Both the position numbers and the translations under genes were made by a program. The notes under the pieces are model-generated. The model did no database searches. It saw nothing but the letters and a program-made list of their open reading frames with translations, and was not told where the DNA came from. From Gammaproteobacteria bacterium (GTDB taxonomy: Bacteria; Pseudomonadota; Gammaproteobacteria; Ga0077536), in the NCBI GenBank assembly GCA_020849475.1, contig JADLGE010000010.1, positions 62,001 through 126,000 of the forward strand: 64,000 bases of DNA. The letters run 5' to 3'. Below, piece by piece: positions 1-64,000 of this stretch (positions are counted from its first letter, which is position 1; each line of letters starts with the position of its first letter).

Positions 1-507
1 CACTTCGGCGCGCGAAGCGGCAAAGAACTGCTGGCGCATGGCGAAGCGCTCACGGTCTGCGGCATGGCGCTGATTGGTCTTGTGCTGGAACCACAGGAAG
101 ATGCCGGCCGCGGCCATCGGCGCGAGGGCCATGCCCGGCGCCCAGATGGCCTCACCGGCGAGACTGCCGGCAAGCGCGGCCGAGCCCAGCCACACGGTCA
201 GCGGGGCGACCACCATGCCACTCCAGAACCACGCGATGCACGACACCCAGAACAAGGCCAGCACCACCGGCACCATCAACAGCCAGCCGCCGCCGAGGGC
301 GAAGAAGCCGCCACCGGGCAGGAACAGACCGAGACCCGCGGTCTGCCAGGCGGCCGAGGCATCGAGCCAGGCCGGGGTCAGCGCGGCGACACACAGGAGG
401 GCATAGATGACCGCGTTGCGACGATGACGGGAGGCTGTGACCGGACCTTTGCCGCCGTGCTGGAATTCCTGCGCCCGACCGAGCGCATCGCTTTCGATGA
501 CCGACAT
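1..507 (-). CDS. Partial membrane protein of unknown function (C-terminus off the left edge)
   Basis: The reading frame opens with ATG at 507 (N-terminus [15 protein letters not shown]) and stays open for 169 codons to the window edge, so the C-terminus is missing. After a short charged N-terminus there is a hydrophobic segment ([17 protein letters not shown]), then a long Gly/Leu/Trp-rich hydrophobic stretch that could hold two more helices, then a fourth near [15 protein letters not shown] followed by a basic, hydrophilic tail. I do not recognise the family. An N-terminal membrane domain in front of a soluble catalytic domain is one possibility, but the soluble part is not visible. It is transcribed divergently from the TetR gene at 662, which makes it a likely target of that regulator. 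Confidence 0.6.
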
Positions 508-574
508 AGCCGCTCTCCCCTCAGTGTTTGTATCGCTAGTGACCGCGAATATAGGCAACGGATGGACACACTGT

Positions 575-591
575 CTAGACGCATTGACTAG
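575..591. promoter_or_regulatory. Candidate TetR operator in divergent promoter region
   Basis: The 154-nt gap between the divergent membrane-protein and TetR genes contains GTCTAGAC, a perfect 8-nt palindrome at 573-580, followed by GACTAG. Together CTAGAC-GCATT-GACTAG is an imperfect inverted repeat. The position fits autoregulation of a TetR repressor. This is inferred from location and symmetry only. Confidence 0.3.
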
Positions 592-661
592 CCGCTGCAT
601 CCGGCTCTATCTTCGCTGGGCGCTCGCATGCCGGCGCGCCTCCCTGCCACGAGGATAGACC

Positions 662-1285
662 ATGGCCAGCGTCACCCGCCGCGCCCGCAACGATGTCGAT
701 GTCGCGCTCAACATGGAAGAACGCCTGCAGCAGGCGCTGGAGCGTCTGCTCGACCGCGGCCTGACCATCACCGCCATTTCGGTCGATGCGTTGTCCCGCG
801 AGGCGGGCATCGCGCGCGCCACCTTCTATCTCCATTTCCGCGACAAAGGCGAACTGGTGGCGCGCCTCATCGCGCGCGTCGCCGATGAAGTGGTGGGCGC
901 CGGCGGCCTGTGGTTCGTGCACGCCGAGGATGCGCGCTTCGAAGACCTGCGCGCCGCCATGGCGCGCTTCTTCGATGCCTATCTCGAACATCATGCGATC
1001 CTCGCCGCCGCCGCCGAGACCGCGCCCTACGACCGCCAGGTCGCCAATCTCCATACCCGCATGCTGGAACGATTCGTGGCCGAGAGCCGTCAGGCCGTGC
1101 AGCGCATCGCCGCCAGCGGCCGCGCGCACCCGGGCCTGCCGCCGATGGTGGCCGAAGTGCTGTCATGGTCGGTCAATCACACCTATGTGCAATACGGCAA
1201 AGGCCTCGACGACGCGCAGCGCCAAGCTTTCATCGACACCTGGTCCCACGTCGTGTGGCACTCGATATTCGCGCCCGACAAGTAA
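662..1285 (+). CDS. TetR/AcrR family transcriptional regulator
   Basis: The 207-residue protein has a typical TetR layout. The N-terminal helix-turn-helix lies at about residues 20-65, with the recognition-helix signature AGIARATFYLHFRDKGEL. A C-terminal helical ligand-binding domain follows (the SWSVNHTYVQYGKG region). It would repress or activate nearby genes in response to a small hydrophobic ligand, which cannot be deduced from sequence. It is divergent from the partial membrane protein and co-oriented with the lipocalin-like gene that starts 38 nt after its stop, so both sides could be targets. Confidence 0.9.
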   Translation: MASVTRRARNDVDVALNMEERLQQALERLLDRGLTITAISVDALSREAGIARATFYLHFRDKGELVARLIARVADEVVGAGGLWFVHAEDARFEDLRAAMARFFDAYLEHHAILAAAAETAPYDRQVANLHTRMLERFVAESRQAVQRIAASGRAHPGLPPMVAEVLSWSVNHTYVQYGKGLDDAQRQAFIDTWSHVVWHSIFAPDK

Positions 1286-1322
1286 CGAATCCGCATCAAT
1301 GACTGCAAGAGAGGGGAGAATC

Positions 1323-2486
1323 ATGCAAGGCATAGGCAAACTGCTCGACGCCGACGAGCAACTCAATCATCAAATCGCAGACACCTTCGCGACTGTGGCG
1401 GAGTCCGATCTGTCGTGGACCGAGAAACTGTGGACGCCAAGTTCGCGCAAGGACGGCTCTCTGCAGATTGACTGCGGTTTGGGCCGCTACCAGAACCGCG
1501 ACGTGATGGATGCTTTCGCCGGCATTTCGCGCGGCAAGGAACAATGGACCATCCGCGCCAGTCGTGAACTCTCGCAAGACCCGCTCGCGACCAAGGTCGG
1601 CCCCATCACCTACCAGGTCATCGAGCCGCAGAAGAAGATCCGCTGGACGCTGGACAAAAACGGCGTCATTCCGCTCAGTTTCGATCTCACTTTCGACGCC
1701 GTGCATCCGTGCTTCTTCGAAGACCGCCACATCCAACGCGACGAGCGCGGCTTTCGTATCGTCTCCAACGTCGTGCGCTATCACCAGGCTGGCGCGCCGA
1801 GCGGCTGGGTTGAAATCGACGGCAAGCGCGAAATCATCAAGCCCGAGGAATGGTTCTCGTGGCGCGATCATTCGTGGGGCGTGCGACTCGACGTCGGCGC
1901 ACCACCGACCGATCTGCGACCGGCCCGCGATTTCGGCGAGCGCAAGTTCGAGGATTCGAAGTTCCTTTTGAACTGGTCACCGCTGCTGCTGGAGAAACCC
2001 GACGGCACCAAATACGAATACCACTTCTATCTGCAGATTCGCGGCGATGAAGTGTTCTATTTCTCCGGCTATCGCAACAATGCCGACGGTCGCCAGGAGC
2101 GCATCGCCCGTGTGCGCCCGGTGCTGCGTTACGACGACGACACGCGCCGCCTGCTGGGTGGTTATCTCTACATCGACATGCTGAACGGCGAGACCAACAA
2201 GGTCGACATCGAAGTGATGGGCGAATCGGGTTTCTACCTGTCGACCGCGCTCTATCTCGGCTTCGACGGCAAGAAGCACGGCAACTGGCGCGGAGCGCTG
2301 AACCTCGACGGCGAACAGATCCCCGACATGACCGCGCCCGAAGTGCGCAAGCGTCTCGCCACCGCGGTGCGCGACACCATCGTCAAAGTGCGTGAAGGTG
2401 ATGCCAAGGGTTACGGCCTGTTCGAGCCCATCGTGCTCGGCGAATGGCCGGAGATGGAACTGTCGTCGACCAAGACGCGCGGTTGA
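1323..2486 (+). CDS. Lipocalin-like (CrtC/AttH-type) protein of unknown function
   Basis: The 387-residue protein starts at the ATG at 1323, which sits behind a strong GAGGGGAG ribosome binding site. An in-frame ATG at 1299 would put that site inside the coding region. The sequence has two beta-rich halves and the signature WFSWRDHSWGVR in the middle. R/HSWG-type motifs are typical of the two-domain lipocalin-like superfamily that includes carotenoid hydratase-like and AttH-like proteins; I recall this group as DUF7064/DUF7065, which an HMM search should confirm. The next gene, an APH-fold kinase, follows after 6 nt, so the two are probably translated together. The substrate is unknown; a lipid or polyketide-like ligand is a guess. 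Confidence 0.6.
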   Translation: MQGIGKLLDADEQLNHQIADTFATVAESDLSWTEKLWTPSSRKDGSLQIDCGLGRYQNRDVMDAFAGISRGKEQWTIRASRELSQDPLATKVGPITYQVIEPQKKIRWTLDKNGVIPLSFDLTFDAVHPCFFEDRHIQRDERGFRIVSNVVRYHQAGAPSGWVEIDGKREIIKPEEWFSWRDHSWGVRLDVGAPPTDLRPARDFGERKFEDSKFLLNWSPLLLEKPDGTKYEYHFYLQIRGDEVFYFSGYRNNADGRQERIARVRPVLRYDDDTRRLLGGYLYIDMLNGETNKVDIEVMGESGFYLSTALYLGFDGKKHGNWRGALNLDGEQIPDMTAPEVRKRLATAVRDTIVKVREGDAKGYGLFEPIVLGEWPEMELSSTKTRG

Positions 2487-2492
2487 GCGGCG

Positions 2493-3473
2493 ATGTCACG
2501 CGATATGACGCGCATGCTGGCAGGCCTGCGCGATTATCTCGGGGTGGGCGCGGCGCTGACGTCGATCACTGCCTTGTCCACGGGGCATTCCAACGAGACC
2601 TACAGGCTCGAAGGCATCAACCGCATCCTGCGCATGCCGCCCTCCAAGGAAGGCCTGCTGCCGCCCTATGACATGGCCGCGCAGCACGCGGTGCTGGATG
2701 CCATGGGCCGGCACCCCGACGGACCGCCGGTGCCCAAGGTCTACGAGCTGTGCACCGATGGCGCGCTCATCGGCGACCCGTTCTTCATCATGGAATGCCT
2801 CGAAGGCGAGGCCTTTGAATACGTCACACCGGAGTGGGTGAAGGCGCTGCCAGAGGCGGCCCGCGATGCGATGTGCGCGCAATGGATAGGCGCGGTGGCC
2901 AAGGTCCATCGTCTGCCGGTGGATGCCATGCCGGCGCCGGCGCGCAGCGTCGTGCAGGAAGCGCAGCATTGGCTGGAGGTCGCGCGTGGCGCCGAGGCGT
3001 CGCAGGACTTGGTCGCGGTGCTGGAAGATCTGGTGGCACGACCGCCGCGTCCGTCCGGTCCGCCCTGCCCCATCCACGGCGACCCCAAGCATGGCAACAC
3101 CCTGTGGAACCGCGACGGTCACATGCTAGCCCTGCTCGACTGGGAAATGGCCGGCATCAGCGATCCCTTGCTGGATTTGGGCTACGTGCTGCAGTTCTAC
3201 GATCAAGGCGCAGCGGCGCTCGGCTCGGCCGGTTATGAACTGCCGGGCTGGTGGTCGCGCAGTCGCACCATCGATGAGTGGCAAACGATGACCGGACGCA
3301 CCGTCATCGACATGCATCGCTACGAGGCGATACAAGTGGCCAAGGTCGCCGCCATCATCCAGCTCGGCGTGCATCTCTACGAGAGCGGCCGTGCGCCGGA
3401 TCCGCGCTTCGCCTCGTGGGCCGCCATCGTGCCGCCCTACGTGGCGTTGGCGGTGAGGTTGGCGGCCGGCTAG
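2493..3473 (+). CDS. Phosphotransferase family protein (APH/ACAD10-like kinase fold)
   Basis: The 326-residue protein has the aminoglycoside phosphotransferase/choline kinase fold. The catalytic loop is IHGDPKHGNTLW (H-G-D-x4-N), followed by the metal-binding LLDWEMAGISDPLLDLGY. The N-terminal lobe begins with the glycine-poor loop LSTGHSNETYRL. ACAD10-like members of this family are common in lipid and sterol catabolism and probably phosphorylate hydroxyl groups, but the substrate here is unknown. It lies 6 nt behind the lipocalin-like gene, suggesting the two act in one process. It is not likely to be an antibiotic resistance gene. Confidence 0.8.
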   Translation: MSRDMTRMLAGLRDYLGVGAALTSITALSTGHSNETYRLEGINRILRMPPSKEGLLPPYDMAAQHAVLDAMGRHPDGPPVPKVYELCTDGALIGDPFFIMECLEGEAFEYVTPEWVKALPEAARDAMCAQWIGAVAKVHRLPVDAMPAPARSVVQEAQHWLEVARGAEASQDLVAVLEDLVARPPRPSGPPCPIHGDPKHGNTLWNRDGHMLALLDWEMAGISDPLLDLGYVLQFYDQGAAALGSAGYELPGWWSRSRTIDEWQTMTGRTVIDMHRYEAIQVAKVAAIIQLGVHLYESGRAPDPRFASWAAIVPPYVALAVRLAAG

Positions 3474-3493
3474 GCACTCGTCACATCTTCCAT

Positions 3494-3521
3494 TGTGGTT
3501 CAGACTCCAGTCTGAACCACA
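3494..3521. repeat. REP-like palindrome, family 1 (variant copy)
   Basis: TGTGGTTCAGACT-CC-AGTCTGAACCACA is a perfect inverted repeat with 13-nt arms. It is a divergent member of the GTCAGACT-TC-AGTCTGAC family found at nine other places in this window. It lies 20 nt after the kinase stop and could also fold as an mRNA 3'-end hairpin. Confidence 0.8.
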
Positions 3522-3557
3522 CAACAACGCAAATTCGAATCCGCGGAGATTCTCGTC

Positions 3558-5126
3558 ATGGCCGACCCGCTTCTCGTCGCCCAGCGCGATGCCATTGAAT
3601 GTCATCTGCTGCCGGCCCTCGCCAATCGCCACGGCCTCATCACCGGCGCCACCGGCACCGGCAAGACCATCACCCTGCAGACCCTCGCAGAAAATTTCAG
3701 CCGCATCGGCGTGCCGGTGTTCATGGCCGATGTGAAGGGCGACCTGACCGGCATCAGCCAGGCCGGCACGGTGAGCGCCAAGCTCGCCGCCATCCTCGCC
3801 GAGCGACATCTCGATACGCCGGCCTCGCAGGCCTGCCCGACCACCCTGTGGGATGTATTCGGCGCGCAGGGTCACCCGGTGCGCGCCACGGTCAGCGACA
3901 TGGGCCCGCTGCTGCTCACGCGCATGCTGGCATTGAATGAAACGCAGGCCGGCGTGCTGAACCTCGTATTCAAGATTGCCGACGACAACGGTCTGGCACT
4001 GCTCGATCTGAAAGACCTGCGCGCGATGCTGCAATACGTCGGCGACAACGCTCGCGATTTCACCACCGACTACGGCAACATCAGCGCCGCCAGCGTCGGC
4101 GCCATCCAGCGCGGCCTCATGCAGATTGAACAGCAGGGCGGCGATGCGTTCTTCGGCGAGCCGATGCTCAACATCGCCGACTTCATGCAGACCGACCAGG
4201 GCCTGGGCGTCATCAATATCCTCGCCGCCGACAAACTCATGGCGGCGCCGCGCCTCTACGCCACGTTCCTGTTATGGATGCTGTCGGAGCTGTTCGAAAC
4301 CCTGCCCGAAGTCGGCGACGTCGAGAAACCCAAGCTGGTGTTCTTCTTCGACGAAGCGCACCTGTTGTTCAAGGACGCGCCGGCGGCGCTCGTCGAACGC
4401 ATAGAGCTGGTGGTGCGCCTGGTGCGCAGCAAGGGCGTCGGCGTGTATTTCGTCACCCAGAATCCGCTCGACATTCCCGACACCATCCTGGGCCAGCTCG
4501 GCAACCGCGTGCAGCATGCGCTGCGCGCCTTCACGCCGCGCGATCAGAAAGCGGTCAAAGCCGCCGCCACCACCATGCGCGCCAATCCCGGCCTCGACAT
4601 CGAAACGGCCATCGGCGAACTCGCGGTCGGCGAAGCCCTGGTCAGCCTGCTCGATGAACAAGGACGGCCCGGCGTGACCGAGCGCGTCTACATCGTGCCG
4701 CCCGGCAGCCAGATTGGTCCGATCACGGCCGCACAACGCCAAGCCTTGATCAGCAATTCGCTGGTGGCCGGCGTGTATGAGGCAACCGTTGATCGCGAAT
4801 CGGCCTACGAAAAATTGAAGGGGCGCGCGGCCGAGACCGCGCCGGCCGCCGACCAGATGCGCGAAACGGCGGCTCGCCAGGCGCCGCCCATGACGCAACA
4901 AAGCGAAGCGCCGGCGGCAGACAATGACGACGGCGGCGGCCTGCTCGGCGGTTTGACCGACGTGCTGTTCGGCAGCACCGGGCCGCGCGGGGGCAAGCGC
5001 GAGGGCCTCGCGCAGACCATCGCCAAATCCGCCGCCCGCACCGTCGGTTCGACGGTCGGCCGCGAGATCATTCGCGGTGTGCTGGGCTCGCTGCTCGGTG
5101 GCGGCGGTTCACGGCGCCGGCGTTAA
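3558..5126 (+). CDS. HerA-type ATPase, DUF853 (YjgR-like)
   Basis: The 522-residue protein matches the YjgR/DUF853 branch of the HerA/FtsK P-loop ATPases in length and order of motifs. Walker A is GATGTGKT at residues 30-37. Walker B is [12 protein letters not shown] near residue 260. A sensor-like segment, [20 protein letters not shown], follows. The C-terminal tail (about residue 420 onward) is low-complexity with Gly-rich GGGLLGGL and ends in [13 protein letters not shown], as is common in this family. The role is uncertain; YjgR proteins are predicted DNA- or protein-translocating ATPases. Its stop overlaps the stop of the convergent DUF2235 gene by four bases, so there is no room for a terminator. 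Confidence 0.88.
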
Positions 5127-7138
5127 AGCGGGCTGCCGAGCAAATAGTTCGCAGCCCACGCCAGGCCTGCGCCGAGCGCCAGCAGTATGCTGACCTGCGC
5201 GGCGCGCATCAGCCACACCAGCGTTCTTTCATCGCCGGGCTGCTGTGCGTCGGCAGGCGCGGGCGTCGCCTCGTCACCGATATCGCTGATCTCCATTTCC
5301 ATCGCGCCAGAGTTGTTGCCGGCCGCCATCCATAAATCATTCGCGTAGCAATAGAAGGGGCCGCTGGCCTTGGCCACGAAGCTGACATTGGCGCCCAATG
5401 GAAATTGACGGAACAACAGCTCACGCGGGTCGCGCACCAAAAGGTAGAACAGCAACCACAGCGGCGAGAGCGTGCGTCGGTCCCAATGGGTGGGGCGATT
5501 GATCATGCCCATCAATTCAAACCAGCGCGCATCGGGATAGCGCTTGGCGCCGGCGAACAGAAAACGCAGCGGCAGAAATTTGCCGGCGCGCAGGCTTTCG
5601 TAGAGGGTGCGCAGACTGCTCTTGCCATTGGCGTCGGCCGGGTCGTCGAGGTCGAACCATTTGCCGGTGCACAGGGCTTGATTGGCGCGCGAGGTTTCCG
5701 ACTCGCTCAGCGCGCGCAAGTGGTAGCGGCGCCCCTTGATCAGCACCATGCCGCTCGGTGACCAGATGCGTTCGGCATAGACCACGAAGCGCTGCGCGGG
5801 CGCGGCCGGCAATACCAGGCGCCATGCGAGGTCGCGCGGATCGGGTTCGGCGCGGTTCCACAGCGCCGGCGCGTCCTGGTCGGGCGCGGTGGCGAGACGC
5901 AGCAAACGGGAATCGTGTCCGTGGCCCGCGCGCGCTTGCTCGGCGGCGAGACGCGCGCCGCGCGCACTCACCGACTCATGCCATTCGCCAATATCTTCGA
6001 AGGCATCGGCATCAGCGCCGAACACCTCGCGGATCTGCGCACGCAGAGCTTGTGAAAGCGGAAACATGCGCGGCCACAAGCCGGCCAATGCATAGACCGA
6101 CGAGCGCGCCACTTCATCATGCAGGGAGCCAAGGGTGTCCGGCTCAGGTTTCAGACGCGGGCGCGGCACGAAGCGCAGGCCGGCCGCTTCCGCCCGCTCC
6201 ATCATCCAGTCGAGCGCGATATCAGACAGCCGCGCATCACGGTAGCCGCCGCCCACGTCGGCATGGGCGCCGCGAAACCACTTCTGTTCCAGCTGACCGC
6301 TGAAACCGGCGGGACGCTTGAGCAGCACCGGCATGAAGCTCGAACGGAACTCATCCATCGCCACCGCGTGGCAGGCGTTGTCGACCGATGGCACGACCGC
6401 GGCGTTGTGATAGCTGGTGCCGAGACGGAACAGCTCGAAGCTCCAGCCCCACATCGGCAGACCAAGGCCGGCGACGGTATCCCATACGCCGAGGAAATGG
6501 ATGCGCAGTTTCTCGTGATCGTGAAACAGGGCGCGCTCGTCCGGCGCGAGAGCCGCTCGCTCCTCGGCGACGTTGCCGCGCACATCCTGTTTGTCACTGC
6601 GGGTCGGACGAAACTGGCGGTACTTGTCGAAGGCCGTGCGTGAATAGTTGTGCGCCGAGGACTTCAACAGGCCGACGGTATGGATGAGGCCGCTCAAGCT
6701 GCGCACTTGAAACGCGCCGCGACTGAAACCAAAAAGAAAGATGCGATCGCCCGGCGCATAGACCCGGCACAGCCACACATAGGCTTCGCGGATGTTCTCG
6801 GCGACGCCGAGACCAGTGGCGCCTTCGATCAGCGGGCCGAGCTTTTCGAGGCCCGGCACTTTGCTCGCCAGCAGCCTGCCGACCAGGCTCAGCAGCTTGC
6901 CGGCTATCCCGAGTTCCGCGCCCACCCCTTCGTCGTACCACGCGAGCTGCGGGGTGCCGTGGTCATCGCGCTCGGGGTCGATGGCGCGATAGAGCTTGTA
7001 GACATTGGTCGGCGCGCTCTCGCCCTCGTCCTGCTGCGCGGCAAAGTTCCAGGTGCCGTCGCAACAGATGATGATGTTCTTGCTGATGCCCGGTTTGAAT
7101 TCATAGTCCGTGGCCGCGTCGTCCGCTCTCATATCCAC
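5123..7138 (-). CDS. DUF2235 family alpha/beta hydrolase (Tle1-like phospholipase fold)
   Basis: The 671-residue protein opens with [11 protein letters not shown] (residues 21-31), the hallmark of DUF2235. The nucleophile elbow GFSRG follows at 137-141 (Ser139). A conserved [11 protein letters not shown] and the [13 protein letters not shown] block supply likely Asp and His residues. A hydrophobic helix ([19 protein letters not shown]) near the C-terminus suggests membrane anchoring. In type VI secretion clusters, relatives (Tle1) are phospholipase effectors. Here no secretion, VgrG or immunity gene is adjacent, so it is more likely a housekeeping or orphan member. Met3 is an alternative start. 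Confidence 0.85.
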
Positions 7139-7273
7139 TCACCCCGTGCTGTGTCCGTGCATCATGTGCGCGTGCCCCGATTCTAAGCGCGCGGCGCGTA
7201 TCGCAGGGTATGCAAAATGTCATACTCGCGCCGACTGTTTTCCAAATCCATTGACCACCTCGAGGGACTGCGC

Positions 7274-7567
7274 ATGAGCGTCTATGTTATGGCCGGCTTG
7301 AACATCAACGACGAAGTGAAATACGGCGACTATGCGAGCGCGGCGCTCACCAGTCTGGTCGAACACAAGGTTGAAGTGCTGGCGGTCAGCGACGCGCCCG
7401 TGAGCCTCGAAGGCAAGTCCCCCTACTCGCGCTACGTGCTGTTGAAGTTCGCAGACCAAGCGGCCGCGCAAGCGTGGTATGACTCAGCCGAATACCAGGC
7501 CGCCATCCCGCTGCGCCTTGCCCATGCCGACACCGGCTTCCTGGTGGCGGTGCCGGGCGTCGACTGA
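7274..7567 (+). CDS. DUF1330 family protein
   Basis: The start at 7274 gives a 97-residue protein, the usual DUF1330 size, with GAGGGA about 8 nt upstream. An upstream extension to 7217 is possible but would exceed the family length. The sequence has the dimeric alpha/beta-barrel pattern (MSVYVMAGLNI at the N-terminus, then YVLLKFADQAAAQAWYDSAEYQ), which resembles the DUF1330 core. The catalytic function of the family is not established. It is a monocistronic gene divergent from the DUF2235 gene. Confidence 0.8.
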   Translation: MSVYVMAGLNINDEVKYGDYASAALTSLVEHKVEVLAVSDAPVSLEGKSPYSRYVLLKFADQAAAQAWYDSAEYQAAIPLRLAHADTGFLVAVPGVD

Positions 7568-7593
7568 AACCTGGGAGCCAGGCCTGGGGCTTT

Positions 7594-7998
7594 TCACAGC
7601 TTTACGCAATGGCCTTCGAAGCCCGCGATCACGCAATCGAATCCGGCCGGGCAATCGGCGGTCACCATACAAGCACCGCCGACTTCCTTGCCCGGCAAAT
7701 TCTCTTTGATCATCTGATCGGGATCGCCGAGCCAGGCCTTGGCATTTTCACGTCGCTGCCCGGTGACGGGCTGCAAGGGCACGTCGGGCGCGATATCGGG
7801 TGCGGCCTGCTCCTCGGCGGGGTCGGCGCGCGGCGCGCTGCGTGAACCGCCATAGCACACACCGCGGGCGCGCTTCTCGCGTTTGATGCAGGTGCCACCC
7901 GTGCCACAGTCGGCATCGGTGTCGCAGGCCAGGCTCACCAACGGTGTGGACAGAAGCAGCACTGCGCACAGACGCAGGCAGGCCAGGGTCAATTTCAT
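7594..7998 (-). CDS. Small secreted Cys-rich protein with two repeated modules
   Basis: The likely start is the second Met (MKLTLACLRLCAVLLL), which begins a clear signal peptide. An upstream ATG at 8022 would add eight residues in front of it. The mature protein starts at about CDTDADC. It contains two copies of one cysteine pattern, C-x5-C-x5-C-x(8-10)-C, one at the N-terminus and one at the C-terminus (CMVTADCPAGFDC). A Pro/Ala/Glu-rich linker of about 65 residues joins them. Eight cysteines in an exported protein imply four disulfides. I do not recognise the family; the modules resemble small Cys-rich motifs of extracellular proteins. Confidence 0.65.
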   Translation of the reverse strand: MKLTLACLRLCAVLLLSTPLVSLACDTDADCGTGGTCIKREKRARGVCYGGSRSAPRADPAEEQAAPDIAPDVPLQPVTGQRRENAKAWLGDPDQMIKENLPGKEVGGACMVTADCPAGFDCVIAGFEGHCVKL

Positions 7999-8166
7999 CG
8001 TCGGGTTCCCGCGCGCTTTCATGAATGAATGGATGAATGATTATGGGCCACGCGCGGCCGCGGCCGCGAGCGTCGCCAGCGCGCGCGCGCGCAGGGTATG
8101 CTTGCCCGCAAGTCCGGCGCATGTCGCGCGTGGCAACAAACACATCACCAACCTGGGGAGACCATC

Positions 8167-9012
8167 ATGCTCAAGTGGAAATTCGGCGATACCACCATCA
8201 CCCAACTCATCGAACTCAAGGACGACAGCGGTTCGGTGCCGGTGCTGCCCGATGCAACGCCGGAAAACCTCGCCACCATTCCGTGGTTGAAGCCGCATTT
8301 CGTCACGCCTGACGGCAAGCTCATCCTCAATATCCAGATGATGATCATCGAGACGCCGGACCGAAAAATGGTGGTCGACACCTGCATCGGCAACGACAAG
8401 ACCTTGGCGCTCGAAGCCTGGGCCAACATGCAGCGCCCCTTCATCGACAACCTGAAGAAGCTCGGCCACGACCCGGATTCCATCGACACCGTGATCTGCA
8501 CCCATCTGCATGTCGATCATGTCGGCTGGAATACCCGCAAGGTCAACGGCAAATGGGTGCCGACGTTCAAGAACGCGCGCTACGTGATGGTCGAGTCGGA
8601 ATTCAATCACTGGCAGCACCACCAGGATGATTTTGGCCCGGTGTTCCAGGAATCCGTGCAGCCGGTGTTCGAGGCCGGCCTGGTCGATCTCGTCAAACCC
8701 GATCACCAGGTTGGCTCGGGTGTGTGGTTCGAGCCGACGCCTGGGCATACCCCCGGCCATGTCAGCGTGCACATCGCGTCCAAGGGTGAGGAAGCCATCA
8801 TCACCGGCGACATGATGCATCACCCCTGTCAGATCGCGCGTCCCGATTGGGTCACGCCCTTCGACAACGACAGCCCGGCGGCCATGAGCACGCGCCAGGC
8901 CTTCCTCGAGCGCTACGCCGACAAACCGGTGACGGTGTTCGGCACGCACTTCGCCGACCCGGTGTGCGGCAAGATAGTGAAGGACGGCAAGACCTTCCGC
9001 TTCGCGGTGTGA
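8167..9012 (+). CDS. MBL-fold metallohydrolase
   Basis: Starting at 8167 behind a GGGGAG ribosome binding site, the protein is 281 residues long. Zinc ligands are visible in order: THLHVDHVGW near residue 114, PGHTPGH near 195, and GDMMHHP. A terminal VFGTHFADP supplies a last His. The layout is that of lactonase-like or alkyl-sulfatase-unrelated hydrolytic metallo-beta-lactamase proteins. It resembles the protein encoded at 29343-30218 (shared VGWNT-K-NGKWVPTF and PGH blocks), so the two are paralogues. The substrate is unknown; a lactone or ester is plausible. Confidence 0.88.
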   Translation: MLKWKFGDTTITQLIELKDDSGSVPVLPDATPENLATIPWLKPHFVTPDGKLILNIQMMIIETPDRKMVVDTCIGNDKTLALEAWANMQRPFIDNLKKLGHDPDSIDTVICTHLHVDHVGWNTRKVNGKWVPTFKNARYVMVESEFNHWQHHQDDFGPVFQESVQPVFEAGLVDLVKPDHQVGSGVWFEPTPGHTPGHVSVHIASKGEEAIITGDMMHHPCQIARPDWVTPFDNDSPAAMSTRQAFLERYADKPVTVFGTHFADPVCGKIVKDGKTFRFAV

Positions 9013-9016
9013 TCCT

Positions 9017-9046
9017 TTGTAGGTGCGAATGAATTCGCACCTACAA
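9017..9046. repeat. REP-like palindrome, family 2
   Basis: TTGTAGGTGCGAAT-GA-ATTCGCACCTACAA is a perfect inverted repeat with 14-nt arms, four bases after the MBL gene stop and between two convergent genes. The core CGAAT-GA-ATTCG recurs at 35525 and 63192. It may double as a bidirectional transcript 3'-end hairpin. Confidence 0.85.
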
Positions 9047-9065
9047 TGGCGGTGGCGACATCACG

Positions 9066-10952
9066 CTACCGCCACTCCCCGCGCAACGCCGCCACCTTGT
9101 CCTGCAAGGCTTGCGGCGTCGCCTCCACCGCGCTGACCGGCGCGGCAATCTCCAGGGCAATCTTGCGCAACGGACGCAAGCGCCACGGCTTGCTCATCGC
9201 CTGGCCGTCCTTGCGTGAGAAGAACGATCCCCACAGGCCGCGCAGCGCCATCGGAATGACCGGCACCGGGCTGCGTTCGAGGATGCGTGTGACGCCGGGT
9301 TTGAAGGGATAGAGTTCGCCGGTGTCGGTGATGCGGCCTTCGGGGAAGATAGCGACGAGGTCACCGTCGGCCAGCGCCTTTTCCACTTCATCGAAAGCGC
9401 GCGCGGTCATCTTCGGGTTGTCGCGCGCCGCCGCGATGGGAATGGCGCGGCCGGTGCGGAATACGAACGAGATGATCGGCAGCTTGAAAATATTGTGATC
9501 CATCACGAAGCGTATCGGGCGCGGACAGGCCGCCGCGATCACGAGCGCATCGACGAAGCTCACATGGTTGCACACGATGAGGGCGGCGCCCGCCTCGGGC
9601 AAATGTTCGACACCGCGCTTGTCGAGACGATAGACCGTGTGGATGAGCATCCACACGATGAAGCGCATCAGGAACTCCGGCACCAGCAGGTAGATGTAGA
9701 CCGCCACCGCCGCGTTCAGCAGGCCCAGCACCAGGTAGAGCTGCGGCAGACTCAGGCCGGCGTGCAGCAGGCCGGCCGCCATCAGCGACGACACCACCAT
9801 GAACAGCGCATTCAGAATGTTGTTGGCGGCAATCACGCGCGCGCGGTGCGAGGCTTCACAACGGCTCTGGATGAGGGCGTAGAGCGGCACGCTGTAGAAG
9901 CCGGCGAACATCGCCAGCAGGAACAGATCCACCATCACGCGCCAGTGCTCGCTGTTGGCCACGAAGGCGCCGGGCCCTTGCAGCCCATGGGGCGCGAACC
10001 CACAGGACGCCCACCACAGATCGATGGCGAACACCGTCATGCCTATCGAGCCGAAAGGCACGAGACCTATCTCGACCTTGTGTCCCGACAGGCGCTCGCA
10101 CAGCAGCGAGCCGGCGCCGATGCCGACCGAGAAGATGGCCAGCAGCAAGGTCACGACATTCTGATCGCCACCGAGATTCTCCTTGGCAAAGCCTGTGAAG
10201 GTGGTCAGGAACACCGAACCGAAGAACCACATCCACGAAATGCCGAGCAGCGACAGGAACACCGTGCGATTGCCATGGGCATGACGCAGGTTGGCCAAGG
10301 TCTCGCTGAGCGGGTTCCAGTTGATGACGAGATTCGGCACCGGCGCCGGTGAGGGCGGCACGAAGCCGGCCGAGATGCGGCCGAACACGGCGAGCACCAT
10401 CGACACGCCGGCCACGTAATGCGCGCCGACCTCGGGAATGGCAATCAGCGCGCCGCCCAGCATGGTGCCGAGCAGGATGGCGACGAAGGTGCCCATTTCA
10501 ACGATGCCGTTGCCGCCCACCAGTTCCTCGTCTTGCAAATGCTGCGGCAGGTAGGCGTATTTGACCGGCCCGAACAGCGCCGAATGCATGCCCATCAGAA
10601 ACACGCCGACGAACAGCAGTGATGCCATGTGCAACAGGAAGCCGGCGGCGATGCCGCTCATGAACAGGAGCTCGAGATTCTTGACCAGGCGGATGAGGCG
10701 CGCCTTGTCGTACTTGTCGGCAAGCTGGCCGGCGGTGGCCGAGAACAACAGAAACGGCAGGATGAATATGCCGCCGATGACAGGCCCGGCGCTGGTCGGT
10801 GCGAGCCCGCCCCACTCGGCGGCGCTGTAGGTGGCGAGCGCTGTGAAGGCGAACTTGAAGGCGTTGTCGTTGGCGGCGCCGAAGAACTGGGTGAGAAAGA
10901 AAGGCAGGAAGCGACGCTCCTTCAAGAGGCCGTACTGGCTGCTGTCGCTCAT
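9066..10952 (-). CDS. MFS transporter fused to 1-acylglycerophosphate acyltransferase (LplT-PlsC type)
   Basis: The start at 10952 (MSDSSQYGLLKERRFLPFFL) gives 628 residues. A longer frame upstream would run through the deformylase promoter and is not transporter-like. Residues 1 to about 400 form a 12-helix MFS domain like the lysophospholipid flippase LplT, beginning with the family motif FFGAANDNAFKFA. Residues about 430-628 are a PlsC acyltransferase domain with NHVSFVDAL (H-x4-D) and FPEGRITDTG. Together they could flip lysophospholipids inward and reacylate them. The usual three-domain version also carries an AMP-ligase (Aas) domain, absent here. Confidence 0.88.
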   Translation of the reverse strand: MSDSSQYGLLKERRFLPFFLTQFFGAANDNAFKFAFTALATYSAAEWGGLAPTSAGPVIGGIFILPFLLFSATAGQLADKYDKARLIRLVKNLELLFMSGIAAGFLLHMASLLFVGVFLMGMHSALFGPVKYAYLPQHLQDEELVGGNGIVEMGTFVAILLGTMLGGALIAIPEVGAHYVAGVSMVLAVFGRISAGFVPPSPAPVPNLVINWNPLSETLANLRHAHGNRTVFLSLLGISWMWFFGSVFLTTFTGFAKENLGGDQNVVTLLLAIFSVGIGAGSLLCERLSGHKVEIGLVPFGSIGMTVFAIDLWWASCGFAPHGLQGPGAFVANSEHWRVMVDLFLLAMFAGFYSVPLYALIQSRCEASHRARVIAANNILNALFMVVSSLMAAGLLHAGLSLPQLYLVLGLLNAAVAVYIYLLVPEFLMRFIVWMLIHTVYRLDKRGVEHLPEAGAALIVCNHVSFVDALVIAAACPRPIRFVMDHNIFKLPIISFVFRTGRAIPIAAARDNPKMTARAFDEVEKALADGDLVAIFPEGRITDTGELYPFKPGVTRILERSPVPVIPMALRGLWGSFFSRKDGQAMSKPWRLRPLRKIALEIAAPVSAVEATPQALQDKVAALRGEWR

Positions 10953-11098
10953 GTCTGTCTGCGCTCCGCGCTGGGGTCGTGATGGGGCGAGCGCGAGTAT
11001 GCCTGCGCCGACCGGGATGTTGAATCCGCGTGACGGGGTGTAACGCGGATGCAGCCCTGATCTATGCTCAGCGCACGAAACGACGACGAGGCGATACG

Positions 11099-11641
11099 GT
11101 GATTCGAGACATTCTGCGCATGGGCGACCCGCGCCTGCTGGAAACTTCCAAACGCGTCGCCGACCCGGGCGCGCCCGAGATTCGCGCGTTGGTCGCCGAT
11201 ATGTTCGACACCATGCATGCCGCCAATGGCGCGGGCCTCGCCGCGCCGCAGATTGGCGTCGGCCTGCGCGTGGTGATCTTCGGCTACCGCGATGCCAACG
11301 CGCGCAATCCACGCTATCCCGATGCCGATCCGGTGCCCGAGACCATACTCATCAACCCTGAGCTCACCGCCATCGGCCCTGAATTCGAAGACGGTTGGGA
11401 AGGTTGCCTGTCGGTGCCGGGCCTGCGCGGCGTGGTGCCGCGACATGCGCGTCTGCGCTATCGCGGTGTCGATCTCGACGGCCAACTCATCGAACGCGAG
11501 GTCAGCGGCTTTCACGCGCGCGTAGTGCAGCACGAATGCGATCACCTCGATGGCATCCTCTACCCGATGCGCATCACCGACTTCACGCTTTTTGGTTATA
11601 CCGATGTGATGTTCCCGGGCCTGGCCGACGCGGACGACTGA
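11099..11641 (+). CDS. def: Peptide deformylase
   Basis: The 180-residue enzyme removes the N-formyl group from nascent proteins. All three signature motifs are present: [10 protein letters not shown] (from residue 44), EGCLSVP (about 102) and the metal site HECDHLDG (about 145). The chosen start is GTG at 11099, with GAGG about 9 nt upstream; this gives the usual N-terminus ([12 protein letters not shown]). An extension to 11030 would add residues not found in the family. It is divergent from the MFS-PlsC gene and not linked to fmt, so it may be a second deformylase of the genome. Confidence 0.95.
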
Positions 11642-11735
11642 AGGGCGCCGCGAGCGCTCGAACTGTGACTGACTTCGCCACCCCGCCGGCTGCGTGCTGG
11701 CGCTGTTTCCATTGCAATACCGGTAGGTTTGTAGG

Positions 11736-11762
11736 CGACGGCGCACACCGCGTGCGCCGTCG
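11736..11762 (+). promoter_or_regulatory. Perfect hairpin in the 5' region of a PEP-CTERM gene
   Basis: CGACGGCGCAC-ACCGC-GTGCGCCGTCG forms an 11-bp stem with a 5-nt loop, 35 nt before the next start codon and 94 nt after the deformylase stop. No T-tract follows directly, so it is a weak terminator candidate. It could instead be a 5'-UTR structure that stabilises or attenuates the downstream transcript. Confidence 0.5.
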
Positions 11763-11797
11763 AGCGGGTTTCATTTGCCTTTCAAGGAGTCATTGCA

Positions 11798-12520
11798 ATG
11801 GAAAATTTCACACGCGCTTCGTCGCTGGCCGCGCTGCTCGTGCTGGGCCTGACGGGAGTAGCGGCCGAAGCCGCGCCGGTGGCCAACGGGCCGGCTCTCG
11901 CCGTGGATGGCGATGGCATCAATTCCCTGTGGGTGCGCGCCGAAGTACCACCGCACAGCATTGCCGACGCGGTGAACGTGCTCGGCAGCGGCGGCGAGCA
12001 GTTCAGCCTGGTCAGCGCCGACATCGATTTCTTCGACGCGTCCAATGGCGGTAGCGGTGTAAGCGTGGGCGTGGGCGCGCTGACCCCGGTCGACGTCGCC
12101 ACGCCGAACTTCGACAACATCTTCGCGGTGCGCTACTCAGGTTTCCTGAACGTGACGGTCAGTGGCGAATATTCCTTTCAGGCCCACACCGACGACGGCT
12201 TTGATTTGCTGCTCGGCGGTGAGCGCATCGTGTCGCTGGACAGTGATCGCGGCCCGGACAGCAGCTTCGTCACGCTCAATCTGGACGCCGGTTTCTACAG
12301 CCTTACGATGCTCGGCTGGGAACAGGGCGGGCAGTTCGTCAACGAACTGAGCTGGAAGCGCCCAGGCGATGAAACCTTCGCCGTGATCGGCACCGAAGCC
12401 GGTGGTCGCGCGCTGTTCACGGCCGCGCCGAGCGCGGTGCCGGTGCCGGCGGCCCTGCCGTTGCTGGGCTCGGCCTTGGCGGGTCTGGGCTTCGCACGTC
12501 GGCGTCGCGCGCGCGGCTGA
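11798..12520 (+). CDS. PEP-CTERM (VPLPA-type) exported protein with PA14-like domain
   Basis: The 240-residue protein has a signal peptide (residues 1 to about 26, ending AAEAAP). A beta-rich region at about 105-190, containing SGEYSFQAHTDDGFDLLLGG, looks like a PA14 carbohydrate- or surface-binding domain. The C-terminus has VPVPAALPLLGSALAGLGF followed by RRRRARG: a sorting motif, a transmembrane helix and a basic tail. Such proteins are processed by an exosortase and usually end up outside the cell or in the exopolysaccharide. No exosortase is encoded in this window. AAGGAG lies 8 nt upstream of the start. Confidence 0.85.
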   Translation: MENFTRASSLAALLVLGLTGVAAEAAPVANGPALAVDGDGINSLWVRAEVPPHSIADAVNVLGSGGEQFSLVSADIDFFDASNGGSGVSVGVGALTPVDVATPNFDNIFAVRYSGFLNVTVSGEYSFQAHTDDGFDLLLGGERIVSLDSDRGPDSSFVTLNLDAGFYSLTMLGWEQGGQFVNELSWKRPGDETFAVIGTEAGGRALFTAAPSAVPVPAALPLLGSALAGLGFARRRRARG

Positions 12521-12532
12521 GCCGCGCTCTGC

Positions 12533-12563
12533 AAGGGTTCGCGTCTTCGCGGCGCGAACCCTT
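12533..12563. terminator. Bidirectional hairpin between convergent genes
   Basis: AAGGGTTCGCG and CGCGAACCCTT form an 11-bp stem around a 9-nt loop, between the stop of the PEP-CTERM gene and the stop of the convergent TetR gene (touching the latter). It lacks a long T-tract, but its position suits a shared 3'-end structure. Confidence 0.6.
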
Positions 12564-13207
12564 CAGCGCTCACCACCGCCGGGGCGAAACAGGAAGCCCG
12601 CCACCAGCGATTCAATGAAGTGCCGTACCCGCGCACTGTCGATTTCAGCAATCTTCATCTGCGCAATCATGTAGGCCGCTCCGATCAGGAGCCGTGCCGC
12701 ATCCTCGCTGTCGAGATCCGCCGACAGGCTGCCCTCGCGCTTGCCGCGCTCGGTGGTGCTGACGAGCAGCGTCTGGATGCGTTCCTGGAATTCGAGATAC
12801 AGCGGCCACACGTCGTCGCGCACTGCCGTGCTCCAGTCCAGCCACACCCGTGCATGGTCAGGGTGGCGGTCGATGGAATCGGCGAAGGCCGCCGCCGACT
12901 CGCGCAGCACTTCGGGGGCGCTGACCGTGTCGCGCTGGATGGGCACCAGCACATCGTCGTGGATGAAGCGCGCCACTTCGTCCAGCACCGCGCGCACCAG
13001 CAGCTCACGGGTCGGGAAATACACGAACACGGTCGCGACCGACATGCCGGCGACTTCAGCGACCTCGGCATGGCGCGCCGCGCCCAGGCCACGGCGCGCG
13101 AATACCTGCATGGCACAGGCCAGCAACTGCGCACGGCGCGCGGTCGGATTCAGGCGCCGTGCGCCAGCGTTTTGCCGCGCTGCGGCATTTTTTCGAAGCT
13201 TAGCCAT
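12563..13207 (-). CDS. TetR/AcrR family transcriptional regulator
   Basis: The 214-residue protein has a basic N-terminal arm and an HTH at about residues 28-75 (VAEVAGMSVATVFVYFPTRELL). A helical C-terminal domain follows. It is divergent from the diiron oxygenase operon starting at 13318, with a 24-nt AT-rich inverted repeat between them, so it most likely controls that operon. The effector is presumably the oxygenase substrate or product, but that is inference. Confidence 0.88.
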   Translation of the reverse strand: MAKLRKNAAARQNAGARRLNPTARRAQLLACAMQVFARRGLGAARHAEVAEVAGMSVATVFVYFPTRELLVRAVLDEVARFIHDDVLVPIQRDTVSAPEVLRESAAAFADSIDRHPDHARVWLDWSTAVRDDVWPLYLEFQERIQTLLVSTTERGKREGSLSADLDSEDAARLLIGAAYMIAQMKIAEIDSARVRHFIESLVAGFLFRPGGGER

Positions 13208-13227
13208 TCAAAAATCTACGGAAACTA

Positions 13228-13251
13228 CTTATTGATTGTTTTGTTAATAAG
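13228..13251. promoter_or_regulatory. Candidate TetR operator and AT-rich promoter
   Basis: CTTATT and AATAAG form an inverted repeat with a 12-nt spacer inside an unusually AT-rich stretch (about 13207-13260) between the divergent TetR and oxygenase genes. The local base composition contrasts with the GC-rich surroundings, as expected for a promoter or operator region. Confidence 0.45.
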
Positions 13252-13317
13252 AACGACTTTTGCGCCACTGCCGACCACCGGCCGGCATCACCAACACTGC
13301 CCAGGGGAGTCTCGATT

Positions 13318-14505
13318 ATGAGCGCACGCGTCCAAGACATGAGCCCGTTACCCATCGTTGCCAATCTCGACGATGAGGGCCTGGCCCAATACGAAGCAAA
13401 CTACACCAGCCGATTCAAAGTCTGGGCCGAAGTGCTGGAACGCAATGTCGAGAACATCCACCGCGGCAGCTATTCCCTGCACTGGATGAACACCGACAAG
13501 GCCAACTGGGGCAAGCGCGCCAAGCCCTCCTCGCGCGGCATGACCTACACCGACATCAATCGCATCCGCGGCTACGGCGAAGTGCCCGACAAGGCCGAGT
13601 GGTTCAATTTTGCCCCGCGCGGCGCGGTGCGCGAACCCTATCGCCACGAGATGCCGGTCATCGAGGAATACACCGTCGTCGACAAGGGCGAGCTGTGGGC
13701 CGACAACATCATCACCCTCTATGAAGAAGCCAAGGCCCGTCAGTGGAACGCGACGCGCGACATTCCCTGGAACGAACTCGAAGCGCTGCCCGACGACCTC
13801 GAAAAAGCCACCTGTCAGCTGTGCACCTTCCTGACCGAAATAGAATTCGCGGCCGGCGATTTCCCGGCCAAATGGATGTACCGCATTCCGCAGGACTTCC
13901 TCGAAGTGAAGAGCTTTCTCGCCACCCAGATCATGGACGAAGCGCGTCACCAGGAAGTGTTCCGCAAGCGCGCCATCGCCGGCGGCGGTCTCTTGCACGC
14001 GGCGCCGGGCTTCGAATGGGCACTGACTTCGATATTGAACGCGCCTACCCACACCATGGGCACCTTCCTTTTGAACCTGCTCGGCGAAGGCTTGGTGCTG
14101 TCGATCTTCCGCTCCGGCGAAATGATCGCCAAAACCCATGTCGATAAAGAGATCTTCCGCCGCTGCCTGCAGGATGAAGCGCGCCACGTGTCCTACGGCG
14201 TGCTGGAATTCAAGAACTATCTCGACACCCATCCCAACCGCGCCGCGGCCGAAGAGCAGATGCATCGCTTCTGCGACATCGGCGAACAGGTGGTGCTGTC
14301 GGCATTCGTCGAGCCGGCGCTCATCGAACCCATCGCCATTCTGCTCGGCGGCGGCCTGAAGAAGATCGATGAAGGCATGGGCGGCGTCGCGCACATGTGG
14401 CGCATGTTCATCCAGGAATATCTGCAGCGCTGCAAGGCGGCGGGCTTCGATCGCAGCGCGCGCTGCACGATTCCGACCGAGTTTCCGTGGGGGGCAGCAG
14501 CATGA
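13318..14505 (+). CDS. Ferritin-like diiron oxygenase
   Basis: The 395-residue protein carries the carboxylate/histidine diiron pattern of the ferritin-like oxygenase and ribonucleotide-reductase small-subunit superfamily. Candidate ligands are Glu136/137 (ITLYEEAK), Glu174/176 (TEIEFAAGDF), Glu208 and His211 (MDEARHQ), Glu257 (LGEGLV), and Glu287 and His290 (QDEARHVS). Two E-x-x-R-H repeats make the assignment strong, but the substrate is unknown. AGGGGAG precedes the start. The next gene overlaps by ATGA and a ferredoxin follows, which supplies a plausible electron donor. Relatives include amine and aromatic N-oxygenases and hydrocarbon-modifying enzymes. Confidence 0.82.
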   Translation: MSARVQDMSPLPIVANLDDEGLAQYEANYTSRFKVWAEVLERNVENIHRGSYSLHWMNTDKANWGKRAKPSSRGMTYTDINRIRGYGEVPDKAEWFNFAPRGAVREPYRHEMPVIEEYTVVDKGELWADNIITLYEEAKARQWNATRDIPWNELEALPDDLEKATCQLCTFLTEIEFAAGDFPAKWMYRIPQDFLEVKSFLATQIMDEARHQEVFRKRAIAGGGLLHAAPGFEWALTSILNAPTHTMGTFLLNLLGEGLVLSIFRSGEMIAKTHVDKEIFRRCLQDEARHVSYGVLEFKNYLDTHPNRAAAEEQMHRFCDIGEQVVLSAFVEPALIEPIAILLGGGLKKIDEGMGGVAHMWRMFIQEYLQRCKAAGFDRSARCTIPTEFPWGAAA

Positions 14506-14990
14506 GCGCGGTACGCGAAGAACAACGTGAAACGCTGGCGTTTCCGCATGTCGCCTGGTTCGAGGCGCTGGCGCGCCTCATGAACGTCAACCGTGCGCGT
14601 CAGGAACAGCTCGGCTACATCGATTGCAGCGTGGTGTTCACGGTCAGCGACGGTTCGGCCGACAAGCTGCCGCGCCACTTCAAGGTCAGCTTCGAAGAAT
14701 TCGAAGCCGTGGACGTGCGTGAAGTCGATGCCGCCGCCGCGCTCGCGGCCGACTTCGGCCTCGAAGCCAGCCTCGCCACCTGGCGCAAGATGATCGAAAG
14801 CATCGCCGCGGGTGGCGGCCGCCCGGCGCTCGATCAGACTTTGAATTACTTGAGCCACATGGGCACGCCGCTGACCCTGGTGGCGGCCGATCCGTTGCAG
14901 TCGGATCTTTACTACCGCTACAACCAGAGCCTGCAGGAATTCGTCAACGCATCCGCGGCGTTCGACACCGAATTTCCGCTCGGCAGGTAG
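14502..14990 (+). CDS. Small partner protein of the diiron oxygenase, possibly SCP2-like
   Basis: The ATG at 14502 overlaps the oxygenase stop (ATGA) and gives 162 residues. The order of features (VVFTVSDGSADKLPRHFKVS, a DVREVD strand, a TWRKMIES helix, then a hydrophobic C-terminal segment) resembles sterol carrier protein 2 domains, which bind lipids or acyl-CoA in a hydrophobic tunnel. This resemblance is by pattern only. Translational coupling with the oxygenase suggests it presents a hydrophobic substrate or is a structural subunit. Confidence 0.55.
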   Translation: MSAVREEQRETLAFPHVAWFEALARLMNVNRARQEQLGYIDCSVVFTVSDGSADKLPRHFKVSFEEFEAVDVREVDAAAALAADFGLEASLATWRKMIESIAAGGGRPALDQTLNYLSHMGTPLTLVAADPLQSDLYYRYNQSLQEFVNASAAFDTEFPLGR

Positions 14991-14996
14991 GCGACC

Positions 14997-15278
14997 ATGG
15001 CGAAAGCAGACAAGGGCTATTTCTACATCGACCAGACCTGCATAGGCTGCGGCGCCTGTGAGCACGCCTGCCCGGGCAAGGTCGATGCCATCGCGCGCGT
15101 GGAAGACGACTTCCTCGGGCGCTTTGTCGTCGATGAGCAGGACTGCATCAACTGCGGAGTATGCATTCCGCTATGTCCGGTGCTGTGCATTCACGATGCA
15201 CGCGCCGATGGCCTGCTGGAGGGCAGCGGTGGTTATCGCGCCATCGCCGAACTGCAGGCGTGGGCGGCGGCGAGGTAA
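14997..15278 (+). CDS. 2[4Fe-4S] ferredoxin
   Basis: The 93-residue protein has two bacterial ferredoxin motifs: CIGCGACEHACP (Cys15, 18, 21, 25) and CINCGVCIPLCP (Cys50, 53, 56, 60). It is the third gene of the diiron oxygenase operon, 6 nt behind the SCP2-like gene, and is the obvious electron donor. No ferredoxin reductase lies nearby. Confidence 0.92.
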   Translation: MAKADKGYFYIDQTCIGCGACEHACPGKVDAIARVEDDFLGRFVVDEQDCINCGVCIPLCPVLCIHDARADGLLEGSGGYRAIAELQAWAAAR

Positions 15279-15294
15279 ACGCCCGCTTGGCCCT

Positions 15295-15326
15295 ATTGTG
15301 GGTCAGACTGAAGTCTGACCCACAAT
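15295..15326. repeat. REP-like palindrome, family 1 (perfect copy)
   Basis: ATTGTGGGTCAGACT-GA-AGTCTGACCCACAAT is a perfect inverted repeat with 15-nt arms, the most complete copy of this family in the window. It sits between convergent genes (ferredoxin stop at 15278, secreted protein stop at 15345) and may serve as a 3'-end hairpin. Confidence 0.9.
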
Positions 15327-15344
15327 GGAAGCGCGTTTAAATCA

Positions 15345-15920
15345 TCAGTCGTTCTTCGGCAGGGTCACCCGGATCTGAAAGCCGCCGGCGCCGAGCATGG
15401 TGGTGTTCATCTCACCCTTCAAACCGCGATAACGGCCGGTGCCACCGGTCACCACCTGCGGATAGCTGCCGCCCAGCACGAACTGCTTGATGGGGCCGGC
15501 GGTTTCAATCGCGCCCTTGCCATCGACGCGCAAATGCCAGTTCACGTAGCCGAGATCGTCATCCGCCGCTTCGGGTAGCTTGATGGCGCCTGGTGCAAAG
15601 CTGCTGACGAACGTGCCGTTGACGAAAAACGTGCCGATTTTCTGGCCCGCGTAAGCGACGCAGGTCGCGTCACCGCTGCCGTCCGTCGGCAATGTGCCTG
15701 ACGGCAGGATCATGCCCACCGCGGTCACGCGGTCGCCTGCCGCCGGCGGGAAGTTGGTGAGCTTGGCGCCGGTCGTGCTGTCCACGCAGACGTCGTAAAC
15801 GCGCGGCGCCTTGCTCGGGCCTTTGCCGCGGCTCTTATGCTTGCCGTTGTCCGCCAGCACCGGCGCGCTGGCCATCGCGGCGGCCACCGCCAGTGCCAAT
15901 CCCGTTTTCAAAATCTTCAT
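15345..15920 (-). CDS. Secreted protein, allene-oxide-cyclase-barrel/dirigent-like
   Basis: The 191-residue protein has a signal peptide (MKILKTGLALAVAAAMASAPVLA). A Lys/Arg-rich spacer precedes a beta-rich domain that ends with VVTGGTGRYRGLKGEM. That TGGTG+YRG motif is characteristic of the AOC-barrel/dirigent-like superfamily, which binds small hydrophobic molecules or guides their cyclisation. Bacterial members are mostly uncharacterised. Two cysteines in the mature part (VYDVCVD and DATCVAY) could form a disulfide. No partner gene is adjacent. Confidence 0.65.
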   Translation of the reverse strand: MKILKTGLALAVAAAMASAPVLADNGKHKSRGKGPSKAPRVYDVCVDSTTGAKLTNFPPAAGDRVTAVGMILPSGTLPTDGSGDATCVAYAGQKIGTFFVNGTFVSSFAPGAIKLPEAADDDLGYVNWHLRVDGKGAIETAGPIKQFVLGGSYPQVVTGGTGRYRGLKGEMNTTMLGAGGFQIRVTLPKND

Positions 15921-16130
15921 GTTTCACCTCTCGATTCGCTGTCTTGTGCCGATACGCGGCAAACGTCGCCGGTCGTGGCGTCGTTTATTTCGCGTCTGCC
16001 GCTGGGTCAGCTTTCGAGGGGATGAAGTTCAAAGCGCGCTGTGCGTTTTGCAAATCGGTTGGCAAGTTGAGTAATTGGCGGGGCGCGCCTGAACCAAATG
16101 CAGCGCCGCGCCCATTCATTGCGCTGTGCG

Positions 16131-17063
16131 TCACTGCGCCGTCATGACCGCATATCCGGCGACCCACGGCGCAATGGCCCGGTAGTACTTGAGTTCGAAC
16201 TGGCGCACGCCCGCCGCGCGCGCGGCGGCCGCCATCGCTATCCAGGCACGAATCTCATGACCGCCGCAGCCGCCTAGGCGCGTGATGCTGTCGTCGTCCA
16301 TGGCGAGGATCGCGGCTTCATCATCGTCACGCAGATGGTCAAGAAAGGCCTGGTCCCACTCGGGGTTGAGCGGCGTGCGCTCGCTGTCACCGCTGACCTG
16401 GCGCGCGGCATCGCTCAGCACGCGCTCCTGGCGCGCGGCGCGCGCTTCGGCGCTCAAGGCGCCGCCCATGATCAGGCGTTCGCGCACCGGCGCCGGCGCG
16501 CCGGCCAGGGTCGGTATCGGCGGGTCATGGGAGATGCCGCCGGAAGCGGTCAGCAGCACCCGGCAATCGAGTTCAGCGGCGAACGCACCGATGGCGCGGC
16601 CAAACGCCATCACGCGCGCCAGCGGCGGACGCGGCGCCGCCGCGCAGTTGACGAACACCGGAATGATCGACGGCATGCTGGCCCACTCGAACATCTGCTT
16701 CATCAACTGCGTGACACCGTGGTCGACTTCCATGTGATAGGAAATCGCGGCATCAACACCGGCGGCGTGCACATGCTCGACACAGCGTTCCGCGAGTTCC
16801 GTCGCCACCGGCAAAGGGCCGGCCGGCGTGTTCCAGTCGCCCACCGACTCGGCCGCTGTGCCGATGCAGAAACTCGGCATCAGGCGATAGAAAAAACCGT
16901 TGTAGTGATCGGGCCCGCAGGCGATGACCAGATCCGGTTGATAGGCGGCCACCCAGGCGCGCGTCGCGGCGAGACAGGCGGCCACTTCACTGGCGACTTC
17001 GGGCGCCGGCGCGTGGTAGTCCATGAGCGGCGTATGGGAAGCGAACAGGGCGGCGACCGTCAT
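16131..17063 (-). CDS. mhpB: 2,3-dihydroxyphenylpropionate 1,2-dioxygenase-like extradiol dioxygenase
   Basis: The 310-residue protein aligns along its whole length with E. coli MhpB as I recall it (GPDHYNGFFYRLMPSFC near residue 50, DHG at 114-116, SGGISHDPPIP). The catalytic histidines His115 and His179 fall at the same numbers as in E. coli. Class III extradiol dioxygenases use Fe(II) to open catechol rings by meta-cleavage. It is the last gene of a four-gene operon after a hydroxylase and a C-C hydrolase, so the operon could hydroxylate, cleave and hydrolyse an aromatic acid. The natural substrate may be a larger catechol than dihydroxyphenylpropionate. Confidence 0.9.
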   Translation of the reverse strand: MTVAALFASHTPLMDYHAPAPEVASEVAACLAATRAWVAAYQPDLVIACGPDHYNGFFYRLMPSFCIGTAAESVGDWNTPAGPLPVATELAERCVEHVHAAGVDAAISYHMEVDHGVTQLMKQMFEWASMPSIIPVFVNCAAAPRPPLARVMAFGRAIGAFAAELDCRVLLTASGGISHDPPIPTLAGAPAPVRERLIMGGALSAEARAARQERVLSDAARQVSGDSERTPLNPEWDQAFLDHLRDDDEAAILAMDDDSITRLGGCGGHEIRAWIAMAAAARAAGVRQFELKYYRAIAPWVAGYAVMTAQ

Positions 17064-17072
17064 GGCGGAACC

Positions 17073-17951
17073 TCAGGCGTGACCGAGCAGAAAATCGATG
17101 TGCAGGCGATTGAAGGTAGCCGCATCCTCGAACTGAGGCCAGTGGCCGCAGTTGTCCATGAGCGCGAAACGCGCGCCGGGAATGAGGCCCGCGATACCTT
17201 CACCGACACTGGGCGGTGCGGTCGGGTCATGGCTGGTCCACACCACCAAGGTCGGCGCGCGAATTGCAGCCCACTCCTCGGCGCTGAGGTTGTTGCGCAG
17301 ACGAATGTCCGGCTCTTGCAGGACCAGAATGTTTTCCAGCGCACGCAGGAAGCCCGGCTGTTGGTAGATGGCCTGGCGACAGGCGATGAGGTCATCCGTC
17401 ACCGACGCCGCATCGGCCATCAACCAAGCCAGCCGCGCACGCACCGCCTCCCAGCTCGGGTTCTCGACCGCGGCGCGCGACGAGGCTTTGATCTTGGCCA
17501 TCACCTGCGGGTTCATGGTCGCGCCACCGGTGGTGTTCAGGCACAGGCGCTCAACACGCGCGGGATATTTCAGCGCGAAGCGCGCCGCCACCCAGCCACC
17601 GAGGGATTCACCGGAAACATGCGCACGCTCACAGCCCAGCGTATCGAGCACCGCACGCAGATGCTCGACATACACGTCGATTTCATAGGGCGTGTCGGGT
17701 TTGTCGCTCCAGCCGTGGCCGACCATGTCGATGGCATAGGTGTCGAAATGCGCGCCGTGCTGGGCGAGGTTGCGCGAATAGCACTCGGCGTGGCCGCCGG
17801 TGCCGTGCAGCATCACCAGCAGCGGCGCACCCTGGCGACCGCTGCGCAGATAGCGTGTGCGGATGCCGCCGGCATCGAGATAGCCTTGCTCGAAACACGC
17901 ACCGCGCAAATCGCCCCACAGGCTGCGATAGGCCGTTTCCGCGCCGCTCAT
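17073..17951 (-). CDS. Alpha/beta hydrolase, meta-cleavage product hydrolase-like (MhpC family)
   Basis: The ATG at 17951 overlaps the TGA of the upstream hydroxylase gene (ATGA), which supports this start and gives 292 residues. The oxyanion-hole HGTGG lies at residues 49-53 and the nucleophile GESLGG has Ser116. A late SHDPTAP and DNCGHWPQ supply the Asp and His. Placed next to an extradiol dioxygenase, it most likely hydrolyses the C-C bond of the ring-opened product. The dioxygenase follows after 9 nt. Confidence 0.85.
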   Translation of the reverse strand: MSGAETAYRSLWGDLRGACFEQGYLDAGGIRTRYLRSGRQGAPLLVMLHGTGGHAECYSRNLAQHGAHFDTYAIDMVGHGWSDKPDTPYEIDVYVEHLRAVLDTLGCERAHVSGESLGGWVAARFALKYPARVERLCLNTTGGATMNPQVMAKIKASSRAAVENPSWEAVRARLAWLMADAASVTDDLIACRQAIYQQPGFLRALENILVLQEPDIRLRNNLSAEEWAAIRAPTLVVWTSHDPTAPPSVGEGIAGLIPGARFALMDNCGHWPQFEDAATFNRLHIDFLLGHA

Positions 17952-19396
17952 AGCGCCGCCAGGAAATTGTCGAGGTAATCGAGCCACTCGCCCTTGCGCG
18001 CATATTCGCGCTGAATGCCGGCCATCAAAGCGCTGCGCTCACCGGCATAGTTCTGTTCATAGAGTTCGTGACGGGCGCCGAACTCACTGCCGCAGATGTC
18101 CCAACCGAGTTTCAGCAACTGGGTCTTGGCGACGCCCGACATCTCGGCGCCGCGCAGCGCGCGCTCGATATCGGCGCCTACCGGTGAATCGAATTCATCC
18201 ATCGACACCGGCACCTGCACCAGCGCGCCGCCACCCATGCGCCGCACCATCTGCACGAGATCGGGATAGACCAGGGGCCCGTAGGCACGCCCGACCTGCA
18301 AGGCCGGCAGGTCGGGGTACAGCACGCCGTTTTCCGGGTCGAGCGTGGCCTGCAGTTCCGCCGAGTGCGTGGTGTTGCGGATCATCTCGATGCGCACCAC
18401 CGCTTCGCCGAGCATTTCCATGATTTCGGGACGCGACGCCAGGCCCTGTGCTTCGGCGAGACGCTGCACCAGCGCATAGACGAAACCAAGCTTGACCTCG
18501 AGTCGCGCATTGGTCTGGTGAGCGGTCAGCTCACGCATGCGCGTTTCGCGATACATGCGGTTCAACAGCGGCACGTTCTGATTGACGAACACGCGGTCCC
18601 AGGGCACCAGCACGTTGTCGAACACCACCGTCGCATCCATCTCGTCGAAGCGCGAGGACAAGGGGAAGTCGCGACGCTGACCGTGGTTGGCATAGGACAC
18701 GCGACAGATGGTCTTCAATCCCTTGCTGTTCATCGGCACCGCAAAGACATTCGCATAGGCTTCTTCACCGGCCTGGAAGGTCGGCGGGAAGGGCCACACC
18801 AAAAGCTCATCGGCATAGGGCGCGGCGGTCGCGATGCGCTTGATGCCAGACAGCACCAGGCCATCGGCGTTCTCGTCGACCACGCGCAGGCAGATGCCGG
18901 GATCCGATTGCTGGTGGCGCAGCTTGCCCTTGTCGAGCTGCGGGTCGAGCAGCGCATGGGTCAGGAACAAGTCGTTCTTGGCGACATGCTTCCAGTAGTT
19001 GACCATCGCGTCGGCGCCGGCCGGGCTCGCCTCGGCAAAGAAGCCGCGCTTGGCGGCCAGCGCCGCCAGCATCACGTTCAGAAAGTCCGGGCTGCGCCCG
19101 ACCATGCCGCAGTTGGCGCGCGCCCAGATCATGTAGGCCTCGCGCTTGAGACGCAGATGATCCAGCGTACGCGGGATCTCGAACGCGCGACCGGCCAGAC
19201 CTATCTCCGGGATCTCGGTGACCAGCACCTCGCGATGACGCGGGTCGTGCTGCAGGTCATACAGCGCGGCAATCGAGTGGATGGCGGCGTTGAACTCGGC
19301 GAACGTCGTCACATCGTCGACGCGCTTGCCGTCGTACCAGACCTCGCGACCGTCGCGCAGTCCCGCCAGGAATTGTTGTCCGTTACGCACCGCCAT
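17948..19396 (-). CDS. HpaB-type flavin-dependent aromatic hydroxylase (oxygenase component)
   Basis: The chosen start at 19396 (MAVRNGQQFLAGLRDGREVW) matches the family N-terminus and has GTGAGG upstream; it overlaps the upstream gene by 14 nt. The frame remains open to 19435. The 482-residue protein has the 4-hydroxyphenylacetate 3-hydroxylase features, including DGREVWYDGKRVDDVT near the start and FDNVLVPWDRVFV in the middle. Such enzymes ortho-hydroxylate phenols using FADH2 delivered by a separate reductase. No reductase gene is visible in the operon, so reduced flavin must come from elsewhere. Confidence 0.85.
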   Translation of the reverse strand: MAVRNGQQFLAGLRDGREVWYDGKRVDDVTTFAEFNAAIHSIAALYDLQHDPRHREVLVTEIPEIGLAGRAFEIPRTLDHLRLKREAYMIWARANCGMVGRSPDFLNVMLAALAAKRGFFAEASPAGADAMVNYWKHVAKNDLFLTHALLDPQLDKGKLRHQQSDPGICLRVVDENADGLVLSGIKRIATAAPYADELLVWPFPPTFQAGEEAYANVFAVPMNSKGLKTICRVSYANHGQRRDFPLSSRFDEMDATVVFDNVLVPWDRVFVNQNVPLLNRMYRETRMRELTAHQTNARLEVKLGFVYALVQRLAEAQGLASRPEIMEMLGEAVVRIEMIRNTTHSAELQATLDPENGVLYPDLPALQVGRAYGPLVYPDLVQMVRRMGGGALVQVPVSMDEFDSPVGADIERALRGAEMSGVAKTQLLKLGWDICGSEFGARHELYEQNYAGERSALMAGIQREYARKGEWLDYLDNFLAAL

Positions 19397-20678
19397 CTTC
19401 AACCTCACTTTGTTGGCGCCAGCCGCGGCCGTCATATTCGTCGCGCAGCGTGGGCTTTCGTTGCATCAATTCAATACCGAGCTTGGGCAGCACTTTTTCC
19501 ACCAACAGCTCGTTGCTTTTCAGTAATCCGTCTATGGGCGCCGGTCCCACCGCCATCCACGGCACGATGAGATCGGTGTTCAACATCTTGATCATCGCTT
19601 CCAGTTGGCGCGCGACGGTGTCGACCGAGCCGCACAGCGAATAGCCGCGTTCGCGCATGCTGGCCGGGGTGTTGGGAATAACGCCGGTCTCGCCGGGATG
19701 CCGCAGCGCCTCGTTGAAATGGAACCAGTCATGCCAACGGGTCCAGATGTAGCCGAGACCGCGCTCCTGAATCGCAATCGCCTCGGCGTCGGTGTCCGCC
19801 ACCACGATTTCGCGGAAGTGGCCGAGGCCGCGGCCCCAGTCGAGGCGATGGCCGGCCGCGTTCGAAGCCTCCCGGTAGAGCTCGATGGCGCCGCGCGCAT
19901 GGGCTTCGATGGGCGAGAAGATGATCGGCGTGATCTGCTCCTGCGCGGACCACTCGATGGTCGCCGGACTCATGGTGAAGGGCATGAAGATTTCGATGCT
20001 GGACGGCACCTGCAAGGTCAGCGGCGCGATACCAATCTGCTCAAGCTCGCCGCTGTCGCCGACCATGCCGGGCGCCATGTCACGGGTTGCCGGGTGATCC
20101 CAGCGGATGCCGCGCGGTGGAATGGTCCAATGCGCGCCCTCATGGCGAAACAGCGGCTCGGCCCAGGCCTTGCGAATGATTGCGTAGTGTTCGTTGAACA
20201 GCTCGCGGTTGACTCGGTCGTGCTCGGCGAAGTCCGGATCGTTGGCGGCGGTGTAGGCGGCGTTCATCTTCTGTCCGACCGTCATCACATGGCGCGCCTG
20301 GTAGCCGCGCGCGAAACCGGCGCACATGCGCCCGTTGGACATCTGGTCGAGCATCGCCAGATCTTCCGCCAGCAGGATGGGATTGCGCGCCGGCAGCACA
20401 TTGCCCATCTGGCCGATGCGCAGGCGCCGCGTCTGCATCGCCGCCCACAGGCCGAGCAGCACCGGGTTGTTCGAGACCTCTAGCCCTTCGAGATGGAAGT
20501 GATGCTCGGAGAACGCACAGAAGTCGAACCCCAGGTCTTCGACCTGGCGCAGCAAGCGCGCGCAGTCGGCGAGACCGCGCTGGTAGTAGTTGGGATTCTG
20601 GCCGGCGAAGCCCCGCTCGAAATCGGCGGGTGCGGCGCCCGCGCTCGGCAACATGAAAGCGCCCAGGCGAATTTTCAT
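19383..20678 (-). CDS. LLM-class (luciferase-like) flavin-dependent monooxygenase
   Basis: The 431-residue protein has the bacterial luciferase-like TIM-barrel pattern. Visible segments are FCAFSEHHF near residue 55, GNVLPARNPILLAEDLAMLDQMSNGR, and a C-terminal GSVDTVARQLEAM. It is the first gene of the operon with the HpaB-like hydroxylase, hydrolase and MhpB, all overlapping or nearly so. These enzymes use FMNH2 and O2 for oxidations such as Baeyer-Villiger reactions, so it may prepare a side chain or ring for the following steps. The substrate is unknown. Confidence 0.85.
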   Translation of the reverse strand: MKIRLGAFMLPSAGAAPADFERGFAGQNPNYYQRGLADCARLLRQVEDLGFDFCAFSEHHFHLEGLEVSNNPVLLGLWAAMQTRRLRIGQMGNVLPARNPILLAEDLAMLDQMSNGRMCAGFARGYQARHVMTVGQKMNAAYTAANDPDFAEHDRVNRELFNEHYAIIRKAWAEPLFRHEGAHWTIPPRGIRWDHPATRDMAPGMVGDSGELEQIGIAPLTLQVPSSIEIFMPFTMSPATIEWSAQEQITPIIFSPIEAHARGAIELYREASNAAGHRLDWGRGLGHFREIVVADTDAEAIAIQERGLGYIWTRWHDWFHFNEALRHPGETGVIPNTPASMRERGYSLCGSVDTVARQLEAMIKMLNTDLIVPWMAVGPAPIDGLLKSNELLVEKVLPKLGIELMQRKPTLRDEYDGRGWRQQSEVEDGGA

Positions 20679-20791
20679 AACATATCATCTCCCCGGGCGC
20701 CGACCACCTGCGTGGTCCGTGCCCATGAATTGTCGGTCGTACTGGCGGTGTCGCGACGGCAGGCAAGGGCTGTCGGCATCAGGGGCGGAGT

Positions 20792-20803
20792 CTAATATAT
20801 TAG
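20792..20803. promoter_or_regulatory. Candidate GntR operator
   Basis: CTAATATATTAG is a perfect 12-nt palindrome in the 173-nt region between the divergent catabolic operon (start 20678) and the GntR gene (start 20852). It is the only AT-rich island there. GntR/FCD regulators usually bind short palindromes of this kind. Confidence 0.5.
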
Positions 20804-20851
20804 TATGCCAATGCCTATCCACACTTTGACAAACGCATCCTGGGCCCGACC

Positions 20852-21568
20852 ATGAGCGCGCCTCCCTACGTCCAGCACGGTTTGTCCGCGGCCCGCGCCA
20901 ATACGCCGGCGGCGCGCGCCGACGCAGCTTATGACTACATCAAGACGCGCCTCCTGGAAGGCGATTACGCCGCCGGCCAGAAGCTGTCGGTGGTGGAACT
21001 GACGCGTGAGCTCGCCTGCAGCCGTGTGCCGGTGATGGAGGCGGTCAAGCGCCTGGCCAGCGCCGGCTTCGTGCACATCGTGCCGCAGGTCGGCTGTCGC
21101 GTGGTGACGCCGCAGCCCGCCGAGGTCAGGGACTTCTTCGCACTGTTCGCCGCCGCTGAGGGCACCGTCACGGCCTTTGCCGCCGCGCGCCGCACGACCG
21201 CCGAAGTCGAGGAATTCAAACAACTCTGTGCGTATATCGACGGGGTCGCCGCCAAGGCCGGCAAGCCCGGTGATCGCGACCCGACCTATCGCCGTCTCAA
21301 TCTTCTGTTCCATGCCTTCATCCACCGCCTCGCACGCTCACCGGTGACGACCGCCATCGCCGCGACCATGTGGGATCGCAGTGATTTCTACATCAAGCTC
21401 GCTTTTGGCTCGCTGTATTTTTCACGACCGGTGCGCGCTGCCCATGAGGCGATACGCGCCGCGCTGATCGCGGGCGATGCGCAGGCCGCGCAGGCCGCGG
21501 TGGCCGCGCATCTGAATGCGGTGGGTGATGGCGTAGCGGCGGCGATGGAGAAATTGGCGGAAGGCTGA
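20852..21568 (+). CDS. GntR family regulator (FadR/FCD subfamily)
   Basis: The 238-residue protein has an N-terminal winged helix at about residues 27-90 (LLEGDYAAGQKLSVVELTREL, then GFVHIVPQVGCRVV) and a C-terminal all-helical FCD-type domain. It is divergent from the LLM/HpaB/hydrolase/MhpB operon with a perfect palindrome between them. It is therefore the likely controller of that pathway, probably responding to a carboxylic acid intermediate. Confidence 0.88.
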   Translation: MSAPPYVQHGLSAARANTPAARADAAYDYIKTRLLEGDYAAGQKLSVVELTRELACSRVPVMEAVKRLASAGFVHIVPQVGCRVVTPQPAEVRDFFALFAAAEGTVTAFAAARRTTAEVEEFKQLCAYIDGVAAKAGKPGDRDPTYRRLNLLFHAFIHRLARSPVTTAIAATMWDRSDFYIKLAFGSLYFSRPVRAAHEAIRAALIAGDAQAAQAAVAAHLNAVGDGVAAAMEKLAEG

Positions 21569-21582
21569 TGCTCGCTACTTTC

Positions 21583-21664
21583 TGTGGGTCAGACTTCAGT
21601 CTGACATTCATTGAAATGGCTTGTGCCAGCGCCGCGAGTGTCAGACTGAAGTCTGACCCACAAT
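21583..21664. repeat. Paired REP-like palindromes (BIME-like), family 1
   Basis: Two inverted copies of the GTCAGACT-TC-AGTCTGAC palindrome are separated by about 30 nt, with their GTGGG flanks facing outward. The whole block is thus itself an inverted repeat. It lies between the GntR gene and the next LLM gene, both on the plus strand. Confidence 0.85.
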
Positions 21665-21698
21665 GATTTGATTTAAACCCAAAGCAGGACATCTCTAG

Positions 21699-22757
21699 AT
21701 GGACTACGGCATCGCCCTCACTCCCACGGCCGCCGCCGGCGACATCGCCGCGCGCGCTGAAGCCCTGGGCTTCACCCACGTGTGGTTCTACGACACGCAG
21801 CTCCTGTGTCACGACATCCTGGTGGCGATGACCGCCGCCGCGCTCAAGACGCGCAGCATCAAGCTCTGCGCCGGGGTACTGGTGCCGTCCAATCGCCTGG
21901 CGGCGGTGGCGGCGAACGCCATGGCGTCCTTGAACGCATTGGCGCCCGAGCGCGTCGTCGCCGGGCTCGGCACCGGCTATACCGCGCGCCGCACCATGGG
22001 TCTGCCGGCGCAGAAACTCAAAGACATCCGCGAATACGCGCGCGTGATGCGCGCACTGTGGCGCGGCGAGCTGGTCGAGACCGAGCTTGAAGGCGCGCCG
22101 CGCAAGATGCAGTTCATGCATCCGCCACACATGCCCGGGCAGTTCGTCAATTGCGAGGCGCCCATCGGCGTGCATCTGTCGGCCTTTGGTCCCAAGGGCC
22201 GCAAGCTCACCGCTGAAATCGCCGACGGCTTCATCAACCCCTACACCAATCCCGATTCCCTGAACGACGTGGCGCGCCTGCACGAGGCCTGTCGCACGGT
22301 AAATCGCGATCCGGCGTCCATCTACACCACCAGTTTGAATCTCGGCTGCATTCTTGCGCCCGGCGAAGCGGCGGATTCGCCGCGCGCCCGCGCCCAAGCC
22401 GGGCCGTGGCCCGCCATCTACTGGCACTGGCTGGTGGAAGACGGCGACAAGGCCAGCATTCCGCCGCCGCTGGCGCCGCTGATCGAGGCCTATCGCAGGC
22501 TCTACGAGAACTACACGCCGGCCGATGCGCGCTACCTCACCCTGCATGCCGGCCATCTCATGTACCTGCGCCCGGAAGAACAGCAGTTCATCACCGCTGA
22601 GATTCTGAAGTTCACGTCCCTGACCGGCACCGCCGATGAAATCGAAGCACGCGTGGCGGCGATGGCCGCCGCCGGTTACCACCAGATGGCAATACAACTC
22701 GTGCCCGGCCAGGAAGCGGCCATGGAGGACTGGGCGAAACTCTTGATCAAACGCTGA
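21699..22757 (+). CDS. LLM-class flavin-dependent oxidoreductase
   Basis: The 352-residue luciferase-like protein has GFTHVWFYDTQLL, LCAGVLVPSNR and VVAGLGTGYTARRTMGLP. It is the same length as the protein at 59232-60290 and shares its order of segments (LGF..WF.D.Q, TARLTMGL, HLVYTRPEE/HLMYLRPEE), so the two are paralogues. The group resembles F420- or FMN-dependent methylenetetrahydromethanopterin-reductase-like enzymes. No reductase or F420 gene is near. The substrate is unknown. Confidence 0.83.
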   Translation: MDYGIALTPTAAAGDIAARAEALGFTHVWFYDTQLLCHDILVAMTAAALKTRSIKLCAGVLVPSNRLAAVAANAMASLNALAPERVVAGLGTGYTARRTMGLPAQKLKDIREYARVMRALWRGELVETELEGAPRKMQFMHPPHMPGQFVNCEAPIGVHLSAFGPKGRKLTAEIADGFINPYTNPDSLNDVARLHEACRTVNRDPASIYTTSLNLGCILAPGEAADSPRARAQAGPWPAIYWHWLVEDGDKASIPPPLAPLIEAYRRLYENYTPADARYLTLHAGHLMYLRPEEQQFITAEILKFTSLTGTADEIEARVAAMAAAGYHQMAIQLVPGQEAAMEDWAKLLIKR

Positions 22758-22849
22758 CGACAGCACGGCCGGAAATGCTCTGTTATTCTCGGCCTGCGGC
22801 GCGGCGCCCAATGGCACGCCGCATTTCGTCACTGCATCAGGAATTCATC

Positions 22850-23257
22850 ATGCCGAGACCACTGCTACTCGTGTCCGCATTGCTGCTCGGCGGCTGCGCC
22901 AGCAATCAGCCCGTCATCTACGCCGGCCCCAACGGCGGCGACCGCAGTGTCAGCGACGCGGCCATTGCCGAATGCGGACGCCTGGCCGCCGCCGCTGGCG
23001 CCAGCCAATACGGTGGCCAGGCCAGCGACGTCGCCAAGGACACCGTCAAAGGCGCCGCCACCGGCGCGGCCGCCGGCGCCATCGGTGGCGCGATTGCCGG
23101 CAATGTCGCGCAGGGCGCGGGCATTGGCGCCGCCACCGGCGCGGCGGTCAACCTGGTGCAGAAACTGTTCGTGCCGGCCGCGCCGAATCCGGCCTACCGT
23201 GCCTATGTTGAGCGCTGTCTTGCCGACAAGGGTTATCAGATTGTCGGCTGGCAATAA
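22850..23257 (+). CDS. Small glycine-zipper lipoprotein
   Basis: The start at 22850, with AGGA upstream, begins a lipoprotein signal peptide whose lipobox LLGGCAS makes Cys16 or so the lipidated residue. The 135-residue protein contains a glycine-zipper segment (GAATGAAAGAIGGAIAGNVAQ) that can insert in or pack against membranes. The C-terminus has a pair of cysteine-bearing motifs (AECGRLA early, ERCLADKGY late). Proteins of this build are usually outer-membrane-anchored; the function is unknown. Confidence 0.75.
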   Translation: MPRPLLLVSALLLGGCASNQPVIYAGPNGGDRSVSDAAIAECGRLAAAAGASQYGGQASDVAKDTVKGAATGAAAGAIGGAIAGNVAQGAGIGAATGAAVNLVQKLFVPAAPNPAYRAYVERCLADKGYQIVGWQ

Positions 23258-23280
23258 ACGCTGACGATTGCTCTTTCAGC

Positions 23281-23302
23281 GTCACACTTCAGTCTGACAT
23301 TC
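23281..23302. repeat. Degenerate REP-like palindrome, family 1
   Basis: GTCACACTTCAGTCTGACATTC is a family-1 copy with one arm substitution (GTCACACT for GTCAGACT). It lies 24 nt after the lipoprotein stop and overlaps the leader of the DsbA-like gene. Confidence 0.6.
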
Positions 23303-23324
23303 GAACCGTTCCAGGAGGCCAGTC

Positions 23325-23972
23325 ATGCCCGCTCAAATGAAAATCGACTTCGTGTCCGACGTCTCCTGCCCGTGGTGCATCATCGGCCTGCGCGCCCTGG
23401 AAGATGCCATCGCGCGCATCGGGCCCGAGCTTGAGGTGGAGTTCGAATTCCAGCCTTTCGAGCTCAATCCGCAGATGCCGGCCGAAGGCCAGGATCTCGA
23501 CGAACACATCATGCAGAAATACGGCATGGGCCCGGCCGACACCGCGCGCAATCGCGAGGCCATCCGCGCGCGCGGCGCCGAGCTCGGCTTCGAGTTCCGC
23601 ATGGACAAGCGTGATCGTATCTACAACACCTTCGATGCCCACCGCCTGTTGACCTGGGCCCATGGCGAAGGCAAGCAACGTGAATTGAAACACGCCCTGT
23701 TCGATGCCTATTTCACCCAGGGCTTGAGCCCGGGCGATCACGCGGTGCTGCTGTCCGTCGCCGAATCCGTCGGACTCGATGCGGTGCGCGCGGCGGCGGT
23801 GCTGGCCAGCGATGAATTCGCCGAGGAAGTGCGCGCGCGTGAAGGTTTCTATCACCAGCACGGCATCCACGCGGTGCCGGCCATCATTCTCAACGAGCGC
23901 CACCTGCTGCAGGGCGGCCAGCCGACGGAAGTGTTCGAGCAGGCGCTGCGCGAGATTGCCGCGAAGTCCTGA
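23325..23972 (+). CDS. DsbA family thioredoxin-fold oxidoreductase (FrnE-like)
   Basis: The 215-residue protein has the redox motif CPWC within DVSCPWCIIGLRAL near the N-terminus, a large helical insertion, and a cis-Pro segment HAVPAIILN near the C-terminus. There is no signal peptide, so it acts in the cytoplasm, like FrnE and 2-hydroxychromene-2-carboxylate isomerase relatives. AGGAGG lies upstream of the start. Confidence 0.88.
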   Translation: MPAQMKIDFVSDVSCPWCIIGLRALEDAIARIGPELEVEFEFQPFELNPQMPAEGQDLDEHIMQKYGMGPADTARNREAIRARGAELGFEFRMDKRDRIYNTFDAHRLLTWAHGEGKQRELKHALFDAYFTQGLSPGDHAVLLSVAESVGLDAVRAAAVLASDEFAEEVRAREGFYHQHGIHAVPAIILNERHLLQGGQPTEVFEQALREIAAKS

Positions 23973-23981
23973 GCGGATGGC

Positions 23982-25142
23982 ATGACTGTCGAGGTCCGCT
24001 ATCTCGGCCACCTCGGCAATAATCTCTTTCAGTACGCCCTGGGCCGCATCCTCGCCGAGGAACTCGGCAGCGCCCTCACCTGCCGCGCGCCCTCCGACAC
24101 GCGCGGCTGGGGCGCGGTCGAAGCGATGTCGGGCATCGTCGATCGCTTCGTCACGCAAAGCGCGGCCTTTGCCGATGCGCCGCAGTCACTGCCCGGCAAC
24201 GAAGTCGATGATCCGCAGCTGCGCTACGTGATCGGCGAGAAGCAGAACTGGTCGGGCCACGGCATCAACCTCCCTTATCTGCTGCGTCACGGCCACGGCC
24301 ATCGCATCGTGCTGCACGGCTATTTTCAACGCGCCGAATACTACCTGCCCTATCGCGAGCGCATTGCGCGCTGGCTTGCCCTGCCGCCTGCGCCGCTGCT
24401 GCCGCGCTTGGGCAAACACGACGTGCTGGTGCATCTGCGCCAGTCGCTAGACATGAAATTGCTGGACCGCCAGATAGACCTGCGCTTCTACACCGACACG
24501 CTGGCCGACATGGCGCCGGCGCGGGTCTACGTCTGTGGTCTTGGCATCGATGATGCGGTGCGCGCGGCGCTGGCGCCGTTCAATCCGCAGTATCTCCATT
24601 TGCCGGCGCTCGATACCTTGAAAGTCATCATGCAAGCGCGGCGTATCGTTCTTGCCAACAGCACCTTCAGCTGGTGGGGCGCGTGGTTGTCCGAGGCGGA
24701 AGAAATCGTCTATCCACGCGTGACGCGCAATTTCTGGAGCGCGGACCGTGCCGACATCGCGCTCGAAGTGCCAGACGCGCGTTATCGCTATGTCGACGAT
24801 GTCGTCGTCAGCAACTGGCAGCCGTTCGAGGTCGCGGCGTCCGTCGAGTGGCAGTTCGACGGCGGTGCGGACGCCAGCCCGGCGAGTCTCAGGGTGCGCA
24901 AGGAGCAACACGGTTTGAGCATGCAGCTGTCGGCCGATCTCGCGCCGCTCGCGGCATGGCTGACCACGCGCCGCGCACCTTTCGGTTTCAATGACATCGA
25001 GGTCTGTGAACTGTCACCCGCCGCGCGCCAGGATGCGCCGCGCCTGCTGCTGGCGCTGGCGCGCCATGGTTTTCTCGACGCCGACCAGACCGCGCTTGAC
25101 GGCATCGCGGCGATCTATGGCGAGGTCACGGCCGGCGCTTGA
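23982..25142 (+). CDS. GT11-like glycosyltransferase (alpha-1,2-fucosyltransferase family) with C-terminal extension
   Basis: The 386-residue protein opens with GHLGNNLFQYALGR, equivalent to the GGLGNQMFQYA start of GT11 fucosyltransferases. It also has ANSTFSWWGAWLS, another family hallmark. The usual HxRRGD donor-site motif is replaced by HLRQSLD, which may change donor preference or activity. After about residue 255 there are some 130 extra residues that I cannot assign. It follows the DsbA-like gene by 9 nt; a functional link is not obvious. Confidence 0.75.
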   Translation: MTVEVRYLGHLGNNLFQYALGRILAEELGSALTCRAPSDTRGWGAVEAMSGIVDRFVTQSAAFADAPQSLPGNEVDDPQLRYVIGEKQNWSGHGINLPYLLRHGHGHRIVLHGYFQRAEYYLPYRERIARWLALPPAPLLPRLGKHDVLVHLRQSLDMKLLDRQIDLRFYTDTLADMAPARVYVCGLGIDDAVRAALAPFNPQYLHLPALDTLKVIMQARRIVLANSTFSWWGAWLSEAEEIVYPRVTRNFWSADRADIALEVPDARYRYVDDVVVSNWQPFEVAASVEWQFDGGADASPASLRVRKEQHGLSMQLSADLAPLAAWLTTRRAPFGFNDIEVCELSPAARQDAPRLLLALARHGFLDADQTALDGIAAIYGEVTAGA

Positions 25143-25206
25143 CCGTCCGCACAGGCGCTCTTAAGGTGCGGTGACACTCTCCACCGCGCACAGCAGGAGC
25201 ACCGCG

Positions 25207-26472
25207 ATGAGCATCCCCGGCGCAAGCTCAGCCCTCGATGACTTTCCGTGGCCGAGCAGCGACGGTGGCGAGGTGCCCTATGCGGTGTTCACCTCGCAGG
25301 CCATCTTCGAGCGCGAGCAGGAACGCATCTATCGCGGCCCGACCTGGCATTTCCTGGCACTGGCCGACGAACTCAGAAAACCCGGCGATTTCAAATCCAC
25401 CTTCATCGGCACCACGCCGGTGGTGGTCACGCGCACCCGTGACGATGACATCGCGGCGTGGGTCAACCGCTGCGCGCACCGCGGCGCAATGGTGTGTCGC
25501 GAACTGCGCGGCAATGCGCGCGCCCACCGCTGCGTGTATCACCAATGGGCCTACGACGAACGCGGACGGCTGCGCGGGGTGCCGTTTCAGAAAGGCTTGA
25601 ATGACAAGACCGGCATGCCGGCGGATTTCAACATGGCTGAGCATGGCCTGCCGCTGGTGCGCGTCGAAGAGCATCGCGGCGTGGTGTTCGGCAGCCTGTC
25701 CCAGGCAGCGCCGTCACTTGCCGATTATCTCGGCCCGCGCATGCTGCCGTGGCTGGACCGCATCTTCCACAAGCCGGTCGAATATCTCGGCTGCACGCGC
25801 CAGTACGCGAAGTCGAACTGGAAGCTCTACTACGAGAACGTCAAAGACCCCTACCACGCCAGCCTGCTGCACCTGTTCCATACCACTTTCAACATCTATC
25901 GCTCCAATATGCGCGGACGCAGCGTGATGGACGATGGGCTCGGTGTGCATTCGATCATCACCACCACGCCGCAGGAAGACGACGACACTGCTGGTGATTA
26001 TCAGAAGCATGACATCGCCACCTATCGCGCCGGCTTGAAACTCGCCGATCCCTCCATGTTGGAAGTGCGGCGCGAATTCGAAGAGCAGACCAGCAACAAT
26101 ATCCACACCCTGTTTCCGAGCACCGTCATCCAGCAGATTCACAACACCATGGCGGTGCGCCAGGTGTTGCCCAAGAGCGCCGGCGAATTCGAACTGGTAT
26201 TTCACTTCTTCGGCTACCAGGACGACGACGTCGCGCTGCGACGCTTGCGTCTCAAGCAGGCCAATCTGGCTGGCCCGGCCGGCTACATCTCCATGGAAGA
26301 CACCGAGGCGACCGAACTCGTGCAGCGCGCGATTGAATCCTGCGCGGCGGGCGACAGCTCCTACATGGCGATGGGCGGCGCCGATGGCGACGGCGGCACC
26401 AGCCTCATCAGCGAACACATGATTCGCGGCTTCTGGCGCGGCTATCGCAACATGATGGGCTGGGGGGCGTGA
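25207..26472 (+). CDS. Rieske non-heme iron aromatic-ring-hydroxylating oxygenase, alpha subunit
   Basis: The start at 25207, with AGGAG upstream, gives 421 residues. The Rieske [2Fe-2S] ligands are Cys89-x-His91 (CAHRGAMVC) and Cys109-x2-His112 (CVYHQWAY). The mononuclear iron site is in NVKDPYHASLLH (His217, His222), with a later Asp in MEDTEATE. The TGATG overlap with the next gene shows coupling to a beta subunit. These enzymes dihydroxylate or monohydroxylate aromatic rings. The reductase and ferredoxin components are not in this operon. Confidence 0.92.
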   Translation: MSIPGASSALDDFPWPSSDGGEVPYAVFTSQAIFEREQERIYRGPTWHFLALADELRKPGDFKSTFIGTTPVVVTRTRDDDIAAWVNRCAHRGAMVCRELRGNARAHRCVYHQWAYDERGRLRGVPFQKGLNDKTGMPADFNMAEHGLPLVRVEEHRGVVFGSLSQAAPSLADYLGPRMLPWLDRIFHKPVEYLGCTRQYAKSNWKLYYENVKDPYHASLLHLFHTTFNIYRSNMRGRSVMDDGLGVHSIITTTPQEDDDTAGDYQKHDIATYRAGLKLADPSMLEVRREFEEQTSNNIHTLFPSTVIQQIHNTMAVRQVLPKSAGEFELVFHFFGYQDDDVALRRLRLKQANLAGPAGYISMEDTEATELVQRAIESCAAGDSSYMAMGGADGDGGTSLISEHMIRGFWRGYRNMMGWGA

Positions 26473-26945
26473 TGGACGAGCGCGATCTGTATTTCCGCAT
26501 CGAGCGCCTGTTCGCCAACTACTGTGCAACGCTGGATGAAGGCGAACTCGAAGCGTGGCCGGAGTTTTTCATCGAAGACGGCCTCTACCAGATGATCGCG
26601 CGCGAGAACCACGCGTATGGTTACCCGATTCCTCTGCTGCTGCTCGACAGCCAGGGCATGATGAAAGACCGCGTCTATTCGCTGCGCAACGCCAACATCT
26701 ACCAGGCCCATCGCTATCGCCACGCGCAGTCGGGCATACGCATCACCGCCCGCGGTGGCGACGGCTTGCGGGTGTCGTCGTCCTACATCGTGGTGCAGAC
26801 CTTGAACGAAGGCGTCAGCCACATCTACCAGGCCGGCAGTTATTACGATTGGCTGGTCGAGACGCCGCAGGGTCTGCGTTTCAAGGAACGCGTCTGCGTT
26901 TACGACACTTCGCGCATCGCGACCTTGCTCGCCACGCCGGTGTGA
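26472..26945 (+). CDS. Ring-hydroxylating oxygenase, beta subunit
   Basis: The 157-residue protein has the cone-shaped NTF2-like fold of oxygenase small subunits (RIERLFANYCATLDEGELEAW near the start, then beta strands around SSYIVVQTL). A GTG at 26469 is an alternative start one codon upstream. The beta subunit is structural and completes an alpha3beta3 hexamer with the preceding protein. Confidence 0.88.
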   Translation: MDERDLYFRIERLFANYCATLDEGELEAWPEFFIEDGLYQMIARENHAYGYPIPLLLLDSQGMMKDRVYSLRNANIYQAHRYRHAQSGIRITARGGDGLRVSSSYIVVQTLNEGVSHIYQAGSYYDWLVETPQGLRFKERVCVYDTSRIATLLATPV

Positions 26946-27093
26946 CGAAGCAAAGCGGCGGCAGTTAAACGACCGTTAAGTCCCGACTTCCGTGTTTCAA
27001 TCGCGCCGTGGCCGACAGCGGCGGCGCGACCTCAGCTTGTGAACGATGGCTCGCTCACCGCGCGGCCCTCCTGTTCACGGTGAGGAAGACGTA

Positions 27094-27420
27094 ATGAAAT
27101 TGATGATCTCCGCGACGCTCGCGGCCGTAATGATGGTGGCCAGCAGCGCGCAGGCAGCCACGCAAAATTCCCAACACGGCAAGATGGTGACCTGCAATCA
27201 GCAGGCCAGCGGCAAGACTGGAGATGAACGTGCCAGGTTCATGAAACACTGCCTCGCCAGCGGCAAGAGCACCCACACCCGCGGTCACAAGAAGGGCAGC
27301 GGCACGGCGACCCACAGCACTGCGCACAAGAAATCCCCCAGCCACGCCAGCGCCACTCACCATGCCGCGACGGGCGCGGTAACCGAGGGCCCGACGGCGA
27401 GCACCCCGGCCGAGCAATAG
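27094..27420 (+). CDS. PsiF-repeat secreted protein
   Basis: Starting at 27094 behind GTGAGGAAG, the 108-residue protein has a signal peptide (MKLMISATLAAVMMVASSAQA). One PsiF-like repeat follows, with Cys-containing MVTCNQQASGKTGDERARFMKHCLAS. A Ser/Thr/His/Lys-rich tail ends the protein. PsiF is named for phosphate-starvation induction in E. coli; its role is unknown. The 148-nt gap upstream shows no recognisable Pho box on reading. Confidence 0.75.
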   Translation: MKLMISATLAAVMMVASSAQAATQNSQHGKMVTCNQQASGKTGDERARFMKHCLASGKSTHTRGHKKGSGTATHSTAHKKSPSHASATHHAATGAVTEGPTASTPAEQ

Positions 27421-27625
27421 TCAGAAAGCGGCGGCGCCGCCACGCGTGCGCCGCGACACTTGGTTCGGGCGCGTTTTCGGTTTGTAATTGCGCCGCCGGC
27501 GCGCCCCCGACATCCACCTCGAGATCAGCGTGGGCAGCACGACACGCCCGCCCGTGGTTCGCGACAAGCGCGCGGACACGGCAACCATTCAAAGCATTGC
27601 GCCCAACCCAGGAAGACCGTTCCCC

Positions 27626-29266
27626 ATGATGATCAAACGCGGCAAGACCTACGACGAGGTCTACCAATCGTTCCAATGGAGCATCCCCGAGTTCTACAAC
27701 ATCGCCGACGATGTCTGTGATCGCTGGGCCGACGACGCCGCGCGCATCGCGCTGGTGTACGAAGACGAAAACAAGGAAGTACAGCGCTTCACCTATGGCG
27801 ACATCCAGCGCCATGCCAACCGCTTCGCCAATGTCCTCGTCGGCCTCGGGCTCGCACGCGGCGACCGCGTGACCTTGCTGCTGGCACAGGATCCGGAAGC
27901 GGCCATCGGCCATGTCGCATGCTGGAAAGCGGGTCTGGTGTCGAACCCGACCTCGGTGCTGTTCGGGCCGGAAGCTATCGGCTACCGCCTGAACGATCTC
28001 AAAACCCGCGTGGTGGTGACCGACAGCGCCAACTACCCGAAGATTGTCGAACTGCGCGCCAGCTGCCCGAGTGTCGAACACGTGTTCGTGGTCGACGGCG
28101 AACCGGCAGGCGCGAAGAATTTCTGGAAGACCCTCGAGAGCGCCAGCAGCGAGTTCACCAACGTGCGCACGCGCGCCGACGAGCCGGCGTGGGTGAGCTA
28201 CACCTCCGGCACCACCGGCATGCCCAAAGGCTCGGTGCAGCCCCATCGCATGATGCTCGGCCACATGCCGAGCGTCGAATTCATGTACGACTTCTATCCG
28301 CAGCCCAACGATGTGCTGTGGTCGCCGGCCGATTGGGCATGGATGGCGGGTCTCATGGATCTGTTGTTCCCCGGCTGGTTTCACGGCGCGACGGTGGTGG
28401 CGACGGTCGCCATGAAGGGCTTCCAGCCCGAAGAGGCTTATCGCATTCTCGGCCAGCACCAGGTCACCTGCGCGTTCCTGACGCCGACCGCGCTGAAGCT
28501 CATGCGTCCGATAGCCAATCCGCGCGAACGCTTCAATTTGAAGCTGCGCGTGGTCGCGTCCGGTGGTGAAGCGGTCGGCACCGAGATCTTCGAATGGGCG
28601 CAGCGTGAACTCGGCATCCGCATCAATGAAGTCTATGGCCAGACCGAGTGCAATCTCATTCTCGCCAACAACGGTTCCATCATGCCGATCAAGCCGGGCT
28701 CCATGGGCCGCCCGACGCCCGGCACCATCACCGCCATCATCGATGACGACGGCAAGGTGTGCCCGGTGGGCGTGGAAGGTGAAGTGGCGTGCAAGCGTCC
28801 GCATCCGGTGATGCTGCTCGAATATCTCAACCGCCCCGATGCCACCTTGGAGAAATTCCGCGGCGACTGGCTGTTGACCGGCGATCGCGGTCACATGGAT
28901 GAAGACGGCTATTTCTGGTTCCATGGCCGCGGCGACGACGTCATCACCAGCTCCGGCTACCGCATCGGCCCCGGCGAGATTGAAGACGCGCTCTTGAAGC
29001 ATCCGGCCTGCCGCATGGTCGCCGCCATCGGCGTGCCGGACCCGGTGCGCACCGAGATCATCAAGGCCTTCATTATTCTCAATGACGGCTACGAGGGTTC
29101 GGAGGATTTGATCGCGGAGCTCAAGGAGTCGGTGCACACGCGTCTCGCCAAGCACGAGATGCCGCGCTTGATCGAATTCGTGAAGGATCTACCGATGACC
29201 ACCACCGGCAAGATCATGCGGCGCGAGCTCAGGCAGGCGGAAGCGGAGAAGATGCAGAAGGCGTAA
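27626..29266 (+). CDS. Acyl-CoA synthetase (AMP-dependent ligase)
   Basis: The 546-residue enzyme starts at the MM pair at 27626, with AGGAAG about 12 nt upstream. Family motifs are P-loop YTSGTTGMPKGS, YGQTECN, GDRGHMDEDGYFW and the catalytic Lys motif TTTGKIMRREL at the end. It resembles acetyl-CoA-synthetase-like and medium-chain acyl-CoA ligases (long N-terminal FQWSIPEFYNIADDVCDRW). It activates a carboxylic acid to its CoA thioester. Its place downstream of a Rieske oxygenase suggests an aromatic or side-chain acid, but no operon link is proven. Confidence 0.88.
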   Translation: MMIKRGKTYDEVYQSFQWSIPEFYNIADDVCDRWADDAARIALVYEDENKEVQRFTYGDIQRHANRFANVLVGLGLARGDRVTLLLAQDPEAAIGHVACWKAGLVSNPTSVLFGPEAIGYRLNDLKTRVVVTDSANYPKIVELRASCPSVEHVFVVDGEPAGAKNFWKTLESASSEFTNVRTRADEPAWVSYTSGTTGMPKGSVQPHRMMLGHMPSVEFMYDFYPQPNDVLWSPADWAWMAGLMDLLFPGWFHGATVVATVAMKGFQPEEAYRILGQHQVTCAFLTPTALKLMRPIANPRERFNLKLRVVASGGEAVGTEIFEWAQRELGIRINEVYGQTECNLILANNGSIMPIKPGSMGRPTPGTITAIIDDDGKVCPVGVEGEVACKRPHPVMLLEYLNRPDATLEKFRGDWLLTGDRGHMDEDGYFWFHGRGDDVITSSGYRIGPGEIEDALLKHPACRMVAAIGVPDPVRTEIIKAFIILNDGYEGSEDLIAELKESVHTRLAKHEMPRLIEFVKDLPMTTTGKIMRRELRQAEAEKMQKA

Positions 29267-29285
29267 TCAACGTCATTCGCACATT

Positions 29286-29333
29286 AAAAATGAAAATGAC
29301 AACGCCGCGACAGGATCCCCCCGTCGCGGCGTT
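29286..29333 (-). terminator. Intrinsic terminator for the minus-strand MBL gene
   Basis: AACGCCGCGAC and GTCGCGGCGTT form an 11-bp GC-rich stem at 29301-29333. Read on the minus strand it is followed by ATTTTCATTTTTAATG, a T-rich tail. It lies between two convergent genes and may also block read-through from the plus strand. Confidence 0.75.
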
Positions 29334-29342
29334 GCCCGAGCA

Positions 29343-30218
29343 TCACACCTTCAGCTTGCGTCGATCGCCATTGCTGACCACATGCGCGGCGGTCGGCGTG
29401 TTGAAATGCGCCGCCAGCATCCAGATGTCCTTGTCGGTCAGCTTGTCGAGAATCTTGCGACGCGAGGCCGTCGACATCGCCAAGTCCATGCAGAACGCGC
29501 TGTGCCATTCCGGGTAGGCGACCTGGATCGGATGATGGAAGGAGTCACCGGTCAACAGCGCCTGGCCTTTCTGGCCCTTGATGTTGATGCACACATGGCC
29601 CGGTGAATGACCGCGGCTCGGTTCCAGCCACACGGTGTCGTCGAGCGCGAAGTCGCTGGCGACGAGGTCGGCGCGGCCGGCTTCATAGACCGGCAGCACG
29701 CTGTCGGCGTAGGAGCCGTCGAGGCCGTGGTTGTCCTGCTGGTTGGACCAGCCTTCGAACTCGGTCTTGTCGAACACGTAACGCGCGTTCGGGAAGGTCG
29801 GCACCCACTTGCCGTTCTCGAGCTTGGTATTCCAGCCGACGTGATCGAAATGCAGGTGCGTGCACATCACGTGGGTGACTTCTTCCGGCTTGACGCCGAC
29901 GGCGGCGAGCTTGCCGATGTAATCGGAGCTGTAGTCGACCCAGTCCGGCACGGCGCTGCGCTTCTTGTGATTGCCGACGCAGGTGTCGACCAGGATCAGG
30001 TTCTTGCCGGAGCGCACCACGAAGGTGTGCAGCGACAGATGCAGCATCTCTTCATTGGGGCTGCCCTTGCTCGGCAGGAAGTGCGGCTCGAGCCAGTTGC
30101 GCTGGGAATCGAGAATGGCCTGGTCAAAGGTCGGGTAGAAATCTTTCAGCGGCAGCAGCGCGCCGTACCAGTCCTGCACGCGGTCGATGGTGACATTGCC
30201 GAAATTCAATTGCTTCAC
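29343..30218 (-). CDS. MBL-fold metallohydrolase, paralogue of the 8.2 kb gene
   Basis: The 291-residue protein has the zinc site CTHLHFDHVGWNT, then SRGHSPGHV and GDSFHHP, and a C-terminal AAHFNTPTA. Its order of motifs and the shared NGKWVPTFPNARYV segment show that it is a paralogue of the protein at 8167-9012. Lactonase-like or related hydrolytic activity is likely; the substrate is unknown. It is followed on the same strand by nothing but a terminator, and preceded 75 nt upstream by an AHL-lactonase-like gene. Confidence 0.88.
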   Translation of the reverse strand: MKQLNFGNVTIDRVQDWYGALLPLKDFYPTFDQAILDSQRNWLEPHFLPSKGSPNEEMLHLSLHTFVVRSGKNLILVDTCVGNHKKRSAVPDWVDYSSDYIGKLAAVGVKPEEVTHVMCTHLHFDHVGWNTKLENGKWVPTFPNARYVFDKTEFEGWSNQQDNHGLDGSYADSVLPVYEAGRADLVASDFALDDTVWLEPSRGHSPGHVCINIKGQKGQALLTGDSFHHPIQVAYPEWHSAFCMDLAMSTASRRKILDKLTDKDIWMLAAHFNTPTAAHVVSNGDRRKLKV

Positions 30219-30293
30219 GGGTAATTCCTCTTCTCAATGGTCGCAAACGCGGGCCGCTCGTAGCGGCGGCCCATCGGTGGTGATAGCGCAGCC

Positions 30294-31055
30294 TCAGCCG
30301 GCCTGCAACGGCGCCTGCGGCACGGTGCTCCAGAATTCCGGGTCGTGGCCGTACATGATTTTGGCGCCGCGCTTCTGCAGCTCTTTCAATTTGTGCAGTG
30401 AATTCATCATGGCGTCCTTGTCGGCGACAATGCCCGGCAGGCGCAGTTCGTCGAGGGTGCGGCGCAGGTAGCAGGCGTCACCGCACAGCACGATTTCACC
30501 GGACTCGGTCTGCAACTGCAGCGACTGGTGGCCAGGCGTGTGGCCGTGGGTCGGAATGCAGCGCACCGAGCCGTCACCGAACACATCGTGCTCGCCGTCG
30601 ACGATCACCATCTGGTGGCCGTGATCGTAATCGCGCGGGTCGTAGTAGTTGGCCTGGATGAGTTCCGGCACGTGGCCCGCTTCCCATTCCTTCTTCTGCA
30701 CGATGACGCGCGCATTGGGAATGAGCTCGTTGCCGCCGGCATGATCGAAATGCAGATGCGAGTTGATGACGAAATCGAGGCGCGAAGGATCGCGGCCGAT
30801 GCTATCGAGGCGCGCGGCGACGTCCTCACCCGGCTCGAAGTGCACCGTGAAATAGGGCTCCAGCGGCCCCAGGGCTTTGTGCTTGTCGCGCTGCACCAGC
30901 AGCGACATGCCCGAATCGAACAGCGCCACGCCCTTCTTGTGCTCGATGACATAGGCCGGGATCGGAATCTTGAGCGTGCCTTCGCCGCCTTCGATGAGCA
31001 TCGGCATCGGCATGGTGAGGTAGCCACAGGTCATGGCATAGAGTTTGACGGTCAC
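30294..31055 (-). CDS. N-acyl-homoserine-lactonase-like MBL enzyme (AiiA family)
   Basis: The GTG at 31055 is preceded by AGAGGAGG, a near-ideal ribosome binding site, and gives an N-terminus (MTVKLYAMTCGYL) like AiiA. The 253-residue protein has His100-x-His102-x-Asp104-His105 in NSHLHFDHAGG, as in AiiA. Further shared segments are VIVQKKEWEA, HGHTPGHQSL and YGHDPEF. The family opens the lactone ring of acyl-homoserine lactones, so it could degrade quorum signals, though other lactones are possible. The longer frame to 31475 antisense to HupE is not used. Confidence 0.85.
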   Translation of the reverse strand: MTVKLYAMTCGYLTMPMPMLIEGGEGTLKIPIPAYVIEHKKGVALFDSGMSLLVQRDKHKALGPLEPYFTVHFEPGEDVAARLDSIGRDPSRLDFVINSHLHFDHAGGNELIPNARVIVQKKEWEAGHVPELIQANYYDPRDYDHGHQMVIVDGEHDVFGDGSVRCIPTHGHTPGHQSLQLQTESGEIVLCGDACYLRRTLDELRLPGIVADKDAMMNSLHKLKELQKRGAKIMYGHDPEFWSTVPQAPLQAG

Positions 31056-31233
31056 GGAGCGGGCCTCCTCTTGGTGGTTCCTGGCTGCGACGGCGACGGC
31101 TGAACCATTGAAGCTCAGGCGCAACGCCGAGCGTGGAACAGCGGCGTCAGGAGCCGCGTTGAGGCCGGATTCTAGCAGGCTGCCGGAGGCCGGCGACAAG
31201 CGGGGCGTGGCGCGATAAAGCACCGCACGGCCT

Positions 31234-32451
31234 TCACACACCGGCCACGCGCAACGCAAACCATGCGAGCCCCGACCACAGCACGGCATGCGATGCGCCG
31301 CGACGCGCCCGCGCTGCCCACGAGCGCCGCGCGGCCCACACCATGCCGGGCACCAGCACACACAGGAGCGCGACCTGAAAACTTTCGATACCGAGATTGA
31401 AGGCCAGCAGCGACCACAGCCAGTCATGCCCGCCGAATGCCTGCGCGCCCAGTGTTTTGGCCAGCGCGCCGGCAAAACCGAAGCCGTGGATCAAGCCGAA
31501 GGCGAACGCCAGCACCATGCCGTGGTCACCTCGGCGCTGCCGCACATTGCACAGGCCGACATAGGCGATGCTGAGTGCAATGGCGGGCTCGACCACTGCG
31601 CCCGGCGGTGCGACTAGCCCGGCGGCGGCAAGCCCCAAGGTCAGGCTGTGGGCGACGGTGAAGGCCGACACCACCGCCAGCAGTGCGCGCATCGAACGGC
31701 ACAGCAAGACCAGGCCGAGCAGGAACACCAGGTGATCCCAGCCAGTCGCGATGTGATGCATGCCAAGCACAAACAGCGCGGGCAGGCCGGCGCGATGCGT
31801 GGCGGCGGGTAATGGCGAGGCGGCGCGCGTGATGCTGTTCGGTGCGCGTGGCGCGCCGCTGAAATCAACGCGCAAGTCCGCGGTGGTGTCGTGCGGCAAA
31901 GCCGCGCCCGCCACCGGAAAGCGCGTCAGCCCGGCGCTGCGGTCGTGACGGGCCGCGCCGCTCTCGACGATGCGCGCACCGCGCTCGGCCCGCACCCACA
32001 GTTCACGCCAACCGCTGTCCGTCGGCGCCGAAGCATCGACGAAATGCAGGCGCATGCTGCCGCGCAGGGGCGCGCGAGTGGTGAACACGCCATGCAGACG
32101 CAATTGCTGCAGACCGGCGGCGCCCTCGAGCAGTTGCCAGTCGAGACTCGCGCTCTGCAATGCGAGGGCGCGCTGCGCCGCGCTGAGATGCAGGGCCGGC
32201 AGCAGCGCGCCGCTCCACGCGTCGGCAAAGGCCTGCCATTCACTGCGACTGATCTGTCCGTCGCCATCGCGGTCGGCGCTCTGCTGCGCAAGCAGCGTCG
32301 GGATCTCGGCCAATTCCTGGCGATAGTCGATGCGCACAGTGTCGCCGTCCATGGTCAATGCCACGGCGCGATTGACGGTGTTGTTGCCGAGTGGATGAGC
32401 CGCGACGAGTGCGCTCCACAGCCATATCACCAGCGTGGTGAGGGCCTTCAT
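31234..32451 (-). CDS. HupE/UreJ-family membrane protein with N-terminal EF-hand domain
   Basis: The 405-residue protein has a signal peptide (MKALTTLVIWLWSALVAA). The exported N-terminal domain holds a canonical 12-residue EF-hand loop (Asp60 to Glu71, DRDGDGQISRSE). The C-terminal half has about six hydrophobic helices with conserved GMHHIATGWDHLVFLLGL and AFGLIHGFGFAGAL, the HupE/UreJ_2 signature. HupE and UreJ are linked to nickel supply, but members of this second group have no known function. It is the last gene of the DUF4331 operon, overlapping the preceding TPR gene by ATGA. Confidence 0.82.
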   Translation of the reverse strand: MKALTTLVIWLWSALVAAHPLGNNTVNRAVALTMDGDTVRIDYRQELAEIPTLLAQQSADRDGDGQISRSEWQAFADAWSGALLPALHLSAAQRALALQSASLDWQLLEGAAGLQQLRLHGVFTTRAPLRGSMRLHFVDASAPTDSGWRELWVRAERGARIVESGAARHDRSAGLTRFPVAGAALPHDTTADLRVDFSGAPRAPNSITRAASPLPAATHRAGLPALFVLGMHHIATGWDHLVFLLGLVLLCRSMRALLAVVSAFTVAHSLTLGLAAAGLVAPPGAVVEPAIALSIAYVGLCNVRQRRGDHGMVLAFAFGLIHGFGFAGALAKTLGAQAFGGHDWLWSLLAFNLGIESFQVALLCVLVPGMVWAARRSWAARARRGASHAVLWSGLAWFALRVAGV

Positions 32452-33683
32452 GGTTGGCGCGCGATTAGCTCGGCCGTGTCAGCGAGCCATGGCTGGATGC
32501 GCAAGGCGGCAGCAACCTGGGCCGCGCCACGGCCGTCACCGCAGGCCGTCAGCACCGTGCCGGCGCGCCACTGCAACAGGGGTTCGATGCTGTGCTCGGC
32601 AATCGCGCGCACGGCGAAGTCGCGCGCCTCGTCGTGCTGAGCGGCGCGCCATAGCACCCACGCGAGTTGCGCGGCGCTGTGTACGTCGGGACGCTGCGCC
32701 CATTCGACACGCGCGAGTCTGAGCGCGGCCGGTAGTTCGTCATTCATCAAATGAAACTCGACCCAGGCGCGCCGATCACCACCGCCATCGGCGGGCGCAA
32801 GACTTTCCATGCCGCGCAGCAGGCGCGTGGTGGTGGCCGCCAGTTGCGTCTCACCGAGCGGGTGGGCAAGCCGCAGCAGTTCGACTTCAGTCTCGACGCG
32901 CGCACTACGCGCCGCCGCGACGCGGTACAGGGTGAGCGCCGCGCGTGGCGCACCCAGCGCCTGCTGCGCGCGGGCCTGCATGACAAGCGCCGCGGCCGGC
33001 ATGTCCGTGACTGCAGCAGTTGCGAGCGCGAGCGCCACCCGCGGCCGGCCGGCCAGAAGTTCGAGCGCCGCGATATCGAGGGTCAGCCACGCACGGTCGA
33101 CGGCGCTGGCGCTCTGGCGCAGGGCCGCCTGCGCAAGTTCGAGAGCGCCCGGCAGATCGCCGAACAGGCGACGCAGATGAGACGCACGCGACAAGGCGGC
33201 GCTGCCATAGTGTTCGTCGAGCAGGGCCTGCACCGCCTGCTCGGCCTCGCGGTAGCGACCAAGCTCGGTCAATGCATCGGCTTCGCTGAGCGCGGCCAGC
33301 AGCGCGTCGGCATTCGATGCCCGCGCCCGTCGCGCCGCCTGCAAGGCCTGCTCGAAGCGATGCAAGATCAAGAGCCGCCACGCATCGAGCGCATCGGCGC
33401 GCGGCGCATGGGCGGCGAGCAGTTGCTCAATCAAGGCCTCGGCGCGCGCCAACTGCTCGGCGCGCGGCTCGATACGCACCTGCGCCAACAGCGCCGCGGC
33501 CAAGGCCTGCATCACCTCGACATTGCCAGGCCGCGCGGCCAAGGCCTGCTCCAGCGCGGGGATGTCCGTGGGCGGTGGCGCGCTGCGCGCCTGCGACGAC
33601 GCGCACGGCAGCCACAGCGCCAGCGCGCACACCAGCCAGCGCGCGACCACGCTCAACGCAACGACACGCGACGACGACGCCAC
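32448..33683 (-). CDS. Exported TPR-repeat protein (second of two)
   Basis: The 411-residue protein has a signal peptide (about residues 10-32) and then TPR-like helical hairpins rich in Ala/Leu/Arg, such as EADALTELGRYREAEQAVQALL and LFGDLPGALELAQAAL. Its size and layout match the TPR protein at 34363-35493, so they are probably paralogues. The frame starts inside the preceding PEP-CTERM gene (31-nt overlap); GTG or TTG codons at 33650-33656 are alternative starts. It probably acts as a periplasmic scaffold. Confidence 0.75.
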   Translation of the reverse strand: MASSSRVVALSVVARWLVCALALWLPCASSQARSAPPPTDIPALEQALAARPGNVEVMQALAAALLAQVRIEPRAEQLARAEALIEQLLAAHAPRADALDAWRLLILHRFEQALQAARRARASNADALLAALSEADALTELGRYREAEQAVQALLDEHYGSAALSRASHLRRLFGDLPGALELAQAALRQSASAVDRAWLTLDIAALELLAGRPRVALALATAAVTDMPAAALVMQARAQQALGAPRAALTLYRVAAARSARVETEVELLRLAHPLGETQLAATTTRLLRGMESLAPADGGGDRRAWVEFHLMNDELPAALRLARVEWAQRPDVHSAAQLAWVLWRAAQHDEARDFAVRAIAEHSIEPLLQWRAGTVLTACGDGRGAAQVAAALRIQPWLADTAELIARQP

Positions 33684-34345
33684 AACGGCAGCAGCCCCGC
33701 CACCATCAGGCTCAAGGCATTGGGGCTCGGCACGGCATTCAATCTGACATCGACGCTGGCGAGCGAGAACCCGTAGAGCGTGTCAGCGCCGCCGTCACCA
33801 AAGCCGTCCATGCTGCTGACGAGACCGACATGCAACAGGCCCTGCTCACCCGGCGCAAGCGCGAAGCGACGCGTGATGATCTGCGTGTCGGTAAATATTT
33901 CGTCGAACAGCGTTTGCGCGCCGATGCTTACCGCGAGTGTCAGACTCGTGCCGCCGTCGGCGCCCGCCAGGTCGAGCAGCGATTCGAAGTCGAGCGTCAG
34001 CACATAGGCGCCAGCAATACCCAAGCTCTGCTCGAGACTCACTTCCGCGACCGCGCCAGCGTGATGAAGACTGCCCTGCGCTTCGCTGCTGACGCCGAGC
34101 AATCCGTCCTCGGCGATGGCATCGGCGTTGGCGAATTCATCGACGTCGATATCGGCGCCCACTATCGCGGCATGACTGAACACCGGCAGCGCAGCGGGTG
34201 GGCTGTCGAAGGCGTGTATACCGTCGCTGTCGGCATCGACTTCGGCGTAGGTCGACACGCTGTAACGCGCGTGGCTGAGATCGACAGGCAGCGCGTGGGC
34301 CGCGCCGCTCAACATCAACAGCACGGTAAACATGAATCGCGACAT
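33653..34345 (-). CDS. PEP-CTERM-like exported protein in the DUF4331 operon
   Basis: The 230-residue protein has a short signal peptide (MSRFMFTVLLMLSGAAHA) and a beta-rich body. The C-terminal tripartite signal is VPSPNALSLMVAGLLPLW followed by RRRRVSLR. The motif is VPSPN rather than VPEP or VPLPA but fits the general PEP-CTERM pattern. It lies between two TPR genes, 17 nt after the first. The body has no cysteine; I do not recognise a domain. Confidence 0.75.
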   Translation of the reverse strand: MSRFMFTVLLMLSGAAHALPVDLSHARYSVSTYAEVDADSDGIHAFDSPPAALPVFSHAAIVGADIDVDEFANADAIAEDGLLGVSSEAQGSLHHAGAVAEVSLEQSLGIAGAYVLTLDFESLLDLAGADGGTSLTLAVSIGAQTLFDEIFTDTQIITRRFALAPGEQGLLHVGLVSSMDGFGDGGADTLYGFSLASVDVRLNAVPSPNALSLMVAGLLPLWRRRRVSLR

Positions 34346-34362
34346 GGCGGTCTCCTGGATGA

Positions 34363-35493
34363 TCAGCGCAGGTGGTTGGAAGATTCGATGGCACTCGCCA
34401 GCGTGGCGTGCAGGGCGGCGCTGAGCGCCAGGTATTCGGTGTCGCGCCAGCCGAGTTTGGCGAGTGCGCGGACCGGCGCGCGTGCTTCATCGTCACGGCC
34501 GGCGCGGTGCAGGGCGGTGGCGTAAGCAAGCACAGTCTCGACATCGGCACGCTGCGCGCGCGCACTGGCGGCGAAGCTGACGGCGCGCGCCGCATCCTGG
34601 CCTTCGAAGGCGTAGTAACTGCTGAGCGCGAGCTTGGCGTGGTCGTCGACATCGGCGCTGGCCAGCGCACGCGCAGCGAACTCGCGCAGCATCGGCGCGG
34701 CCACCACGGCTTGGCCGGCCGCCGCAGTGGCGCGCGCGAGCATCAACTGCTCGGTCACGCCGGGCCGCGCGCGATACGCGGCCTGCGCACGCTGCAGAGC
34801 CTGCGTGACATCGCCGCGTAAACGCGCCTGGCGCGCGCCTTCCGCCAAAGCAGGCAAGTAGGCGGGCCACGCCGCCAGCGCCGCCGTCAGCGCCTGCTCG
34901 GCCACCGCGCCCTGCCCCGCACCGAATTGCAGGCGCGCGAGCTGGGTGTAGCGCGCCGCGCGCATTTCGTACTGGTCTTCGGTGACGCGGTTGAGACTTG
35001 CCGTGACGAAATCAATTGCGCCCTGCCAGTCGCCATAGAGTTCGCGCAGCTGCGCGGCGCGCGCCAGGCCCGGCAGGTTGTCGGGTCGCAGGTCGAGCAG
35101 ACGCTGGGTGTCGCGCTCGGCATCGTTGTAGCGTCCGAGTGCGAGCTCGGCATCGATCAAAAGCGCCCAGGTATCGACGTCATCGGGAAAGCGTGCGTTG
35201 AGCGTGATGGCGCGTGTGAGCGCCGTCTGATCTTCGCGACGCGCGAGCAACAATGCCACGGCCGAGCGTTGCGCGCGGTAGTCATCAGGCGCTTGCGCGA
35301 GGGCCGCGCGCAGAAGGGTCTCGGCAGGTTCGAGGTCTGCGTCGTCACCGCTGGCGCGATGCTGCGCGAGCGCGGCGTCGACGCGCGTGATTACATTCTC
35401 GATGGCATTGTCGATGGCGATGTCGGCCGCCTGCACGCGCAGGGCGAGCAGCAGGAAGCTTGCGTACAGGACCAACGCGAGGGTGTTCTTCAT
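34363..35493 (-). CDS. Exported TPR-repeat protein (first of two)
   Basis: The start at 35493 begins a signal peptide (MKNTLALVLYASFLLLALRVQA) and has GGAAA upstream, giving 376 residues. The frame is open further upstream, but those residues run through a palindrome in the leader. The body is a chain of TPR-like hairpins, for example LLRAALAQAPDDYRAQRSA and ALGRYNDAERDTQRLLDL. Likely a periplasmic protein-interaction scaffold working with the other products of the operon. Confidence 0.78.
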   Translation of the reverse strand: MKNTLALVLYASFLLLALRVQAADIAIDNAIENVITRVDAALAQHRASGDDADLEPAETLLRAALAQAPDDYRAQRSAVALLLARREDQTALTRAITLNARFPDDVDTWALLIDAELALGRYNDAERDTQRLLDLRPDNLPGLARAAQLRELYGDWQGAIDFVTASLNRVTEDQYEMRAARYTQLARLQFGAGQGAVAEQALTAALAAWPAYLPALAEGARQARLRGDVTQALQRAQAAYRARPGVTEQLMLARATAAAGQAVVAAPMLREFAARALASADVDDHAKLALSSYYAFEGQDAARAVSFAASARAQRADVETVLAYATALHRAGRDDEARAPVRALAKLGWRDTEYLALSAALHATLASAIESSNHLR

Positions 35494-35524
35494 CGACGTT
35501 TCCGGGTTGCGGTTCAAGACGAAT

Positions 35525-35542
35525 GTCCGAATGAATTCGGAC
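35525..35542. repeat. REP-like palindrome, family 2
   Basis: GTCCGAAT-GA-ATTCGGAC is a perfect inverted repeat with the same central CGAAT-GA-ATTCG core as the copies at 9017 and 63192. It lies between the DUF4331 and first TPR genes. Confidence 0.7.
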
Positions 35543-35552
35543 CTGCAGAGAT

Positions 35553-35581
35553 GGCTGCGCCGGGTGTCTGCCGGCGCAGCC
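35553..35581 (-). terminator. Intra-operon hairpin after the DUF4331 gene
   Basis: GGCTGCGCCGG and CCGGCGCAGCC form a perfect 11-bp stem with a 7-nt loop, 13 nt after the DUF4331 stop. No T-tract follows on the minus strand, so it more likely acts as a partial attenuator or mRNA-stabilising stem that lets DUF4331 be made in excess over the downstream genes. Confidence 0.5.
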
Positions 35582-35594
35582 ATCACGACTTACC

Positions 35595-37142
35595 TCAGGG
35601 CGCGCAGGCCGCGCCGCTGCCGGCCGTGCAACCCGCTTCACCCGGATCGATGTGCCGGCGATCGCGGCCCGAGGGTGCATCGGCGAGGTAAGGAAACACT
35701 GTGCGATAAGGCGCGTCGTTGCTGTTCACACCGTCGCCGAGGCGACCGCCGATATCGGCGCTGTAGCCGGGAAACGGCGCGTGCAATACGCCGCCGACCA
35801 CCAGCCGCAGGGCAATGTCGGTGACGTCGTCGAACACGCGACGGCCGTTGGGGAAACCGGCGCCGTCGCCGCCGAGCAAGCCTAAGCGACTGGCGGCGCC
35901 GGGCGCGGTGGGTGCGACACCGGTGTTCAGACGCAGCAGGTCGGCGATGGGGCCCGCGGGCGTGCCGGCGGCGGCTATTGGCGGTGCGTAAGTCACCACC
36001 GGCAAGAGATCGGTGCGTGGCGCGGGCGGAATGGCGACCACGCCCGCGGTCAAGGCATTCACCACCCGCGCCAGCGACGGGTCGAGAAAGAAATTGGCGA
36101 ACTGGCTGTCGTGCTTCGGCACGTCCATGCTGAAACGGTCCTTGAAGCCGGTGCCGATCACGAGTTCGTTGATGAGCGGGTTGCCCATGCGCTGCACCTG
36201 GCGATAACCGCCCGAATCCGCCGCCGGCAAGGGCGAGCGACGCACCGTCACGCGCGGCCGTGAAGTCGTGCCCCACACGCCGATGGTGGCGGCGGTTGAA
36301 TTGGCCGCTTCGACCTGGCCGCTCCTGGTCAGCATCGTCACCGGCACTTCAATGGCGATGGAATTGACCGCATAGCCAGACACCGTGTCGGACGAGAGAT
36401 TGTCCTGCGCGGCATCCTGGCCGGCGCTCAACACCGGAAAGGAATGGGTGTTCAAAGTATCGAAGGCGCCACCGAGATCGATCCAGAACGCGTCGTCAGT
36501 GGTGCCGGCAAACGCTTTGACGTTGCCCGCCAGGCTGTGCACGCCGGCGTTGAACAGCGCCGTGTAATCCATGGTGCGCGGCCCGACATTGGCCGGCACG
36601 GTGGCGAGATGCGTGCCGAGCACGGAGCGCGACTTGAGGACCCCCTTGCTGTAACGCACGAGGGTCAGGGTGTAGGTCTGCTTCTGGCCGAGACCGGCAT
36701 CGGTGGCCTGTGTGATCCTGTCGGGCACAATGGGTGTGCCCGGTGCTACCGGTGCGGGGGAATTGGCCGGCGCATTGGCGCCGCCCGGCACGCCGGCATA
36801 GGCCTGGAACAGGTTGGGCAAGGTCTGCTGGGTGGAAAAGCGCACTTCGAGACCCAGGTCTTCGAGCGCGTCGTTGTCGTTATCGACTTTCAGTTCGTAG
36901 ACGATATCCGAGTCAAAGGGAAACCAGTTGGGGCCATTGGCCGGCTCAAGCAGCGGGTCGACGCCCAGGATCAAGGTGACCTTGGGCGTGGCATCGGCCG
37001 GGTCGTAACTACGGAAGGCATAGACGTCGGTGATGTCGGCCTTGTGATCGAGCGCCGTGATCGGCGCCTCGCGATGATTGGCAGCCTGCGCCCACGGCGC
37101 CAGCACCAGGCTCGCCGCCGTCAGCAATATGCGATAGTTCAT
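35595..37142 (-). CDS. DUF4331 exported protein, first gene of the putative ECF-controlled operon
   Basis: The start at 37142, with CAGGGAGAG upstream, gives 515 residues beginning with a signal peptide (MNYRILLTAASLVLAPWAQA). The mature protein opens with NHREAPITALDHKADITDVYAFR, the DUF4331 hallmark. Other family features include LGGAFDTLN and RVFDDVTDIALRLVVGG. The C-terminus has two cysteines (EAGCTAGSGAACAP). DUF4331 proteins are extracytoplasmic and have no known activity. The gene is divergent from an ECF sigma factor, and a sigma-like promoter motif sits 41 nt upstream of the start. Confidence 0.88.
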   Translation of the reverse strand: MNYRILLTAASLVLAPWAQAANHREAPITALDHKADITDVYAFRSYDPADATPKVTLILGVDPLLEPANGPNWFPFDSDIVYELKVDNDNDALEDLGLEVRFSTQQTLPNLFQAYAGVPGGANAPANSPAPVAPGTPIVPDRITQATDAGLGQKQTYTLTLVRYSKGVLKSRSVLGTHLATVPANVGPRTMDYTALFNAGVHSLAGNVKAFAGTTDDAFWIDLGGAFDTLNTHSFPVLSAGQDAAQDNLSSDTVSGYAVNSIAIEVPVTMLTRSGQVEAANSTAATIGVWGTTSRPRVTVRRSPLPAADSGGYRQVQRMGNPLINELVIGTGFKDRFSMDVPKHDSQFANFFLDPSLARVVNALTAGVVAIPPAPRTDLLPVVTYAPPIAAAGTPAGPIADLLRLNTGVAPTAPGAASRLGLLGGDGAGFPNGRRVFDDVTDIALRLVVGGVLHAPFPGYSADIGGRLGDGVNSNDAPYRTVFPYLADAPSGRDRRHIDPGEAGCTAGSGAACAP

Positions 37143-37182
37143 GGATGACTCTCCCTGCACCGGATTGGTGATGATTCGAGGG

Positions 37183-37211
37183 CTCTACGCAGTGACGGCG
37201 CGCCCTGGATG
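37183..37211 (-). promoter_or_regulatory. Predicted ECF sigma promoter of the DUF4331 operon
   Basis: On the minus strand, CATCCA (37211-37206) is followed after 13 nt by CTGCGTAGAG (37192-37183). The motif is matched on the other strand a few bases away in the sigma gene promoter. The 17-nt distance from ATCC to CGTA is normal for ECF -35/-10 elements, and the leader to the start at 37142 would be about 35 nt. Confidence 0.6.
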
Positions 37212-37216
37212 CAGCT

Positions 37217-37244
37217 CATCCAAAAAAACATTTGCTGCGTAGGG
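37217..37244 (+). promoter_or_regulatory. Predicted autoregulatory ECF sigma promoter
   Basis: CATCCA (37217-37222) and CTGCGTAGGG (37235-37244) are 12 nt apart and repeat the motif of the divergent operon, facing the sigma gene that starts at 37336. The spacer is A-rich (seven As). Two facing copies of the same motif in one 193-nt gap suggest that the sigma factor recognises both. Confidence 0.6.
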
Positions 37245-37335
37245 CAGGCATGAATACGACGGGTATCAAGGCGGGCATTGAACCGCGCACACGGGAGTCG
37301 GGCACTCAGGCCTTGCCTGTCATCGACAACACACC

Positions 37336-37923
37336 ATGGATGCCGCTCGCCGCCAACTGCCCGACAACGACGCGCTCAACGCCGCCGCGCGTGAGTGGAT
37401 AGCGCGCATGGCCTGCGGTGACGAAACCGGCATGGGTCTGCTCTACGACGGCACGCTGGGCCACGTCTACGGCCTGGCGCTGCGTGTGACGCGCGATGCC
37501 GATGCCGCCGAGGACGTGGTGGCGGAAACCTATCTGCAGGTCTGGCAGCAGGCCGGCCGTTACGATGGCGAGCGCGGCACGCCGCTGGCGTGGCTGTTGA
37601 ACATCACGCGCAGCCGCGCGCTCGACCACCTGCGACGCCGCGCCAGCGCACTCGGTGTCGATAATGTCGCCGTTGCAGCAGCACTCGACGAGGCGCTGCA
37701 TGAGGACGATCCGTTGTCGCTGGTGATGGCGCTCGAACGCGAACAGGGGCTCAAGCGCGCGATTGCGGCGCTGTCACCCATCCCACAACGGCTGCTGGGC
37801 CTGGCGTTTTTCGAGGGGCTCTCGCACAGCGAGATCGCCGCGCGCACCGGTCTGCCGCTAGGCACGGTGAAATCCCATTTGCGGCGCGCGCAGGACAGCC
37901 TGCGCCACCATTACCGCGACTAG
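37336..37923 (+). CDS. ECF-type RNA polymerase sigma factor
   Basis: The 195-residue protein has sigma region 2 (AEDVVAETYLQVWQQAGRYDGERGTP is the 2.2-2.4 area) and region 4 with the HTH LSHSEIAARTGLPLGTVKSHLRRA. The short length without regions 1 and 3 defines an ECF factor. A cupin ChrR-like protein is encoded 23 nt downstream, the arrangement seen for RpoE-ChrR pairs. It probably transcribes its own operon and the divergent DUF4331 operon. Confidence 0.92.
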   Translation: MDAARRQLPDNDALNAAAREWIARMACGDETGMGLLYDGTLGHVYGLALRVTRDADAAEDVVAETYLQVWQQAGRYDGERGTPLAWLLNITRSRALDHLRRRASALGVDNVAVAAALDEALHEDDPLSLVMALEREQGLKRAIAALSPIPQRLLGLAFFEGLSHSEIAARTGLPLGTVKSHLRRAQDSLRHHYRD

Positions 37924-37946
37924 GCGCGGCCCATGAAGGCAACAGC

Positions 37947-38516
37947 GTGAACGGACACGACGACATCGACGACAAGCTGGGCGACGACGCCCTGCCGCCA
38001 GCGCTCATGCACGAGCTCATGAGCGGCCTGCGCCCACTGCCTCCGCCGCCCGAGCGGGCCGCCGCGCTGCGTGCACGGGTGATGGGTTCGTTGCGCGAGG
38101 CCGCGCAGGAAGACAGCGAACTGTCGCTCGCAATCGCGGCCTTGCGCAGCCTCACGCCGCTCGCTGACGCGCGTTGGGAAGAGCGCTGGCCGGGCATCGA
38201 ACTGTGCATGCTGCGGGTCGCGGACGACAGCCGCTCCTATCTCATGCGCATGCAACCCGGCAGCCGCCTGCCGGCCCATGTCCACAGCCGTGACGAAGTC
38301 AGCATGATCATCGAAGGGGAAGCGCTGGTGGGTGGCACGCAGCGCATGGGACCGGGGGATTTTCAATTCATGCCGGCCGGTGTCGATCACGCCGTGATCG
38401 ATTCACCCGCCGGCTGCATCGCCTTCATTCACGGCGAGCAGAGCTTTCGCCCGCGCCTGACCGCCGGCTTCGTGGCGCGCTTCATCCACTACACCGTGCA
38501 GCGCTGGTCGCGCTGA
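37947..38516 (+). CDS. ChrR-like cupin anti-sigma factor
   Basis: The GTG start at 37947 with GAAGG upstream gives 189 residues. The C-terminal half is a cupin with metal-binding PAHVHSRDEVSMIIEGEAL and PAGVDHAVID. The N-terminal half is helical, as in ChrR anti-sigma domains, but I do not see the His-x3-Cys-x2-Cys zinc motif of classic ZAS proteins. The factor may therefore sense its signal through the cupin metal site alone. In Rhodobacter ChrR releases RpoE on singlet oxygen; the signal here is unknown. Confidence 0.78.
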   Translation: MNGHDDIDDKLGDDALPPALMHELMSGLRPLPPPPERAAALRARVMGSLREAAQEDSELSLAIAALRSLTPLADARWEERWPGIELCMLRVADDSRSYLMRMQPGSRLPAHVHSRDEVSMIIEGEALVGGTQRMGPGDFQFMPAGVDHAVIDSPAGCIAFIHGEQSFRPRLTAGFVARFIHYTVQRWSR

Positions 38517-38522
38517 AGGTTC

Positions 38523-41012
38523 TCAGGCAGCGCGACCGAGAGACACATCCGCCCGCTCTTCGCCCGCCGAGGTGCGCAGATTGACGACCAGGGACTGCAT
38601 CTGTTCGGCCTGCTCGCTCAGGAGCTTGCTGGCCGCCGCGGTTTGTTCCACCAGCGCCGCGTTCTGCTGCGTGCCCTGATCGATTTCGGCGACGGCCGCC
38701 GCCACCTGGTCGATGCCGGCGCTTTGCTGGGTGGAGGCGGTGGCGATTTCGGCAATGATGTCGTTGACCTTCTTCACCGAGCTGACGATTTCGGCGAGGC
38801 GCGCGCCGGAATCATTGACGAGTTGCACGCCATCGCTGACGCGCTCGACGCTGTTGTCGATGAGACCTTTGATCTGCTTGGCGGCTTCGCCGCTGCGCTG
38901 GGCGAGATTGCGTACTTCGCTCGCCACCACCGCGAATCCGCGTCCTTGTTCGCCGGCCCGCGCCGCTTCGACGGCTGCATTCAAGGCCAGGAGATTGGTC
39001 TGGAAGGCGATGTCGTTGATGACGCCGATGATGTCGCCAATCTGGGTGCTGGCGCCGTTGATTTCGCCCATGGCCGTGATCGCGCGCCGCACTACCGCGC
39101 CGCCCTGCTCGGCCTGCTCGCGCGCACTGGCGGCCAATTCATTGGCGGCGCTGGTGTGGCTGGCATTCAAGCGCACGGTGTCGGCGAGCTGACGCATGTT
39201 GGCAGTGGTGCGCTCGACGTTGTGCGCCTGCTCTTCGGTGCGCTGACTCAAATCCCAGTTGCCGGTGGCGATTTCACTGGTCGCCGAACGCATGCTCTCC
39301 GACACGCCACGCAGTGCGTTGATGGTGCGGCCGAGGTTGCCAAGGCTGTCGTGCAGGGCATCGCGCAATACCGCGAAATCGCCCTGGTAGAGGCCCTCCA
39401 TGCGCCGGGTCAAATCGCCGCCGGCCATGGCGGTGAAAACTTCCTTGCACTCGTTGATGGGTTGCACCATGGCGTCGAGCGTGGCGTTGACGCCCTCCAC
39501 CACCTGGCGGAATGCGCCGGCGTGACGCGCGGTGTCGGCGCGGGTTTCGAGACGCCCCTCGACACCAGCCTCGGCCAGTTGGTCGACATCGCTGACCAAC
39601 CGTGCGACGGCCTCGGTGCAGCGGTTCATGTTCGCTTTCAATTGCGCGAGCTCACCGCGCCACTCGGCGTCGATGTGCGGCGGGATCTCGCCGCGCGCCA
39701 TGCGGTCGACGTAGTCCATGGCGCGGCGCAAGGGCTCGACCATGGTGTCGAGCATGTGATTGATGCCGCCGGCGAGGCGCTTCAGGAAACCTTCGTCGAA
39801 GCTCGGCAGGTCGAGACGGCGATTGAGTTCACCGGCCACGGCCGCTTCGATCATCGCTTCGATTTGCGCTTCGGCGCCCTGCTGTTCGGTGACGTCGGTC
39901 CATTCCAGCACCGTGCCGAGGCGCTCGCCCGCGGCGCCCAGCACCGCACTGGCGCTGACCTGGTAGCTGCGCGCGGCGAAGCGGATGCTGGCGCTGGCGG
40001 TGCCGAGCGCGCTGGCGAGGGCCGCATCGAAGCGTCCCGCGTTGATGCCGACCAAGGCCTGCGGATCGAAATCCGGCCACTGGCTGCGCGCCGCCGGCGC
40101 GACTTCGGCGAAGCCTTCGATAAGCGTGCGGTTGAGATAGAGGATGTCGAAATTGGGGTCGACCAGCATCACCTGCGAATGCACATTGTCGAGCGCTTCG
40201 ACCACGCGCCGATTGTCGGTGGCAGCCGCCGCTTCGGCGAAACGCCGCTGGTCGAGGTCATCGAGAATGCCGTTGAAAACTTCGGCGACATCGCGGAAAT
40301 CCGCTTTCAATCCGGTCAGGCGACTGTCGGTGTCGCGGCCGTCGCGCAATACCCGCAGCGCGGCCAGCAGTTGGCTGAGCGGCGGGATGACGCGCTGGTA
40401 GACCAGCCACAGCACCACGAGGCTCGCGAGCGACAGCATGACGAACGCGGTTATCGCGCCGGCGCGCACGGTGCTGCTGGCCGCCGTGGCGGCGTGCTCG
40501 GCAGCGGCGGAGCCAGCTTCGAGTTCTTTGGCCAGGGCGTCGAGTTCGTCGGCCAGCGCCGCGGATGCGTCATCGAGACCGGTCTGCGGCCGCTTCATGA
40601 TGGCGTTGCCCGCCTCGCGGCCGTCCTTGATGTAGGCGCGGGCCATTTCCGTGCCGACCTCGTTCAAGGTTTCGAGGCGCGCCTGTATCGGCGTGAGACG
40701 CGCGCTCAGCGCCGGCGCATCGAGCGCCAGCTGATGCAGGCTGTCGAGCGCGGCGCCGAGATTGCCACTCGCTTCCTCAAATCCACCCTCATCGTGGGTG
40801 GCGCCGACGTCGGTCAGAAATTGTTGAATCTGGATGGCGTGAAAACGTGCGTTCTTGAGATCGAGCACCGCCCGCATGGCGGCGCCGCGCTCGACATCGG
40901 CCTGCGCGATAGCATCGAATTTGTGCCACACGAAAGCGCCGACGGCGACGCTGGCCAGGAGCAGCAGCCCGGCGGCGATGCTGAGCAACTGTTTGAGTTT
41001 GATTTCTTGCAT
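38523..41012 (-). CDS. Methyl-accepting chemotaxis protein with PAS and repeated HAMP-like region
   Basis: The 829-residue receptor has TM1 at about 8-27 and a helical periplasmic domain of about 150 residues. TM2 is at about 184-206 ([18 protein letters not shown]). A PAS-like domain lies near 270-385 ([19 protein letters not shown]), followed by HAMP-like repeats to about 560. The signalling hairpin has the conserved tip [20 protein letters not shown] near 690. There is no C-terminal CheR-docking pentapeptide. No che genes are adjacent, so it is an orphan receptor. The stop lies 6 nt from the stop of the convergent ChrR-like gene. Confidence 0.93.
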
Positions 41013-41284
41013 GGGGACTGGATACCTGGTTTCGAAAACGTGACGGGGTAAGGTCGCGTAGGGCGCGTTCGCGGGCCGCTACACGAAGCGGTCCGCGCTG
41101 GAGTTAGCGGCTCGAAGGCGTCGGTCTGAAGGCGCGGCCAGCAGCGATGTCGGGACACAAACGTTTGCATGGTCGGCCACGCGTGGCGTGACCGCGCGCT
41201 TGGTTGCCCGCGCCGGCCATGCTAGCTTCGACGCTTGGGAAACCCCCGGCCGCGAAGGCCCGGGCCAGCACGGAACAGCATCAC

Positions 41285-42118
41285 ATGGCATCCAGACGCG
41301 GTCGCTCCGGCGACGACATCCTGTACGGCTCCGCACAGCGCGACCACCTCTCCGGTCTGAACGGCGATGATCGCATGTATGGCCGTGACGGCGACGATCG
41401 CATGGCCGGCGGCGCCGGCAACGACTACCTGAGCGGCGGCAAGGGCACCGATATCCTGCTCGGCGACACCGGGGACGATCGACTCTACGGCGACCAGGGC
41501 AAGGACAGTCTCTATGGCGGCGCGAATCGCGACGCGCTGTTCGGCGGCCCCGGCGCGGACCGCCTCGACGGCGGCGCGGGCCGCGATGCGCTGCACGGCG
41601 GTGACGGCGCGGACCGTCTGGTGTACGACGCCCAGGACCGCCTCATCGATGGCGACGCCGGCCGCGACACCCTCATCATTGGCGGCAGCGGCGTGACCCT
41701 CGATTTGAACCTGGCCGGCACGCCGCGCATTGATCACATCGAGGTCATCGATTTGAACGGCGCCGGCGCCAACACCCTGCGCCTCGACGCCGCCGATGTG
41801 CTGGCCATCAACACCCAGCACACCCTGCTGGTGATGGGCGGCGCGGATGACTCGGTTATTTCACCGACCGACGTGTGGACGCAGAATGTCGCGGGTGCGG
41901 TGGATATCGGCGGCCAGCACTACCTGGCGTGGGATGTGGGGCTTGCGCACCTGTTGGTGGATGCGGATATCACGCTCAACAACGTCACGCCGGGAGGCGA
42001 ATCGTTCGCAAGTTTCCAGAACGTCTTCTTCAGCAGCTTCACCGATGTCAGTCTTGTACACAGGGGAACCATCGGCCCGCTGACCGAATTTCCAATCGTG
42101 GAACCCCCACCGGTCTGA
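41285..42118 (+). CDS. RTX-type calcium-binding repeat protein
   Basis: From the ATG at 41285 the protein has 277 residues; TTG 41204 or ATG 41219 in the same frame are alternative starts and no ribosome binding site decides. The first 110 residues consist of about eleven GGxGxDxLx-type nonapeptides (SGDDILYGS, NGDDRMYGR, AGNDYLSGG, TGDDRLYGD and so on), which form a calcium-dependent beta-roll. The second half is a beta-rich domain I do not recognise, rich in Leu/Ile/Asn. Such proteins are usually exported by type I secretion without a signal peptide; no ABC exporter is present here. Confidence 0.82.
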   Translation: MASRRGRSGDDILYGSAQRDHLSGLNGDDRMYGRDGDDRMAGGAGNDYLSGGKGTDILLGDTGDDRLYGDQGKDSLYGGANRDALFGGPGADRLDGGAGRDALHGGDGADRLVYDAQDRLIDGDAGRDTLIIGGSGVTLDLNLAGTPRIDHIEVIDLNGAGANTLRLDAADVLAINTQHTLLVMGGADDSVISPTDVWTQNVAGAVDIGGQHYLAWDVGLAHLLVDADITLNNVTPGGESFASFQNVFFSSFTDVSLVHRGTIGPLTEFPIVEPPPV

Positions 42119-42130
42119 CCCAGCCGGCGC

Positions 42131-42412
42131 TCAGCCGCCGGCTATCCCCACCATGAAGGAAATGGTCTCGCCGTCGGCGAGGGTGTCTTCCATCGAGATC
42201 CGTCGACCCTTGGTGTCGACGAACATCGTGCCCTTCTCGCTCAGTTCACCGGTCTCGGCGTCGATCAGAATCGCGCGCATCTTCTCGCCGTAGCGCGCAC
42301 TGATGCGCTCGGCGAGTTCCGCCACCAGCGGTTCCTGGAGCTCAAAGGAATCACGGCCGGTGGCCGCCAGTTCCTTGAAGTGACTGTGAAACTCGGTATG
42401 CACGGTGATCAT
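42131..42412 (-). CDS. MoaD/ThiS-like sulfur-carrier protein
   Basis: The 93-residue protein starts at 42412 (MITVHTEFHSHFKELA) and ends in MVGIAGG. A C-terminal Gly-Gly and the beta-grasp pattern mark MoaD/ThiS family members, which carry sulfur as a thiocarboxylate. It is the last gene of the aldehyde ferredoxin oxidoreductase operon, 11 nt behind it. It may therefore be dedicated to building the pyranopterin (tungsten or molybdenum) cofactor of that enzyme. Confidence 0.8.
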   Translation of the reverse strand: MITVHTEFHSHFKELAATGRDSFELQEPLVAELAERISARYGEKMRAILIDAETGELSEKGTMFVDTKGRRISMEDTLADGETISFMVGIAGG

Positions 42413-42423
42413 GCGCGTATCTC

Positions 42424-44385
42424 TCAGGCCAGCGCGCCGTCGGCGGCCAGCACCTCGGCGACATCGTCCATGCCGAGTTCGCGCATCTTGCTGCGGGTCT
42501 GCAGACCGGTGTCGCGATCCCAACCGCGCCATTCGTAGTATTCGTCAAGCACCGGCACGAACATGTCGGCCGCCACTTTGCCGGCATACATACCTTCCGG
42601 GTTCGGCTCCCACATCCAGCGTTCGCAGATGGTGTCGTGTTCGCGACGCAAGCCGATGCGCGAGTTGATGGCCTTCTCGAGATTGCAGATGCGCTCGCCG
42701 TCCTGCATGAGTTCGTCGGGCGTGCGCTCAATGCCGGTGACGGCGGCGAAGGCTTTGCCGTAATACTCCTGCGGCATGTAGCCGGCCGGGTCGAGCATCC
42801 AGTGGAACAGGCACACGCCGTAGGAATTGAGCAAGGCCACCTGGTTTTCGACCAGCGCCGTGCACGCGCCCTTCAATACCGGCGTCGACAGATCGGCGGC
42901 CTCGGTGCGGCCGTTGAAATATTTCTTCGAGAGATCCTTGCGCTGGAATTTCTCGATGAGACCGATGCCCTTCAGGTGATCGGCGCCGCGCGAGGCGACC
43001 GCCATGTTGTTCATCCAGGTCGGGAACGGCCGCATTTCCTCGGTGAAGCTCGCGCCGCCCTTGCCGTAGATGGCGTACTTCATGAAGTTCTGGCCCTTCA
43101 TGGCGGACAGCTTCAGCGCGCCGAAGTAAGGCCCGTCGCTGAACATCACGCCGAAGGGATTGCTCTGGAACACCACGCTTTCGATGCAGGCCTCGATGTC
43201 TTCCATGTTGCCCCAGCGCAAGGGCTGGGCGCGGCCGAAAAGCTCGGCAACATCGCGGTCCGACAACAGCTCGCGCTGCTTCAATTCCATGATGAAGCTG
43301 ATTGAGCAGGACAAGTCCTGGTTGTCGACGCCGTAGTCGTTGGTGATCTTGCCCCAGTGCGCGACCTCGGCCCAATCGCGCACGTCGAGCATGCCGGCAG
43401 CGCTGCCGGTGGTGAGATATTCGGGGCGGCGGAACGCTTCGCCCTTGTACTTGGCGGCGGCCTCGGTCTCGTTGCCTTCGATTTTGTATTTGCCGTCGCA
43501 GGCAATGAAGCAGTCGGACGAACAGACTTCCGAGTAACGGTGATACTTCTTCACCCAGTTGTCGGAGCGCACTTCTTCGCCGCGGAACTGGTTGCCCTGG
43601 TTGTTGCGCCAGGCGTGGCCGCCGATGTGCTGATACATCTCGACCGCGCCCAAGGTGCCGCGACGCTTGAAGCCATACACCGCTTCGTTGCCGTCTATCT
43701 TGCCCTTGAAGTCCTTCGACCACGCCAGCATGTCTTTCGGGCGCGTGACCGGCAGGCCGCCGTTGCCCTGCACGGCGATGGCTTTCAAATTCTTCGAGCC
43801 CAGCACCGCGCCGCCGCCGCCGCGCGCATGGATGCGCAAGGCATCGGCCACCACGCCCGCCACGCCGACCATGTTCTCGCCGGCCTGGCTTATGGACAGC
43901 GTGCTGGTCTTGGACGGCCAGGTGCCGTGGGTCTCCTGCAGGATGGCGTGGGTCTCGCTGGTGTTCTTGCCCCACAGGTGCGCAGCGTCGAGCAAGGACA
44001 CTTCATCGTTGCAGATATGCAGATACATCGGCTTCGGCGCGCGGCCCGTGATGGCGATGTATTCGTAGGCGGTGAAGCGCACCATGTAGGGAAACTTGCC
44101 GCCACCGGCCGAGTCGCCAAAGATGCCATAGGTCGGGCTCTTGAAGGTGATGCGGCCCTTCACGCCGCTGCCGGCGCCGGTGCCGGCCAAGGGCCCGACG
44201 CCGAACACGAAGATGTTGTCGGGACTGCGCGGATCGCAGTGGATGTCGTGGGTTAAAAAATGCTCCCACATGATCCAGTTGTTGATGCCCGAGCCACCCA
44301 CCCAGCGTTCGAACATCTGGTGCGGGATGACTTCACTCTTCAACTCACCGGTGGTGAGATCGACGCGCAATAAACGGCTTTCCAT
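42424..44385 (-). CDS. Aldehyde ferredoxin oxidoreductase-family tungsten/molybdenum enzyme
   Basis: The 653-residue protein has the AOR N-terminal pattern (LLRVDLTTGELKSE, FERWVGGSGIN, GPLAGTGAGSGVKGR). The iron-sulfur site is CSSDCFIAC in the middle with a fourth Cys in LNSYGVCLFH. The first spacing (C-x3-C-x3-C) is wider than the CxxCxxxC of classical AOR, so the enzyme may belong to a BamB-like or other branch. The family oxidises aldehydes or reduces acids or aromatic thioesters at a bis-pyranopterin W or Mo centre. The neighbouring ferredoxin and MoaD-like genes support a working complex. Confidence 0.87.
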   Translation of the reverse strand: MESRLLRVDLTTGELKSEVIPHQMFERWVGGSGINNWIMWEHFLTHDIHCDPRSPDNIFVFGVGPLAGTGAGSGVKGRITFKSPTYGIFGDSAGGGKFPYMVRFTAYEYIAITGRAPKPMYLHICNDEVSLLDAAHLWGKNTSETHAILQETHGTWPSKTSTLSISQAGENMVGVAGVVADALRIHARGGGGAVLGSKNLKAIAVQGNGGLPVTRPKDMLAWSKDFKGKIDGNEAVYGFKRRGTLGAVEMYQHIGGHAWRNNQGNQFRGEEVRSDNWVKKYHRYSEVCSSDCFIACDGKYKIEGNETEAAAKYKGEAFRRPEYLTTGSAAGMLDVRDWAEVAHWGKITNDYGVDNQDLSCSISFIMELKQRELLSDRDVAELFGRAQPLRWGNMEDIEACIESVVFQSNPFGVMFSDGPYFGALKLSAMKGQNFMKYAIYGKGGASFTEEMRPFPTWMNNMAVASRGADHLKGIGLIEKFQRKDLSKKYFNGRTEAADLSTPVLKGACTALVENQVALLNSYGVCLFHWMLDPAGYMPQEYYGKAFAAVTGIERTPDELMQDGERICNLEKAINSRIGLRREHDTICERWMWEPNPEGMYAGKVAADMFVPVLDEYYEWRGWDRDTGLQTRSKMRELGMDDVAEVLAADGALA

Positions 44386-44420
44386 CGTGCTGCTCCCCTG
44401 GATGGCTGGCGCAGAGGCGC

Positions 44421-45074
44421 TCAGGCCGAACTGCTGATTTCACCGCGCTCGAGCATGGCTTGCATCATGCCCACTTCGTCGCGCTTCTCGGCTTTCTGTT
44501 TGGTGACACGGTTGAACTCGGCCTGCTCTTCGAAGAACAGCACCGGCAGTCGCGTGTATTGCTTGCCGTTGTTGAGCATCTCGGGGCGCGTCGCGCAGGC
44601 GCTCACGCACACTGGCTCACCGCCGCACAAATCGCACTTCAACAACTCGCCGCTGGGCGCGACGAACACCACGTCGAACGGACAGCCCGGCACGCATTCC
44701 ATGCATTGAATGCAGTTGTCCTGCTCGATGACCGCGGCGCGGGTGGCCGGGTCGTAGTAGAAGGCGTCGGTCGGGCACACGTCGGCGCAGGGCGGCGGGT
44801 TGCCACAGTGGTGGCAGATTTCGGCGACGAAGCCGAGACCGTCGGGATTGATGCGCGACGGTTTCTCCGGCGCATGATCGATGCGTAAACGCGCGTACTG
44901 CGGATTGACCGTGCCATCCGGCGAATGGGCCAGCGCGCAGGCCACTTCGCAGACATTGCATTCGGTGCATTGATTGCGCAGCGCGAACAATTTAACCGCG
45001 ACGTTCGGCACTTCCTCACCGGGCGCATAGCGCACCGCGCCGGTGACCATTTCTGTTTGCGCGTTGACGGTCAT
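44421..45074 (-). CDS. Ferredoxin-type electron-transfer subunit with four 4Fe-4S motifs
   Basis: The 217-residue protein has four cysteine groups: CTECNVCEVAC, CHHCGNPPPCADVCP, CIQCMECVPGCP and CDLCGGEPVCVSAC. This resembles the HycB/DmsB class of electron-transfer subunits. It precedes the AOR-type enzyme by 35 nt on the same strand and probably passes its electrons. The C-terminal 35 residues are charged and helical. Confidence 0.9.
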   Translation of the reverse strand: MTVNAQTEMVTGAVRYAPGEEVPNVAVKLFALRNQCTECNVCEVACALAHSPDGTVNPQYARLRIDHAPEKPSRINPDGLGFVAEICHHCGNPPPCADVCPTDAFYYDPATRAAVIEQDNCIQCMECVPGCPFDVVFVAPSGELLKCDLCGGEPVCVSACATRPEMLNNGKQYTRLPVLFFEEQAEFNRVTKQKAEKRDEVGMMQAMLERGEISSSA

Positions 45075-45245
45075 GGGTGAGGGTTCTCGGCCTGGGTCTT
45101 TGATCTAAGCGGCGATGCGTGCTGGTGTCAACCAAGGCGCAGTGTCTGGTGCGTGGATATACCCAAGCGGGTCTGCGGGAAATAACCCTGTCTCGTCACG
45201 CGCGAATTGCGCACAATAACCGCCACCCACTCGCGGCGATGACAG

Positions 45246-45494
45246 ATGACCGAGCCAGCCTTTGAAACCCTGGTGCATCCGGAACATGGGAGCCTGGCGG
45301 CGCGTCGCCTGCTCGATTGTGTGTTCGCGCTGACCCCCAAAGGGACGATCGCGCATTTTCATATCGAGCAGATGGACGTCGAAACGCGTGACGATGAAGT
45401 CATCTATCGTCTGAGCGCGCGCACCGCCCTGCCGGAACGCGCGCGCTGCCAGATCATTCCGCCCTTCGTACCGGCCTTCAAACGCAGAGCCTGA
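45246..45494 (+). CDS. Small protein of unknown function
   Basis: An 82-residue frame (MTEPAFETLVHPEHG) with composition and codon use like real genes, ending 10 nt before the rhodanese-like gene. It has a strand pattern IAHFHIEQMDVETRDDEVIYRLSA with no recognised motif. It is probably cotranscribed with the rhodanese. The opposite-strand frame is taken to be a shadow. Confidence 0.5.
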   Translation: MTEPAFETLVHPEHGSLAARRLLDCVFALTPKGTIAHFHIEQMDVETRDDEVIYRLSARTALPERARCQIIPPFVPAFKRRA

Positions 45495-45504
45495 GCGAGC
45501 GCCC

Positions 45505-45945
45505 ATGAGTCATTCGATAGTCACGCCGCTGGAAGCATCCCTGCGCATCGCCGCCGACGGCGCCGCGACCTATGTCGATGTGCGCACCGTCGCCGAATTC
45601 GTGCAAGGTCATCCGCGCGGCCGCGTCATCAACGTGCCCATCGAGTTCTATCACCCGCAGACCGGCGCCGCCCACGCCAACGCCAGCTTTCAGTTGGTGA
45701 TGGAACACACACTGTCCTTGGACACCCCCCTGATCGTGGGGGGTGATGACGGCCCACGCGCAGGTGTTGCCGCGACGCTGCTCGGCGCAGCCGGCTTTAC
45801 GAACGTGAGCGTGATGAGCGCCGGCCTGCCCGGCTGGCGCGAGTGTGCCCTGCCTGTCACCGGCAACAATGCCGATGGCGTGAGCTACGTGTCGCTGCTG
45901 ACCCCCGCCAAGCGCAAGGGTGCGCCGGCGGCGGAGCATCATTGA
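45505..45945 (+). CDS. Rhodanese-like domain protein lacking the catalytic cysteine
   Basis: The 146-residue protein has the rhodanese pattern TYVDVRTVAEFVQGHPRGRVINVP at the N-terminus and VSVMSAGLPGWRECALPV at the C-terminus. The active-site loop, normally Cys-x-x-G-x-R, reads GGDDGPRAG. The sulfur-accepting Cys is therefore absent; the only Cys (in GWRECALPV) lies elsewhere. It may be a regulatory or binding domain rather than a sulfurtransferase. It is close to the MoaD-like/AOR operon but on the other strand. Confidence 0.78.
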   Translation: MSHSIVTPLEASLRIAADGAATYVDVRTVAEFVQGHPRGRVINVPIEFYHPQTGAAHANASFQLVMEHTLSLDTPLIVGGDDGPRAGVAATLLGAAGFTNVSVMSAGLPGWRECALPVTGNNADGVSYVSLLTPAKRKGAPAAEHH

Positions 45946-45970
45946 GGCGCTGGGCCCGCACCGGTCTATG

Positions 45971-45996
45971 GTGGGTCAGACTTCAGTCTGACCCAC
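45971..45996. repeat. REP-like palindrome, family 1
   Basis: GTGGGTCAGACT-TC-AGTCTGACCCAC is a perfect inverted repeat with 12-nt arms, 25 nt after the rhodanese stop and before the convergent zinc-ribbon gene. Confidence 0.9.
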
Positions 45997-46030
45997 AATG
46001 AAAAGAAAACCCTTCTTCCGGAGAGTTTTG

Positions 46031-46309
46031 TCAGAAATTCTTGCTGCGCATCGGCGACACCGTCGCGCCGTGCTTGAGGTTGGTCGAGGCCTTGGCGTCG
46101 GCCTTGAGCTGCTTGCCGACCGTCCACGGCGCGCTGGTGGCATTGCCGGAGCCGATGAGCTTGGTCACGGCGGCGTCGGCCGGTACGTCGCCCAAGGGGC
46201 GCTGCATGTGTTCACAGATCTGGCCCCAGGTGGTGAACTTGTCGGCCATGCGGTGCACGACCTCGAAGACTTCGCCATTGGCTTCGCAACGGTATTCGTA
46301 CAGGGGCAT
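46031..46309 (-). CDS. FmdB-like zinc-ribbon protein with degenerate metal site
   Basis: The 92-residue protein starts MPLYEYRCEANGEVFEVVHRM, which matches the FmdB family N-terminus. The family normally has two Cys-x-x-Cys knuckles, but only one Cys remains at each position (RCEANG and QICEHM). Zinc binding is therefore doubtful. The C-terminal half, which carries the sequence SAPWTVGKQLKADAKAST, is basic and does not resemble other domains. Confidence 0.7.
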   Translation of the reverse strand: MPLYEYRCEANGEVFEVVHRMADKFTTWGQICEHMQRPLGDVPADAAVTKLIGSGNATSAPWTVGKQLKADAKASTNLKHGATVSPMRSKNF

Positions 46310-46485
46310 GGCAGGCTTCCTCGAAATTCTGGGTGGTCAGGGCTCGCGATTATAGCCGAGCCGGGTGTGCAGTCAGTGCCTGGCCGGCAGCGCGCGGTTC
46401 ACGCCGCCTCCCCGTTCGCGCACTTCCCTTCGGCAGGCGCGGCCTCCTAGACTTGCGCCCTGACCAAATCGCAAGGGGAGAGGCG

Positions 46486-46560
46486 ATGGCAAGCGGGGCT
46501 TACGGCACCATTTCGTCCGACATCGACAGCCCCGACCACCGGGCGCACCCCGCACACTAA
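46486..46560 (+). CDS. Putative 24-residue leader peptide upstream of the MFS transporter
   Basis: An ATG 5 nt after a strong AAGGGGAGAGG ribosome binding site opens a 24-codon frame that begins MASGAYGTISSDIDS. It ends at TAA 46558-46560. Its stop TAAGGA overlaps the likely ribosome binding site of the MFS gene (start 46573). This is the architecture of a translationally coupled leader or attenuator peptide. Conservation in relatives has not been tested. Confidence 0.45.
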   Translation: MASGAYGTISSDIDSPDHRAHPAH

Positions 46561-46572
46561 GGACTCCCCTCA

Positions 46573-47877
46573 ATGAACACTGCTGCCGACTCGGCCTTGG
46601 AAGCCGCCACTGCGCGCGGCTGGCCGCGACGCTATACCGTCATCGCCTTGTGCGTGGCGGCGTCCTTCGTGTGCTACATCGACCGCGTCAACATCTCGGT
46701 CGCGGTGATTGGCATGCAGGAGCAGTTCGGCTGGAGCGACAAGACCAAGGGCCTCGTGCTGTCGTCGTTCTTCCTCGGCTACATGCTGTTCCAGGTGCCG
46801 AGCGGCTGGCTCGCGAGTCGCATCGGCGGCAAGCTGGTGCTGGGCGCGGCGGTGGTGTGGTGGTCGATATTCACCATCCTGACGCCCATCGCCGCGGCCA
46901 TGTCACTGCCGATACTGCTGCTGACCCGCGTGGCCATGGGCTTGGGCGAAGCCGCCATGTATCCGGCCGCATACAACCTGTTTGCGCGCTGGGTGCCGAA
47001 GCGGGAGCGTTCACGCGCGCTGGCGCTGTTGGTGAGCGGCATTCCCCTCGGCACCATGATTGGCTCCATGAGCACCGGCTGGATAGTCAAGGCCTGGGGC
47101 TGGGAGTCGGTGTTCTACCTGTTCGGCGCGCTCGGGATCGTGTGGTGCACGTGGTGGTTCCTGCGCGCCTACGACAGCCCGGAAGACGATGCGCAGATGT
47201 CGGCGGCCGAGCGCGCCCTGATGGCCGCCCATGCAGAGGAGGCCGCGGTGCCGCGCGGGCCGGTGGCCGTGCCGTGGCGTTTCCTGCTCACGCACAAAGC
47301 GGTATGGGCGCTCATCACCAATCACTTCTGCAGCAACTGGGTGCTGTACATGCTGCTCGCCTGGCTGCCGAGCTATTTCCACAGCGTGCTGCACTTCGAT
47401 CTGGTCAAGGCCGGGCTGTTGTCGGCGGCGCCGTGGCTGTCGATGTTCGTGTTCGGCAACCTGGGCGGGCTGCTTGCTGATCGCCTGATCCACGGCGGCG
47501 TGGATCTCACCCTGGTGCGCAAGTGCATGCAGCTCGCCGGCCTGCTCGGCGCCGCAACCTGCATGCTGTCGGTGCAGAACGTCACCAGCCCGACGCCGGC
47601 GGTGGCGCTGATGTGCGGCGCACTCGGCTTCATCTCGCTCACCTGGTCCGGTTTCATGCCCAACCATCTCGAGATCGCGCCGCGCTACGCGGACGTCCTG
47701 ATGGGCATCACCAACACCGCCGGCACCATCCCCGGTGTGGTCGGGGTCTACGTCACCGGCTGGCTGGTGGCGGAAACCGGCAGTTACGCCGCGCCCTTCA
47801 TGCTGTGCGCGGCGGTCGAGGTGCTGGGCGCGGTGGTGTGGCTGGCCTGGGGCACGGCCAAGCGCATCGTGGATTGA
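46573..47877 (+). CDS. MFS transporter, anion:cation symporter (ACS) family
   Basis: The 434-residue protein has 12 predicted helices. The family-typical start is SFVCYIDRVNISVAVIGM and the loop after TM2 reads GWLASRIGGK. GEAAMYPAAYNLFARW is a common ACS motif in TM4. Members import organic anions such as sugar acids, phthalate or 4-hydroxyphenylacetate, which would suit this catabolic neighbourhood, but no substrate can be named. It is preceded by a possible leader peptide. Confidence 0.85.
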   Translation: MNTAADSALEAATARGWPRRYTVIALCVAASFVCYIDRVNISVAVIGMQEQFGWSDKTKGLVLSSFFLGYMLFQVPSGWLASRIGGKLVLGAAVVWWSIFTILTPIAAAMSLPILLLTRVAMGLGEAAMYPAAYNLFARWVPKRERSRALALLVSGIPLGTMIGSMSTGWIVKAWGWESVFYLFGALGIVWCTWWFLRAYDSPEDDAQMSAAERALMAAHAEEAAVPRGPVAVPWRFLLTHKAVWALITNHFCSNWVLYMLLAWLPSYFHSVLHFDLVKAGLLSAAPWLSMFVFGNLGGLLADRLIHGGVDLTLVRKCMQLAGLLGAATCMLSVQNVTSPTPAVALMCGALGFISLTWSGFMPNHLEIAPRYADVLMGITNTAGTIPGVVGVYVTGWLVAETGSYAAPFMLCAAVEVLGAVVWLAWGTAKRIVD

Positions 47878-47903
47878 AGGGCGCGCCGACATGCCGGCCT
47901 CCC

Positions 47904-47976
47904 TTGTGGGTCAGACTTCAGTCTGGCCCCCCTGCGACGACGGCTTCTAATGTCAGACTGAAGCCTGACCCACAAT
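47904..47976. repeat. Paired REP-like palindromes, family 1
   Basis: Two imperfect copies (arms GTCAGACT/AGTCTGGC and GTCAGACT/AGCCTGAC) lie about 25 nt apart with GTGGG flanks facing outward. The pair is located after the MFS stop and upstream of the thiolase gene. Confidence 0.8.
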
Positions 47977-48114
47977 CGGCAAGCGGGCGTCTGTTGCGTC
48001 CGGCCGGCGGGATGCCCTGATGATGGCCCCGTGCTACATTCCGGCCGTTGATCCCAGTCCGCGCGCCACGCCCACATTGCGCGCTTCACGGTAAATTCCA
48101 GAAGGAGAATCCCC

Positions 48115-49263
48115 ATGGCCGAGGCCTACATCATCGACGCCGTCCGCACCCCCACCGGCAAACGCAAAGGCAGCCTCATGGACATGCATCCGGCCGACCT
48201 CGGCGCGCATGTGATCCGCGCCATCGTCGAGCGTAATGCTATTCCGGACGAGGACTACGATGACGTCATCTTCGGCTGCCTCGACGCCATCGGGCCCTTG
48301 GCCGGCGACATCGCCCGCACCTGCTGGCTGACCGCCGGCTACAGCGAAGCGGTGCCCGGTGTGACCATCGACCGCCAGTGCGGCTCCTCGCAGCAGTCCG
48401 TGCATTTCGCCGCGCAGGCGGTGATGTCCGGCGTCAACGACGTGGTGCTGGCCGGCGGCGTGCAGATCATGACCAAGATTCCGATTGGCTCGTCGGCGCA
48501 GGTCGGTGGCGCATTCGGCTTCAAGGATCCGATTGCCGGCTCGCCCGGCTGGACCAGCCGCTATGGCAGTACTCCGCCCAGCCAGTTCGCCGGCGCACAG
48601 ATGATGGTCGACAAGTGGGGTTTCAGCCGCGAGGACCTCGAAGTCTATGCGCTCGAAAGCCATCGCCGCGCCGCGCAGGCCATCCGCGAAGGCCGCTTCG
48701 ATCGCGAAATCGCGCCGGTCGGCGACTTCAAGATGGACGAGACCGTGCGCGAGTCGACGCTCGAAGCCATGGCCTCGCTCGACACCATCTTCGGCCTGAA
48801 GTCCATCACCGCCGCCGTCGCCAGCCAGACCTGCGACGCCTCCTCGGCGGTGCTCATCGCCTCGGAAGCAGCGGTCAAGCGCTACAACCTGAAGCCGCGT
48901 GCACGCATCCATCACATGAGCGTGCGCGCCGAAGATCCGATCATGATGCTGTCGGCGCCCATCCTCACCACCCGCTACGCGATGCAGAAGTCGGGCATGA
49001 AGATGGAAGACATCGACCTCGTTGAAATCAACGAAGCGTTCGCGCCGGTGCCGCTGGCATGGCTGAAGGAGATTGGTTACCCGCACGAGAAGACCAACGT
49101 CAACGGCGGCGCGATTGCGCTCGGTCATCCGCTCGGCGCGACCGGCACCAAGCTCATGACCACCTTGCTGCATGAACTCGAGCGCACCGGTGGTCGCTAT
49201 GGTCTGCAGACCATGTGCGAAGGCGGCGGTCAGGCCAACGTCACCATCATCGAGCGTCTGTAA
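48115..49263 (+). CDS. Acetyl-CoA acetyltransferase (thiolase family)
   Basis: The 382-residue enzyme has the acyl-accepting Cys in DRQCGSSQQSVHFAAQAV. The catalytic His is in NGGAIALGHPLGATGTK and the second Cys in MCEGGGQANVTII. GAAGGAG is upstream of the start. It cleaves or forms 3-ketoacyl-CoA, most likely in beta-oxidation of a catabolic intermediate. A strong terminator follows. Confidence 0.92.
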   Translation: MAEAYIIDAVRTPTGKRKGSLMDMHPADLGAHVIRAIVERNAIPDEDYDDVIFGCLDAIGPLAGDIARTCWLTAGYSEAVPGVTIDRQCGSSQQSVHFAAQAVMSGVNDVVLAGGVQIMTKIPIGSSAQVGGAFGFKDPIAGSPGWTSRYGSTPPSQFAGAQMMVDKWGFSREDLEVYALESHRRAAQAIREGRFDREIAPVGDFKMDETVRESTLEAMASLDTIFGLKSITAAVASQTCDASSAVLIASEAAVKRYNLKPRARIHHMSVRAEDPIMMLSAPILTTRYAMQKSGMKMEDIDLVEINEAFAPVPLAWLKEIGYPHEKTNVNGGAIALGHPLGATGTKLMTTLLHELERTGGRYGLQTMCEGGGQANVTIIERL

Positions 49264-49305
49264 GCACGGCGCGCCGCCCGCCAGCGCGGTGCGGATGCGA
49301 CTCGC

Positions 49306-49354
49306 AGGCCGGCTTGACCAGCGCCCTCGGCGCCAGGTCAAGCCGGCCTTTTTT
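49306..49354 (+). terminator. Rho-independent terminator after thiolase
   Basis: AGGCCGGCTTGACC and GGTCAAGCCGGCCT form a 14-bp stem with a 16-nt loop, followed directly by TTTTT. It is the clearest intrinsic terminator in the window. It lies 23 nt before the VOC start, so the VOC gene must have its own promoter within or after it, or be read by leak-through. Confidence 0.92.
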
Positions 49355-49377
49355 GTTCATGCCCCGAGGAGCCAGCC

Positions 49378-50070
49378 ATGACCCAGTTGAACGGTATCCA
49401 TCACCTCGCGCTCATGACCGCCGATGTGAAAGCGCAAATCGAGTTCTTCTCCGACGTGCTGGGCATGAAGCTCAAGGCCTTGTACTGGATGCACGGGGTC
49501 GAAGGCTATTTCCACGCCTTCATGGAATTGAATCCCCATTGCTGCGTGGCCTTCGTCGCCGCGCCGGCGGTGAAAGACATTCCCACCGAATTCGGCGTGT
49601 CCCATGCCGGCAATCCCGGCAGTCCCAGCGCCGCCGGCACCATGCAGCACGTGGCCTTCAACGTCGATGACGATGCGGCGCTGCTGGCGATGCGCGATCG
49701 CATCCGTTCACGCGGCGTGCGCGTGCTGGGGCCGCTCGACCATGGCTTCTGCAAATCCATTTATTTCGCCGGCCCGGAAAACCTGGTGCTGGAGGTCTCG
49801 ACCTCCGAGCGCGCCATCGACGCCGAAGCGTGGATAGATCCCGAAGTGGTGGCCTTGAACGGCATCAACGCCGAGGAACTCGCGCGCTACAAGAACCCAC
49901 CCGCTTTCAGCGATCACGGCGGCGCCCTTGCCCAACCGGCGGCCGGCAGCGGCCGGCCCGAATACAGCCAGATGTCGCCGGCCTTCGCCCACGCATTCAA
50001 TCTTGCCGATGAGGTCGTGACGCGCGCCATGAGCGAGACCACGCCGCCGGTGCCGGCCGCCGCGCGTTGA
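49378..50070 (+). CDS. VOC (glyoxalase/extradiol dioxygenase fold) family protein
   Basis: The 230-residue protein has a single VOC domain in residues 1-140 (GIHHLALMTADV, ADVKAQIEFFSDVLGMKL, TMQHVAFNVDD, NLVLEVSTSE). Likely metal ligands are His8 or His9, a His in the TMQHVAF strand and the late Glu. The C-terminal 80 residues are hydrophilic. It may be a ring-cleaving dioxygenase or isomerase; the substrate is unknown. GAGGAG is upstream of the start. Confidence 0.8.
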   Translation: MTQLNGIHHLALMTADVKAQIEFFSDVLGMKLKALYWMHGVEGYFHAFMELNPHCCVAFVAAPAVKDIPTEFGVSHAGNPGSPSAAGTMQHVAFNVDDDAALLAMRDRIRSRGVRVLGPLDHGFCKSIYFAGPENLVLEVSTSERAIDAEAWIDPEVVALNGINAEELARYKNPPAFSDHGGALAQPAAGSGRPEYSQMSPAFAHAFNLADEVVTRAMSETTPPVPAAAR

Positions 50071-50184
50071 GCAAACGCCCACGCCCGATAAGGCTTTCGA
50101 TGAATAGGGACGGCCCGCCATTTGATCCATAATCGCGCTCGACAGCCGCGACCATAACGCGGCGCAACCGGAGGTTCTGACCCC

Positions 50185-51414
50185 ATGAAAATCGCCTGTT
50201 TTCACCTCATGCCCTACCGCGATCTCGCGGACGACTTCGAGAAGAAGCACAAGTCGGCATGGTTCTCGCTGCCTTTCAACGAAGTGGCCGACCCCAACAA
50301 GGTCGCCGGTTATTTCAATCAAACCCTGGACGAGCTGACCTATGCCGCGCAGATGGGCTTCGATGGTGTGTGCACCAACGAGCATCATCAGAACGCCTAC
50401 GGCTTCATGGTCAATCCGAACATGATGGGTTCGGTGCTGGCGCGCGCCACGCGCGGCACCAAAACCGCGATTATCCAGATGGGCGAAACGGCGGTGTTCC
50501 TGAATCCGCCGATACGCGTCGCCGAGGAATACGCGATGCTCGACTGCATCGCCGAAGGGCGCTTGATCGCCGGCTTCCCGGTCGGGCTTGGCGGTGATTA
50601 TTCCTATAGCTACGGCATGGCGCCCATCGAACAACGCGCGCGCTATTACGAAGCCCACGACCTCATCAAGAAAGCCTGGACGTCCGACCAAGTGTTCGCC
50701 TTCAACGGCAAGTTCTACCAGCTGCCGATGGTCAACATCTGGCCCAAACCCGTGCAGCGTCCGCATCCGCCGATCTGGGTGCCGGGCAATGCCAGTCCCA
50801 GCACCTGGGATTTCGTGATCAAGAACGACTACGCCTACTGCTTCCTGACCTACTTCGGCGCCAAAGGCGCCGAGCACATGGTCAAGGGTTTCTGGAACCG
50901 CGCCGAGGAACTCGGCCGTGATCGCAACCCTTACCGCATGGGCTTCCTGGTGCCGGTAGGCGTGTCGGAAACCGATGAACAGGCCGAAGCCGAATACGGT
51001 CACGCCGCCGAGTACTTCTATCACAAGGGTCTGCACCTGCCCGAGCAATTGCTGGCGCCGCCCGGCCATATGACGCACTCAAGTCTCACGCATCTCATCA
51101 CCAAGCGGCCGTTCCCGCCGTTCGAGGAATTGAAGACGCTCAAATTCCCGCAGTTCAACGATCGCGACTTCGTGGTATGCGGCAGCGCCAAGACCGTCAC
51201 CGAGCGCCTCTTGCACATCATCAAGACGTTGCGCGTCGGTCATCTCATGATCCTGCCGCAGTTCGGCTCGCTGTCCCACGAGAAGACCATGCAGAACATC
51301 GAACGCATTTCCAAGAATGTGCTGCCGCATCTACGTGGAGTGTGGGACAACGAAGGCTGGGAAGATCACTGGTGGCCGAAGGCGTGTCAGGACGCCAAGC
51401 GCGCCGCGGCGTGA
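50185..51414 (+). CDS. LLM-class flavin-dependent monooxygenase
   Basis: The 409-residue luciferase-like enzyme has GFDGVCTNEHHQNAYGFM, MVNPNMMGSVLARATRGTK and VAEEYAMLDCIAEGRLIAGF. The latter two resemble the bacterial luciferase alpha-chain fold. It is followed 21 nt later by an alpha/beta hydrolase, so the two probably form an operon: oxidation then hydrolysis of a lactone or ester. It belongs to a different subgroup from the 352-residue LLM enzymes. Confidence 0.85.
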   Translation: MKIACFHLMPYRDLADDFEKKHKSAWFSLPFNEVADPNKVAGYFNQTLDELTYAAQMGFDGVCTNEHHQNAYGFMVNPNMMGSVLARATRGTKTAIIQMGETAVFLNPPIRVAEEYAMLDCIAEGRLIAGFPVGLGGDYSYSYGMAPIEQRARYYEAHDLIKKAWTSDQVFAFNGKFYQLPMVNIWPKPVQRPHPPIWVPGNASPSTWDFVIKNDYAYCFLTYFGAKGAEHMVKGFWNRAEELGRDRNPYRMGFLVPVGVSETDEQAEAEYGHAAEYFYHKGLHLPEQLLAPPGHMTHSSLTHLITKRPFPPFEELKTLKFPQFNDRDFVVCGSAKTVTERLLHIIKTLRVGHLMILPQFGSLSHEKTMQNIERISKNVLPHLRGVWDNEGWEDHWWPKACQDAKRAAA

Positions 51415-51435
51415 TGTGAGGAGAAAACAATAACC

Positions 51436-52239
51436 ATGAAGAAGCTCACCAAGAAAGTCGTGCCGGTGCTGAACGGCCGCCTCGACATCACCGTCAACAT
51501 CGCCGGCAAGGGCAAACCGTTGGTCTACCTGCACTCCGCAGGTGGGTTTTACTGGGATGATTATCTCGACGAACTCGCCAATCACTACAAGGTCTACGTG
51601 CCGCACTTCCCCGGCACCGCGCCGGGGCGGCCCAACGACATCGACCTCATCGACAACCTGTGGGATGCGGTGCTGGCCTATGACGATCTGCTGGCGGGAC
51701 TCAAGCTCAAGAAGGTGCGCCTCATGGGCCATTCCTTCGGCGGCATGCTGGCGGCGGAACTGGCGGCGCAGCGTCGCGAATCAATCGAGAAGCTGGTGCT
51801 GATTGCGCCCATTGGTCTGTATCGCGAAGACGCGTCCTACACTTGCGCAAGCTGGTGCGCCTTGTCACCGCCGGAGATCATGGAAGTCTTGTTCCACGAC
51901 CCCAATCATCCGCGCGTGGTGAAGCGCATGACGCCACCGCCCGGCCAGGAAGCGGCCGATCTGTGGACGGTGCATTTCGTGTGGACGCTGGGCTGCACGG
52001 CCAAGATCATCTGGCCGATTCCGGACAAGGGTTTGCACAAGCGCATTCACCGCGTGACGGCGCCGACGCTGGTGGTGTGGGGCGAAAACGATCGCCTCAT
52101 TCCGCCCGTCTATGCGCAGGAGTTCGGCAAGTCCATCAACAACAGCGAAGTGTTCATGCTGCCGCGCTGCGGACATGAACCGCCGCTGGAACAGATGGAG
52201 ATGCTGCGCGACAAGGCGCTGGCCTTCATGGCGGCGTGA
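51436..52239 (+). CDS. Alpha/beta hydrolase
   Basis: The 267-residue protein has the nucleophile elbow GHSFGG near residue 97. Asp in WGENDRLIP and His in PRCGHEPPLEQ complete the triad. It resembles esterases and meta-cleavage hydrolases. Translation likely depends on the upstream LLM gene. A GAGGAGAA site lies just upstream of the start. The substrate is unknown. Confidence 0.85.
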   Translation: MKKLTKKVVPVLNGRLDITVNIAGKGKPLVYLHSAGGFYWDDYLDELANHYKVYVPHFPGTAPGRPNDIDLIDNLWDAVLAYDDLLAGLKLKKVRLMGHSFGGMLAAELAAQRRESIEKLVLIAPIGLYREDASYTCASWCALSPPEIMEVLFHDPNHPRVVKRMTPPPGQEAADLWTVHFVWTLGCTAKIIWPIPDKGLHKRIHRVTAPTLVVWGENDRLIPPVYAQEFGKSINNSEVFMLPRCGHEPPLEQMEMLRDKALAFMAA

Positions 52240-52296
52240 GGATGGCGCTCTGAATGTGCGATTGAAATGCCTGATCCGGTGTTCGGGTCGTGGCAT

Positions 52297-52367
52297 GAGT
52301 GTCAGACCAAAGTCTGACTCACAAGGGCGCCCATCTTCTGTGGGTCAGACTTCAGTCTGACACTCGA
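52297..52367. repeat. Paired REP-like palindromes, family 1
   Basis: Two copies: GTCAGACCAAAGTCTGAC, then GTCAGACTTCAGTCTGAC. In this pair the GTGGG-type flanks face inward, the reverse of the 21.6 kb pair. It lies between two convergent genes. Confidence 0.8.
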
Positions 52368-52396
52368 TGGGCGCTCGAAATCGTACCTGCGTAAAG

Positions 52397-52428
52397 AGAC
52401 GTTGACCGGCGCCTGCCGGCCAACGTCT
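52397..52428. terminator. Hairpin after PEP-CTERM gene
   Basis: AGACGTTG and CAACGTCT flank CCGG/CCGG to form a stem with one A-C mismatch and a short loop. Read on the minus strand it follows the stop of the PEP-CTERM gene at 52436 and is followed by CTTTACG. A moderate terminator candidate. Confidence 0.6.
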
Positions 52429-52435
52429 TCCTGCC

Positions 52436-53623
52436 TCACCCGCGCGACTGTCGACGCCGCGCGAACATGCCGAGCGCCACCAGCCCCGACACCAGCGCCG
52501 GCAATCCCGGCGGCAGCGGCACCGGCGCGGGCGCTTCGCCCACCTGACCGATGAGGTCGAAGTTGAGCGCGCCCATCTGTGCGCCGATCAGGTTGCCGAC
52601 CAGTTCCGGATGCAGATCCGGATCGCACTCGTCGGGCTTCTTGCCGCTGGCGCTGCACAAGGCCAGTTGCTCGACGCTGCCGGCGAAGTCATAGAACTCG
52701 AAGCGCCGCGCTACCTGCACGTCGTTAGGGTCGAGCACGTGACCGCGCACCTTGGGTGGCTCGTTCTCGGTCAACAGTTCCCACTCGAATTCCTGCTCGG
52801 GGATCTCTATTTCATTGCCGTCCTTGTCGACGCCGAGTTTGCCCTGCGGCACCACGTCGTCACTGCCCGAACGCAGCGCGTCGAGGCGTGCCTGCATCTC
52901 ACGACCGACGTCGTTCGGATCGACCGCGTCATGCACCACGTTGCCGTCCTGGTGCGCCTTGTCGACGAACACCTTGACCCAGCGCGGCGGCACCGGGGCG
53001 CCTTCGTTCTCCTGTTCCGGCTGATCGACTTCCACCTCGACTTCGAGCGGCTGCACCTGCGGGTTGGGCTCGACGTTGCCCACCGGCAGGATGGCGTTCC
53101 ACACCGGGTTGCCGAGCTGCACCAGCGGGCCGGCGACGAAGCTGCCCGGGGCCGCGCCCTGCAGCAGCCACTGGTAGCGCACACCGGTGGGGTTGCCGAA
53201 GTAGCCCATGCCGAAATGCTCACAGCCGCTGCCGAACACGCAGGAATGGCCGTCGGTGGCGACCGGCGTGCCGGGCACAAAGGGATGCACCAGGTAATCG
53301 ACACTGCCGTCGGCGGCGTAGCCGCTGTAACGCAGGATGGTCGAGAAGCCGGTGGCTGTGACGACTTCCTCGAGGCTCGGCTGCAGGCGGCCGGGGATGG
53401 TGAACACCGCAGGGATGTTCGCGCCATAGGTCGGGATGGCGCTCTTGTGGATGCCTTCGAGTTCGATCTCGAAACCGATGTAGTCGTCGCTGGAGTTGTT
53501 GTAGACGTCGAAGTTGGACAGGGCGCCGTAGGCGGTCGGCGCGTTTACCAAGGCCGAGGCGTCGAGCCCGACAGCGGTGAGCGCCACGGCCAGCGCAAGC
53601 TGCCGAAGATGGAATGGTTGCAT
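52436..53623 (-). CDS. PEP-CTERM exported protein
   Basis: The 395-residue protein has a signal peptide (HLRQLALAVALTAVGLDASAL). The C-terminus APVPLPPGLPALVSGLVALG followed by ARRRQSRG is a sorting motif, TM helix and basic tail. The central region is long and acidic. It contains cysteine pairs near CVFGSGCEHF and a late pair near CSASGKKPDECDP. Upstream 247 nt to the divergent OsmC gene hold no other gene; no ECF motif like that of the spondin gene is seen there. Confidence 0.8.
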   Translation of the reverse strand: MQPFHLRQLALAVALTAVGLDASALVNAPTAYGALSNFDVYNNSSDDYIGFEIELEGIHKSAIPTYGANIPAVFTIPGRLQPSLEEVVTATGFSTILRYSGYAADGSVDYLVHPFVPGTPVATDGHSCVFGSGCEHFGMGYFGNPTGVRYQWLLQGAAPGSFVAGPLVQLGNPVWNAILPVGNVEPNPQVQPLEVEVEVDQPEQENEGAPVPPRWVKVFVDKAHQDGNVVHDAVDPNDVGREMQARLDALRSGSDDVVPQGKLGVDKDGNEIEIPEQEFEWELLTENEPPKVRGHVLDPNDVQVARRFEFYDFAGSVEQLALCSASGKKPDECDPDLHPELVGNLIGAQMGALNFDLIGQVGEAPAPVPLPPGLPALVSGLVALGMFARRRQSRG

Positions 53624-53870
53624 GATCCCTCCCGAGATTCTCGTGTTTGATTCTTGGTCGTGAAGGGCCGATGCGGTAGCCGAGGGCAGGGCCTGGACCT
53701 GGGCAGCGGACGCTCGCGATTGCCCTGTATGTCGCGAGTGCGCCCGACCCGTTCATGACGGTCGCGGCCGATGCATTGGAATGTGATGCAAGTCATGTTT
53801 GCCCGGCGCCGCCACCCAGCGCGGCGGGGGACTATGCTTGCGGGGACGAGACCGTTACCCGGAGCATTCC

Positions 53871-54335
53871 ATGATCGAGCACAAGGCGAGCATCCACTGG
53901 CAGTTCGACGGCGGCGATTTCCGCAAAGGCCGCTATTCCCGCGCCCACACCTGGCGCTTCGACGGCGGGCTGGAAGTGCCCGCCTCGCCCTCTCCTCACG
54001 TGGTGCCGGCGCCGTGGTCCGAGGCCGGCGCGGTCGCCCCCGAAGAGGCCTTCGTCGCCGCCATCGCCAGTTGCCACATGATGACCTTCCTGTTTCTGGC
54101 CTCGCGCGCCGGCTTCCTGGTCGAGCGCTATGAGGACGACGCGGTGGGTTCCATGGTCAAGAACGAACAGGGGCGCTGGTGGGTGAACGAGGTGGTCTTG
54201 AAACCGCGCATCGTCTACGGCGGCGACAAGCGGCCGGACGCCACCGAGATCGCACATTTGCACCACGCCGCCCACGAGGAGTGCTTTATCGCCAACTCGG
54301 TGAAGACCGACATCCGGGTGGAAGCGGCGCAATGA
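53871..54335 (+). CDS. OsmC/Ohr-like peroxiredoxin family protein
   Basis: The start at 53871, with CCGGAG upstream, gives 154 residues. The N-terminal cysteine lies in AIASCHMMTFLFLA and the second in HEECFIANSVKTDI. Their spacing and contexts are those of the OsmC family, whose paired cysteines reduce organic hydroperoxides. The earlier frame start at 53799 has no family similarity. It probably protects against lipid hydroperoxides. Confidence 0.88.
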   Translation: MIEHKASIHWQFDGGDFRKGRYSRAHTWRFDGGLEVPASPSPHVVPAPWSEAGAVAPEEAFVAAIASCHMMTFLFLASRAGFLVERYEDDAVGSMVKNEQGRWWVNEVVLKPRIVYGGDKRPDATEIAHLHHAAHEECFIANSVKTDIRVEAAQ

Positions 54336-54381
54336 AATCAGGCAACGAGTCCTGAAGTGGACTGATTCATAATTTGAGTAC

Positions 54382-54404
54382 TAATATGAACTGACACCTG
54401 TCAG
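54382..54404 (+). promoter_or_regulatory. Promoter and operator of the RES/Xre toxin-antitoxin operon
   Basis: A TAATAT -10-like element (54382-54387) is followed by CTGACA-CC-TGTCAG (54391-54404), a perfect inverted repeat close to the expected start of transcription. An antitoxin bound there would block transcription, the usual autoregulation in such operons. It lies 16 nt upstream of the antitoxin gene. Confidence 0.55.
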
Positions 54405-54419
54405 CGATCGGGAACCGCC

Positions 54420-54833
54420 ATGGCCACACGCCTCGCCACACCCAAACCCAAACCGGCCACCGCCCCCTCCGCCGGCGCGGCGCTGCGCACTTTTTTCAAT
54501 ATCGCCAAGGCCTGGGCGCTCAACGAACAGCAGACCATGACCCTGCTCGGCTTCGATGCCGGCACCCGCAGCACCTATTTCAAGTGGAAGAAAAACCCGG
54601 ACAGCGCGCGCCTCAGTCGCGACAAGCTTGAGCGGCTGTCCTATGTGTTTGGCATCTATAAGGCCCTGCAATTGCTGTTGCCCGACCCGGCCGCCGCCGA
54701 CGGCTGGCTGCGCCGGCCCAATGACGCCGCACCGTTCGCCGGCCGCCCGGCCCTGGAACGGCTCTTGTCGGGCAACGTGGCCGATCTCTACGTGGTACGC
54801 GAATACTTGGATACCGCGCGCGGATGGTCGTGA
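54420..54833 (+). CDS. Xre/MbcA/ParS-type antitoxin
   Basis: The 137-residue protein has an N-terminal HTH-like domain (TFFNIAKAWALNEQQTMTLLG). A C-terminal toxin-binding domain follows, containing FAGRPALERLLSGNVADLYVV near the end. This is the antitoxin partner of RES-domain toxins. It overlaps the toxin gene by 10 nt. It should neutralise the toxin and repress the operon through the palindrome upstream. Confidence 0.88.
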   Translation: MATRLATPKPKPATAPSAGAALRTFFNIAKAWALNEQQTMTLLGFDAGTRSTYFKWKKNPDSARLSRDKLERLSYVFGIYKALQLLLPDPAAADGWLRRPNDAAPFAGRPALERLLSGNVADLYVVREYLDTARGWS

Positions 54834-55537
54834 CGGCGCCGCTCGCGGCGCTGGCCTGGACACCGAGCTGGCGGCTGGTGGCGAGCCGCTTTCCGCCGGT
54901 CGGCCTGTTCGACCGCGTCGCCGCGCCGGCCGACCTCGACACCGTGTTCGCGATCGAAAGCCTGACCAACGCGCGCCTGCGCCAGGAAACCGGTGAACTC
55001 GCGCTGGTGCCTGCGCAAGATCGCGTCAGCGGCCCGGGCACCACCCCCATCATGGCCGCCTTCACCCATTGCAATGGTCAGGGCAGCCGCTTCACCGACG
55101 GCAGCTACGGCGTCTACTACGCGGCACGCGGCATCGACACGGCCATCGTCGAAACCGCCTTTCACCGCGCACGCTTTCTCGCCGCCACCCACGAAGCGCC
55201 CATGCAATTCGACATGCGCAGCTACGCCGCCGACATCGTCGCCGAGTTCCACGATATTCGCGGTGCGGGCAAGCAGCACGCCGCGCTCTACGATCCCGAC
55301 CCCGCCGCCTACGGCGCGGCACAGGCTTTCGCACGACGTCTGCGCACCAACGGCTCCAACGGCATCGCCTACGACAGCGTGCGCGATGCGGGCGGCGAAT
55401 GCGTGGCGGTGTTCAAGCCCCGCGTCATCGCACCGGTGGTGCAGGGCCCGCACTACTGCTACGTGTGGGACGGTCAGCGCATCGCTGGCATATACGTCAA
55501 GAGCGCCTACTATCCGGCCGGCACGGCGCCGCCCTGA
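54824..55537 (+). CDS. RES-domain toxin (NAD-degrading family)
   Basis: The 237-residue protein has the family's conserved Arg (WRLVASRFPP near residue 22), Glu (DTAIVETAFH, Glu110) and Ser (NGIAYDSVRDAGG), the R-E-S triad. RES toxins such as those of Pseudomonas putida and Mycobacterium degrade NAD+ and cause growth arrest. At 237 residues it is longer than typical members of 150-180 because of an N-terminal extension of about 60 residues. The start ATG overlaps the antitoxin reading frame. Confidence 0.88.
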   Translation: MVVTAPLAALAWTPSWRLVASRFPPVGLFDRVAAPADLDTVFAIESLTNARLRQETGELALVPAQDRVSGPGTTPIMAAFTHCNGQGSRFTDGSYGVYYAARGIDTAIVETAFHRARFLAATHEAPMQFDMRSYAADIVAEFHDIRGAGKQHAALYDPDPAAYGAAQAFARRLRTNGSNGIAYDSVRDAGGECVAVFKPRVIAPVVQGPHYCYVWDGQRIAGIYVKSAYYPAGTAPP

Positions 55538-55606
55538 GTACATCACTTGCTGGTCACGGCCTCGGTCGGCGCGACGCACCGACAGAGACTGTCGCGACGC
55601 GCAGAT

Positions 55607-56398
55607 TCAGCCCTTGGCTCGACGAGACAAGGCGCCTAACGCGCCCACCCCGGCAAGCAGCAGAGGCAGGGCCGCCGGCACCGGTACCGGCGCGGGCAGC
55701 ACCTGGAACGAGATTCGATAGATTTCGCTATCAGCCGCCAATTGGCTGTTGAAGTTGTATCCCGCACCGGTCACAAGACCATTGAAGGCCGCCAGTTCGG
55801 CAAAATTGAAAGCCACCACCGAATTTTGATCGGCGCGCAGATCGTTGTTTCCAACAAACGCCGCAGCCGTCGGGTCGAACACTTCCGAACCGGCGTCCCA
55901 CACATCGCGCGCGCGTTGCAGAATGTGATTGGTGATCAGATGGCCAGCGCCATCAAACAATCTGAATGCCGTCGGCGCATCATTGCCGATGAAGAAATCG
56001 TTGCTCGGCACCACCATTGCTGCAAAGCTGAAAAATGGATTTACATCGGTGTCGATGGTGAAGGTCTGCTGTCCACTGCCAGCGGGCAACAGCGCTCCCG
56101 CCGGGTCTGGCAACACGGTGCCTGTAACCGCCCCCGGGTCTACGGCGGCGAACGCCGGAAACCATGCAGCACCGCTGCCCCCTTCAGCGACCGAAACAAT
56201 CGCCGCGCTCGCTGCGTCGCCGATGTTGAATGCATCGAATACACCGCTGTGAAAGCCCACGCGCAATGGTGCGAAGCTTATGCTGTCGCCCGGCGCCAGA
56301 TTCTCGACGGTGACTTTGAGTTGTACGACCGCCGCCTGGCTGGCAAGCGGTGCGCCGGCGACCACGGCCGCGGCGAACAGTGAATTGATCAAGCGCAT
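55607..56398 (-). CDS. Spondin-domain PEP-CTERM exported protein
   Basis: The start at 56398 has AGGGAG upstream and opens a signal peptide (MRLINSLFAAAVVAGAPLAS), giving 263 residues. The mature N-terminus (VTVENLAPGDSISFAPLRVG, then FNIGDAASAAIVSVAEGG) fits the bacterial spondin_N domain, often found in exported proteins with a C-terminal sorting signal. The C-terminus VPVPAALPLLLAGVGALG followed by RRAKG is the PEP-CTERM signal. A promoter motif identical in spacing to that of the ECF operon lies 75 nt upstream, implying control by that sigma factor. Confidence 0.85.
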   Translation of the reverse strand: MRLINSLFAAAVVAGAPLASQAAVVQLKVTVENLAPGDSISFAPLRVGFHSGVFDAFNIGDAASAAIVSVAEGGSGAAWFPAFAAVDPGAVTGTVLPDPAGALLPAGSGQQTFTIDTDVNPFFSFAAMVVPSNDFFIGNDAPTAFRLFDGAGHLITNHILQRARDVWDAGSEVFDPTAAAFVGNNDLRADQNSVVAFNFAELAAFNGLVTGAGYNFNSQLAADSEIYRISFQVLPAPVPVPAALPLLLAGVGALGALSRRAKG

Positions 56399-56472
56399 GA
56401 CTGACGACTCCCTGAAGTTTGATGGGCGGCGTCGCATGCTCACTCGCGATACTCAACAGACGCCGCAATCAC

Positions 56473-56499
56473 CAATACGCGGGCCGGGGGTGAATCGAT
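56473..56499 (-). promoter_or_regulatory. Predicted ECF promoter of the spondin-like gene
   Basis: On the minus strand ATCGA (56499-56495) and CGTATTG (56479-56473) are 15 nt apart. The same two words with the same spacing precede the ECF sigma gene at 57744. The 5' leader would be about 70 nt. Confidence 0.65.
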
Positions 56500-56536
56500 A
56501 CTTCGGGAAACCATTCGAGATTCGGCAGCCGGAAGC

Positions 56537-57181
56537 TCAGCGAATGCGCAGCAGCCAGGCACCCGCCAGCGCACCCACCACACCCAGCGCGAGTCCAGGC
56601 GCCAAGTGGTAGAGAAAGACGTGTGCCGGACTGTACATGCATGCCACATGCATGAGCAGCGCAGGCATGGCGCCCGCGGCCAATCCCAGCAACAAGCCGG
56701 TGCAGGCGCCATGCAGAGGCCAGCAGCCACGCGCGAGATACAAACCCCATCGCAAGCCCGGCCCACCGAGCAGCGCGGATTCGAGCATGCAGTGCGGACG
56801 TTTGCCGGCCATCGACAACGGCAGGCTCGGGTCATGTAAGCCATAGGCCATGAGGCCCAGCCACGCGGCGAGCGCCAGCAGCGGCCATCCAATGCGCCGG
56901 CGCAGCGGGCCCATGTCGGGAATGGCGAGTCGGAGTCCGGCGGCGCCCAAGCAAGTAATTGCCACCAGACCCAGAACGAATTCAGCAAGGAAACGCGGCG
57001 TGTGCGTGAGCTGCTGAACAAAGCCAGCGCGGAATGGCGCCTCCCATAGCAGGAAGGCGACGCTGAACGAGGCAGATCCGAGCAGCCACAGCGCGACACT
57101 GATGCCGCGCCCCGCGGGCCGCGCAATCGAGCGGAGATCAGCGCTGAGCGCGCTGATCAGTTCTTCGCGACCTGAATTCAT
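56537..57181 (-). CDS. NrsF-like (DUF1109) anti-sigma factor
   Basis: The ATG at 57181 overlaps the stop of the sigma factor gene (ATGA), giving 214 residues. It is an integral membrane protein with about six hydrophobic helices (LWLLGSASFSVAFLLW, LAEFVLGLVAITCLGAAG and others). A cytoplasmic N-terminus (MNSGREELISALSADLRSI) is the likely sigma-binding part. Overlap with an ECF sigma gene and the helix number fit NrsF/DUF1109. The three cysteine-bearing helices (for example HCMLESALLGG) may be sensory. Confidence 0.82.
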   Translation of the reverse strand: MNSGREELISALSADLRSIARPAGRGISVALWLLGSASFSVAFLLWEAPFRAGFVQQLTHTPRFLAEFVLGLVAITCLGAAGLRLAIPDMGPLRRRIGWPLLALAAWLGLMAYGLHDPSLPLSMAGKRPHCMLESALLGGPGLRWGLYLARGCWPLHGACTGLLLGLAAGAMPALLMHVACMYSPAHVFLYHLAPGLALGVVGALAGAWLLRIR

Positions 57182-57744
57182 ATCGCCAGCCCTTCCGCTT
57201 CCAGGATTTTGCGGACAGCCAGCAATCCGCGTCGCAGACGAGCCTTCAAGGCTGGTTCGGAAATGCCCAGCCAATGGGCCGCCTCGGCGGTAGTGCAGCC
57301 GGCATAGTGCGTGAGGGCGATGGCCTCTCGATGATCGGGCGCCAGATTCTCGAGCACCTTGACGCCGTCCAGGCGTCGTTGCAGTTCGTGCGGATCGCTG
57401 CCGTCCTCAAACAGACTGACTTCGCCGCCCCGGCGGTGATTTTTGCTCTGACGCAACACGTCGATGGCGCGGTGACGTGCGATGGTAAACATCCACGGGC
57501 GGAACGGTCGCGACGGGTTATAGGTATGACGCGCCTTGTGGATGGCCAGCAGACATTCCTGAACGCAATCTTCGAGTGCATCGATGGCGCCGAAACGCGC
57601 ACGCAGATAGGTCTCGATGGTGACCGCCAATTCGCCAAGCAATTCGCGGTAGGCCTGCTGGTCGCCACGGTGGGCGCTGGTCATCCAGGCCGCCCAGCGC
57701 TGTTCGTCCGCACTCCAACGGGTAGCTTGCGAATCGATTTGCAT
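57178..57744 (-). CDS. ECF-type RNA polymerase sigma factor (NrsF partner)
   Basis: The start at 57744 has CGGAGTCCC upstream and gives 188 residues. Region 2 is visible as DALEDCVQECLLAIHKARHTY and FRPWMFTIARHRAIDVLRQS. Region 4 holds the HTH CTTAEAAHWLGISEPALKARLRR. It is upstream of and translationally coupled to the anti-sigma gene. Its own promoter and that of the spondin-like gene share the ATCGA-N15-CGTATTG motif, so it probably autoregulates and controls the PEP-CTERM protein. Confidence 0.92.
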   Translation of the reverse strand: MQIDSQATRWSADEQRWAAWMTSAHRGDQQAYRELLGELAVTIETYLRARFGAIDALEDCVQECLLAIHKARHTYNPSRPFRPWMFTIARHRAIDVLRQSKNHRRGGEVSLFEDGSDPHELQRRLDGVKVLENLAPDHREAIALTHYAGCTTAEAAHWLGISEPALKARLRRGLLAVRKILEAEGLAI

Positions 57745-57782
57745 GGGACTCCGTTCTAAGGACTGGGGAACCGGCTCATCGA

Positions 57783-57809
57783 CAATACGGCGCCCGCGCA
57801 GATTTCGAT
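57783..57809 (-). promoter_or_regulatory. Predicted autoregulatory ECF promoter
   Basis: On the minus strand ATCGA (57809-57805) and CGTATTG (57789-57783) are 15 nt apart, exactly as upstream of the spondin-like gene. The transcript leader to the ATG at 57744 would be about 33 nt. Confidence 0.65.
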
Positions 57810-57932
57810 GCTGGCGCGCGGAAATAAAAGTGCGCGGCCGCCGGCCGAACTGTGCGGCGGCCCTGTCGGGTGGGCCACGGTGGGCAAGCGCGCTTGACGG
57901 TGGCGGGCGCGGGCGCGCTCGGTGCCACGCGG

Positions 57933-58640
57933 CTACGGACAAGTCACCGCGATACGCTCCTTGAGCGCCACCCCGCGGGGGCTGACCTTGGCGCGGTAGG
58001 CCAGTACTTCAACACCCGCCGCCAGGGCCTCGCGCAGCGTGCGGCCATAGAGCGGATCGATGGCGTCGGCCGGCCGTACTTCATCGACATCACCGCGCTG
58101 TACGCAATACACCAGCACCGCGCGCAGGCCGTCGGCTTTGAGTCGCATGAGTTCGCGCAGATGCTTGGCGCCGCGCGCGCTGACGGCGTCGGGGAACAAC
58201 GCGATGCCATCGCTGACGGCGGCCGTCACATTCTTCACTTCGACATAGCAGTCCGCGCGCGCGGGGCTTTGCAGCAAGAGATCGATGCGACTGCGTTCGA
58301 CACCAAACGGCACTTCGCCGCGCAGGTTTGCGTAGCCGGCGAGTTCAGCGAGCACGCCGTTTTCAATCGCTTCGCGAACGAGCTTGTTGGGCAGGCCGGT
58401 ATTGATGCCGACCGTGACCTTGCCGACTTCGACCATCTCCCAGGTGTGGCGATATTTGCGCGTCGGTGAATCGCTTTGTGACAACCACACACGGCTGCCT
58501 GGCGTTGCGCAGCCGAGCATGGAGCCGGTGTTGGGACAGGCCGCCGTCAGGCGCGTGCCGTCGGCGAGTTCGCAGTCGGCGAGGAACCGCTTGTAACGGC
58601 GCAGGAGCGTGGCGGCGAGCAGCGGCGCAGTGAACTTCAT
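57933..58640 (-). CDS. sfsA: SfsA-family DNA-binding/nuclease-like protein
   Basis: The 235-residue protein shows the SfsA order of motifs: FLADCELADGTRLTAACPNTGSM near the N-terminus, GINTGLPNKLVREAIENG, ERSRIDLLL, CYVEVKNVTA and FPDAVSARGAKHLREL. The D-x-E-x-K pattern resembles a restriction-nuclease-like active site. In E. coli it was named for sugar fermentation stimulation; its biochemical role is unclear. It is preceded on the other side by the PPOX-like gene. Confidence 0.95.
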   Translation of the reverse strand: MKFTAPLLAATLLRRYKRFLADCELADGTRLTAACPNTGSMLGCATPGSRVWLSQSDSPTRKYRHTWEMVEVGKVTVGINTGLPNKLVREAIENGVLAELAGYANLRGEVPFGVERSRIDLLLQSPARADCYVEVKNVTAAVSDGIALFPDAVSARGAKHLRELMRLKADGLRAVLVYCVQRGDVDEVRPADAIDPLYGRTLREALAAGVEVLAYRAKVSPRGVALKERIAVTCP

Positions 58641-58649
58641 CGCCGCTGG

Positions 58650-59048
58650 TTACAAATGGATTTCAATATAGACGCGACTCGCGAAACGCCCGCCGAGTTT
58701 CGACAGTACATCGGCCAGCCACATCTGCACGCCGTACTTGGCGCGCAAGGCGCGCAGTGCGACGGCCCTGCTCGCGGCATCGTCCAACAACCGCGCGCGG
58801 CCTTCGCGCCATGGGCCTTTCACCACGCCGCGGTAATTGCAGGCCGCGACACTCACGCGAGGATTGGCACGAATGCGTTTGACCTTGCCGACCTCGGGCG
58901 CGCTGAATACATAGAACACGCCGCCCTCAGCCGCTATCCACACCGGCGTGCGCACTTCGCGGCCGTCGCGACGGTAGGTGGCGAGGCTGACATAGGGTTC
59001 GCGCGCGGCATCGAGCGGGGTGTCGTTCATGGTCGGGTCCAGTGGCAT
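58650..59048 (-). CDS. PPOX-class flavin/F420-binding oxidoreductase
   Basis: The frame from 59048 has 132 residues; the ATG at 59030 (MNDTPLDAAREPYVSL) is an equally plausible start. Neither start has a strong ribosome binding site. Motifs are SLATYRRDGREVRTPVWI, KVKRIRANPRVSVAACNYRG and MWLADVLSKLGGRF, typical of pyridoxamine-phosphate-oxidase-like split-barrel proteins of the F420-dependent class. Function is unknown. A TATATT element lies near 59060, upstream of both starts. Confidence 0.78.
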   Translation of the reverse strand: MPLDPTMNDTPLDAAREPYVSLATYRRDGREVRTPVWIAAEGGVFYVFSAPEVGKVKRIRANPRVSVAACNYRGVVKGPWREGRARLLDDAASRAVALRALRAKYGVQMWLADVLSKLGGRFASRVYIEIHL

Positions 59049-59097
59049 GGTCGATCTGCAATATACCTTGTCGGTACGAATTCATCGGCACGCTCGC

Positions 59098-59119
59098 ATG
59101 TCAGACTGAAGTCTGACAT
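59098..59119. repeat. REP-like palindrome, family 1
   Basis: ATGTCAGACT-GA-AGTCTGACAT is a perfect inverted repeat with 10-nt arms. Unlike most family-1 copies it lies in a divergent promoter region, between the PPOX gene and the LLM gene. Confidence 0.85.
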
Positions 59120-59231
59120 TCAATGCAACGGGAAACGCCAGCAGCCCCGCCCTAGCCCATCGGGGGGCGTGCACGGCCGGCATCGCACGTACAATGCCCT
59201 CCGCATCAACGGTCATCCAGAGGAATACACC

Positions 59232-60290
59232 ATGGAATTCGGCGTCGCTTTCACTTCGCGCATCGGGGATTACGACCTCGTGGCCCTGGCCGAATCGCTG
59301 GGCTTCGATCAGGCCTGGTTTTTTGATTCGCAGATGATCTATTCCGACGTCTACGCGACCATGGCGGTCGCCGCGCGCGAGACGCGTCGCATCCGCCTCG
59401 CGACCGGCGTGGCGGTGCCGACCACGCGCATGGCGCCGGTCATTGCCCATTCCATCGCCAGCATCGCCGAACTTGCGCCCGGCCGCGTCGAACTCGGCGT
59501 CGGCAACGGCAACACCGCGCGCCTGACCATGGGCCTCTCACCGGTGCCGCTGGGCCGCATGAAGCGCGAGATTCGCACCATCCAGGCCTTGCTGCGCGGC
59601 GAGACCACGCTGCATGAAGCGGAAGGTCAAAGTCATCTCATTCAATTGCTGCATCGGCATGACGGCTTCATCAATCTCGATCATCACATCCCGGTCACGC
59701 TGTCGGCTTTCGGTGACAAGACCCTCGCCTATTGCGGCGCCGAGTGCGACGCGCACCTGACCTGGCACCCGAGCGCCGAGAGCCTGACGGCCAACCGCAA
59801 GATCATCGACGATGCCGCACGCAAGGCCGGGCGCAATCCGGCGCTCATTCCGAGCAAGGCCATCGCACCGCTGGAGATCCTGCGTCCGGGCGAAACGGCC
59901 GGCAGCGCACGGGTGCTGGAAAGCCTCGGGCCCTTCATCACCAACCTGCTGCACGTGATGATTGAATGGGATGGCGGCCTGCTGCGCTCGAGCCCGCGCA
60001 TCGCCAACCTGGTCGAGCGCTATCGCGCCTATGTCGAAAGCCTGCCCAAGGATCGGCGTCACCTCATCCTGCATGAGGGCCACCTGGTCTACACGCGGCC
60101 GGAGGAAAAGGAATACCTGACCGCCGACATCGCTGACACCGCCGCGGTGATCGGCGACCCCGACCAGGTGATTGCACACATCAAGTCACTGGAAGCCGCC
60201 GGCCTCACCCATTTCGCCTTCCAGGTGACGGGCGATCCGGTGGGCCAGATGCGCGCCTTCGCCGAAGCCGTCATGCGTCGCTACGCCTGA
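59232..60290 (+). CDS. LLM-class flavin-dependent oxidoreductase (paralogue of the 21.7 kb gene)
   Basis: The start at 59232 with AGAGGA upstream gives 352 residues; the frame upstream is a coincidental extension. It is a luciferase-like TIM-barrel enzyme with GFDQAWFFDSQMIYSD, RLATGVAVPTTRMAP and TARLTMGLSPVP. It matches the protein at 21699-22757 in length and motif order. An SDR dehydrogenase follows after 32 nt, so the two may form an operon that oxidises a secondary alcohol or ketone. Confidence 0.85.
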   Translation: MEFGVAFTSRIGDYDLVALAESLGFDQAWFFDSQMIYSDVYATMAVAARETRRIRLATGVAVPTTRMAPVIAHSIASIAELAPGRVELGVGNGNTARLTMGLSPVPLGRMKREIRTIQALLRGETTLHEAEGQSHLIQLLHRHDGFINLDHHIPVTLSAFGDKTLAYCGAECDAHLTWHPSAESLTANRKIIDDAARKAGRNPALIPSKAIAPLEILRPGETAGSARVLESLGPFITNLLHVMIEWDGGLLRSSPRIANLVERYRAYVESLPKDRRHLILHEGHLVYTRPEEKEYLTADIADTAAVIGDPDQVIAHIKSLEAAGLTHFAFQVTGDPVGQMRAFAEAVMRRYA

Positions 60291-60322
60291 GTCACCACAC
60301 AACGCTCACTGGGGAGAATCAT

Positions 60323-61129
60323 ATGTCCGGCAAACGCATCGTCATCACCGGCGCCGCATCAGGCATAGGCGCGGCCGCCGTTGCGCAGCATCTCGCCGAC
60401 GGCGACCAGGTGGTCGCGCTCGACGTCAAGCCCATCACCGCCAAGGTGCAACAGGCCTTGCGCTGCGACATGGCCGACCCCGCATCGATCAGCGCGGCGC
60501 TGGCGGCCATCGATGGCCCGGTGGACGCACTGCTCAACATCGCCGGCCTGCCCGGCACCGTCGCGCCGGAGCTGATCATGCGCGTCAACACCTTGGGCCT
60601 GCGCGCCATCACCCAGGGGCTCATCGATCGACTGCAGCGCGGCGGCGCGATTGTGAATGTCGCCTCGATTGCCGGCTTCAACTGGGCGCGTCATCTGAAG
60701 GACATTAACGAATTGCTGGCCACCCCCAGTTATGAAGCCGGTGTCGAGTGGTGCGCGGCCCATCCCATGGACGGCAACACCGCCTATCACTTCAGCAAGG
60801 AATGCGTGGTGGTCTACACCATGCAGATGGCGGGCCCGGCGCTGGCGCGTGGCCTGCGTTGCAACAGCGTGAGCCCGGGGCCGGTAGCCACGCCCTTGTT
60901 GCCCGACTTCAAGGAACAGGCCGGCAGCGGCCAGATTGAATGGGTCATCGACGGCATCGGCCGCGCCGCCGAGCCGGGTGAAATCGCCGAGGTGGTGAAG
61001 TATCTCGCGACGGGTCCGGCGAGCTTCGTCAACGGCCGCGATCTCATCGTCGACCGCGGCTTCAGCGCCGGCATCACCTGCGGCTGGATAGACAAGAACA
61101 GTTCGCCGCTGGTGAAGGCGCGCGGGTGA
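60323..61129 (+). CDS. Short-chain dehydrogenase/reductase (coniferyl-alcohol dehydrogenase-like)
   Basis: The 268-residue protein has the nucleotide-binding TGAASGIG, the LLNIAG segment and the active site YHFSK (Tyr-x3-Lys) preceded by an IVNVASIAG Ser. A long insertion (FNWARHLKDINELLATPSY) before the catalytic Tyr is characteristic of the coniferyl-alcohol/3-alpha-hydroxysteroid dehydrogenase group. GGGGAG lies upstream of the start. Confidence 0.88.
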   Translation: MSGKRIVITGAASGIGAAAVAQHLADGDQVVALDVKPITAKVQQALRCDMADPASISAALAAIDGPVDALLNIAGLPGTVAPELIMRVNTLGLRAITQGLIDRLQRGGAIVNVASIAGFNWARHLKDINELLATPSYEAGVEWCAAHPMDGNTAYHFSKECVVVYTMQMAGPALARGLRCNSVSPGPVATPLLPDFKEQAGSGQIEWVIDGIGRAAEPGEIAEVVKYLATGPASFVNGRDLIVDRGFSAGITCGWIDKNSSPLVKARG

Positions 61130-61160
61130 TCTTCACTCGAATGCCTCGATGAATTTCTGA

Positions 61161-61234
61161 ATGTCAGACTGAAGTCTGCCCCACAATAAGAGCGCCGTGC
61201 TGTCTCTGTGGGTCAGACTTCAGCCTGATATTGG
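61161..61234. repeat. Paired REP-like palindromes, family 1
   Basis: Two imperfect copies (GTCAGACTGAAGTCTGCC and GTCAGACTTCAGCCTGAT) with GTGGG flanks facing inward, between the SDR gene and the convergent sirtuin gene. Confidence 0.78.
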
Positions 61235-61249
61235 AATGTAACGCAGCCC

Positions 61250-62011
61250 TCACGCGACCCCCACCGCCTCGCCCAAGGTCGCGCCAATCTCCCCATGCAC
61301 GACCAGATCGGCACTGCCGTCCTGATCCGTCTCTTCACGATTGATGATCACGAGCTTCGCGCCGCGACGCTTGGCGAGCGCCGGAAAGCCCGCGGCCGGA
61401 TACACCACCAGCGATGAGCCGAGCACGATGAAGAGATCGCAAGCGGTGCTCTCGGCCTGCGCGCGCGCCATCGCCGCCTGCGGCATGGCCTGACCGAATG
61501 AAACCGTCGCGGACTTCACGATGCCGCCGCAGGCATCACATTCCGGCACCGTTTCATCGCGCTCGAAGGCCACCATGATGGGAGCGAGTTCATAGCGCTG
61601 TCCGCAATCGAGACAGGTGGCATAGGTGCCATTGCCGTGCAGCTCGATGACCTTGTCGGCCGGCACGCCGGACGCCTGGTGCAGGCCGTCGATGTTCTGC
61701 GTGATGATGGCGCTCATCGCGCCGCGACTCACCAGCGCCGCCAGCGCGCGATGTCCGCGATTCGGCGCGGCCTGCTGGAAATCCTGATCGATGACCGCCT
61801 TGCGTCGCCACGCTTCACGACGCATTTCGATGGAACTCATGAAATCGCGGAAATCGATGGGCTGCATGCGCGACCAGATGCCGCCGGGGCTGCGAAAGTC
61901 GGGAATGCCCGACTCGGTGCTGATGCCCGCGCCAGTGAACGCAACGATGCGTTGACTGCGCGCGATGAGTGCCGCGAGCGCCGCGCTCGCCGAAGATGTG
62001 CCAGGCTTCAT
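61250..62011 (-). CDS. Sir2-family NAD-dependent protein deacylase
   Basis: The 253-residue enzyme has NAD-binding FTGAGISTESGIPDFRSPGG, TQNIDGLH and the catalytic His in ELHGNG. A zinc module is supplied by CLDCGQRY and CDACGGIV. ATVSFGQAMP and VLGSSLVVYPAAGF complete the NAD pocket. It removes acyl groups from lysine and may regulate acyl-CoA metabolism here. It stands alone. Confidence 0.95.
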   Translation of the reverse strand: MKPGTSSASAALAALIARSQRIVAFTGAGISTESGIPDFRSPGGIWSRMQPIDFRDFMSSIEMRREAWRRKAVIDQDFQQAAPNRGHRALAALVSRGAMSAIITQNIDGLHQASGVPADKVIELHGNGTYATCLDCGQRYELAPIMVAFERDETVPECDACGGIVKSATVSFGQAMPQAAMARAQAESTACDLFIVLGSSLVVYPAAGFPALAKRRGAKLVIINREETDQDGSADLVVHGEIGATLGEAVGVA

Positions 62012-62117
62012 CGTGATGTCGTCCGTCGCCGCATGGATTGCCGGGGAATGCCGATGATGCGCGATTTATGCGCGCGAATTGGAGTATAACGGCGGTCACC
62101 ACGACCCGGACGTCCCC

Positions 62118-63095
62118 ATGAGCGATCAGACCGAACCGAGCATCCCGCCCAATCTGCGTCCGCAACCCACCGATGTCGCCTACGATCTTGATCGCGCGCT
62201 GGATGCGGTGGTGTCGTTGCGCACGCGGATTCCGCAGGACGCCTTCACCGCCAGCATTCTCGGCACCGAGCGTGCCGGCCATGGCGTCTTGATCGGCGAG
62301 CGCGGCCTGGTATTGACCATCGGCTACCTGGTCACCGAAGCCAATGATGTGTGGCTGGTCGGCAACAACGGCCGCGCAGTGCGCGGTGACGTGGTCGGTT
62401 ACGACTACGAAAGCGGTCTCGGTCTCGTGCAGGCATTGGGCTCACTCGATTTGCCGGCGCTGTCGCTCGGCAGCATCAAGGATCTGCGGATTCAGCAGGA
62501 AGTGGTGCTGGCCGGCTGCGGTGGCCGCGCCCATGCGCTCAAGGCGCGCGTGGCGGCCAAGCGCGAATTCGCCGGCTATTGGGAATACGTGCTCGACGAA
62601 GCCATCTACACCGCGCCGCCCCATCCCAACTGGGGCGGCGCCGCGCTGCTCGGCGCCGACGGCCGGCTGTGCGCCATCGGCTCGTTGTATATCGATCAAG
62701 TGCTGCCGCAGATGGCCGGCCAGGACGGCAACATGAGCGTGCCGGTCGATCTCCTCGAACCGATCATGGCCGACCTCATGCGCTATGGCCGCAGCTTGAA
62801 ACCTGCGCGGCCGTGGCTGGGCATGTTCGTGTCGGAAGTTGATACGCAGTTGCTGGTGGCGGGTCTTTACGATGATGCGCCGGCGGCACAGACCGCGCTG
62901 CGCAGCGGCGATGTGATCACCGAAGTCGGCGGCCTGCCGGTCGCCGGTCTCGCAACCTTGTTTCGCACGGTATGGGCGCAGGGCGCGGCGGGCTGCGAAG
63001 TGCCGCTGACGGTGCAACGCGAAGGCCGCAGTTTCGAAGTGCGCGTGCCGTCGGTCGACCGCCGCGAATTCTGGCGCGCGCCGGACTTGCATTGA
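62118..63095 (+). CDS. HtrA/DegP-like protein lacking all catalytic residues, with PDZ domain
   Basis: The 325-residue protein has the trypsin-like core of S1C proteases and a C-terminal PDZ domain at about 220-310 (WLGMFVSEVDTQLL, then LRSGDVITEVGGLPVAG). Compared with HtrA, the His position reads TIGYLV (Tyr70), the Asp position DYESGLGLVQ (Gly100), and the Ser position NWGGAALL (Trp172). The triad is therefore absent and the protein cannot be a serine protease; a scaffold or binding role is likely. No signal peptide is present, so it is cytoplasmic. Confidence 0.8.
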   Translation: MSDQTEPSIPPNLRPQPTDVAYDLDRALDAVVSLRTRIPQDAFTASILGTERAGHGVLIGERGLVLTIGYLVTEANDVWLVGNNGRAVRGDVVGYDYESGLGLVQALGSLDLPALSLGSIKDLRIQQEVVLAGCGGRAHALKARVAAKREFAGYWEYVLDEAIYTAPPHPNWGGAALLGADGRLCAIGSLYIDQVLPQMAGQDGNMSVPVDLLEPIMADLMRYGRSLKPARPWLGMFVSEVDTQLLVAGLYDDAPAAQTALRSGDVITEVGGLPVAGLATLFRTVWAQGAAGCEVPLTVQREGRSFEVRVPSVDRREFWRAPDLH

Positions 63096-63168
63096 ATGTC
63101 AGACTGAAGTCTGACCCTCAGAAGCAGGCCGCACTCTTGGTGGTGGGTCAGACTTCAGTCTGACATTC
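63096..63168. repeat. Paired REP-like palindromes, family 1
   Basis: Two copies with GTGGG-type flanks facing inward, the first beginning directly after the HtrA-like stop. Cores are GTCAGACTGAAGTCTGAC and GTCAGACTTCAGTCTGAC. Confidence 0.85.
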
Positions 63169-63191
63169 CAATTGCGCACAAGCCTTCGAAT

Positions 63192-63209
63192 GCGCGAATG
63201 AATTCGCGC
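63192..63209. repeat. REP-like palindrome, family 2
   Basis: GCGCGAAT-GA-ATTCGCGC is a perfect inverted repeat sharing the CGAAT-GA-ATTCG core of the copies at 9017 and 35525, here next to a family-1 pair. Confidence 0.7.
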
Positions 63210-63262
63210 GCGCCGCGCTGCTGGGTTATGTTGGGGATGAATTGAAATCCCGGAGATCCAGC

Positions 63263-64000
63263 ATGTCATCCAAGCCCGTCATTCCCGCTGTCACCCGTGC
63301 CGAATTGCGCGCCAGCGCCGACACCCTCGCGATGACATTGTCCGACGCCGAGCTCGACATGTACGCGGCGTTCATGGGGGGGCTGACCGCCGACTTCAAT
63401 CTCATCGCCAGCCTCGATGCGCCGCGCCTGCCGGTGAAATATCCGCGCGGCGCCGGCTACCGTCCCGGCGCGGATGAAAACCCCTACAACGCCTGGTACT
63501 GGAAGTGCTCCATCCCGGGCGCGGCCAGCGGCAAGCTGGCCGGCAAGCGCGTCATCATCAAGGACAACATCGGCGTGGCCGGCCTGCCGATGATGAACGG
63601 CGCGAAAGTGATGGACGGCTTCATGCCCGACGAAGACGCCACCGTCGTCACGCGCGTGCTCGATGCCGGTGGCGAGGTGATCGGCAAGGCGGTGTGCGAG
63701 AACTTCTGCTTCTCCGGCGGCAGCCACACTTCGGCCACTGGCCCGGTGCGCAACCCGCGCAATCCCGACTACATGACCGGCGGCTCTTCCAGCGGCTGCG
63801 CGGCTCTGCTGCTGACCGGCGAAGCAGATCTCGCCATCGGCAGCGATCAAGGCGGTTCGGTGCGCATGCCGGCCTCGTTCTCCGGCATCGTCGGCATCAA
63901 GCCGACCTACGGCCTCGTGCCCTACACCGGCGCCGCGCCGATTGAACAATCGGTCGATCACCTGGGGCCGATGGCCAAGAACTCCGCCGACTGCGCGCTG
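63263..64000 (+). CDS. Amidase-signature family enzyme (partial, right edge)
   Basis: The frame starts at ATG 63263 with GGAG upstream and is open for 246 codons to the window edge; the C-terminal half is missing. The Ser-cisSer-Lys triad is visible as Lys100 (VIIKDNIGVAG), the GGSSSG block (Ser175-177) and Ser199 (GSDQGGSVRMPASFSG). Enzymes of this family hydrolyse amides, from indoleacetamide to nitrile-derived amides. The long N-terminal region before the Lys is usual for 500-residue members. A pair of REP-like repeats lies upstream. Confidence 0.93.
   Translation, partial: MSSKPVIPAVTRAELRASADTLAMTLSDAELDMYAAFMGGLTADFNLIASLDAPRLPVKYPRGAGYRPGADENPYNAWYWKCSIPGAASGKLAGKRVIIKDNIGVAGLPMMNGAKVMDGFMPDEDATVVTRVLDAGGEVIGKAVCENFCFSGGSHTSATGPVRNPRNPDYMTGGSSSGCAALLLTGEADLAIGSDQGGSVRMPASFSGIVGIKPTYGLVPYTGAAPIEQSVDHLGPMAKNSADCAL

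Follow-up and report, generated by a model that had tools for sequence, protein, structure and literature searches.

A conserved envelope gene module pairing DUF4331 proteins with anglerase-type permeases: a candidate nickel/copper capture-and-transport operon

Results

The window analysed in this study, a 64-kb stretch of gammaproteobacterial DNA, contains five minus-strand genes in the order DUF4331, TPR, PEP-CTERM, TPR and HupE_UreJ_2, divergent from genes for an ECF sigma factor and a cupin protein (Table 1). All seven genes of the series and divergent pair described in the initial annotation were recovered at the same positions. The DUF4331 gene is the only PF14224 match in its genome. 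Each of the two TPR genes matched multiple TPR models, all of them under the Pfam cut-offs.

Table 1. Genes and predicted promoters of the locus, numbered from the first letter of the window
Feature	Position	Strand	Basis
Anglerase-type permease (predicted): exported beta-sandwich (mature His1, EF-hand loop) and HupE_UreJ_2 membrane domain	31234..32451	-	PF13795, 127.4 bits (cut-off 24.5); match to 9GCE
Exported TPR protein 2, 411 aa, GTG start	32448..33683	-	TPR_16 below cut-off
PEP-CTERM protein, lineage-specific addition	33653..34345	-	C-terminal VPSPNALSLMVAGLLPLWRRRR; exosortase in genome; counterpart in L035
Exported TPR protein 1, 376 aa	34363..35493	-	Several TPR models below cut-off; TIGR02917, 36 bits
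DUF4331 protein, 515 aa	35595..37142	-	PF14224 over full length, 340.5 bits (cut-off 27); signal peptide, then mature A-N-H-R-E-A-P (X-X-His)
DUF4331 operon promoter (predicted, ECF-type), CATCCA-N15-GCGTAG	37185..37211	-	Also present ahead of DUF4331 in relatives
Sigma gene promoter (predicted, ECF-type), CATCCA-N14-GCGTAG	37217..37242	+	Position and recurrence
ECF sigma factor, SigK-like	37336..37923	+	Sigma70_r2 and r4_2, both over the cut-off
Cupin protein with ChrR-type domain, without zinc anti-sigma motif; presumed anti-sigma factor	37947..38516	+	PF12973, 43.7 bits

The arrangement is not confined to the window. A profile search of 369 sampled genomes of the window's class found DUF4331 in 31 of them, and the family was also present in 58 of 296 genomes from the phylum of the Acidimicrobial centre genome and in 45 of 201 from that of the Chloroflexi centre genome. 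Many of the 31 genomes of the class, belonging to different families, keep the order ECF-anti-sigma, DUF4331, TPR, HupE. A scan of named genomes, which used the DUF4331 N-terminal motif as the search pattern, returned 80 loci from Acidobacteria, Gammaproteobacteria (Competibacter, Accumulibacter, Methylomonas), Nitrospira, Planctomycetota, Chloroflexi and Streptomyces; the order DUF4331-TPR-permease was frequent among them, and an ECF gene was often adjacent. Among loci encoding an exported DUF4331 protein with enough flanking sequence, a permease was found in 50/75, a TPR gene in 67/85 and an ECF gene in 47/84. The corresponding figures for the set found by profile only were about 21/32 for the permease and about 24/32 for TPR, and a nearby permease is absent from approximately one third of exported loci. 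The ordered core of an ECF gene facing DUF4331–TPR–permease extends across Proteobacteria, Acidobacteria, Nitrospira, Actinobacteria and Chloroflexi, and its conservation is far above chance. The initial annotation had proposed a comparison of co-occurrence and gene order across genomes; the order proved to be conserved, and it is nearly certain that the module is real.

The PEP-CTERM gene behaves differently. Its assignment is based on the C-terminal motif, which is visible, and the genome encodes an exosortase (TIGR02602, 218.9 bits, cut-off 105.55); the NCBIfam PEP-CTERM models matched below their cut-offs. A counterpart at the module was seen only in L035, a close relative of the same family, whose locus combines sigma, cupin, DUF4331, TPR and PEP-CTERM genes; no permease was found beside them. 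Judging from these sequence comparisons, the PEP-CTERM gene and the second TPR gene are local additions outside the module core. The earlier proposal that the TPR proteins organise a sorted PEP-CTERM surface protein finds no support as the purpose of the system.

Control of the operon by the divergent ECF sigma factor is likely. The motif CATCCA-N14/15-GCGTAG occurs twice in the window, with 0.03 occurrences expected, and the two copies lie back to back between the sigma gene and DUF4331. Of 96 loci, 20 have a looser form, CATCCA-N14..17-[CT]GTA, ahead of DUF4331 (0.135 expected; at most 1 in shuffled sequences), and 9 have it in the opposite orientation, pointing at the sigma gene (0.14 expected). 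From this position and recurrence, we infer that the sigma factor itself uses the motif as its promoter. No wider regulon emerged: a whole-genome scan for the motif gave six sites, equal to the control count of six, and only the site preceding DUF4331 is credible.

The sigma factor has SigK subfamily PRK09646 as its best NCBIfam match (126.8 bits, below the cut-off of 226), and is nearer to SigK models than to RpoE/ECF11. The cupin protein, which had been described as ChrR-like, does carry the PF12973 domain; however, it scored only 35.7 bits against the ChrR model TIGR02451 (cut-off 124.5), and the zinc anti-sigma motif HxxxCxxC, which was sought in this protein, is absent. At many sister loci an RskA-type (RskA_C) membrane anti-sigma factor takes the place of the cupin partner. 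The locus thus resembles the RpoE-ChrR (ECF11) singlet-oxygen system in having an ECF sigma gene followed by a ChrR-type cupin gene, but differs from it in the missing zinc motif, the SigK-like sigma factor and the promoter motif CATCCA...CGTA. It shares with SigK-RskA (ECF18/ECF19) the best-matching sigma subfamily and the RskA_C proteins of sister loci, and the CATCC of the -35 element resembles the SigK -35 element. In contrast to that system, the presumed anti-sigma factor of the window is a cytosolic cupin, the -10 element is CGTA, and the regulon apparently comprises this operon only.

In a structural model of the mature HupE-like protein (pLDDT 74.7), a membrane bundle is set apart from an exported beta-sandwich. 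The best solved match of the exported half is copper-bound Ang-1 (9GCE), at a Foldseek E of 9.3e-5 and a probability of 1.00; identity over the fold alignment is 13%, the VIA Z is 8.4 and the rmsd is 4.2 over 143 residues. A Z of about 8 is modest, and part of the model of this half is of low confidence. The next structural matches are the zinc-binding ZrgA and PA4063, and a PDB sequence search with the permease returned nothing credible. The N-terminus reads ...LVAA|HPLGN, with a His directly after the predicted signal peptide and cleavage site. Ala precedes this His in 55 of 62 automatically picked homologues, and in most the mature protein would begin with His1 after a signal peptide. The EF-hand noted in the initial annotation scores just under the cut-off in the window protein (23.8 vs 25.9). 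Its loop, D-x-[DN]-x-[DN]-G-x-I-T-W-x-E, nevertheless recurs, exactly or with slight changes, in 46 of the 62 homologues. Invariant membrane residues include H215, H222, H250, E270, H304, N334 and E338.

Ang-1 binds Cu2+ (Kd ~74 nM) and Ni2+ (220 nM) via its N-terminal His, and metal uptake has been proposed for domains of this type (Franco Cairo et al., PMC12537917). The neighbours of Ang-1 given there are DUF4198, indigoidine-like and PfkB proteins, with no mention of DUF4331 or TPR partners. Like the Ang-1/HupE-UreJ-2 proteins (PMC12537917, PDB 9GCE), the window protein joins HupE_UreJ_2 to an exported beta-sandwich whose first residue behind the signal peptide is His; it differs in its low identity, its HPLGN start and its EF-hand loop. 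On its predicted structure, the "HupE" protein is an anglerase-permease, and a remote member of that group.

The position of the permease in the module is taken, in Actinobacteria, Chloroflexi and some Acidobacteria, by a NicO nickel/cobalt transporter (PF03824; the NicO, HoxN-HupN-NixA and RcnA transporters) with the same kind of exported start, whereas the membrane half of the window protein is HupE_UreJ_2. The one NicO member tested scored best with the nickel/cobalt efflux model PRK10019 and resembles the efflux protein RcnA. A transporter of the PF03824 type also lies directly downstream of the signal-less DUF4331 gene of locus L257. Neither a TPR gene nor a HupE-type permease gene was detected in any of the 18 signal-less loci, many of which come from few lineages, whereas exported loci usually have both. 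In 12 of the 18, the next gene after DUF4331 encodes a small uncharacterised domain; in L257 this domain forms one protein with a nickel transporter of HoxN/NixA type (349.9 bits, cut-off 333), 108 bp downstream of DUF4331. A nickel transporter following most signal-less DUF4331 genes was rejected, because the small conserved domain is what follows, and the transporter fusion occurs only in L257.

The mature DUF4331 protein was modelled with high confidence (pLDDT 91.8, pTM 0.92). Foldseek found no match to the model at E 0.001 in the PDB and a viral library, and a PDB sequence search with the protein gave nothing credible. The best VIA matches (Z 5.6) are antibody-type sandwiches, which may reflect just a common arrangement; these outcomes do not establish a novel fold. 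Asp, Arg and Glu residues are conserved elsewhere in the protein, and the placement of its N-terminus is striking. A stretch resembling a signal peptide precedes the N-terminal motif in 101 of 107 members that have it, and 100 of these 101 exported proteins carry a small or aliphatic residue at -3 and a small residue at -1, immediately before [AS][NS]H. A strict AxA stands immediately before X-X-H in 87 of the 101, and in none when shifted by one residue in either direction. Since the named-genome scan had relied on this motif, N-terminal conservation was examined again in sets found by profile alone; there, the residue preceding X-X-H is A, G or S in about 87 proteins and the start Met in 19; the latter, signal-less members begin M-S-S-H-R-E-A-P. 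Divergent short members have S-D-H or S-H-H after the predicted cut. The ATCUN pattern, associated with Cu(II) and Ni(II), consists of X-X-His with an unblocked N-terminus. Such a site would be exposed by signal peptidase in the exported proteins and by Met removal in the signal-less ones, according to the predicted cleavages. The identical placement in both groups suggests that the free amino group matters. DUF4331 resembles ATCUN-motif proteins in that the third residue of the mature protein is His and its N-terminus is predicted to be free; unlike them, it bears the motif, a putative metal site, at the head of a conserved fold of 495 residues.

Urease is present in the window's own genome and in 17 of the 31 DUF4331 genomes of the class, compared with 68 of the 338 others (Fisher p 6e-5). 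Counted by family, the figures are 13/24 and 43/~158 (p 0.016; the family total is an estimate). The contrast fades within families and lies mostly between them, which makes lineage a confounder. NiFe hydrogenase was rejected as the customer for the metal, since it shows no association (8/31 DUF4331 genomes vs 72/338). TonB-dependent receptors adjoin the module at several loci; in one case the receptor lies 18 bp beyond the permease, and in another it occupies the permease position.

Discussion

The locus is best read as an envelope operon for the capture and transport of nickel or copper, possibly also cobalt, a reading to which we give a probability of about 0.6. In the proposed mechanism, some signal would free the sigma factor from its partner, the cytosolic cupin in the window and the membrane RskA-type protein elsewhere, and the freed sigma factor would transcribe its own gene and the DUF4331 operon. 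The exported DUF4331 protein may bind metal at the free ATCUN-type N-terminus made by signal peptidase, and the TPR protein may act as a periplasmic adaptor. The anglerase domain would take over the metal with its N-terminal His, and the membrane domain of HupE/NicO type would then carry it across, most probably in the inward direction. This reading is drawn from the gene order kept across phyla, the anglerase match with its mature His1, the exchange of HupE_UreJ_2 for NicO, the DUF4331 N-terminus, the HoxN/NixA fusion, the TonB receptors, urease and the promoter motifs. It is weakened by the lineage-bound nature of the urease link, the lack of one to NiFe hydrogenase, the RcnA-like NicO protein, the permease missing near about a third of exported loci and the modest Z. 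The metal, the direction of transport and the role of DUF4331 in the module are what we infer from this evidence.

Uptake is favoured by the TonB-dependent receptors beside the module, while the RcnA-like score of the NicO member leaves room for efflux. If efflux were the function, the operon would serve the detoxification of copper or another metal: excess metal would induce it, DUF4331 would sequester the metal in the periplasm, and the membrane protein would export it. ECF-type stress control, the preference of Ang-1 for Cu2+ (PMC12537917) and the PRK10019 match of the NicO member tested would suit such a role. Detoxification is nevertheless unlikely, given that a fusion of the HoxN/NixA importer family adjoins a signal-less DUF4331, that TonB receptors lie next to some loci, and that urease is associated with the family. 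Quite improbable is a calcium or general envelope-stress module in which the EF-hand senses calcium, the TPR proteins serve as a scaffold for surface proteins, and metal transport is a side effect. The EF-hand loop of most permeases, the TPR proteins at most exported loci and the PEP-CTERM protein of the window would be expected of it; however, the permease is exchanged only among nickel/cobalt-type transporters, its exported half has the anglerase fold, and the PEP-CTERM gene is not conserved.

Within the capture-and-transport operon, the part played by DUF4331 is less secure. That it constitutes a new Ni/Cu-binding family, perhaps with a novel fold, which uses its N-terminal X-X-His and hands metal to, or takes it from, several unrelated permeases of nickel type across bacteria, has in our view somewhat less than an even chance, and binding of nickel or copper through X-X-His, as read from the sequences, is likewise proposed tentatively. 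DUF4331 might instead be an enzyme or a structural protein whose N-terminus is kept for folding, with X-X-His unrelated to metal, which would be compatible with a metal-transport operon. The TPR proteins, too, enter their conserved part shortly behind the signal peptide, the PDB offers no obvious relative with which to compare the fold, and the Asp, Arg and Glu residues conserved elsewhere could serve such a function. This alternative is doubtful, since X-X-His is positioned exactly whether signal peptidase or the start Met defines the terminus, and keeps that position even in the divergent short members.

If metal capture is confirmed, it would be the first function for the widespread DUF4331 family, and the newly described anglerase-permeases would gain a place in a complete regulated system. 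It also leads to a prediction about a single residue: mature DUF4331 should lose the ability to bind Ni/Cu when its His3 is replaced or its amino group is blocked. No papers naming DUF4331 were found in an open library of 5.39 million, whereas the control term DUF4198 did return papers, and the envelope module is probably undescribed so far. The initial annotation had suggested an undescribed stress- or metal-responsive surface module. Conservation, likely ECF control and a metal role as the best reading agree with this suggestion, but the singlet-oxygen parallel with ChrR is weakened by the missing zinc motif. The combination of an anglerase domain with the N-terminal X-X-His of DUF4331, and the nickel/copper capture that it points to, had not been foreseen there.

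Signal-less DUF4331 proteins, which lack a signal peptide, are encoded at 18 loci in other genomes, and at 12 of these the next element is a small conserved domain. At one such locus (L257), this domain is carried as a fusion by a nickel transporter of the HoxN/NixA family. A Pfam scan of two proteins returned no match for the domain. In a short, divergent DUF4331 subfamily, a signal peptide was present in the members whose start is readable; neither a TPR protein nor a permease was found nearby at the three loci examined. TonB-dependent receptors adjoin the DUF4331 module at several loci; in Nitrospira, these receptors have a THAHGQGY motif within their plug region.

In the window, the operon is followed closely on its downstream side by genes for two metallo-beta-lactamase-fold proteins, the second of which is similar to AttM-type lactonases but stays under the cut-off of that family (163.6 against 390). 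Elsewhere in the window, inspection by eye suggests an aldehyde ferredoxin oxidoreductase-like protein and, downstream of it, a small MoaD/ThiS-like protein, and another protein contains glycine-aspartate repeats similar in appearance to RTX calcium-binding repeats.

Locations of the features described in the text
Feature	Location	Strand
Small conserved domain (VLDIG-x-x-IGALVLYT ... RTHT-x-V-x-ER)	L257:5815-7383; L243-L260	minus (L257)
Short divergent DUF4331 subfamily (about 350-410 aa)	L174-L176, L293-L295 (other genomes)	
TonB-dependent receptors	L118:11469-13808, L097:10186-12489, L111, L113, L115, L116	
First metallo-beta-lactamase-fold protein	window 29343-30218	minus
Second metallo-beta-lactamase-fold protein	window 30294-31055	minus
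Aldehyde ferredoxin oxidoreductase-like protein and small MoaD/ThiS-like protein	window 42131-44385	minus
Glycine-aspartate repeat protein	window 41204-42118	plus

Follow-up and report, generated by a model that had tools for sequence, protein, structure and literature searches.

Two copies of one promoter motif lie between an ECF sigma factor gene and a divergently oriented DUF4331 gene in the 64-kb stretch of DNA analyzed here (64,000 nucleotides in full length, hereafter the window). Comparison with related loci argues that the two act as divergent promoters for the adjacently encoded ECF sigma factor, which would drive its own gene and DUF4331; we give this reading a probability of about 85%. 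The promoter elements and the genes of the locus are listed in Table 1.

Two abutting copies of a promoter-like motif

The start codons of DUF4331 (ATG at 37142, minus strand) and the sigma gene (ATG at 37336, plus strand) leave an intergenic gap of 193 bp. The minus-strand copy consists of CATCCA (37211–37206), N13, and CTGCGTAGAG, which ends at 37183, and the plus-strand copy of CATCCA (37217–37222), N12, and CTGCGTAGGG, which ends at 37244. The copies stand back to back, with the −35 boxes inside, separated by 5 bp, and the −10 boxes outside; the original prediction had this arrangement right in its reasoning, and the word "facing" in its title has to be dropped. Its two CATCCA copies at 37183–37244 proved exact to the base. 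CATCCA-N12/13-CTGCGTAG has two exact matches in the window and none in 100 dinucleotide shuffles. A genome scan, which had been called for to see whether the motif is common at random, returned two matches, both at this locus, in genome G000 (5,403,854 bases, 137 contigs) and none for the reversed-pattern control, so that the two copies are the sole exact matches in 5.4 Mb.

The motif itself had been worded as CATCCA followed by CTGCGTAG. The first word stands; the second runs from the last bases of the spacer into the −10 box, and its leading CTG is not general. Counting the window's own copies, the exact string occurs in 1/44 upstream regions of related sigma genes and 2/23 upstream regions of DUF4331 genes. 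By sequence comparison the true core is wider than first read, CATCC(A/G)-N15/16-CGTA(G/T), a −35/−10 pair with ECF spacing, and this pair recurs in relatives.

Table 1. Promoter elements and genes of the sigma-DUF4331 locus (window coordinates)
Feature	Position	Strand	Basis
−35 box CATCCA, DUF4331 promoter (extended TGCATCCA)	37206..37211	−	Sequence; kept in relatives
−10 box CGTAG, DUF4331 promoter, spacer 16	37185..37189	−	Sequence and relatives; putative start near 37179
−35 box CATCCA, sigma-gene promoter	37217..37222	+	Sequence and relatives
−10 box CGTAG, sigma-gene promoter, spacer 15	37238..37242	+	Sequence and relatives; putative start near 37248
ECF sigma factor gene, 195 aa, regions 2 and 4	37336..37923	+	Pfam Sigma70_r2, r4_2
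ChrR-like cupin partner, 189 aa, without HxxxCxxC, presumed anti-sigma	37947..38516	+	Pfam Cupin_7; ChrR match; role presumed
DUF4331 gene, 515 aa, first behind the minus-strand promoter	35595..37142	−	Pfam PF14224, 340.5 bits
TPR protein, next after DUF4331	34363..35493	−	Weak TPR_19 match; behind DUF4331 in L186 too
Small exported protein X230, PEP-CTERM-like end	33653..34345	−	Weak NCBIfam PEP-CTERM matches, below cut-off; in L186 too
Second TPR protein	32448..33683	−	TPR_16 below cut-off
HupE/UreJ-like membrane protein	31234..32451	−	PF13795, 127.4 bits

The motif recurs in related loci

Relatives came from two sources: 369 genomes of the class, of which 45 matched at E 1e-22 or better, and genome contigs, in which 361 loci were confirmed and 80 retained. 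Two copies of the window (L001 and L002), near-identical upstream regions, and those under 120 bases were left out before counting, which reduced the sigma-cupin set from 47 to 44 sequences, the set of other related sigma genes from 90 to 81, and the DUF4331 set from 27 to 23. The strict pattern CATCCR-N15/16-CGTAK was present in 20/44 sigma-cupin, 15/23 DUF4331, and 5/81 other sigma upstream regions, with shuffle means of 0.03, 0.01, and 0.04, respectively. An unbiased enumeration with no prior word (5-mer, gap of 10–21, 4-mer) gave CATCC-gap16-CGTA as its top pair, found in 24/44 sigma-cupin and 13/23 DUF4331 regions, while 20 shuffled sets reached at most 6 and 4. The looser [CG]ATCC-N15..17-CGTA matched 27/44 sigma-cupin, 19/23 DUF4331 (20 sites), and 19/81 other sigma regions; two of the 27 sigma sites (L084 and L085) precede a second sigma gene rather than the cupin-adjacent one. 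This looser pattern was not found in the remaining 17 sigma-cupin regions or in four DUF4331 regions (L052, L054, L082, and L109). The core occurs before related sigma genes and DUF4331 genes in many Proteobacteria, with dissimilar spacers between the boxes, and the −10 box is CGTAG in the bacterial family of the window, with CGTAT commoner elsewhere. The strict motif is present in neither L052 nor L054, where DUF4331 is divergent from a sigma gene without a cupin partner; back-to-back TGCATCCAAA words, with −10 letters other than CGTA, were noticed there by eye (at about 2080–2200 in L052).

The nearest sigma homologues are in L004 (77 percent), L005 (69 percent), and L006 (53 percent). DUF4331 is divergent from the sigma gene in all three, and both back-to-back motifs are kept in their gaps with diverged spacers, the sigma-side copy of L005 being weaker (looser form). 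The distance from −35 box to −35 box is 5, 5, 6, and 4 bp in the window, L004, L005, and L006, and 11, 27, 38, 43, 45, 190, or over 170–280 bp in other loci; the abutment is therefore a trait of the lineage of the window, not of the system.

An ECF sigma factor with a zinc-free cupin partner

The sigma protein matches Sigma70_r2 (60.7 bits) and r4_2 (47.8 bits), both over the cut-off, and no further sigma domain; regions 2 and 4 without regions 1.1 and 3 place it among the ECF (group IV) sigma factors. Its best solved relatives are SigK (4nqw, top by score with 88.8 bits) and RpoE (2q1z).

Cupin_7 and Cupin_2 are the only Pfam domains in the partner, which scores 35.7 bits against the curated ChrR model TIGR02451, below the cut-off of 124.5, and matches ChrR 2z2s weakly (E 7e-4). 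Its predicted fold has a mean pLDDT of 70, with helices of low confidence in residues 18–69, and a Foldseek search with this fold placed ChrR 2q1z first (E 2.9e-9). Aligned with ChrR, the window protein keeps the cupin metal ligands HxH, E, and H (invariant in 5/5). In ChrR, the zinc of the anti-sigma domain is bound by two His and two Cys and is needed to inhibit, according to the available text of one report (PMC6852236). The zinc-binding HxxxCxxC is absent from the window protein and from all 45 cupin partners of its clade (loci whose sigma factor matches at 110 bits or above), 42 of which have the cupin ligand pattern. Among the cupin partners of more distant sigma factors, 16/18 have HxxxCxxC; L120, one of the two without it, has a CATCC promoter, and a sigma tree of 58 chosen rows groups L120 and the ZAS-type rows together and separates them from the zinc-free type. 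Most sigma genes whose partner is a ZAS-type ChrR have GTGATCCG in front. L036 is zinc-free and yet has GATCC, so the −35 letter correlates with the partner type without being fixed by it.

Two successive cupin matches were also seen in the partner region of Methylomonas and Accumulibacter loci (L061, L062, L065, L066, L068, L071–L074, L076, L077, and L079), in most of them within frames of 282–343 aa, and so as a double-cupin sensor.

A further candidate target: a second ECF sigma gene

The earlier string had also been offered as a search word for the rest of the regulon. It leads nowhere beyond its two matches at the locus; the corrected core combined with cross-species conservation yields one further target. 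CATCCR-N15/16-CGTAK has 16 matches in G000 against 12 for the reversed control, near background, and nine each in G001, G002, and G028 against 12, 11, and 5; a whole-genome regulon by motif alone was rejected as too noisy. The narrower TGCATCCR-N15/16-CGTA has 22 matches in eight genomes against seven in the control, and none in Ramlibacter (G404) or G028. Its two matches in G001 (control 0) are at DUF4331 and at a second sigma gene, as are two of the four each in G000 and G002. Three of four matches in Methylomonas sp. SURF-1 are in the sigma-DUF4331 locus, and one precedes a DVUA0089-family protein (NF038127, 134 bits) with a PEP-CTERM-like end. Third promoter copies were noted in Methylomonas loci at L076:3563–3587, L061:3603–3627, and L065:3675–3699 (all minus strand), and the one in L076 precedes a DVUA0089-family PEP-CTERM-like gene located between sigma and DUF4331.

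The second target encodes an ECF sigma factor with a zf-HC2 partner, and the same promoter stands 55–82 nt before this gene in 3/3 same-genus genomes (L142, L160, and L180; the site is L142:1499–1526, G000:C9:201432–201459). Wherever the same-genus second sigma has the motif, the first sigma is in the genome too (3/3). The motif was not found at L197 and L198, the closest second-sigma homologues in genomes without the first sigma, and no first-sigma orthologue was found in G015 or G007; two (L203 and L205) of 21 second-sigma homologues outside the genus gave a marginal match. Further down, the second sigma gene apparently has a promoter of its own, TGAACC-N-ACT(C/A)A, which was seen by eye in L194 and is a frequent word pair in distant second-sigma homologues, and the CATCC site therefore looks like an added upper promoter. 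Within the genus, the first sigma factor probably also reads the promoter before the second ECF sigma operon, which may constitute a sigma cascade.

Which sigma factor reads the two sites

The claim that a common sigma factor serves both transcription units gains support from the comparison, in which the same −35/−10 pair precedes sigma and DUF4331 genes in the three nearest relatives and, in looser form, widely. The sigma gene thus carries upstream the promoter type that also precedes a target, conserved across species, as autoregulated ECF sigma genes do. Motifs stand before both genes in 14 loci after deduplication, 13 with C in both promoters, one with G in both (L036), and none mixed, although this pairing on its own gives p = 0.07. 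L036 has a zinc-free system in which both divergent promoters (2202–2294) read GATCC instead of CATCC, and this joint switch was counted in favor of one sigma factor reading both. DUF4331 genes outside the directly divergent arrangement have the motif too: in L040, L057, L058, and L114 they lie downstream of the sigma gene, and in L061, L065, and L076 they are more than 1 kb from it. Region-4 residues are strongly associated with the −35 base, an association confounded by ancestry.

The genome has seven ECF-like matches to the query sigma, and another sigma factor could therefore read the sites. It is unlikely that they are read mainly by the second ECF sigma or an ECF11-like RpoE, with the local sigma factor not the activator: related ZAS-ChrR sigma factors do read the neighboring word GATCC-N16-CGTA, and the motif also precedes the second sigma gene in the three same-genus genomes, but the closest relatives of that gene lack it where the first sigma is missing, and across taxa the motif goes with the local sigma type. 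Chance likeness, or a conserved coding or RNA sequence without promoter function, is extremely improbable; single loose matches are common, as the genome counts above show, but the exact pattern is missing from shuffles and unique in the genome, and the pair recurs with unrelated spacers in the intergenic DNA of many genomes.

A dimeric regulator of both genes could also bind the copies as one dyad operator, in which the inverted repeat TGGATG-N5-CATCCA is flanked by the outer arms CTACGCAG/CTGCGTAG. The inverted arms at 37182–37192 and 37235–37245 (11 nt, 42 nt apart) are 91 percent complementary, and the −35 boxes keep their 4–6 bp separation in the four closest loci; elsewhere, however, the copies are 11 to over 280 bp apart or single before DUF4331, each −35/−10 pair holds its own internal spacing, and the two spacers in the window differ by one base. 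We consider this reading very unlikely and rejected it because the distance between copies is unconserved beyond those four loci.

Under the preferred reading, two divergent promoters for the adjacent ECF sigma factor, the cupin protein would presumably keep the sigma factor bound until the cupin metal center receives a signal; on its release, the sigma factor would fire its own operon and DUF4331. The plus-strand CATCCA-N15-CGTAG would then provide positive autoregulation of the sigma-cupin operon, and the minus-strand CATCCA-N16-CGTAG would serve DUF4331 and perhaps the TPR, PEP-CTERM, and HupE genes behind it. The usual footprint of RNA polymerase is probably too large for both abutting promoters to be filled at once. 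With −35 boxes 4–6 bp apart in this lineage, two polymerases are probably not there simultaneously, and the two units may thus compete for holoenzyme.

Comparison with known ECF systems

For P. syringae PSPTO_1043 (RpoE with ChrR), the available text of the report gives the consensus TGATCC-N16-CGTA from ChIP and qRT-PCR (PMC5507510), and for Shewanella RpoE2-ChrR, that of a second report gives TGATCC/CGTATT with mapped starts (PMC4336711). Among the promoters described in these texts, TGATCC-N16-CGTA of RpoE-ChrR is the nearest proven one, and the motif of the window is, by sequence comparison, its sister variant. The system resembles ECF11 RpoE-ChrR of Rhodobacter sphaeroides, P. syringae, and Shewanella in pairing an ECF sigma factor with a soluble cupin protein that has four conserved metal ligands, in the spacing ATCC-N16-CGTA (counted from ATCC to CGTA, as in the texts cited), in its autoregulation, as promoter comparison suggests, and in a partner whose predicted model matches ChrR 2q1z best. 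It differs in the base before ATCC, which is C in both copies of the motif here and G in RpoE-ChrR as described there, so that neither copy reads TGATCC. The HxxxCxxC zinc site of ChrR is missing from its partner, which stays below the curated ChrR cut-off, and the conserved target of the system is DUF4331. The core regulon of ECF11 RpoE-ChrR includes photolyase and cfa genes. At L031:2788–3441, a DUF4331 gene with a GATCC promoter of its own follows a ZAS-type ChrR locus, which looks as though the sister regulator had taken over the target.

SigK (ECF18/ECF19)-RskA is the other system to be compared: NF007228 is the best curated model for the window sigma factor (126.8 bits), and 4nqw its best solved relative, but the cut-off of 226 bits is not reached and a cupin protein takes the place of RskA as partner. 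The literature search returned no SigK promoter sequence for comparison.

There is, in our estimate, an even chance that these loci represent a widespread, apparently undescribed ECF branch in Proteobacteria, in which a sigma factor reading CATCCR-N15-CGTA(T/G) is held by a zinc-free, ChrR-like cupin protein whose only sensor is its cupin metal center. On this reading, DUF4331 exported proteins would be the target throughout, PEP-CTERM proteins would be targets specific to certain lineages, and the genus of the window would have a sigma-to-sigma cascade. No description of the promoter word or of a zinc-free ChrR type, and nothing on DUF4331, was found in the literature searched; the large ECF re-classification may already list the group and a predicted promoter for it. 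The DUF4331 family would gain a regulatory address and a branch of ECF sigma factors a promoter word, supported by sequence comparison. ChrR offers a natural comparison, with the same cupin sensor and an anti-sigma domain here without zinc, through which one can test whether ChrR-type proteins sense at one of their two metal sites or at the other.

The DUF4331 gene group and its neighbors

DUF4331 is a single-copy gene in G000; a sequence search found no solved relative, and its predicted structure has a mean pLDDT of 40. Behind it, at 35542–35525, is a weak terminator-like hairpin; matches of this kind are no commoner than in shuffles (five against a mean of 8.1). HupE matches are close to DUF4331 in several loci. 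Relatives of the locus were sought in viral contigs and none was found. The gene group includes a PEP-CTERM-like exported protein, and the genome encodes an exosortase (33653–34345, minus strand, and G000:C111:51217–51969). On the other side of the locus are genes for a methyl-accepting chemotaxis-like protein (38523–41012, minus strand; by eye), an RTX-repeat protein (41204–42118, plus strand; PF00353), and an aldehyde:ferredoxin oxidoreductase-like protein (42424–44385, minus strand; by eye), the last with 93 percent identity in G002.

Follow-up and report, generated by a model that had tools for sequence, protein, structure and literature searches.

An ECF sigma factor with an NrsF-type anti-sigma factor predicted to control an exported spondin-domain protein from variant ECF16-register promoters

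Genes and shared motif at the locus

The window (the whole stretch of gammaproteobacterial DNA that was analysed, 64,000 nucleotides) holds an ECF sigma factor gene, an NrsF-type gene and a spondin-domain gene, all on the minus strand. The genes and the two motif sites are as follows.

57783..57811, minus strand: candidate promoter motif of the sigma-NrsF operon, GCATCGAAA-N13-CGTATTG, with -35 and -10 boxes; motif 5' of the sigma gene in 7 of 7 family loci
57178..57744, minus strand: ECF sigma factor, 188 aa; Sigma70_r2 47.9 bits and Sigma70_r4_2 31.7 bits, both above cut-off
56537..57181, minus strand: NrsF-type membrane anti-sigma factor, 214 aa, with Cys131 and Cys181; PF06532 56.4 bits, cut-off 26.8
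56473..56501, minus strand: candidate promoter motif of the spondin gene, GTATCGATT-N13-CGTATTG; motif 5' of the spondin gene in 8 of 8 system loci, from two families
55607..56398, minus strand: exported spondin-domain protein, 263 aa; NF038123 103.7 bits, cut-off 40

The sigma gene starts with an ATG at 57744 and encodes the recognition helix SEPALKARLRRGL. The NrsF gene lies directly downstream, and its start overlaps the sigma stop. The spondin gene starts with an ATG at 56398, with position 55607 being the end of its stop codon, and its product has an N-terminal hydrophobic segment and a VPLPA/PEP-CTERM-like tail (residues 237-262). A further ECF-like sigma frame (37282-37920, plus strand, 35 bits) and two more frames with PEP-CTERM-like tails (11798-12520, plus strand, and 52436-53623, minus strand) were seen elsewhere in the window, all without the refined motif described below.

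An earlier note, written from the window alone before comparison with any relative, had reported that the string ATCGA-N15-CGTATTG stands at the same spacing before both the sigma-NrsF operon and the spondin gene. The string was found exactly at 57809-57783 and 56499-56473 on the minus strand, with no third exact match in the window. The first site falls in the gap 5' of the sigma gene, where the next upstream gene is on the same strand and ends at 57933, and the second lies between the NrsF and spondin genes; the distances to the start codons are 38 nt and 74 nt, respectively.

Two similar strings might have arisen by chance in a GC-rich window. Consistent with this, the seven window matches counted with up to 2 mismatches (five of them with 1-2) do not exceed chance expectation (mean 4.2; 14 of 100 shuffles reach 7), and the exact string occurs four times in the window's own genome (G000; 5.40 Mb, 137 contigs), at the two window sites and at two others beneath long open frames, inside likely genes. 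This explanation was weighed against the conservation of the motif in relatives.

Conservation and distribution of the motif

The NrsF protein of the window was present in 7 of 58 genomes searched (its own included), all within the window's family. Among 36 genomes of that family the spondin gene occurs in the same seven, and in each it adjoins the sigma and NrsF genes. The motif stands 5' of sigma and 5' of spondin in all seven loci, giving 14 sites with identical spacing. An eighth system was found in another family (G232), with the gene order spondin-sigma-NrsF and one motif, 5' of spondin. The 14 family sites supplied both the pattern and the score matrix and are also among the sites tested; as the pattern was written without the G232 site, that site serves as an independent test. 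A looser pattern, G[CT][AG]TCG[AT]3-N13-CGTA[TG], was present at identical spacing in all 15 orthologous regions (up to 250 nt each), G232 included, against 2 of 45,000 dinucleotide-keeping shuffles. Chance as the origin of the shared motif is therefore rejected by its conservation, and we give it next to no probability. Every motif shares the strand of its gene and lies 32-203 nt ahead of the start; for the four most similar spondin genes the distance is 74, 74, 75 and 74 nt.

The earlier note had predicted that the sigma factor regulates itself and directly controls the spondin gene, and had named loss of the motif ahead of orthologues as grounds for refutation. Both predictions withstand this check and gain comparative support from the 15 conserved sites, and spondin control also from the retention of the motif 5' of spondin in G232 despite the different gene order. 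As for the string itself, the sites are real but its wording was slightly too narrow, since position 5 may be A or T and the last letters vary.

That note had also proposed scanning the genome and its relatives for the motif. Besides its conservation upstream of orthologues, the refined pattern GYRTCGWWW-N13-CGTAKYG has two matches in the own genome (5.4 Mb), namely the sigma and spondin sites of the window, and its reversed control has none there. Across the eight system genomes there were 18 matches, comprising 14 of the 15 known sites and four others; the site missed is the sigma site of G008, which has different end letters. Six genomes without the system gave two matches, one each in two genomes, and the reversed control gave three over all 14 genomes. 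One of the four extra matches (G015:C29:6015, L162) is a perfect motif; the gene of an exported DUF547 protein starts 147 nt further on and may be a third target of the sigma factor in that genome. Two others (G025:C32 and G017:C7) lie beneath long opposite-strand frames, and the last (G017:C47:111138) falls in a gap, and no listed frame begins in the 600 nt that follow it.

The DUF547 site would also fit a broad stress regulon with spondin among many targets, as would the 35 one-mismatch matches to YATCGW-N15-CGTATTG in the own genome and the known ECF16 regulons, which hold several operons in the available sections of PMC3511200 and PMC8315932. However, the pattern is matched in full at just two places in the own genome, and 26 of the 28 one-mismatch matches inspected (L036-L063, from the 35) lie beneath long GC3-rich frames, although such overlap is a weak rule for exclusion because both true sites also lie beneath frames of this kind. 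No further convincing target was seen among these 28 of 35 matches. We consider a broad regulon unlikely.

The spondin gene was then viewed independently of its regulator. A profile search of genome contigs with the spondin alignment confirmed at least 312 places, of which the best 80 were compared. Both sigma and NrsF genes were beside spondin in six of these 80: four loci of the window's family, already counted above (L064, L065, L066 and L122), one from Candidatus Litorirhabdus singularis, a cultured relative, with the gene order spondin-sigma-NrsF (L074), and one from Burkholderiales, divergent and of the canonical type (L098). Motif matches above 20 bits were confined, among the best 80 of 312, to the four family loci, which had contributed sites to the matrix; the top score elsewhere was 17.5 bits, far from spondin. 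The motif was thus not seen 5' of spondin genes lacking the sigma/NrsF pair in the best 80 of 312 loci, in keeping with the predicted spondin control, with the reservation that absence of the pair is not certain for each locus because several of the 80 are short. Betaproteobacterial spondins of about 49-65% identity had no sigma/NrsF-type regulator nearby among the same 80 loci, suggesting that the protein is widely used without this pair.

Relation to ECF16 promoters and sigma residues

The Caulobacter SigF promoter is given as GTAACC-N16-CGAA (available text of PMC3511200) and the ECF16 promoter as (T/C)GTAAC-N17-CGAA (available text of PMC8315932). The window system does not match the latter, having GYRTC...CGTA in 15 of 15 regions, but it retains the same register. 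From the G of GTAAC or GYATC to the C of the -10 box is 22 bp in all promoters compared in this section, and they therefore differ by substitution within one register. In a sigma tree the window sigma factor stands next to ECF16-like proteins, but the inner support is weak, with 3 of the 10 inner branches well supported.

The own genome encodes a second, canonical NrsF (L020, G000:C50), which scores 230 bits against 56 for the window NrsF; the two are only 25% identical. TGTAACC-N16-CGAA boxes lie 5' of the canonical sigma gene and, back to back, 5' of a cytochrome b561/molybdopterin oxidoreductase pair. The box of this sigma gene sits directly at the listed start codon, so either the start or the box needs checking. 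In a third family (G701, G853 and G988), TGTAAC-N17-CGTATT precedes both sigma and a divergent gene for a small exported protein in 3 of 3 genomes; G701 came from a set of 398 genomes, and G701, G853 and G988 from a set of 246. Small exported proteins of about 121-137 aa lie behind the sigma-NrsF pairs at L153 (near 7761, minus strand), L156 and L157 (near 7698, minus strand), each with a sigma-type promoter, and the one of these three scanned against Pfam gave no match. In L074, GTAACC-N16-CGAA lies 100 nt before the spondin start, and no such box was found ahead of the sigma gene. This was the only GTAAC-N16-18-CGAA box 5' of spondin among the best 80 of 312 loci; a second match, in L098, belongs to the divergent sigma gene there.

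Compared with SigF-NrsF of Caulobacter (PMC3511200) and BcrS-AbcS of Brucella (PMC8315932), as described in the portions of those papers at hand, the window system has the same arrangement, in which the gene for an NrsF/DUF1109 membrane anti-sigma factor follows that for an ECF sigma factor, the same two conserved cysteines in the anti-sigma factor, promoter boxes in the 22-bp register, and a small regulon of exported or envelope-related products. It differs in its boxes (GYATC and CGTA, in place of GTAAC and CGAA) and in its output, which is a spondin/PEP-CTERM-like protein, whereas the outputs described there are methionine sulfoxide reductase or metal-related genes. The system apparently descends from a known stress-response system and has altered the promoter code of that ancestor. 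The pair would be of the ECF16/SigF-NrsF kind with an altered promoter, GTAAC having probably become G(C/T)ATC and CGAA probably CGTA, with the 22-bp register kept.

Promoter and sigma sequences were compared for residues that vary together. The recognition helix reads K[AS]RLx[RK] in 8 of 8 GYATC-type sigma factors and KVxVHR in 6 of 6 of the GTAAC type, a comparison that includes G001 and takes G025 in a shifted frame. In region 2, the residue after F is T in 11 of 11 CGTA-type sigma factors and A in 3 of 3 of the CGAA type, a small sample partly of common ancestry. Differences in the -35 box thus go together with those in the recognition helix, and differences in the -10 box with the A or T of region 2. 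In the complexes of SigW and E. coli SigE, as presented in the available part of PMC6713349, K170/R171 contacts G'-31, R175/R176 and R172/R173 contact G-35, T171/S172 contacts position -34, and H174/F175 contacts the -32/-33 bases. The window-type residues were placed on these contacts through the K-x-R-x-x-R pattern, read by eye instead of from a computed alignment. On this placement, the helix residues that are kept would lie opposite the unchanged G-35 and C-31; the two that differ would lie opposite -34 and -32/-33, where the boxes differ. Causality and direction of these changes are our reading of the covariation; the tree does not establish the number of independent changes or their direction, because only 3 of its 10 inner branches are well supported.

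The motif could alternatively be a binding site for another regulator, an activator or repressor common to both genes, with the sigma factor acting elsewhere. ATCGAT-like words within the motif would fit such a site. Against this, the motif comprises two boxes whose spacing does not vary, it always shares the strand of the gene that it precedes, at 32-203 nt from the start, and its register equals that of published ECF16 promoters (in the accessible text of those reports). The motif is also present where the sigma gene is and was not seen in the other spondin loci of the best 80 of 312, and its -35 letters covary with the sigma recognition helix. We regard another regulator as highly improbable, and retain the reading of the motif as a sigma promoter.

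Under that reading, the window system may be a SigF-NrsF-like module dedicated to one exported F-spondin-fold protein and orthogonal to the canonical copy, in which the -10 box changed first (GTAAC...CGTA, with KVxVHR) and the -35 box second (GYATC...CGTA, with K[AS]RLx[RK]). The case for and against this two-step route appears evenly balanced to us. If it is true, living systems represent each stage, and direct tests could address which step came first and which residues are responsible. The register and the matching helix difference are additions beyond the earlier note, and they provide matched sigma-promoter pairs, with predicted residues, for asking how ECF factors shift promoter specificity.

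The predicted sensor, the exported protein and their regulation

All 8 aligned NrsF proteins, the canonical L020 protein among them, have the cysteines Cys131 and Cys181; Caulobacter NrsF is outside this alignment. Replacing two cysteines of the same numbers in Caulobacter NrsF releases SigF, according to the sections available of PMC3511200. Together, these observations make a thiol-reactive signal likely for the window NrsF. A crude hydropathy scan found five hydrophobic segments in this protein, compared with six transmembrane segments for the ECF16 type.

The window spondin protein falls slightly below cut-off with Pfam Spond_N (23.0 bits, cut-off 24) and with two PEP-CTERM models (TIGR03370, 25.0 of 25.35; PF07589, 19.1 of 20.7), and its profile matches by sequence are to Spondin-2 and Spondin-1. 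A structure model built from 33 sequences had a pLDDT of 88, and the sole Foldseek matches with E of 0.001 or lower were F-spondin domains, namely 3q13 and 3d34 (E about 1e-7); the title of the 3q13 entry describes a calcium-binding C2 variant. The model thus predicts an F-spondin (C2-like) fold. This fold and the sequence profile are shared with the F-spondin domains of F-spondin and mindin (3q13 and 3d34), but identity to these structures is 14-16%, and the window protein is bacterial, with a signal peptide-like start and a PEP-CTERM-like tail. It contains no cysteine and two methionines and is therefore, by composition, not a sacrificial oxidant sink. PF09721 detected an exosortase in the own genome (232 bits) and in 7 of 8 system genomes, with no PF09721 match in G008. 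Another PEP-CTERM protein has a demonstrated surface or matrix role in Aquincola flocs (PMC9850573, as far as its available text goes), and the spondin protein is probably likewise a surface or matrix protein sorted by exosortase.

Haft et al. (2006) found a sigma-54-type site 5' of 99 of 167 proteobacterial PEP-CTERM genes and considered that more regulators of such genes still awaited discovery (PMC1569441, available portion). Sigma-54 control was examined for the spondin genes without a sigma gene and rejected, as no strict -24/-12 box was found in the 77 regions examined upstream of spondin genes, a set with four members of the window's family (the window gene was covered through relatives). 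Start codons were set by rule of thumb, and 3 of the 80 loci were dropped for having no start. The single loose match was in L066, which has the sigma gene. As far as the available text of PMC1569441 and PMC9850573 shows, the window system would resemble the sigma-54/PrsK-PrsR system in providing dedicated transcriptional control of exosortase substrates in Proteobacteria, and differs in using an ECF sigma factor and a membrane anti-sigma factor. Within the open-licence literature searched, which did not include the large ECF classification papers, no paper was found that combined spondin with PEP-CTERM, PEP-CTERM with an ECF sigma factor, or NrsF with exosortase.

Taken together, we think it very probable that the ECF sigma factor regulates itself, is restrained by an NrsF-type membrane anti-sigma factor with two cysteines, and directly transcribes the gene for one exported spondin-fold, PEP-CTERM-like protein from variant ECF16-register promoters. 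By analogy with its family, the NrsF-type membrane protein would hold the sigma factor inactive until an envelope signal, probably thiol-reactive such as an oxidant or metal, inactivates NrsF. The freed sigma factor would then transcribe the sigma-NrsF operon as well as the neighbouring spondin gene, using two promoters of the type GYRTCGWWW-N13-CGTAKYG, a motif that is itself conserved. The output would be an exported F-spondin-fold protein with a PEP-CTERM-like tail, probably sorted by exosortase to the surface or matrix. The shared promoter predicts a private on/off switch for one surface protein. The parts are of known kinds; what is new is the way they are combined, together with the altered promoter code and an output predicted to be one exported protein. 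The system is a concrete candidate for another type of PEP-CTERM gene regulator, in which an ECF sigma factor would sense the envelope and serve one exported protein. It also offers a minimal circuit of two promoters that could be moved into E. coli.

No NrsF match was found on plasmids. The sigma frame is broken in two of the relatives, by a frameshift in G025 (L015) and by an in-frame stop in G008 (L017), and NrsF, spondin and the motifs are kept in both; the breaks represent either decay or assembly error. The contig of L064 (CAMCBY010000271.1) is titled as a Klebsiella pneumoniae MAG, yet it equals a contig of G001, a genome of the window's genus, and the title looks wrong.
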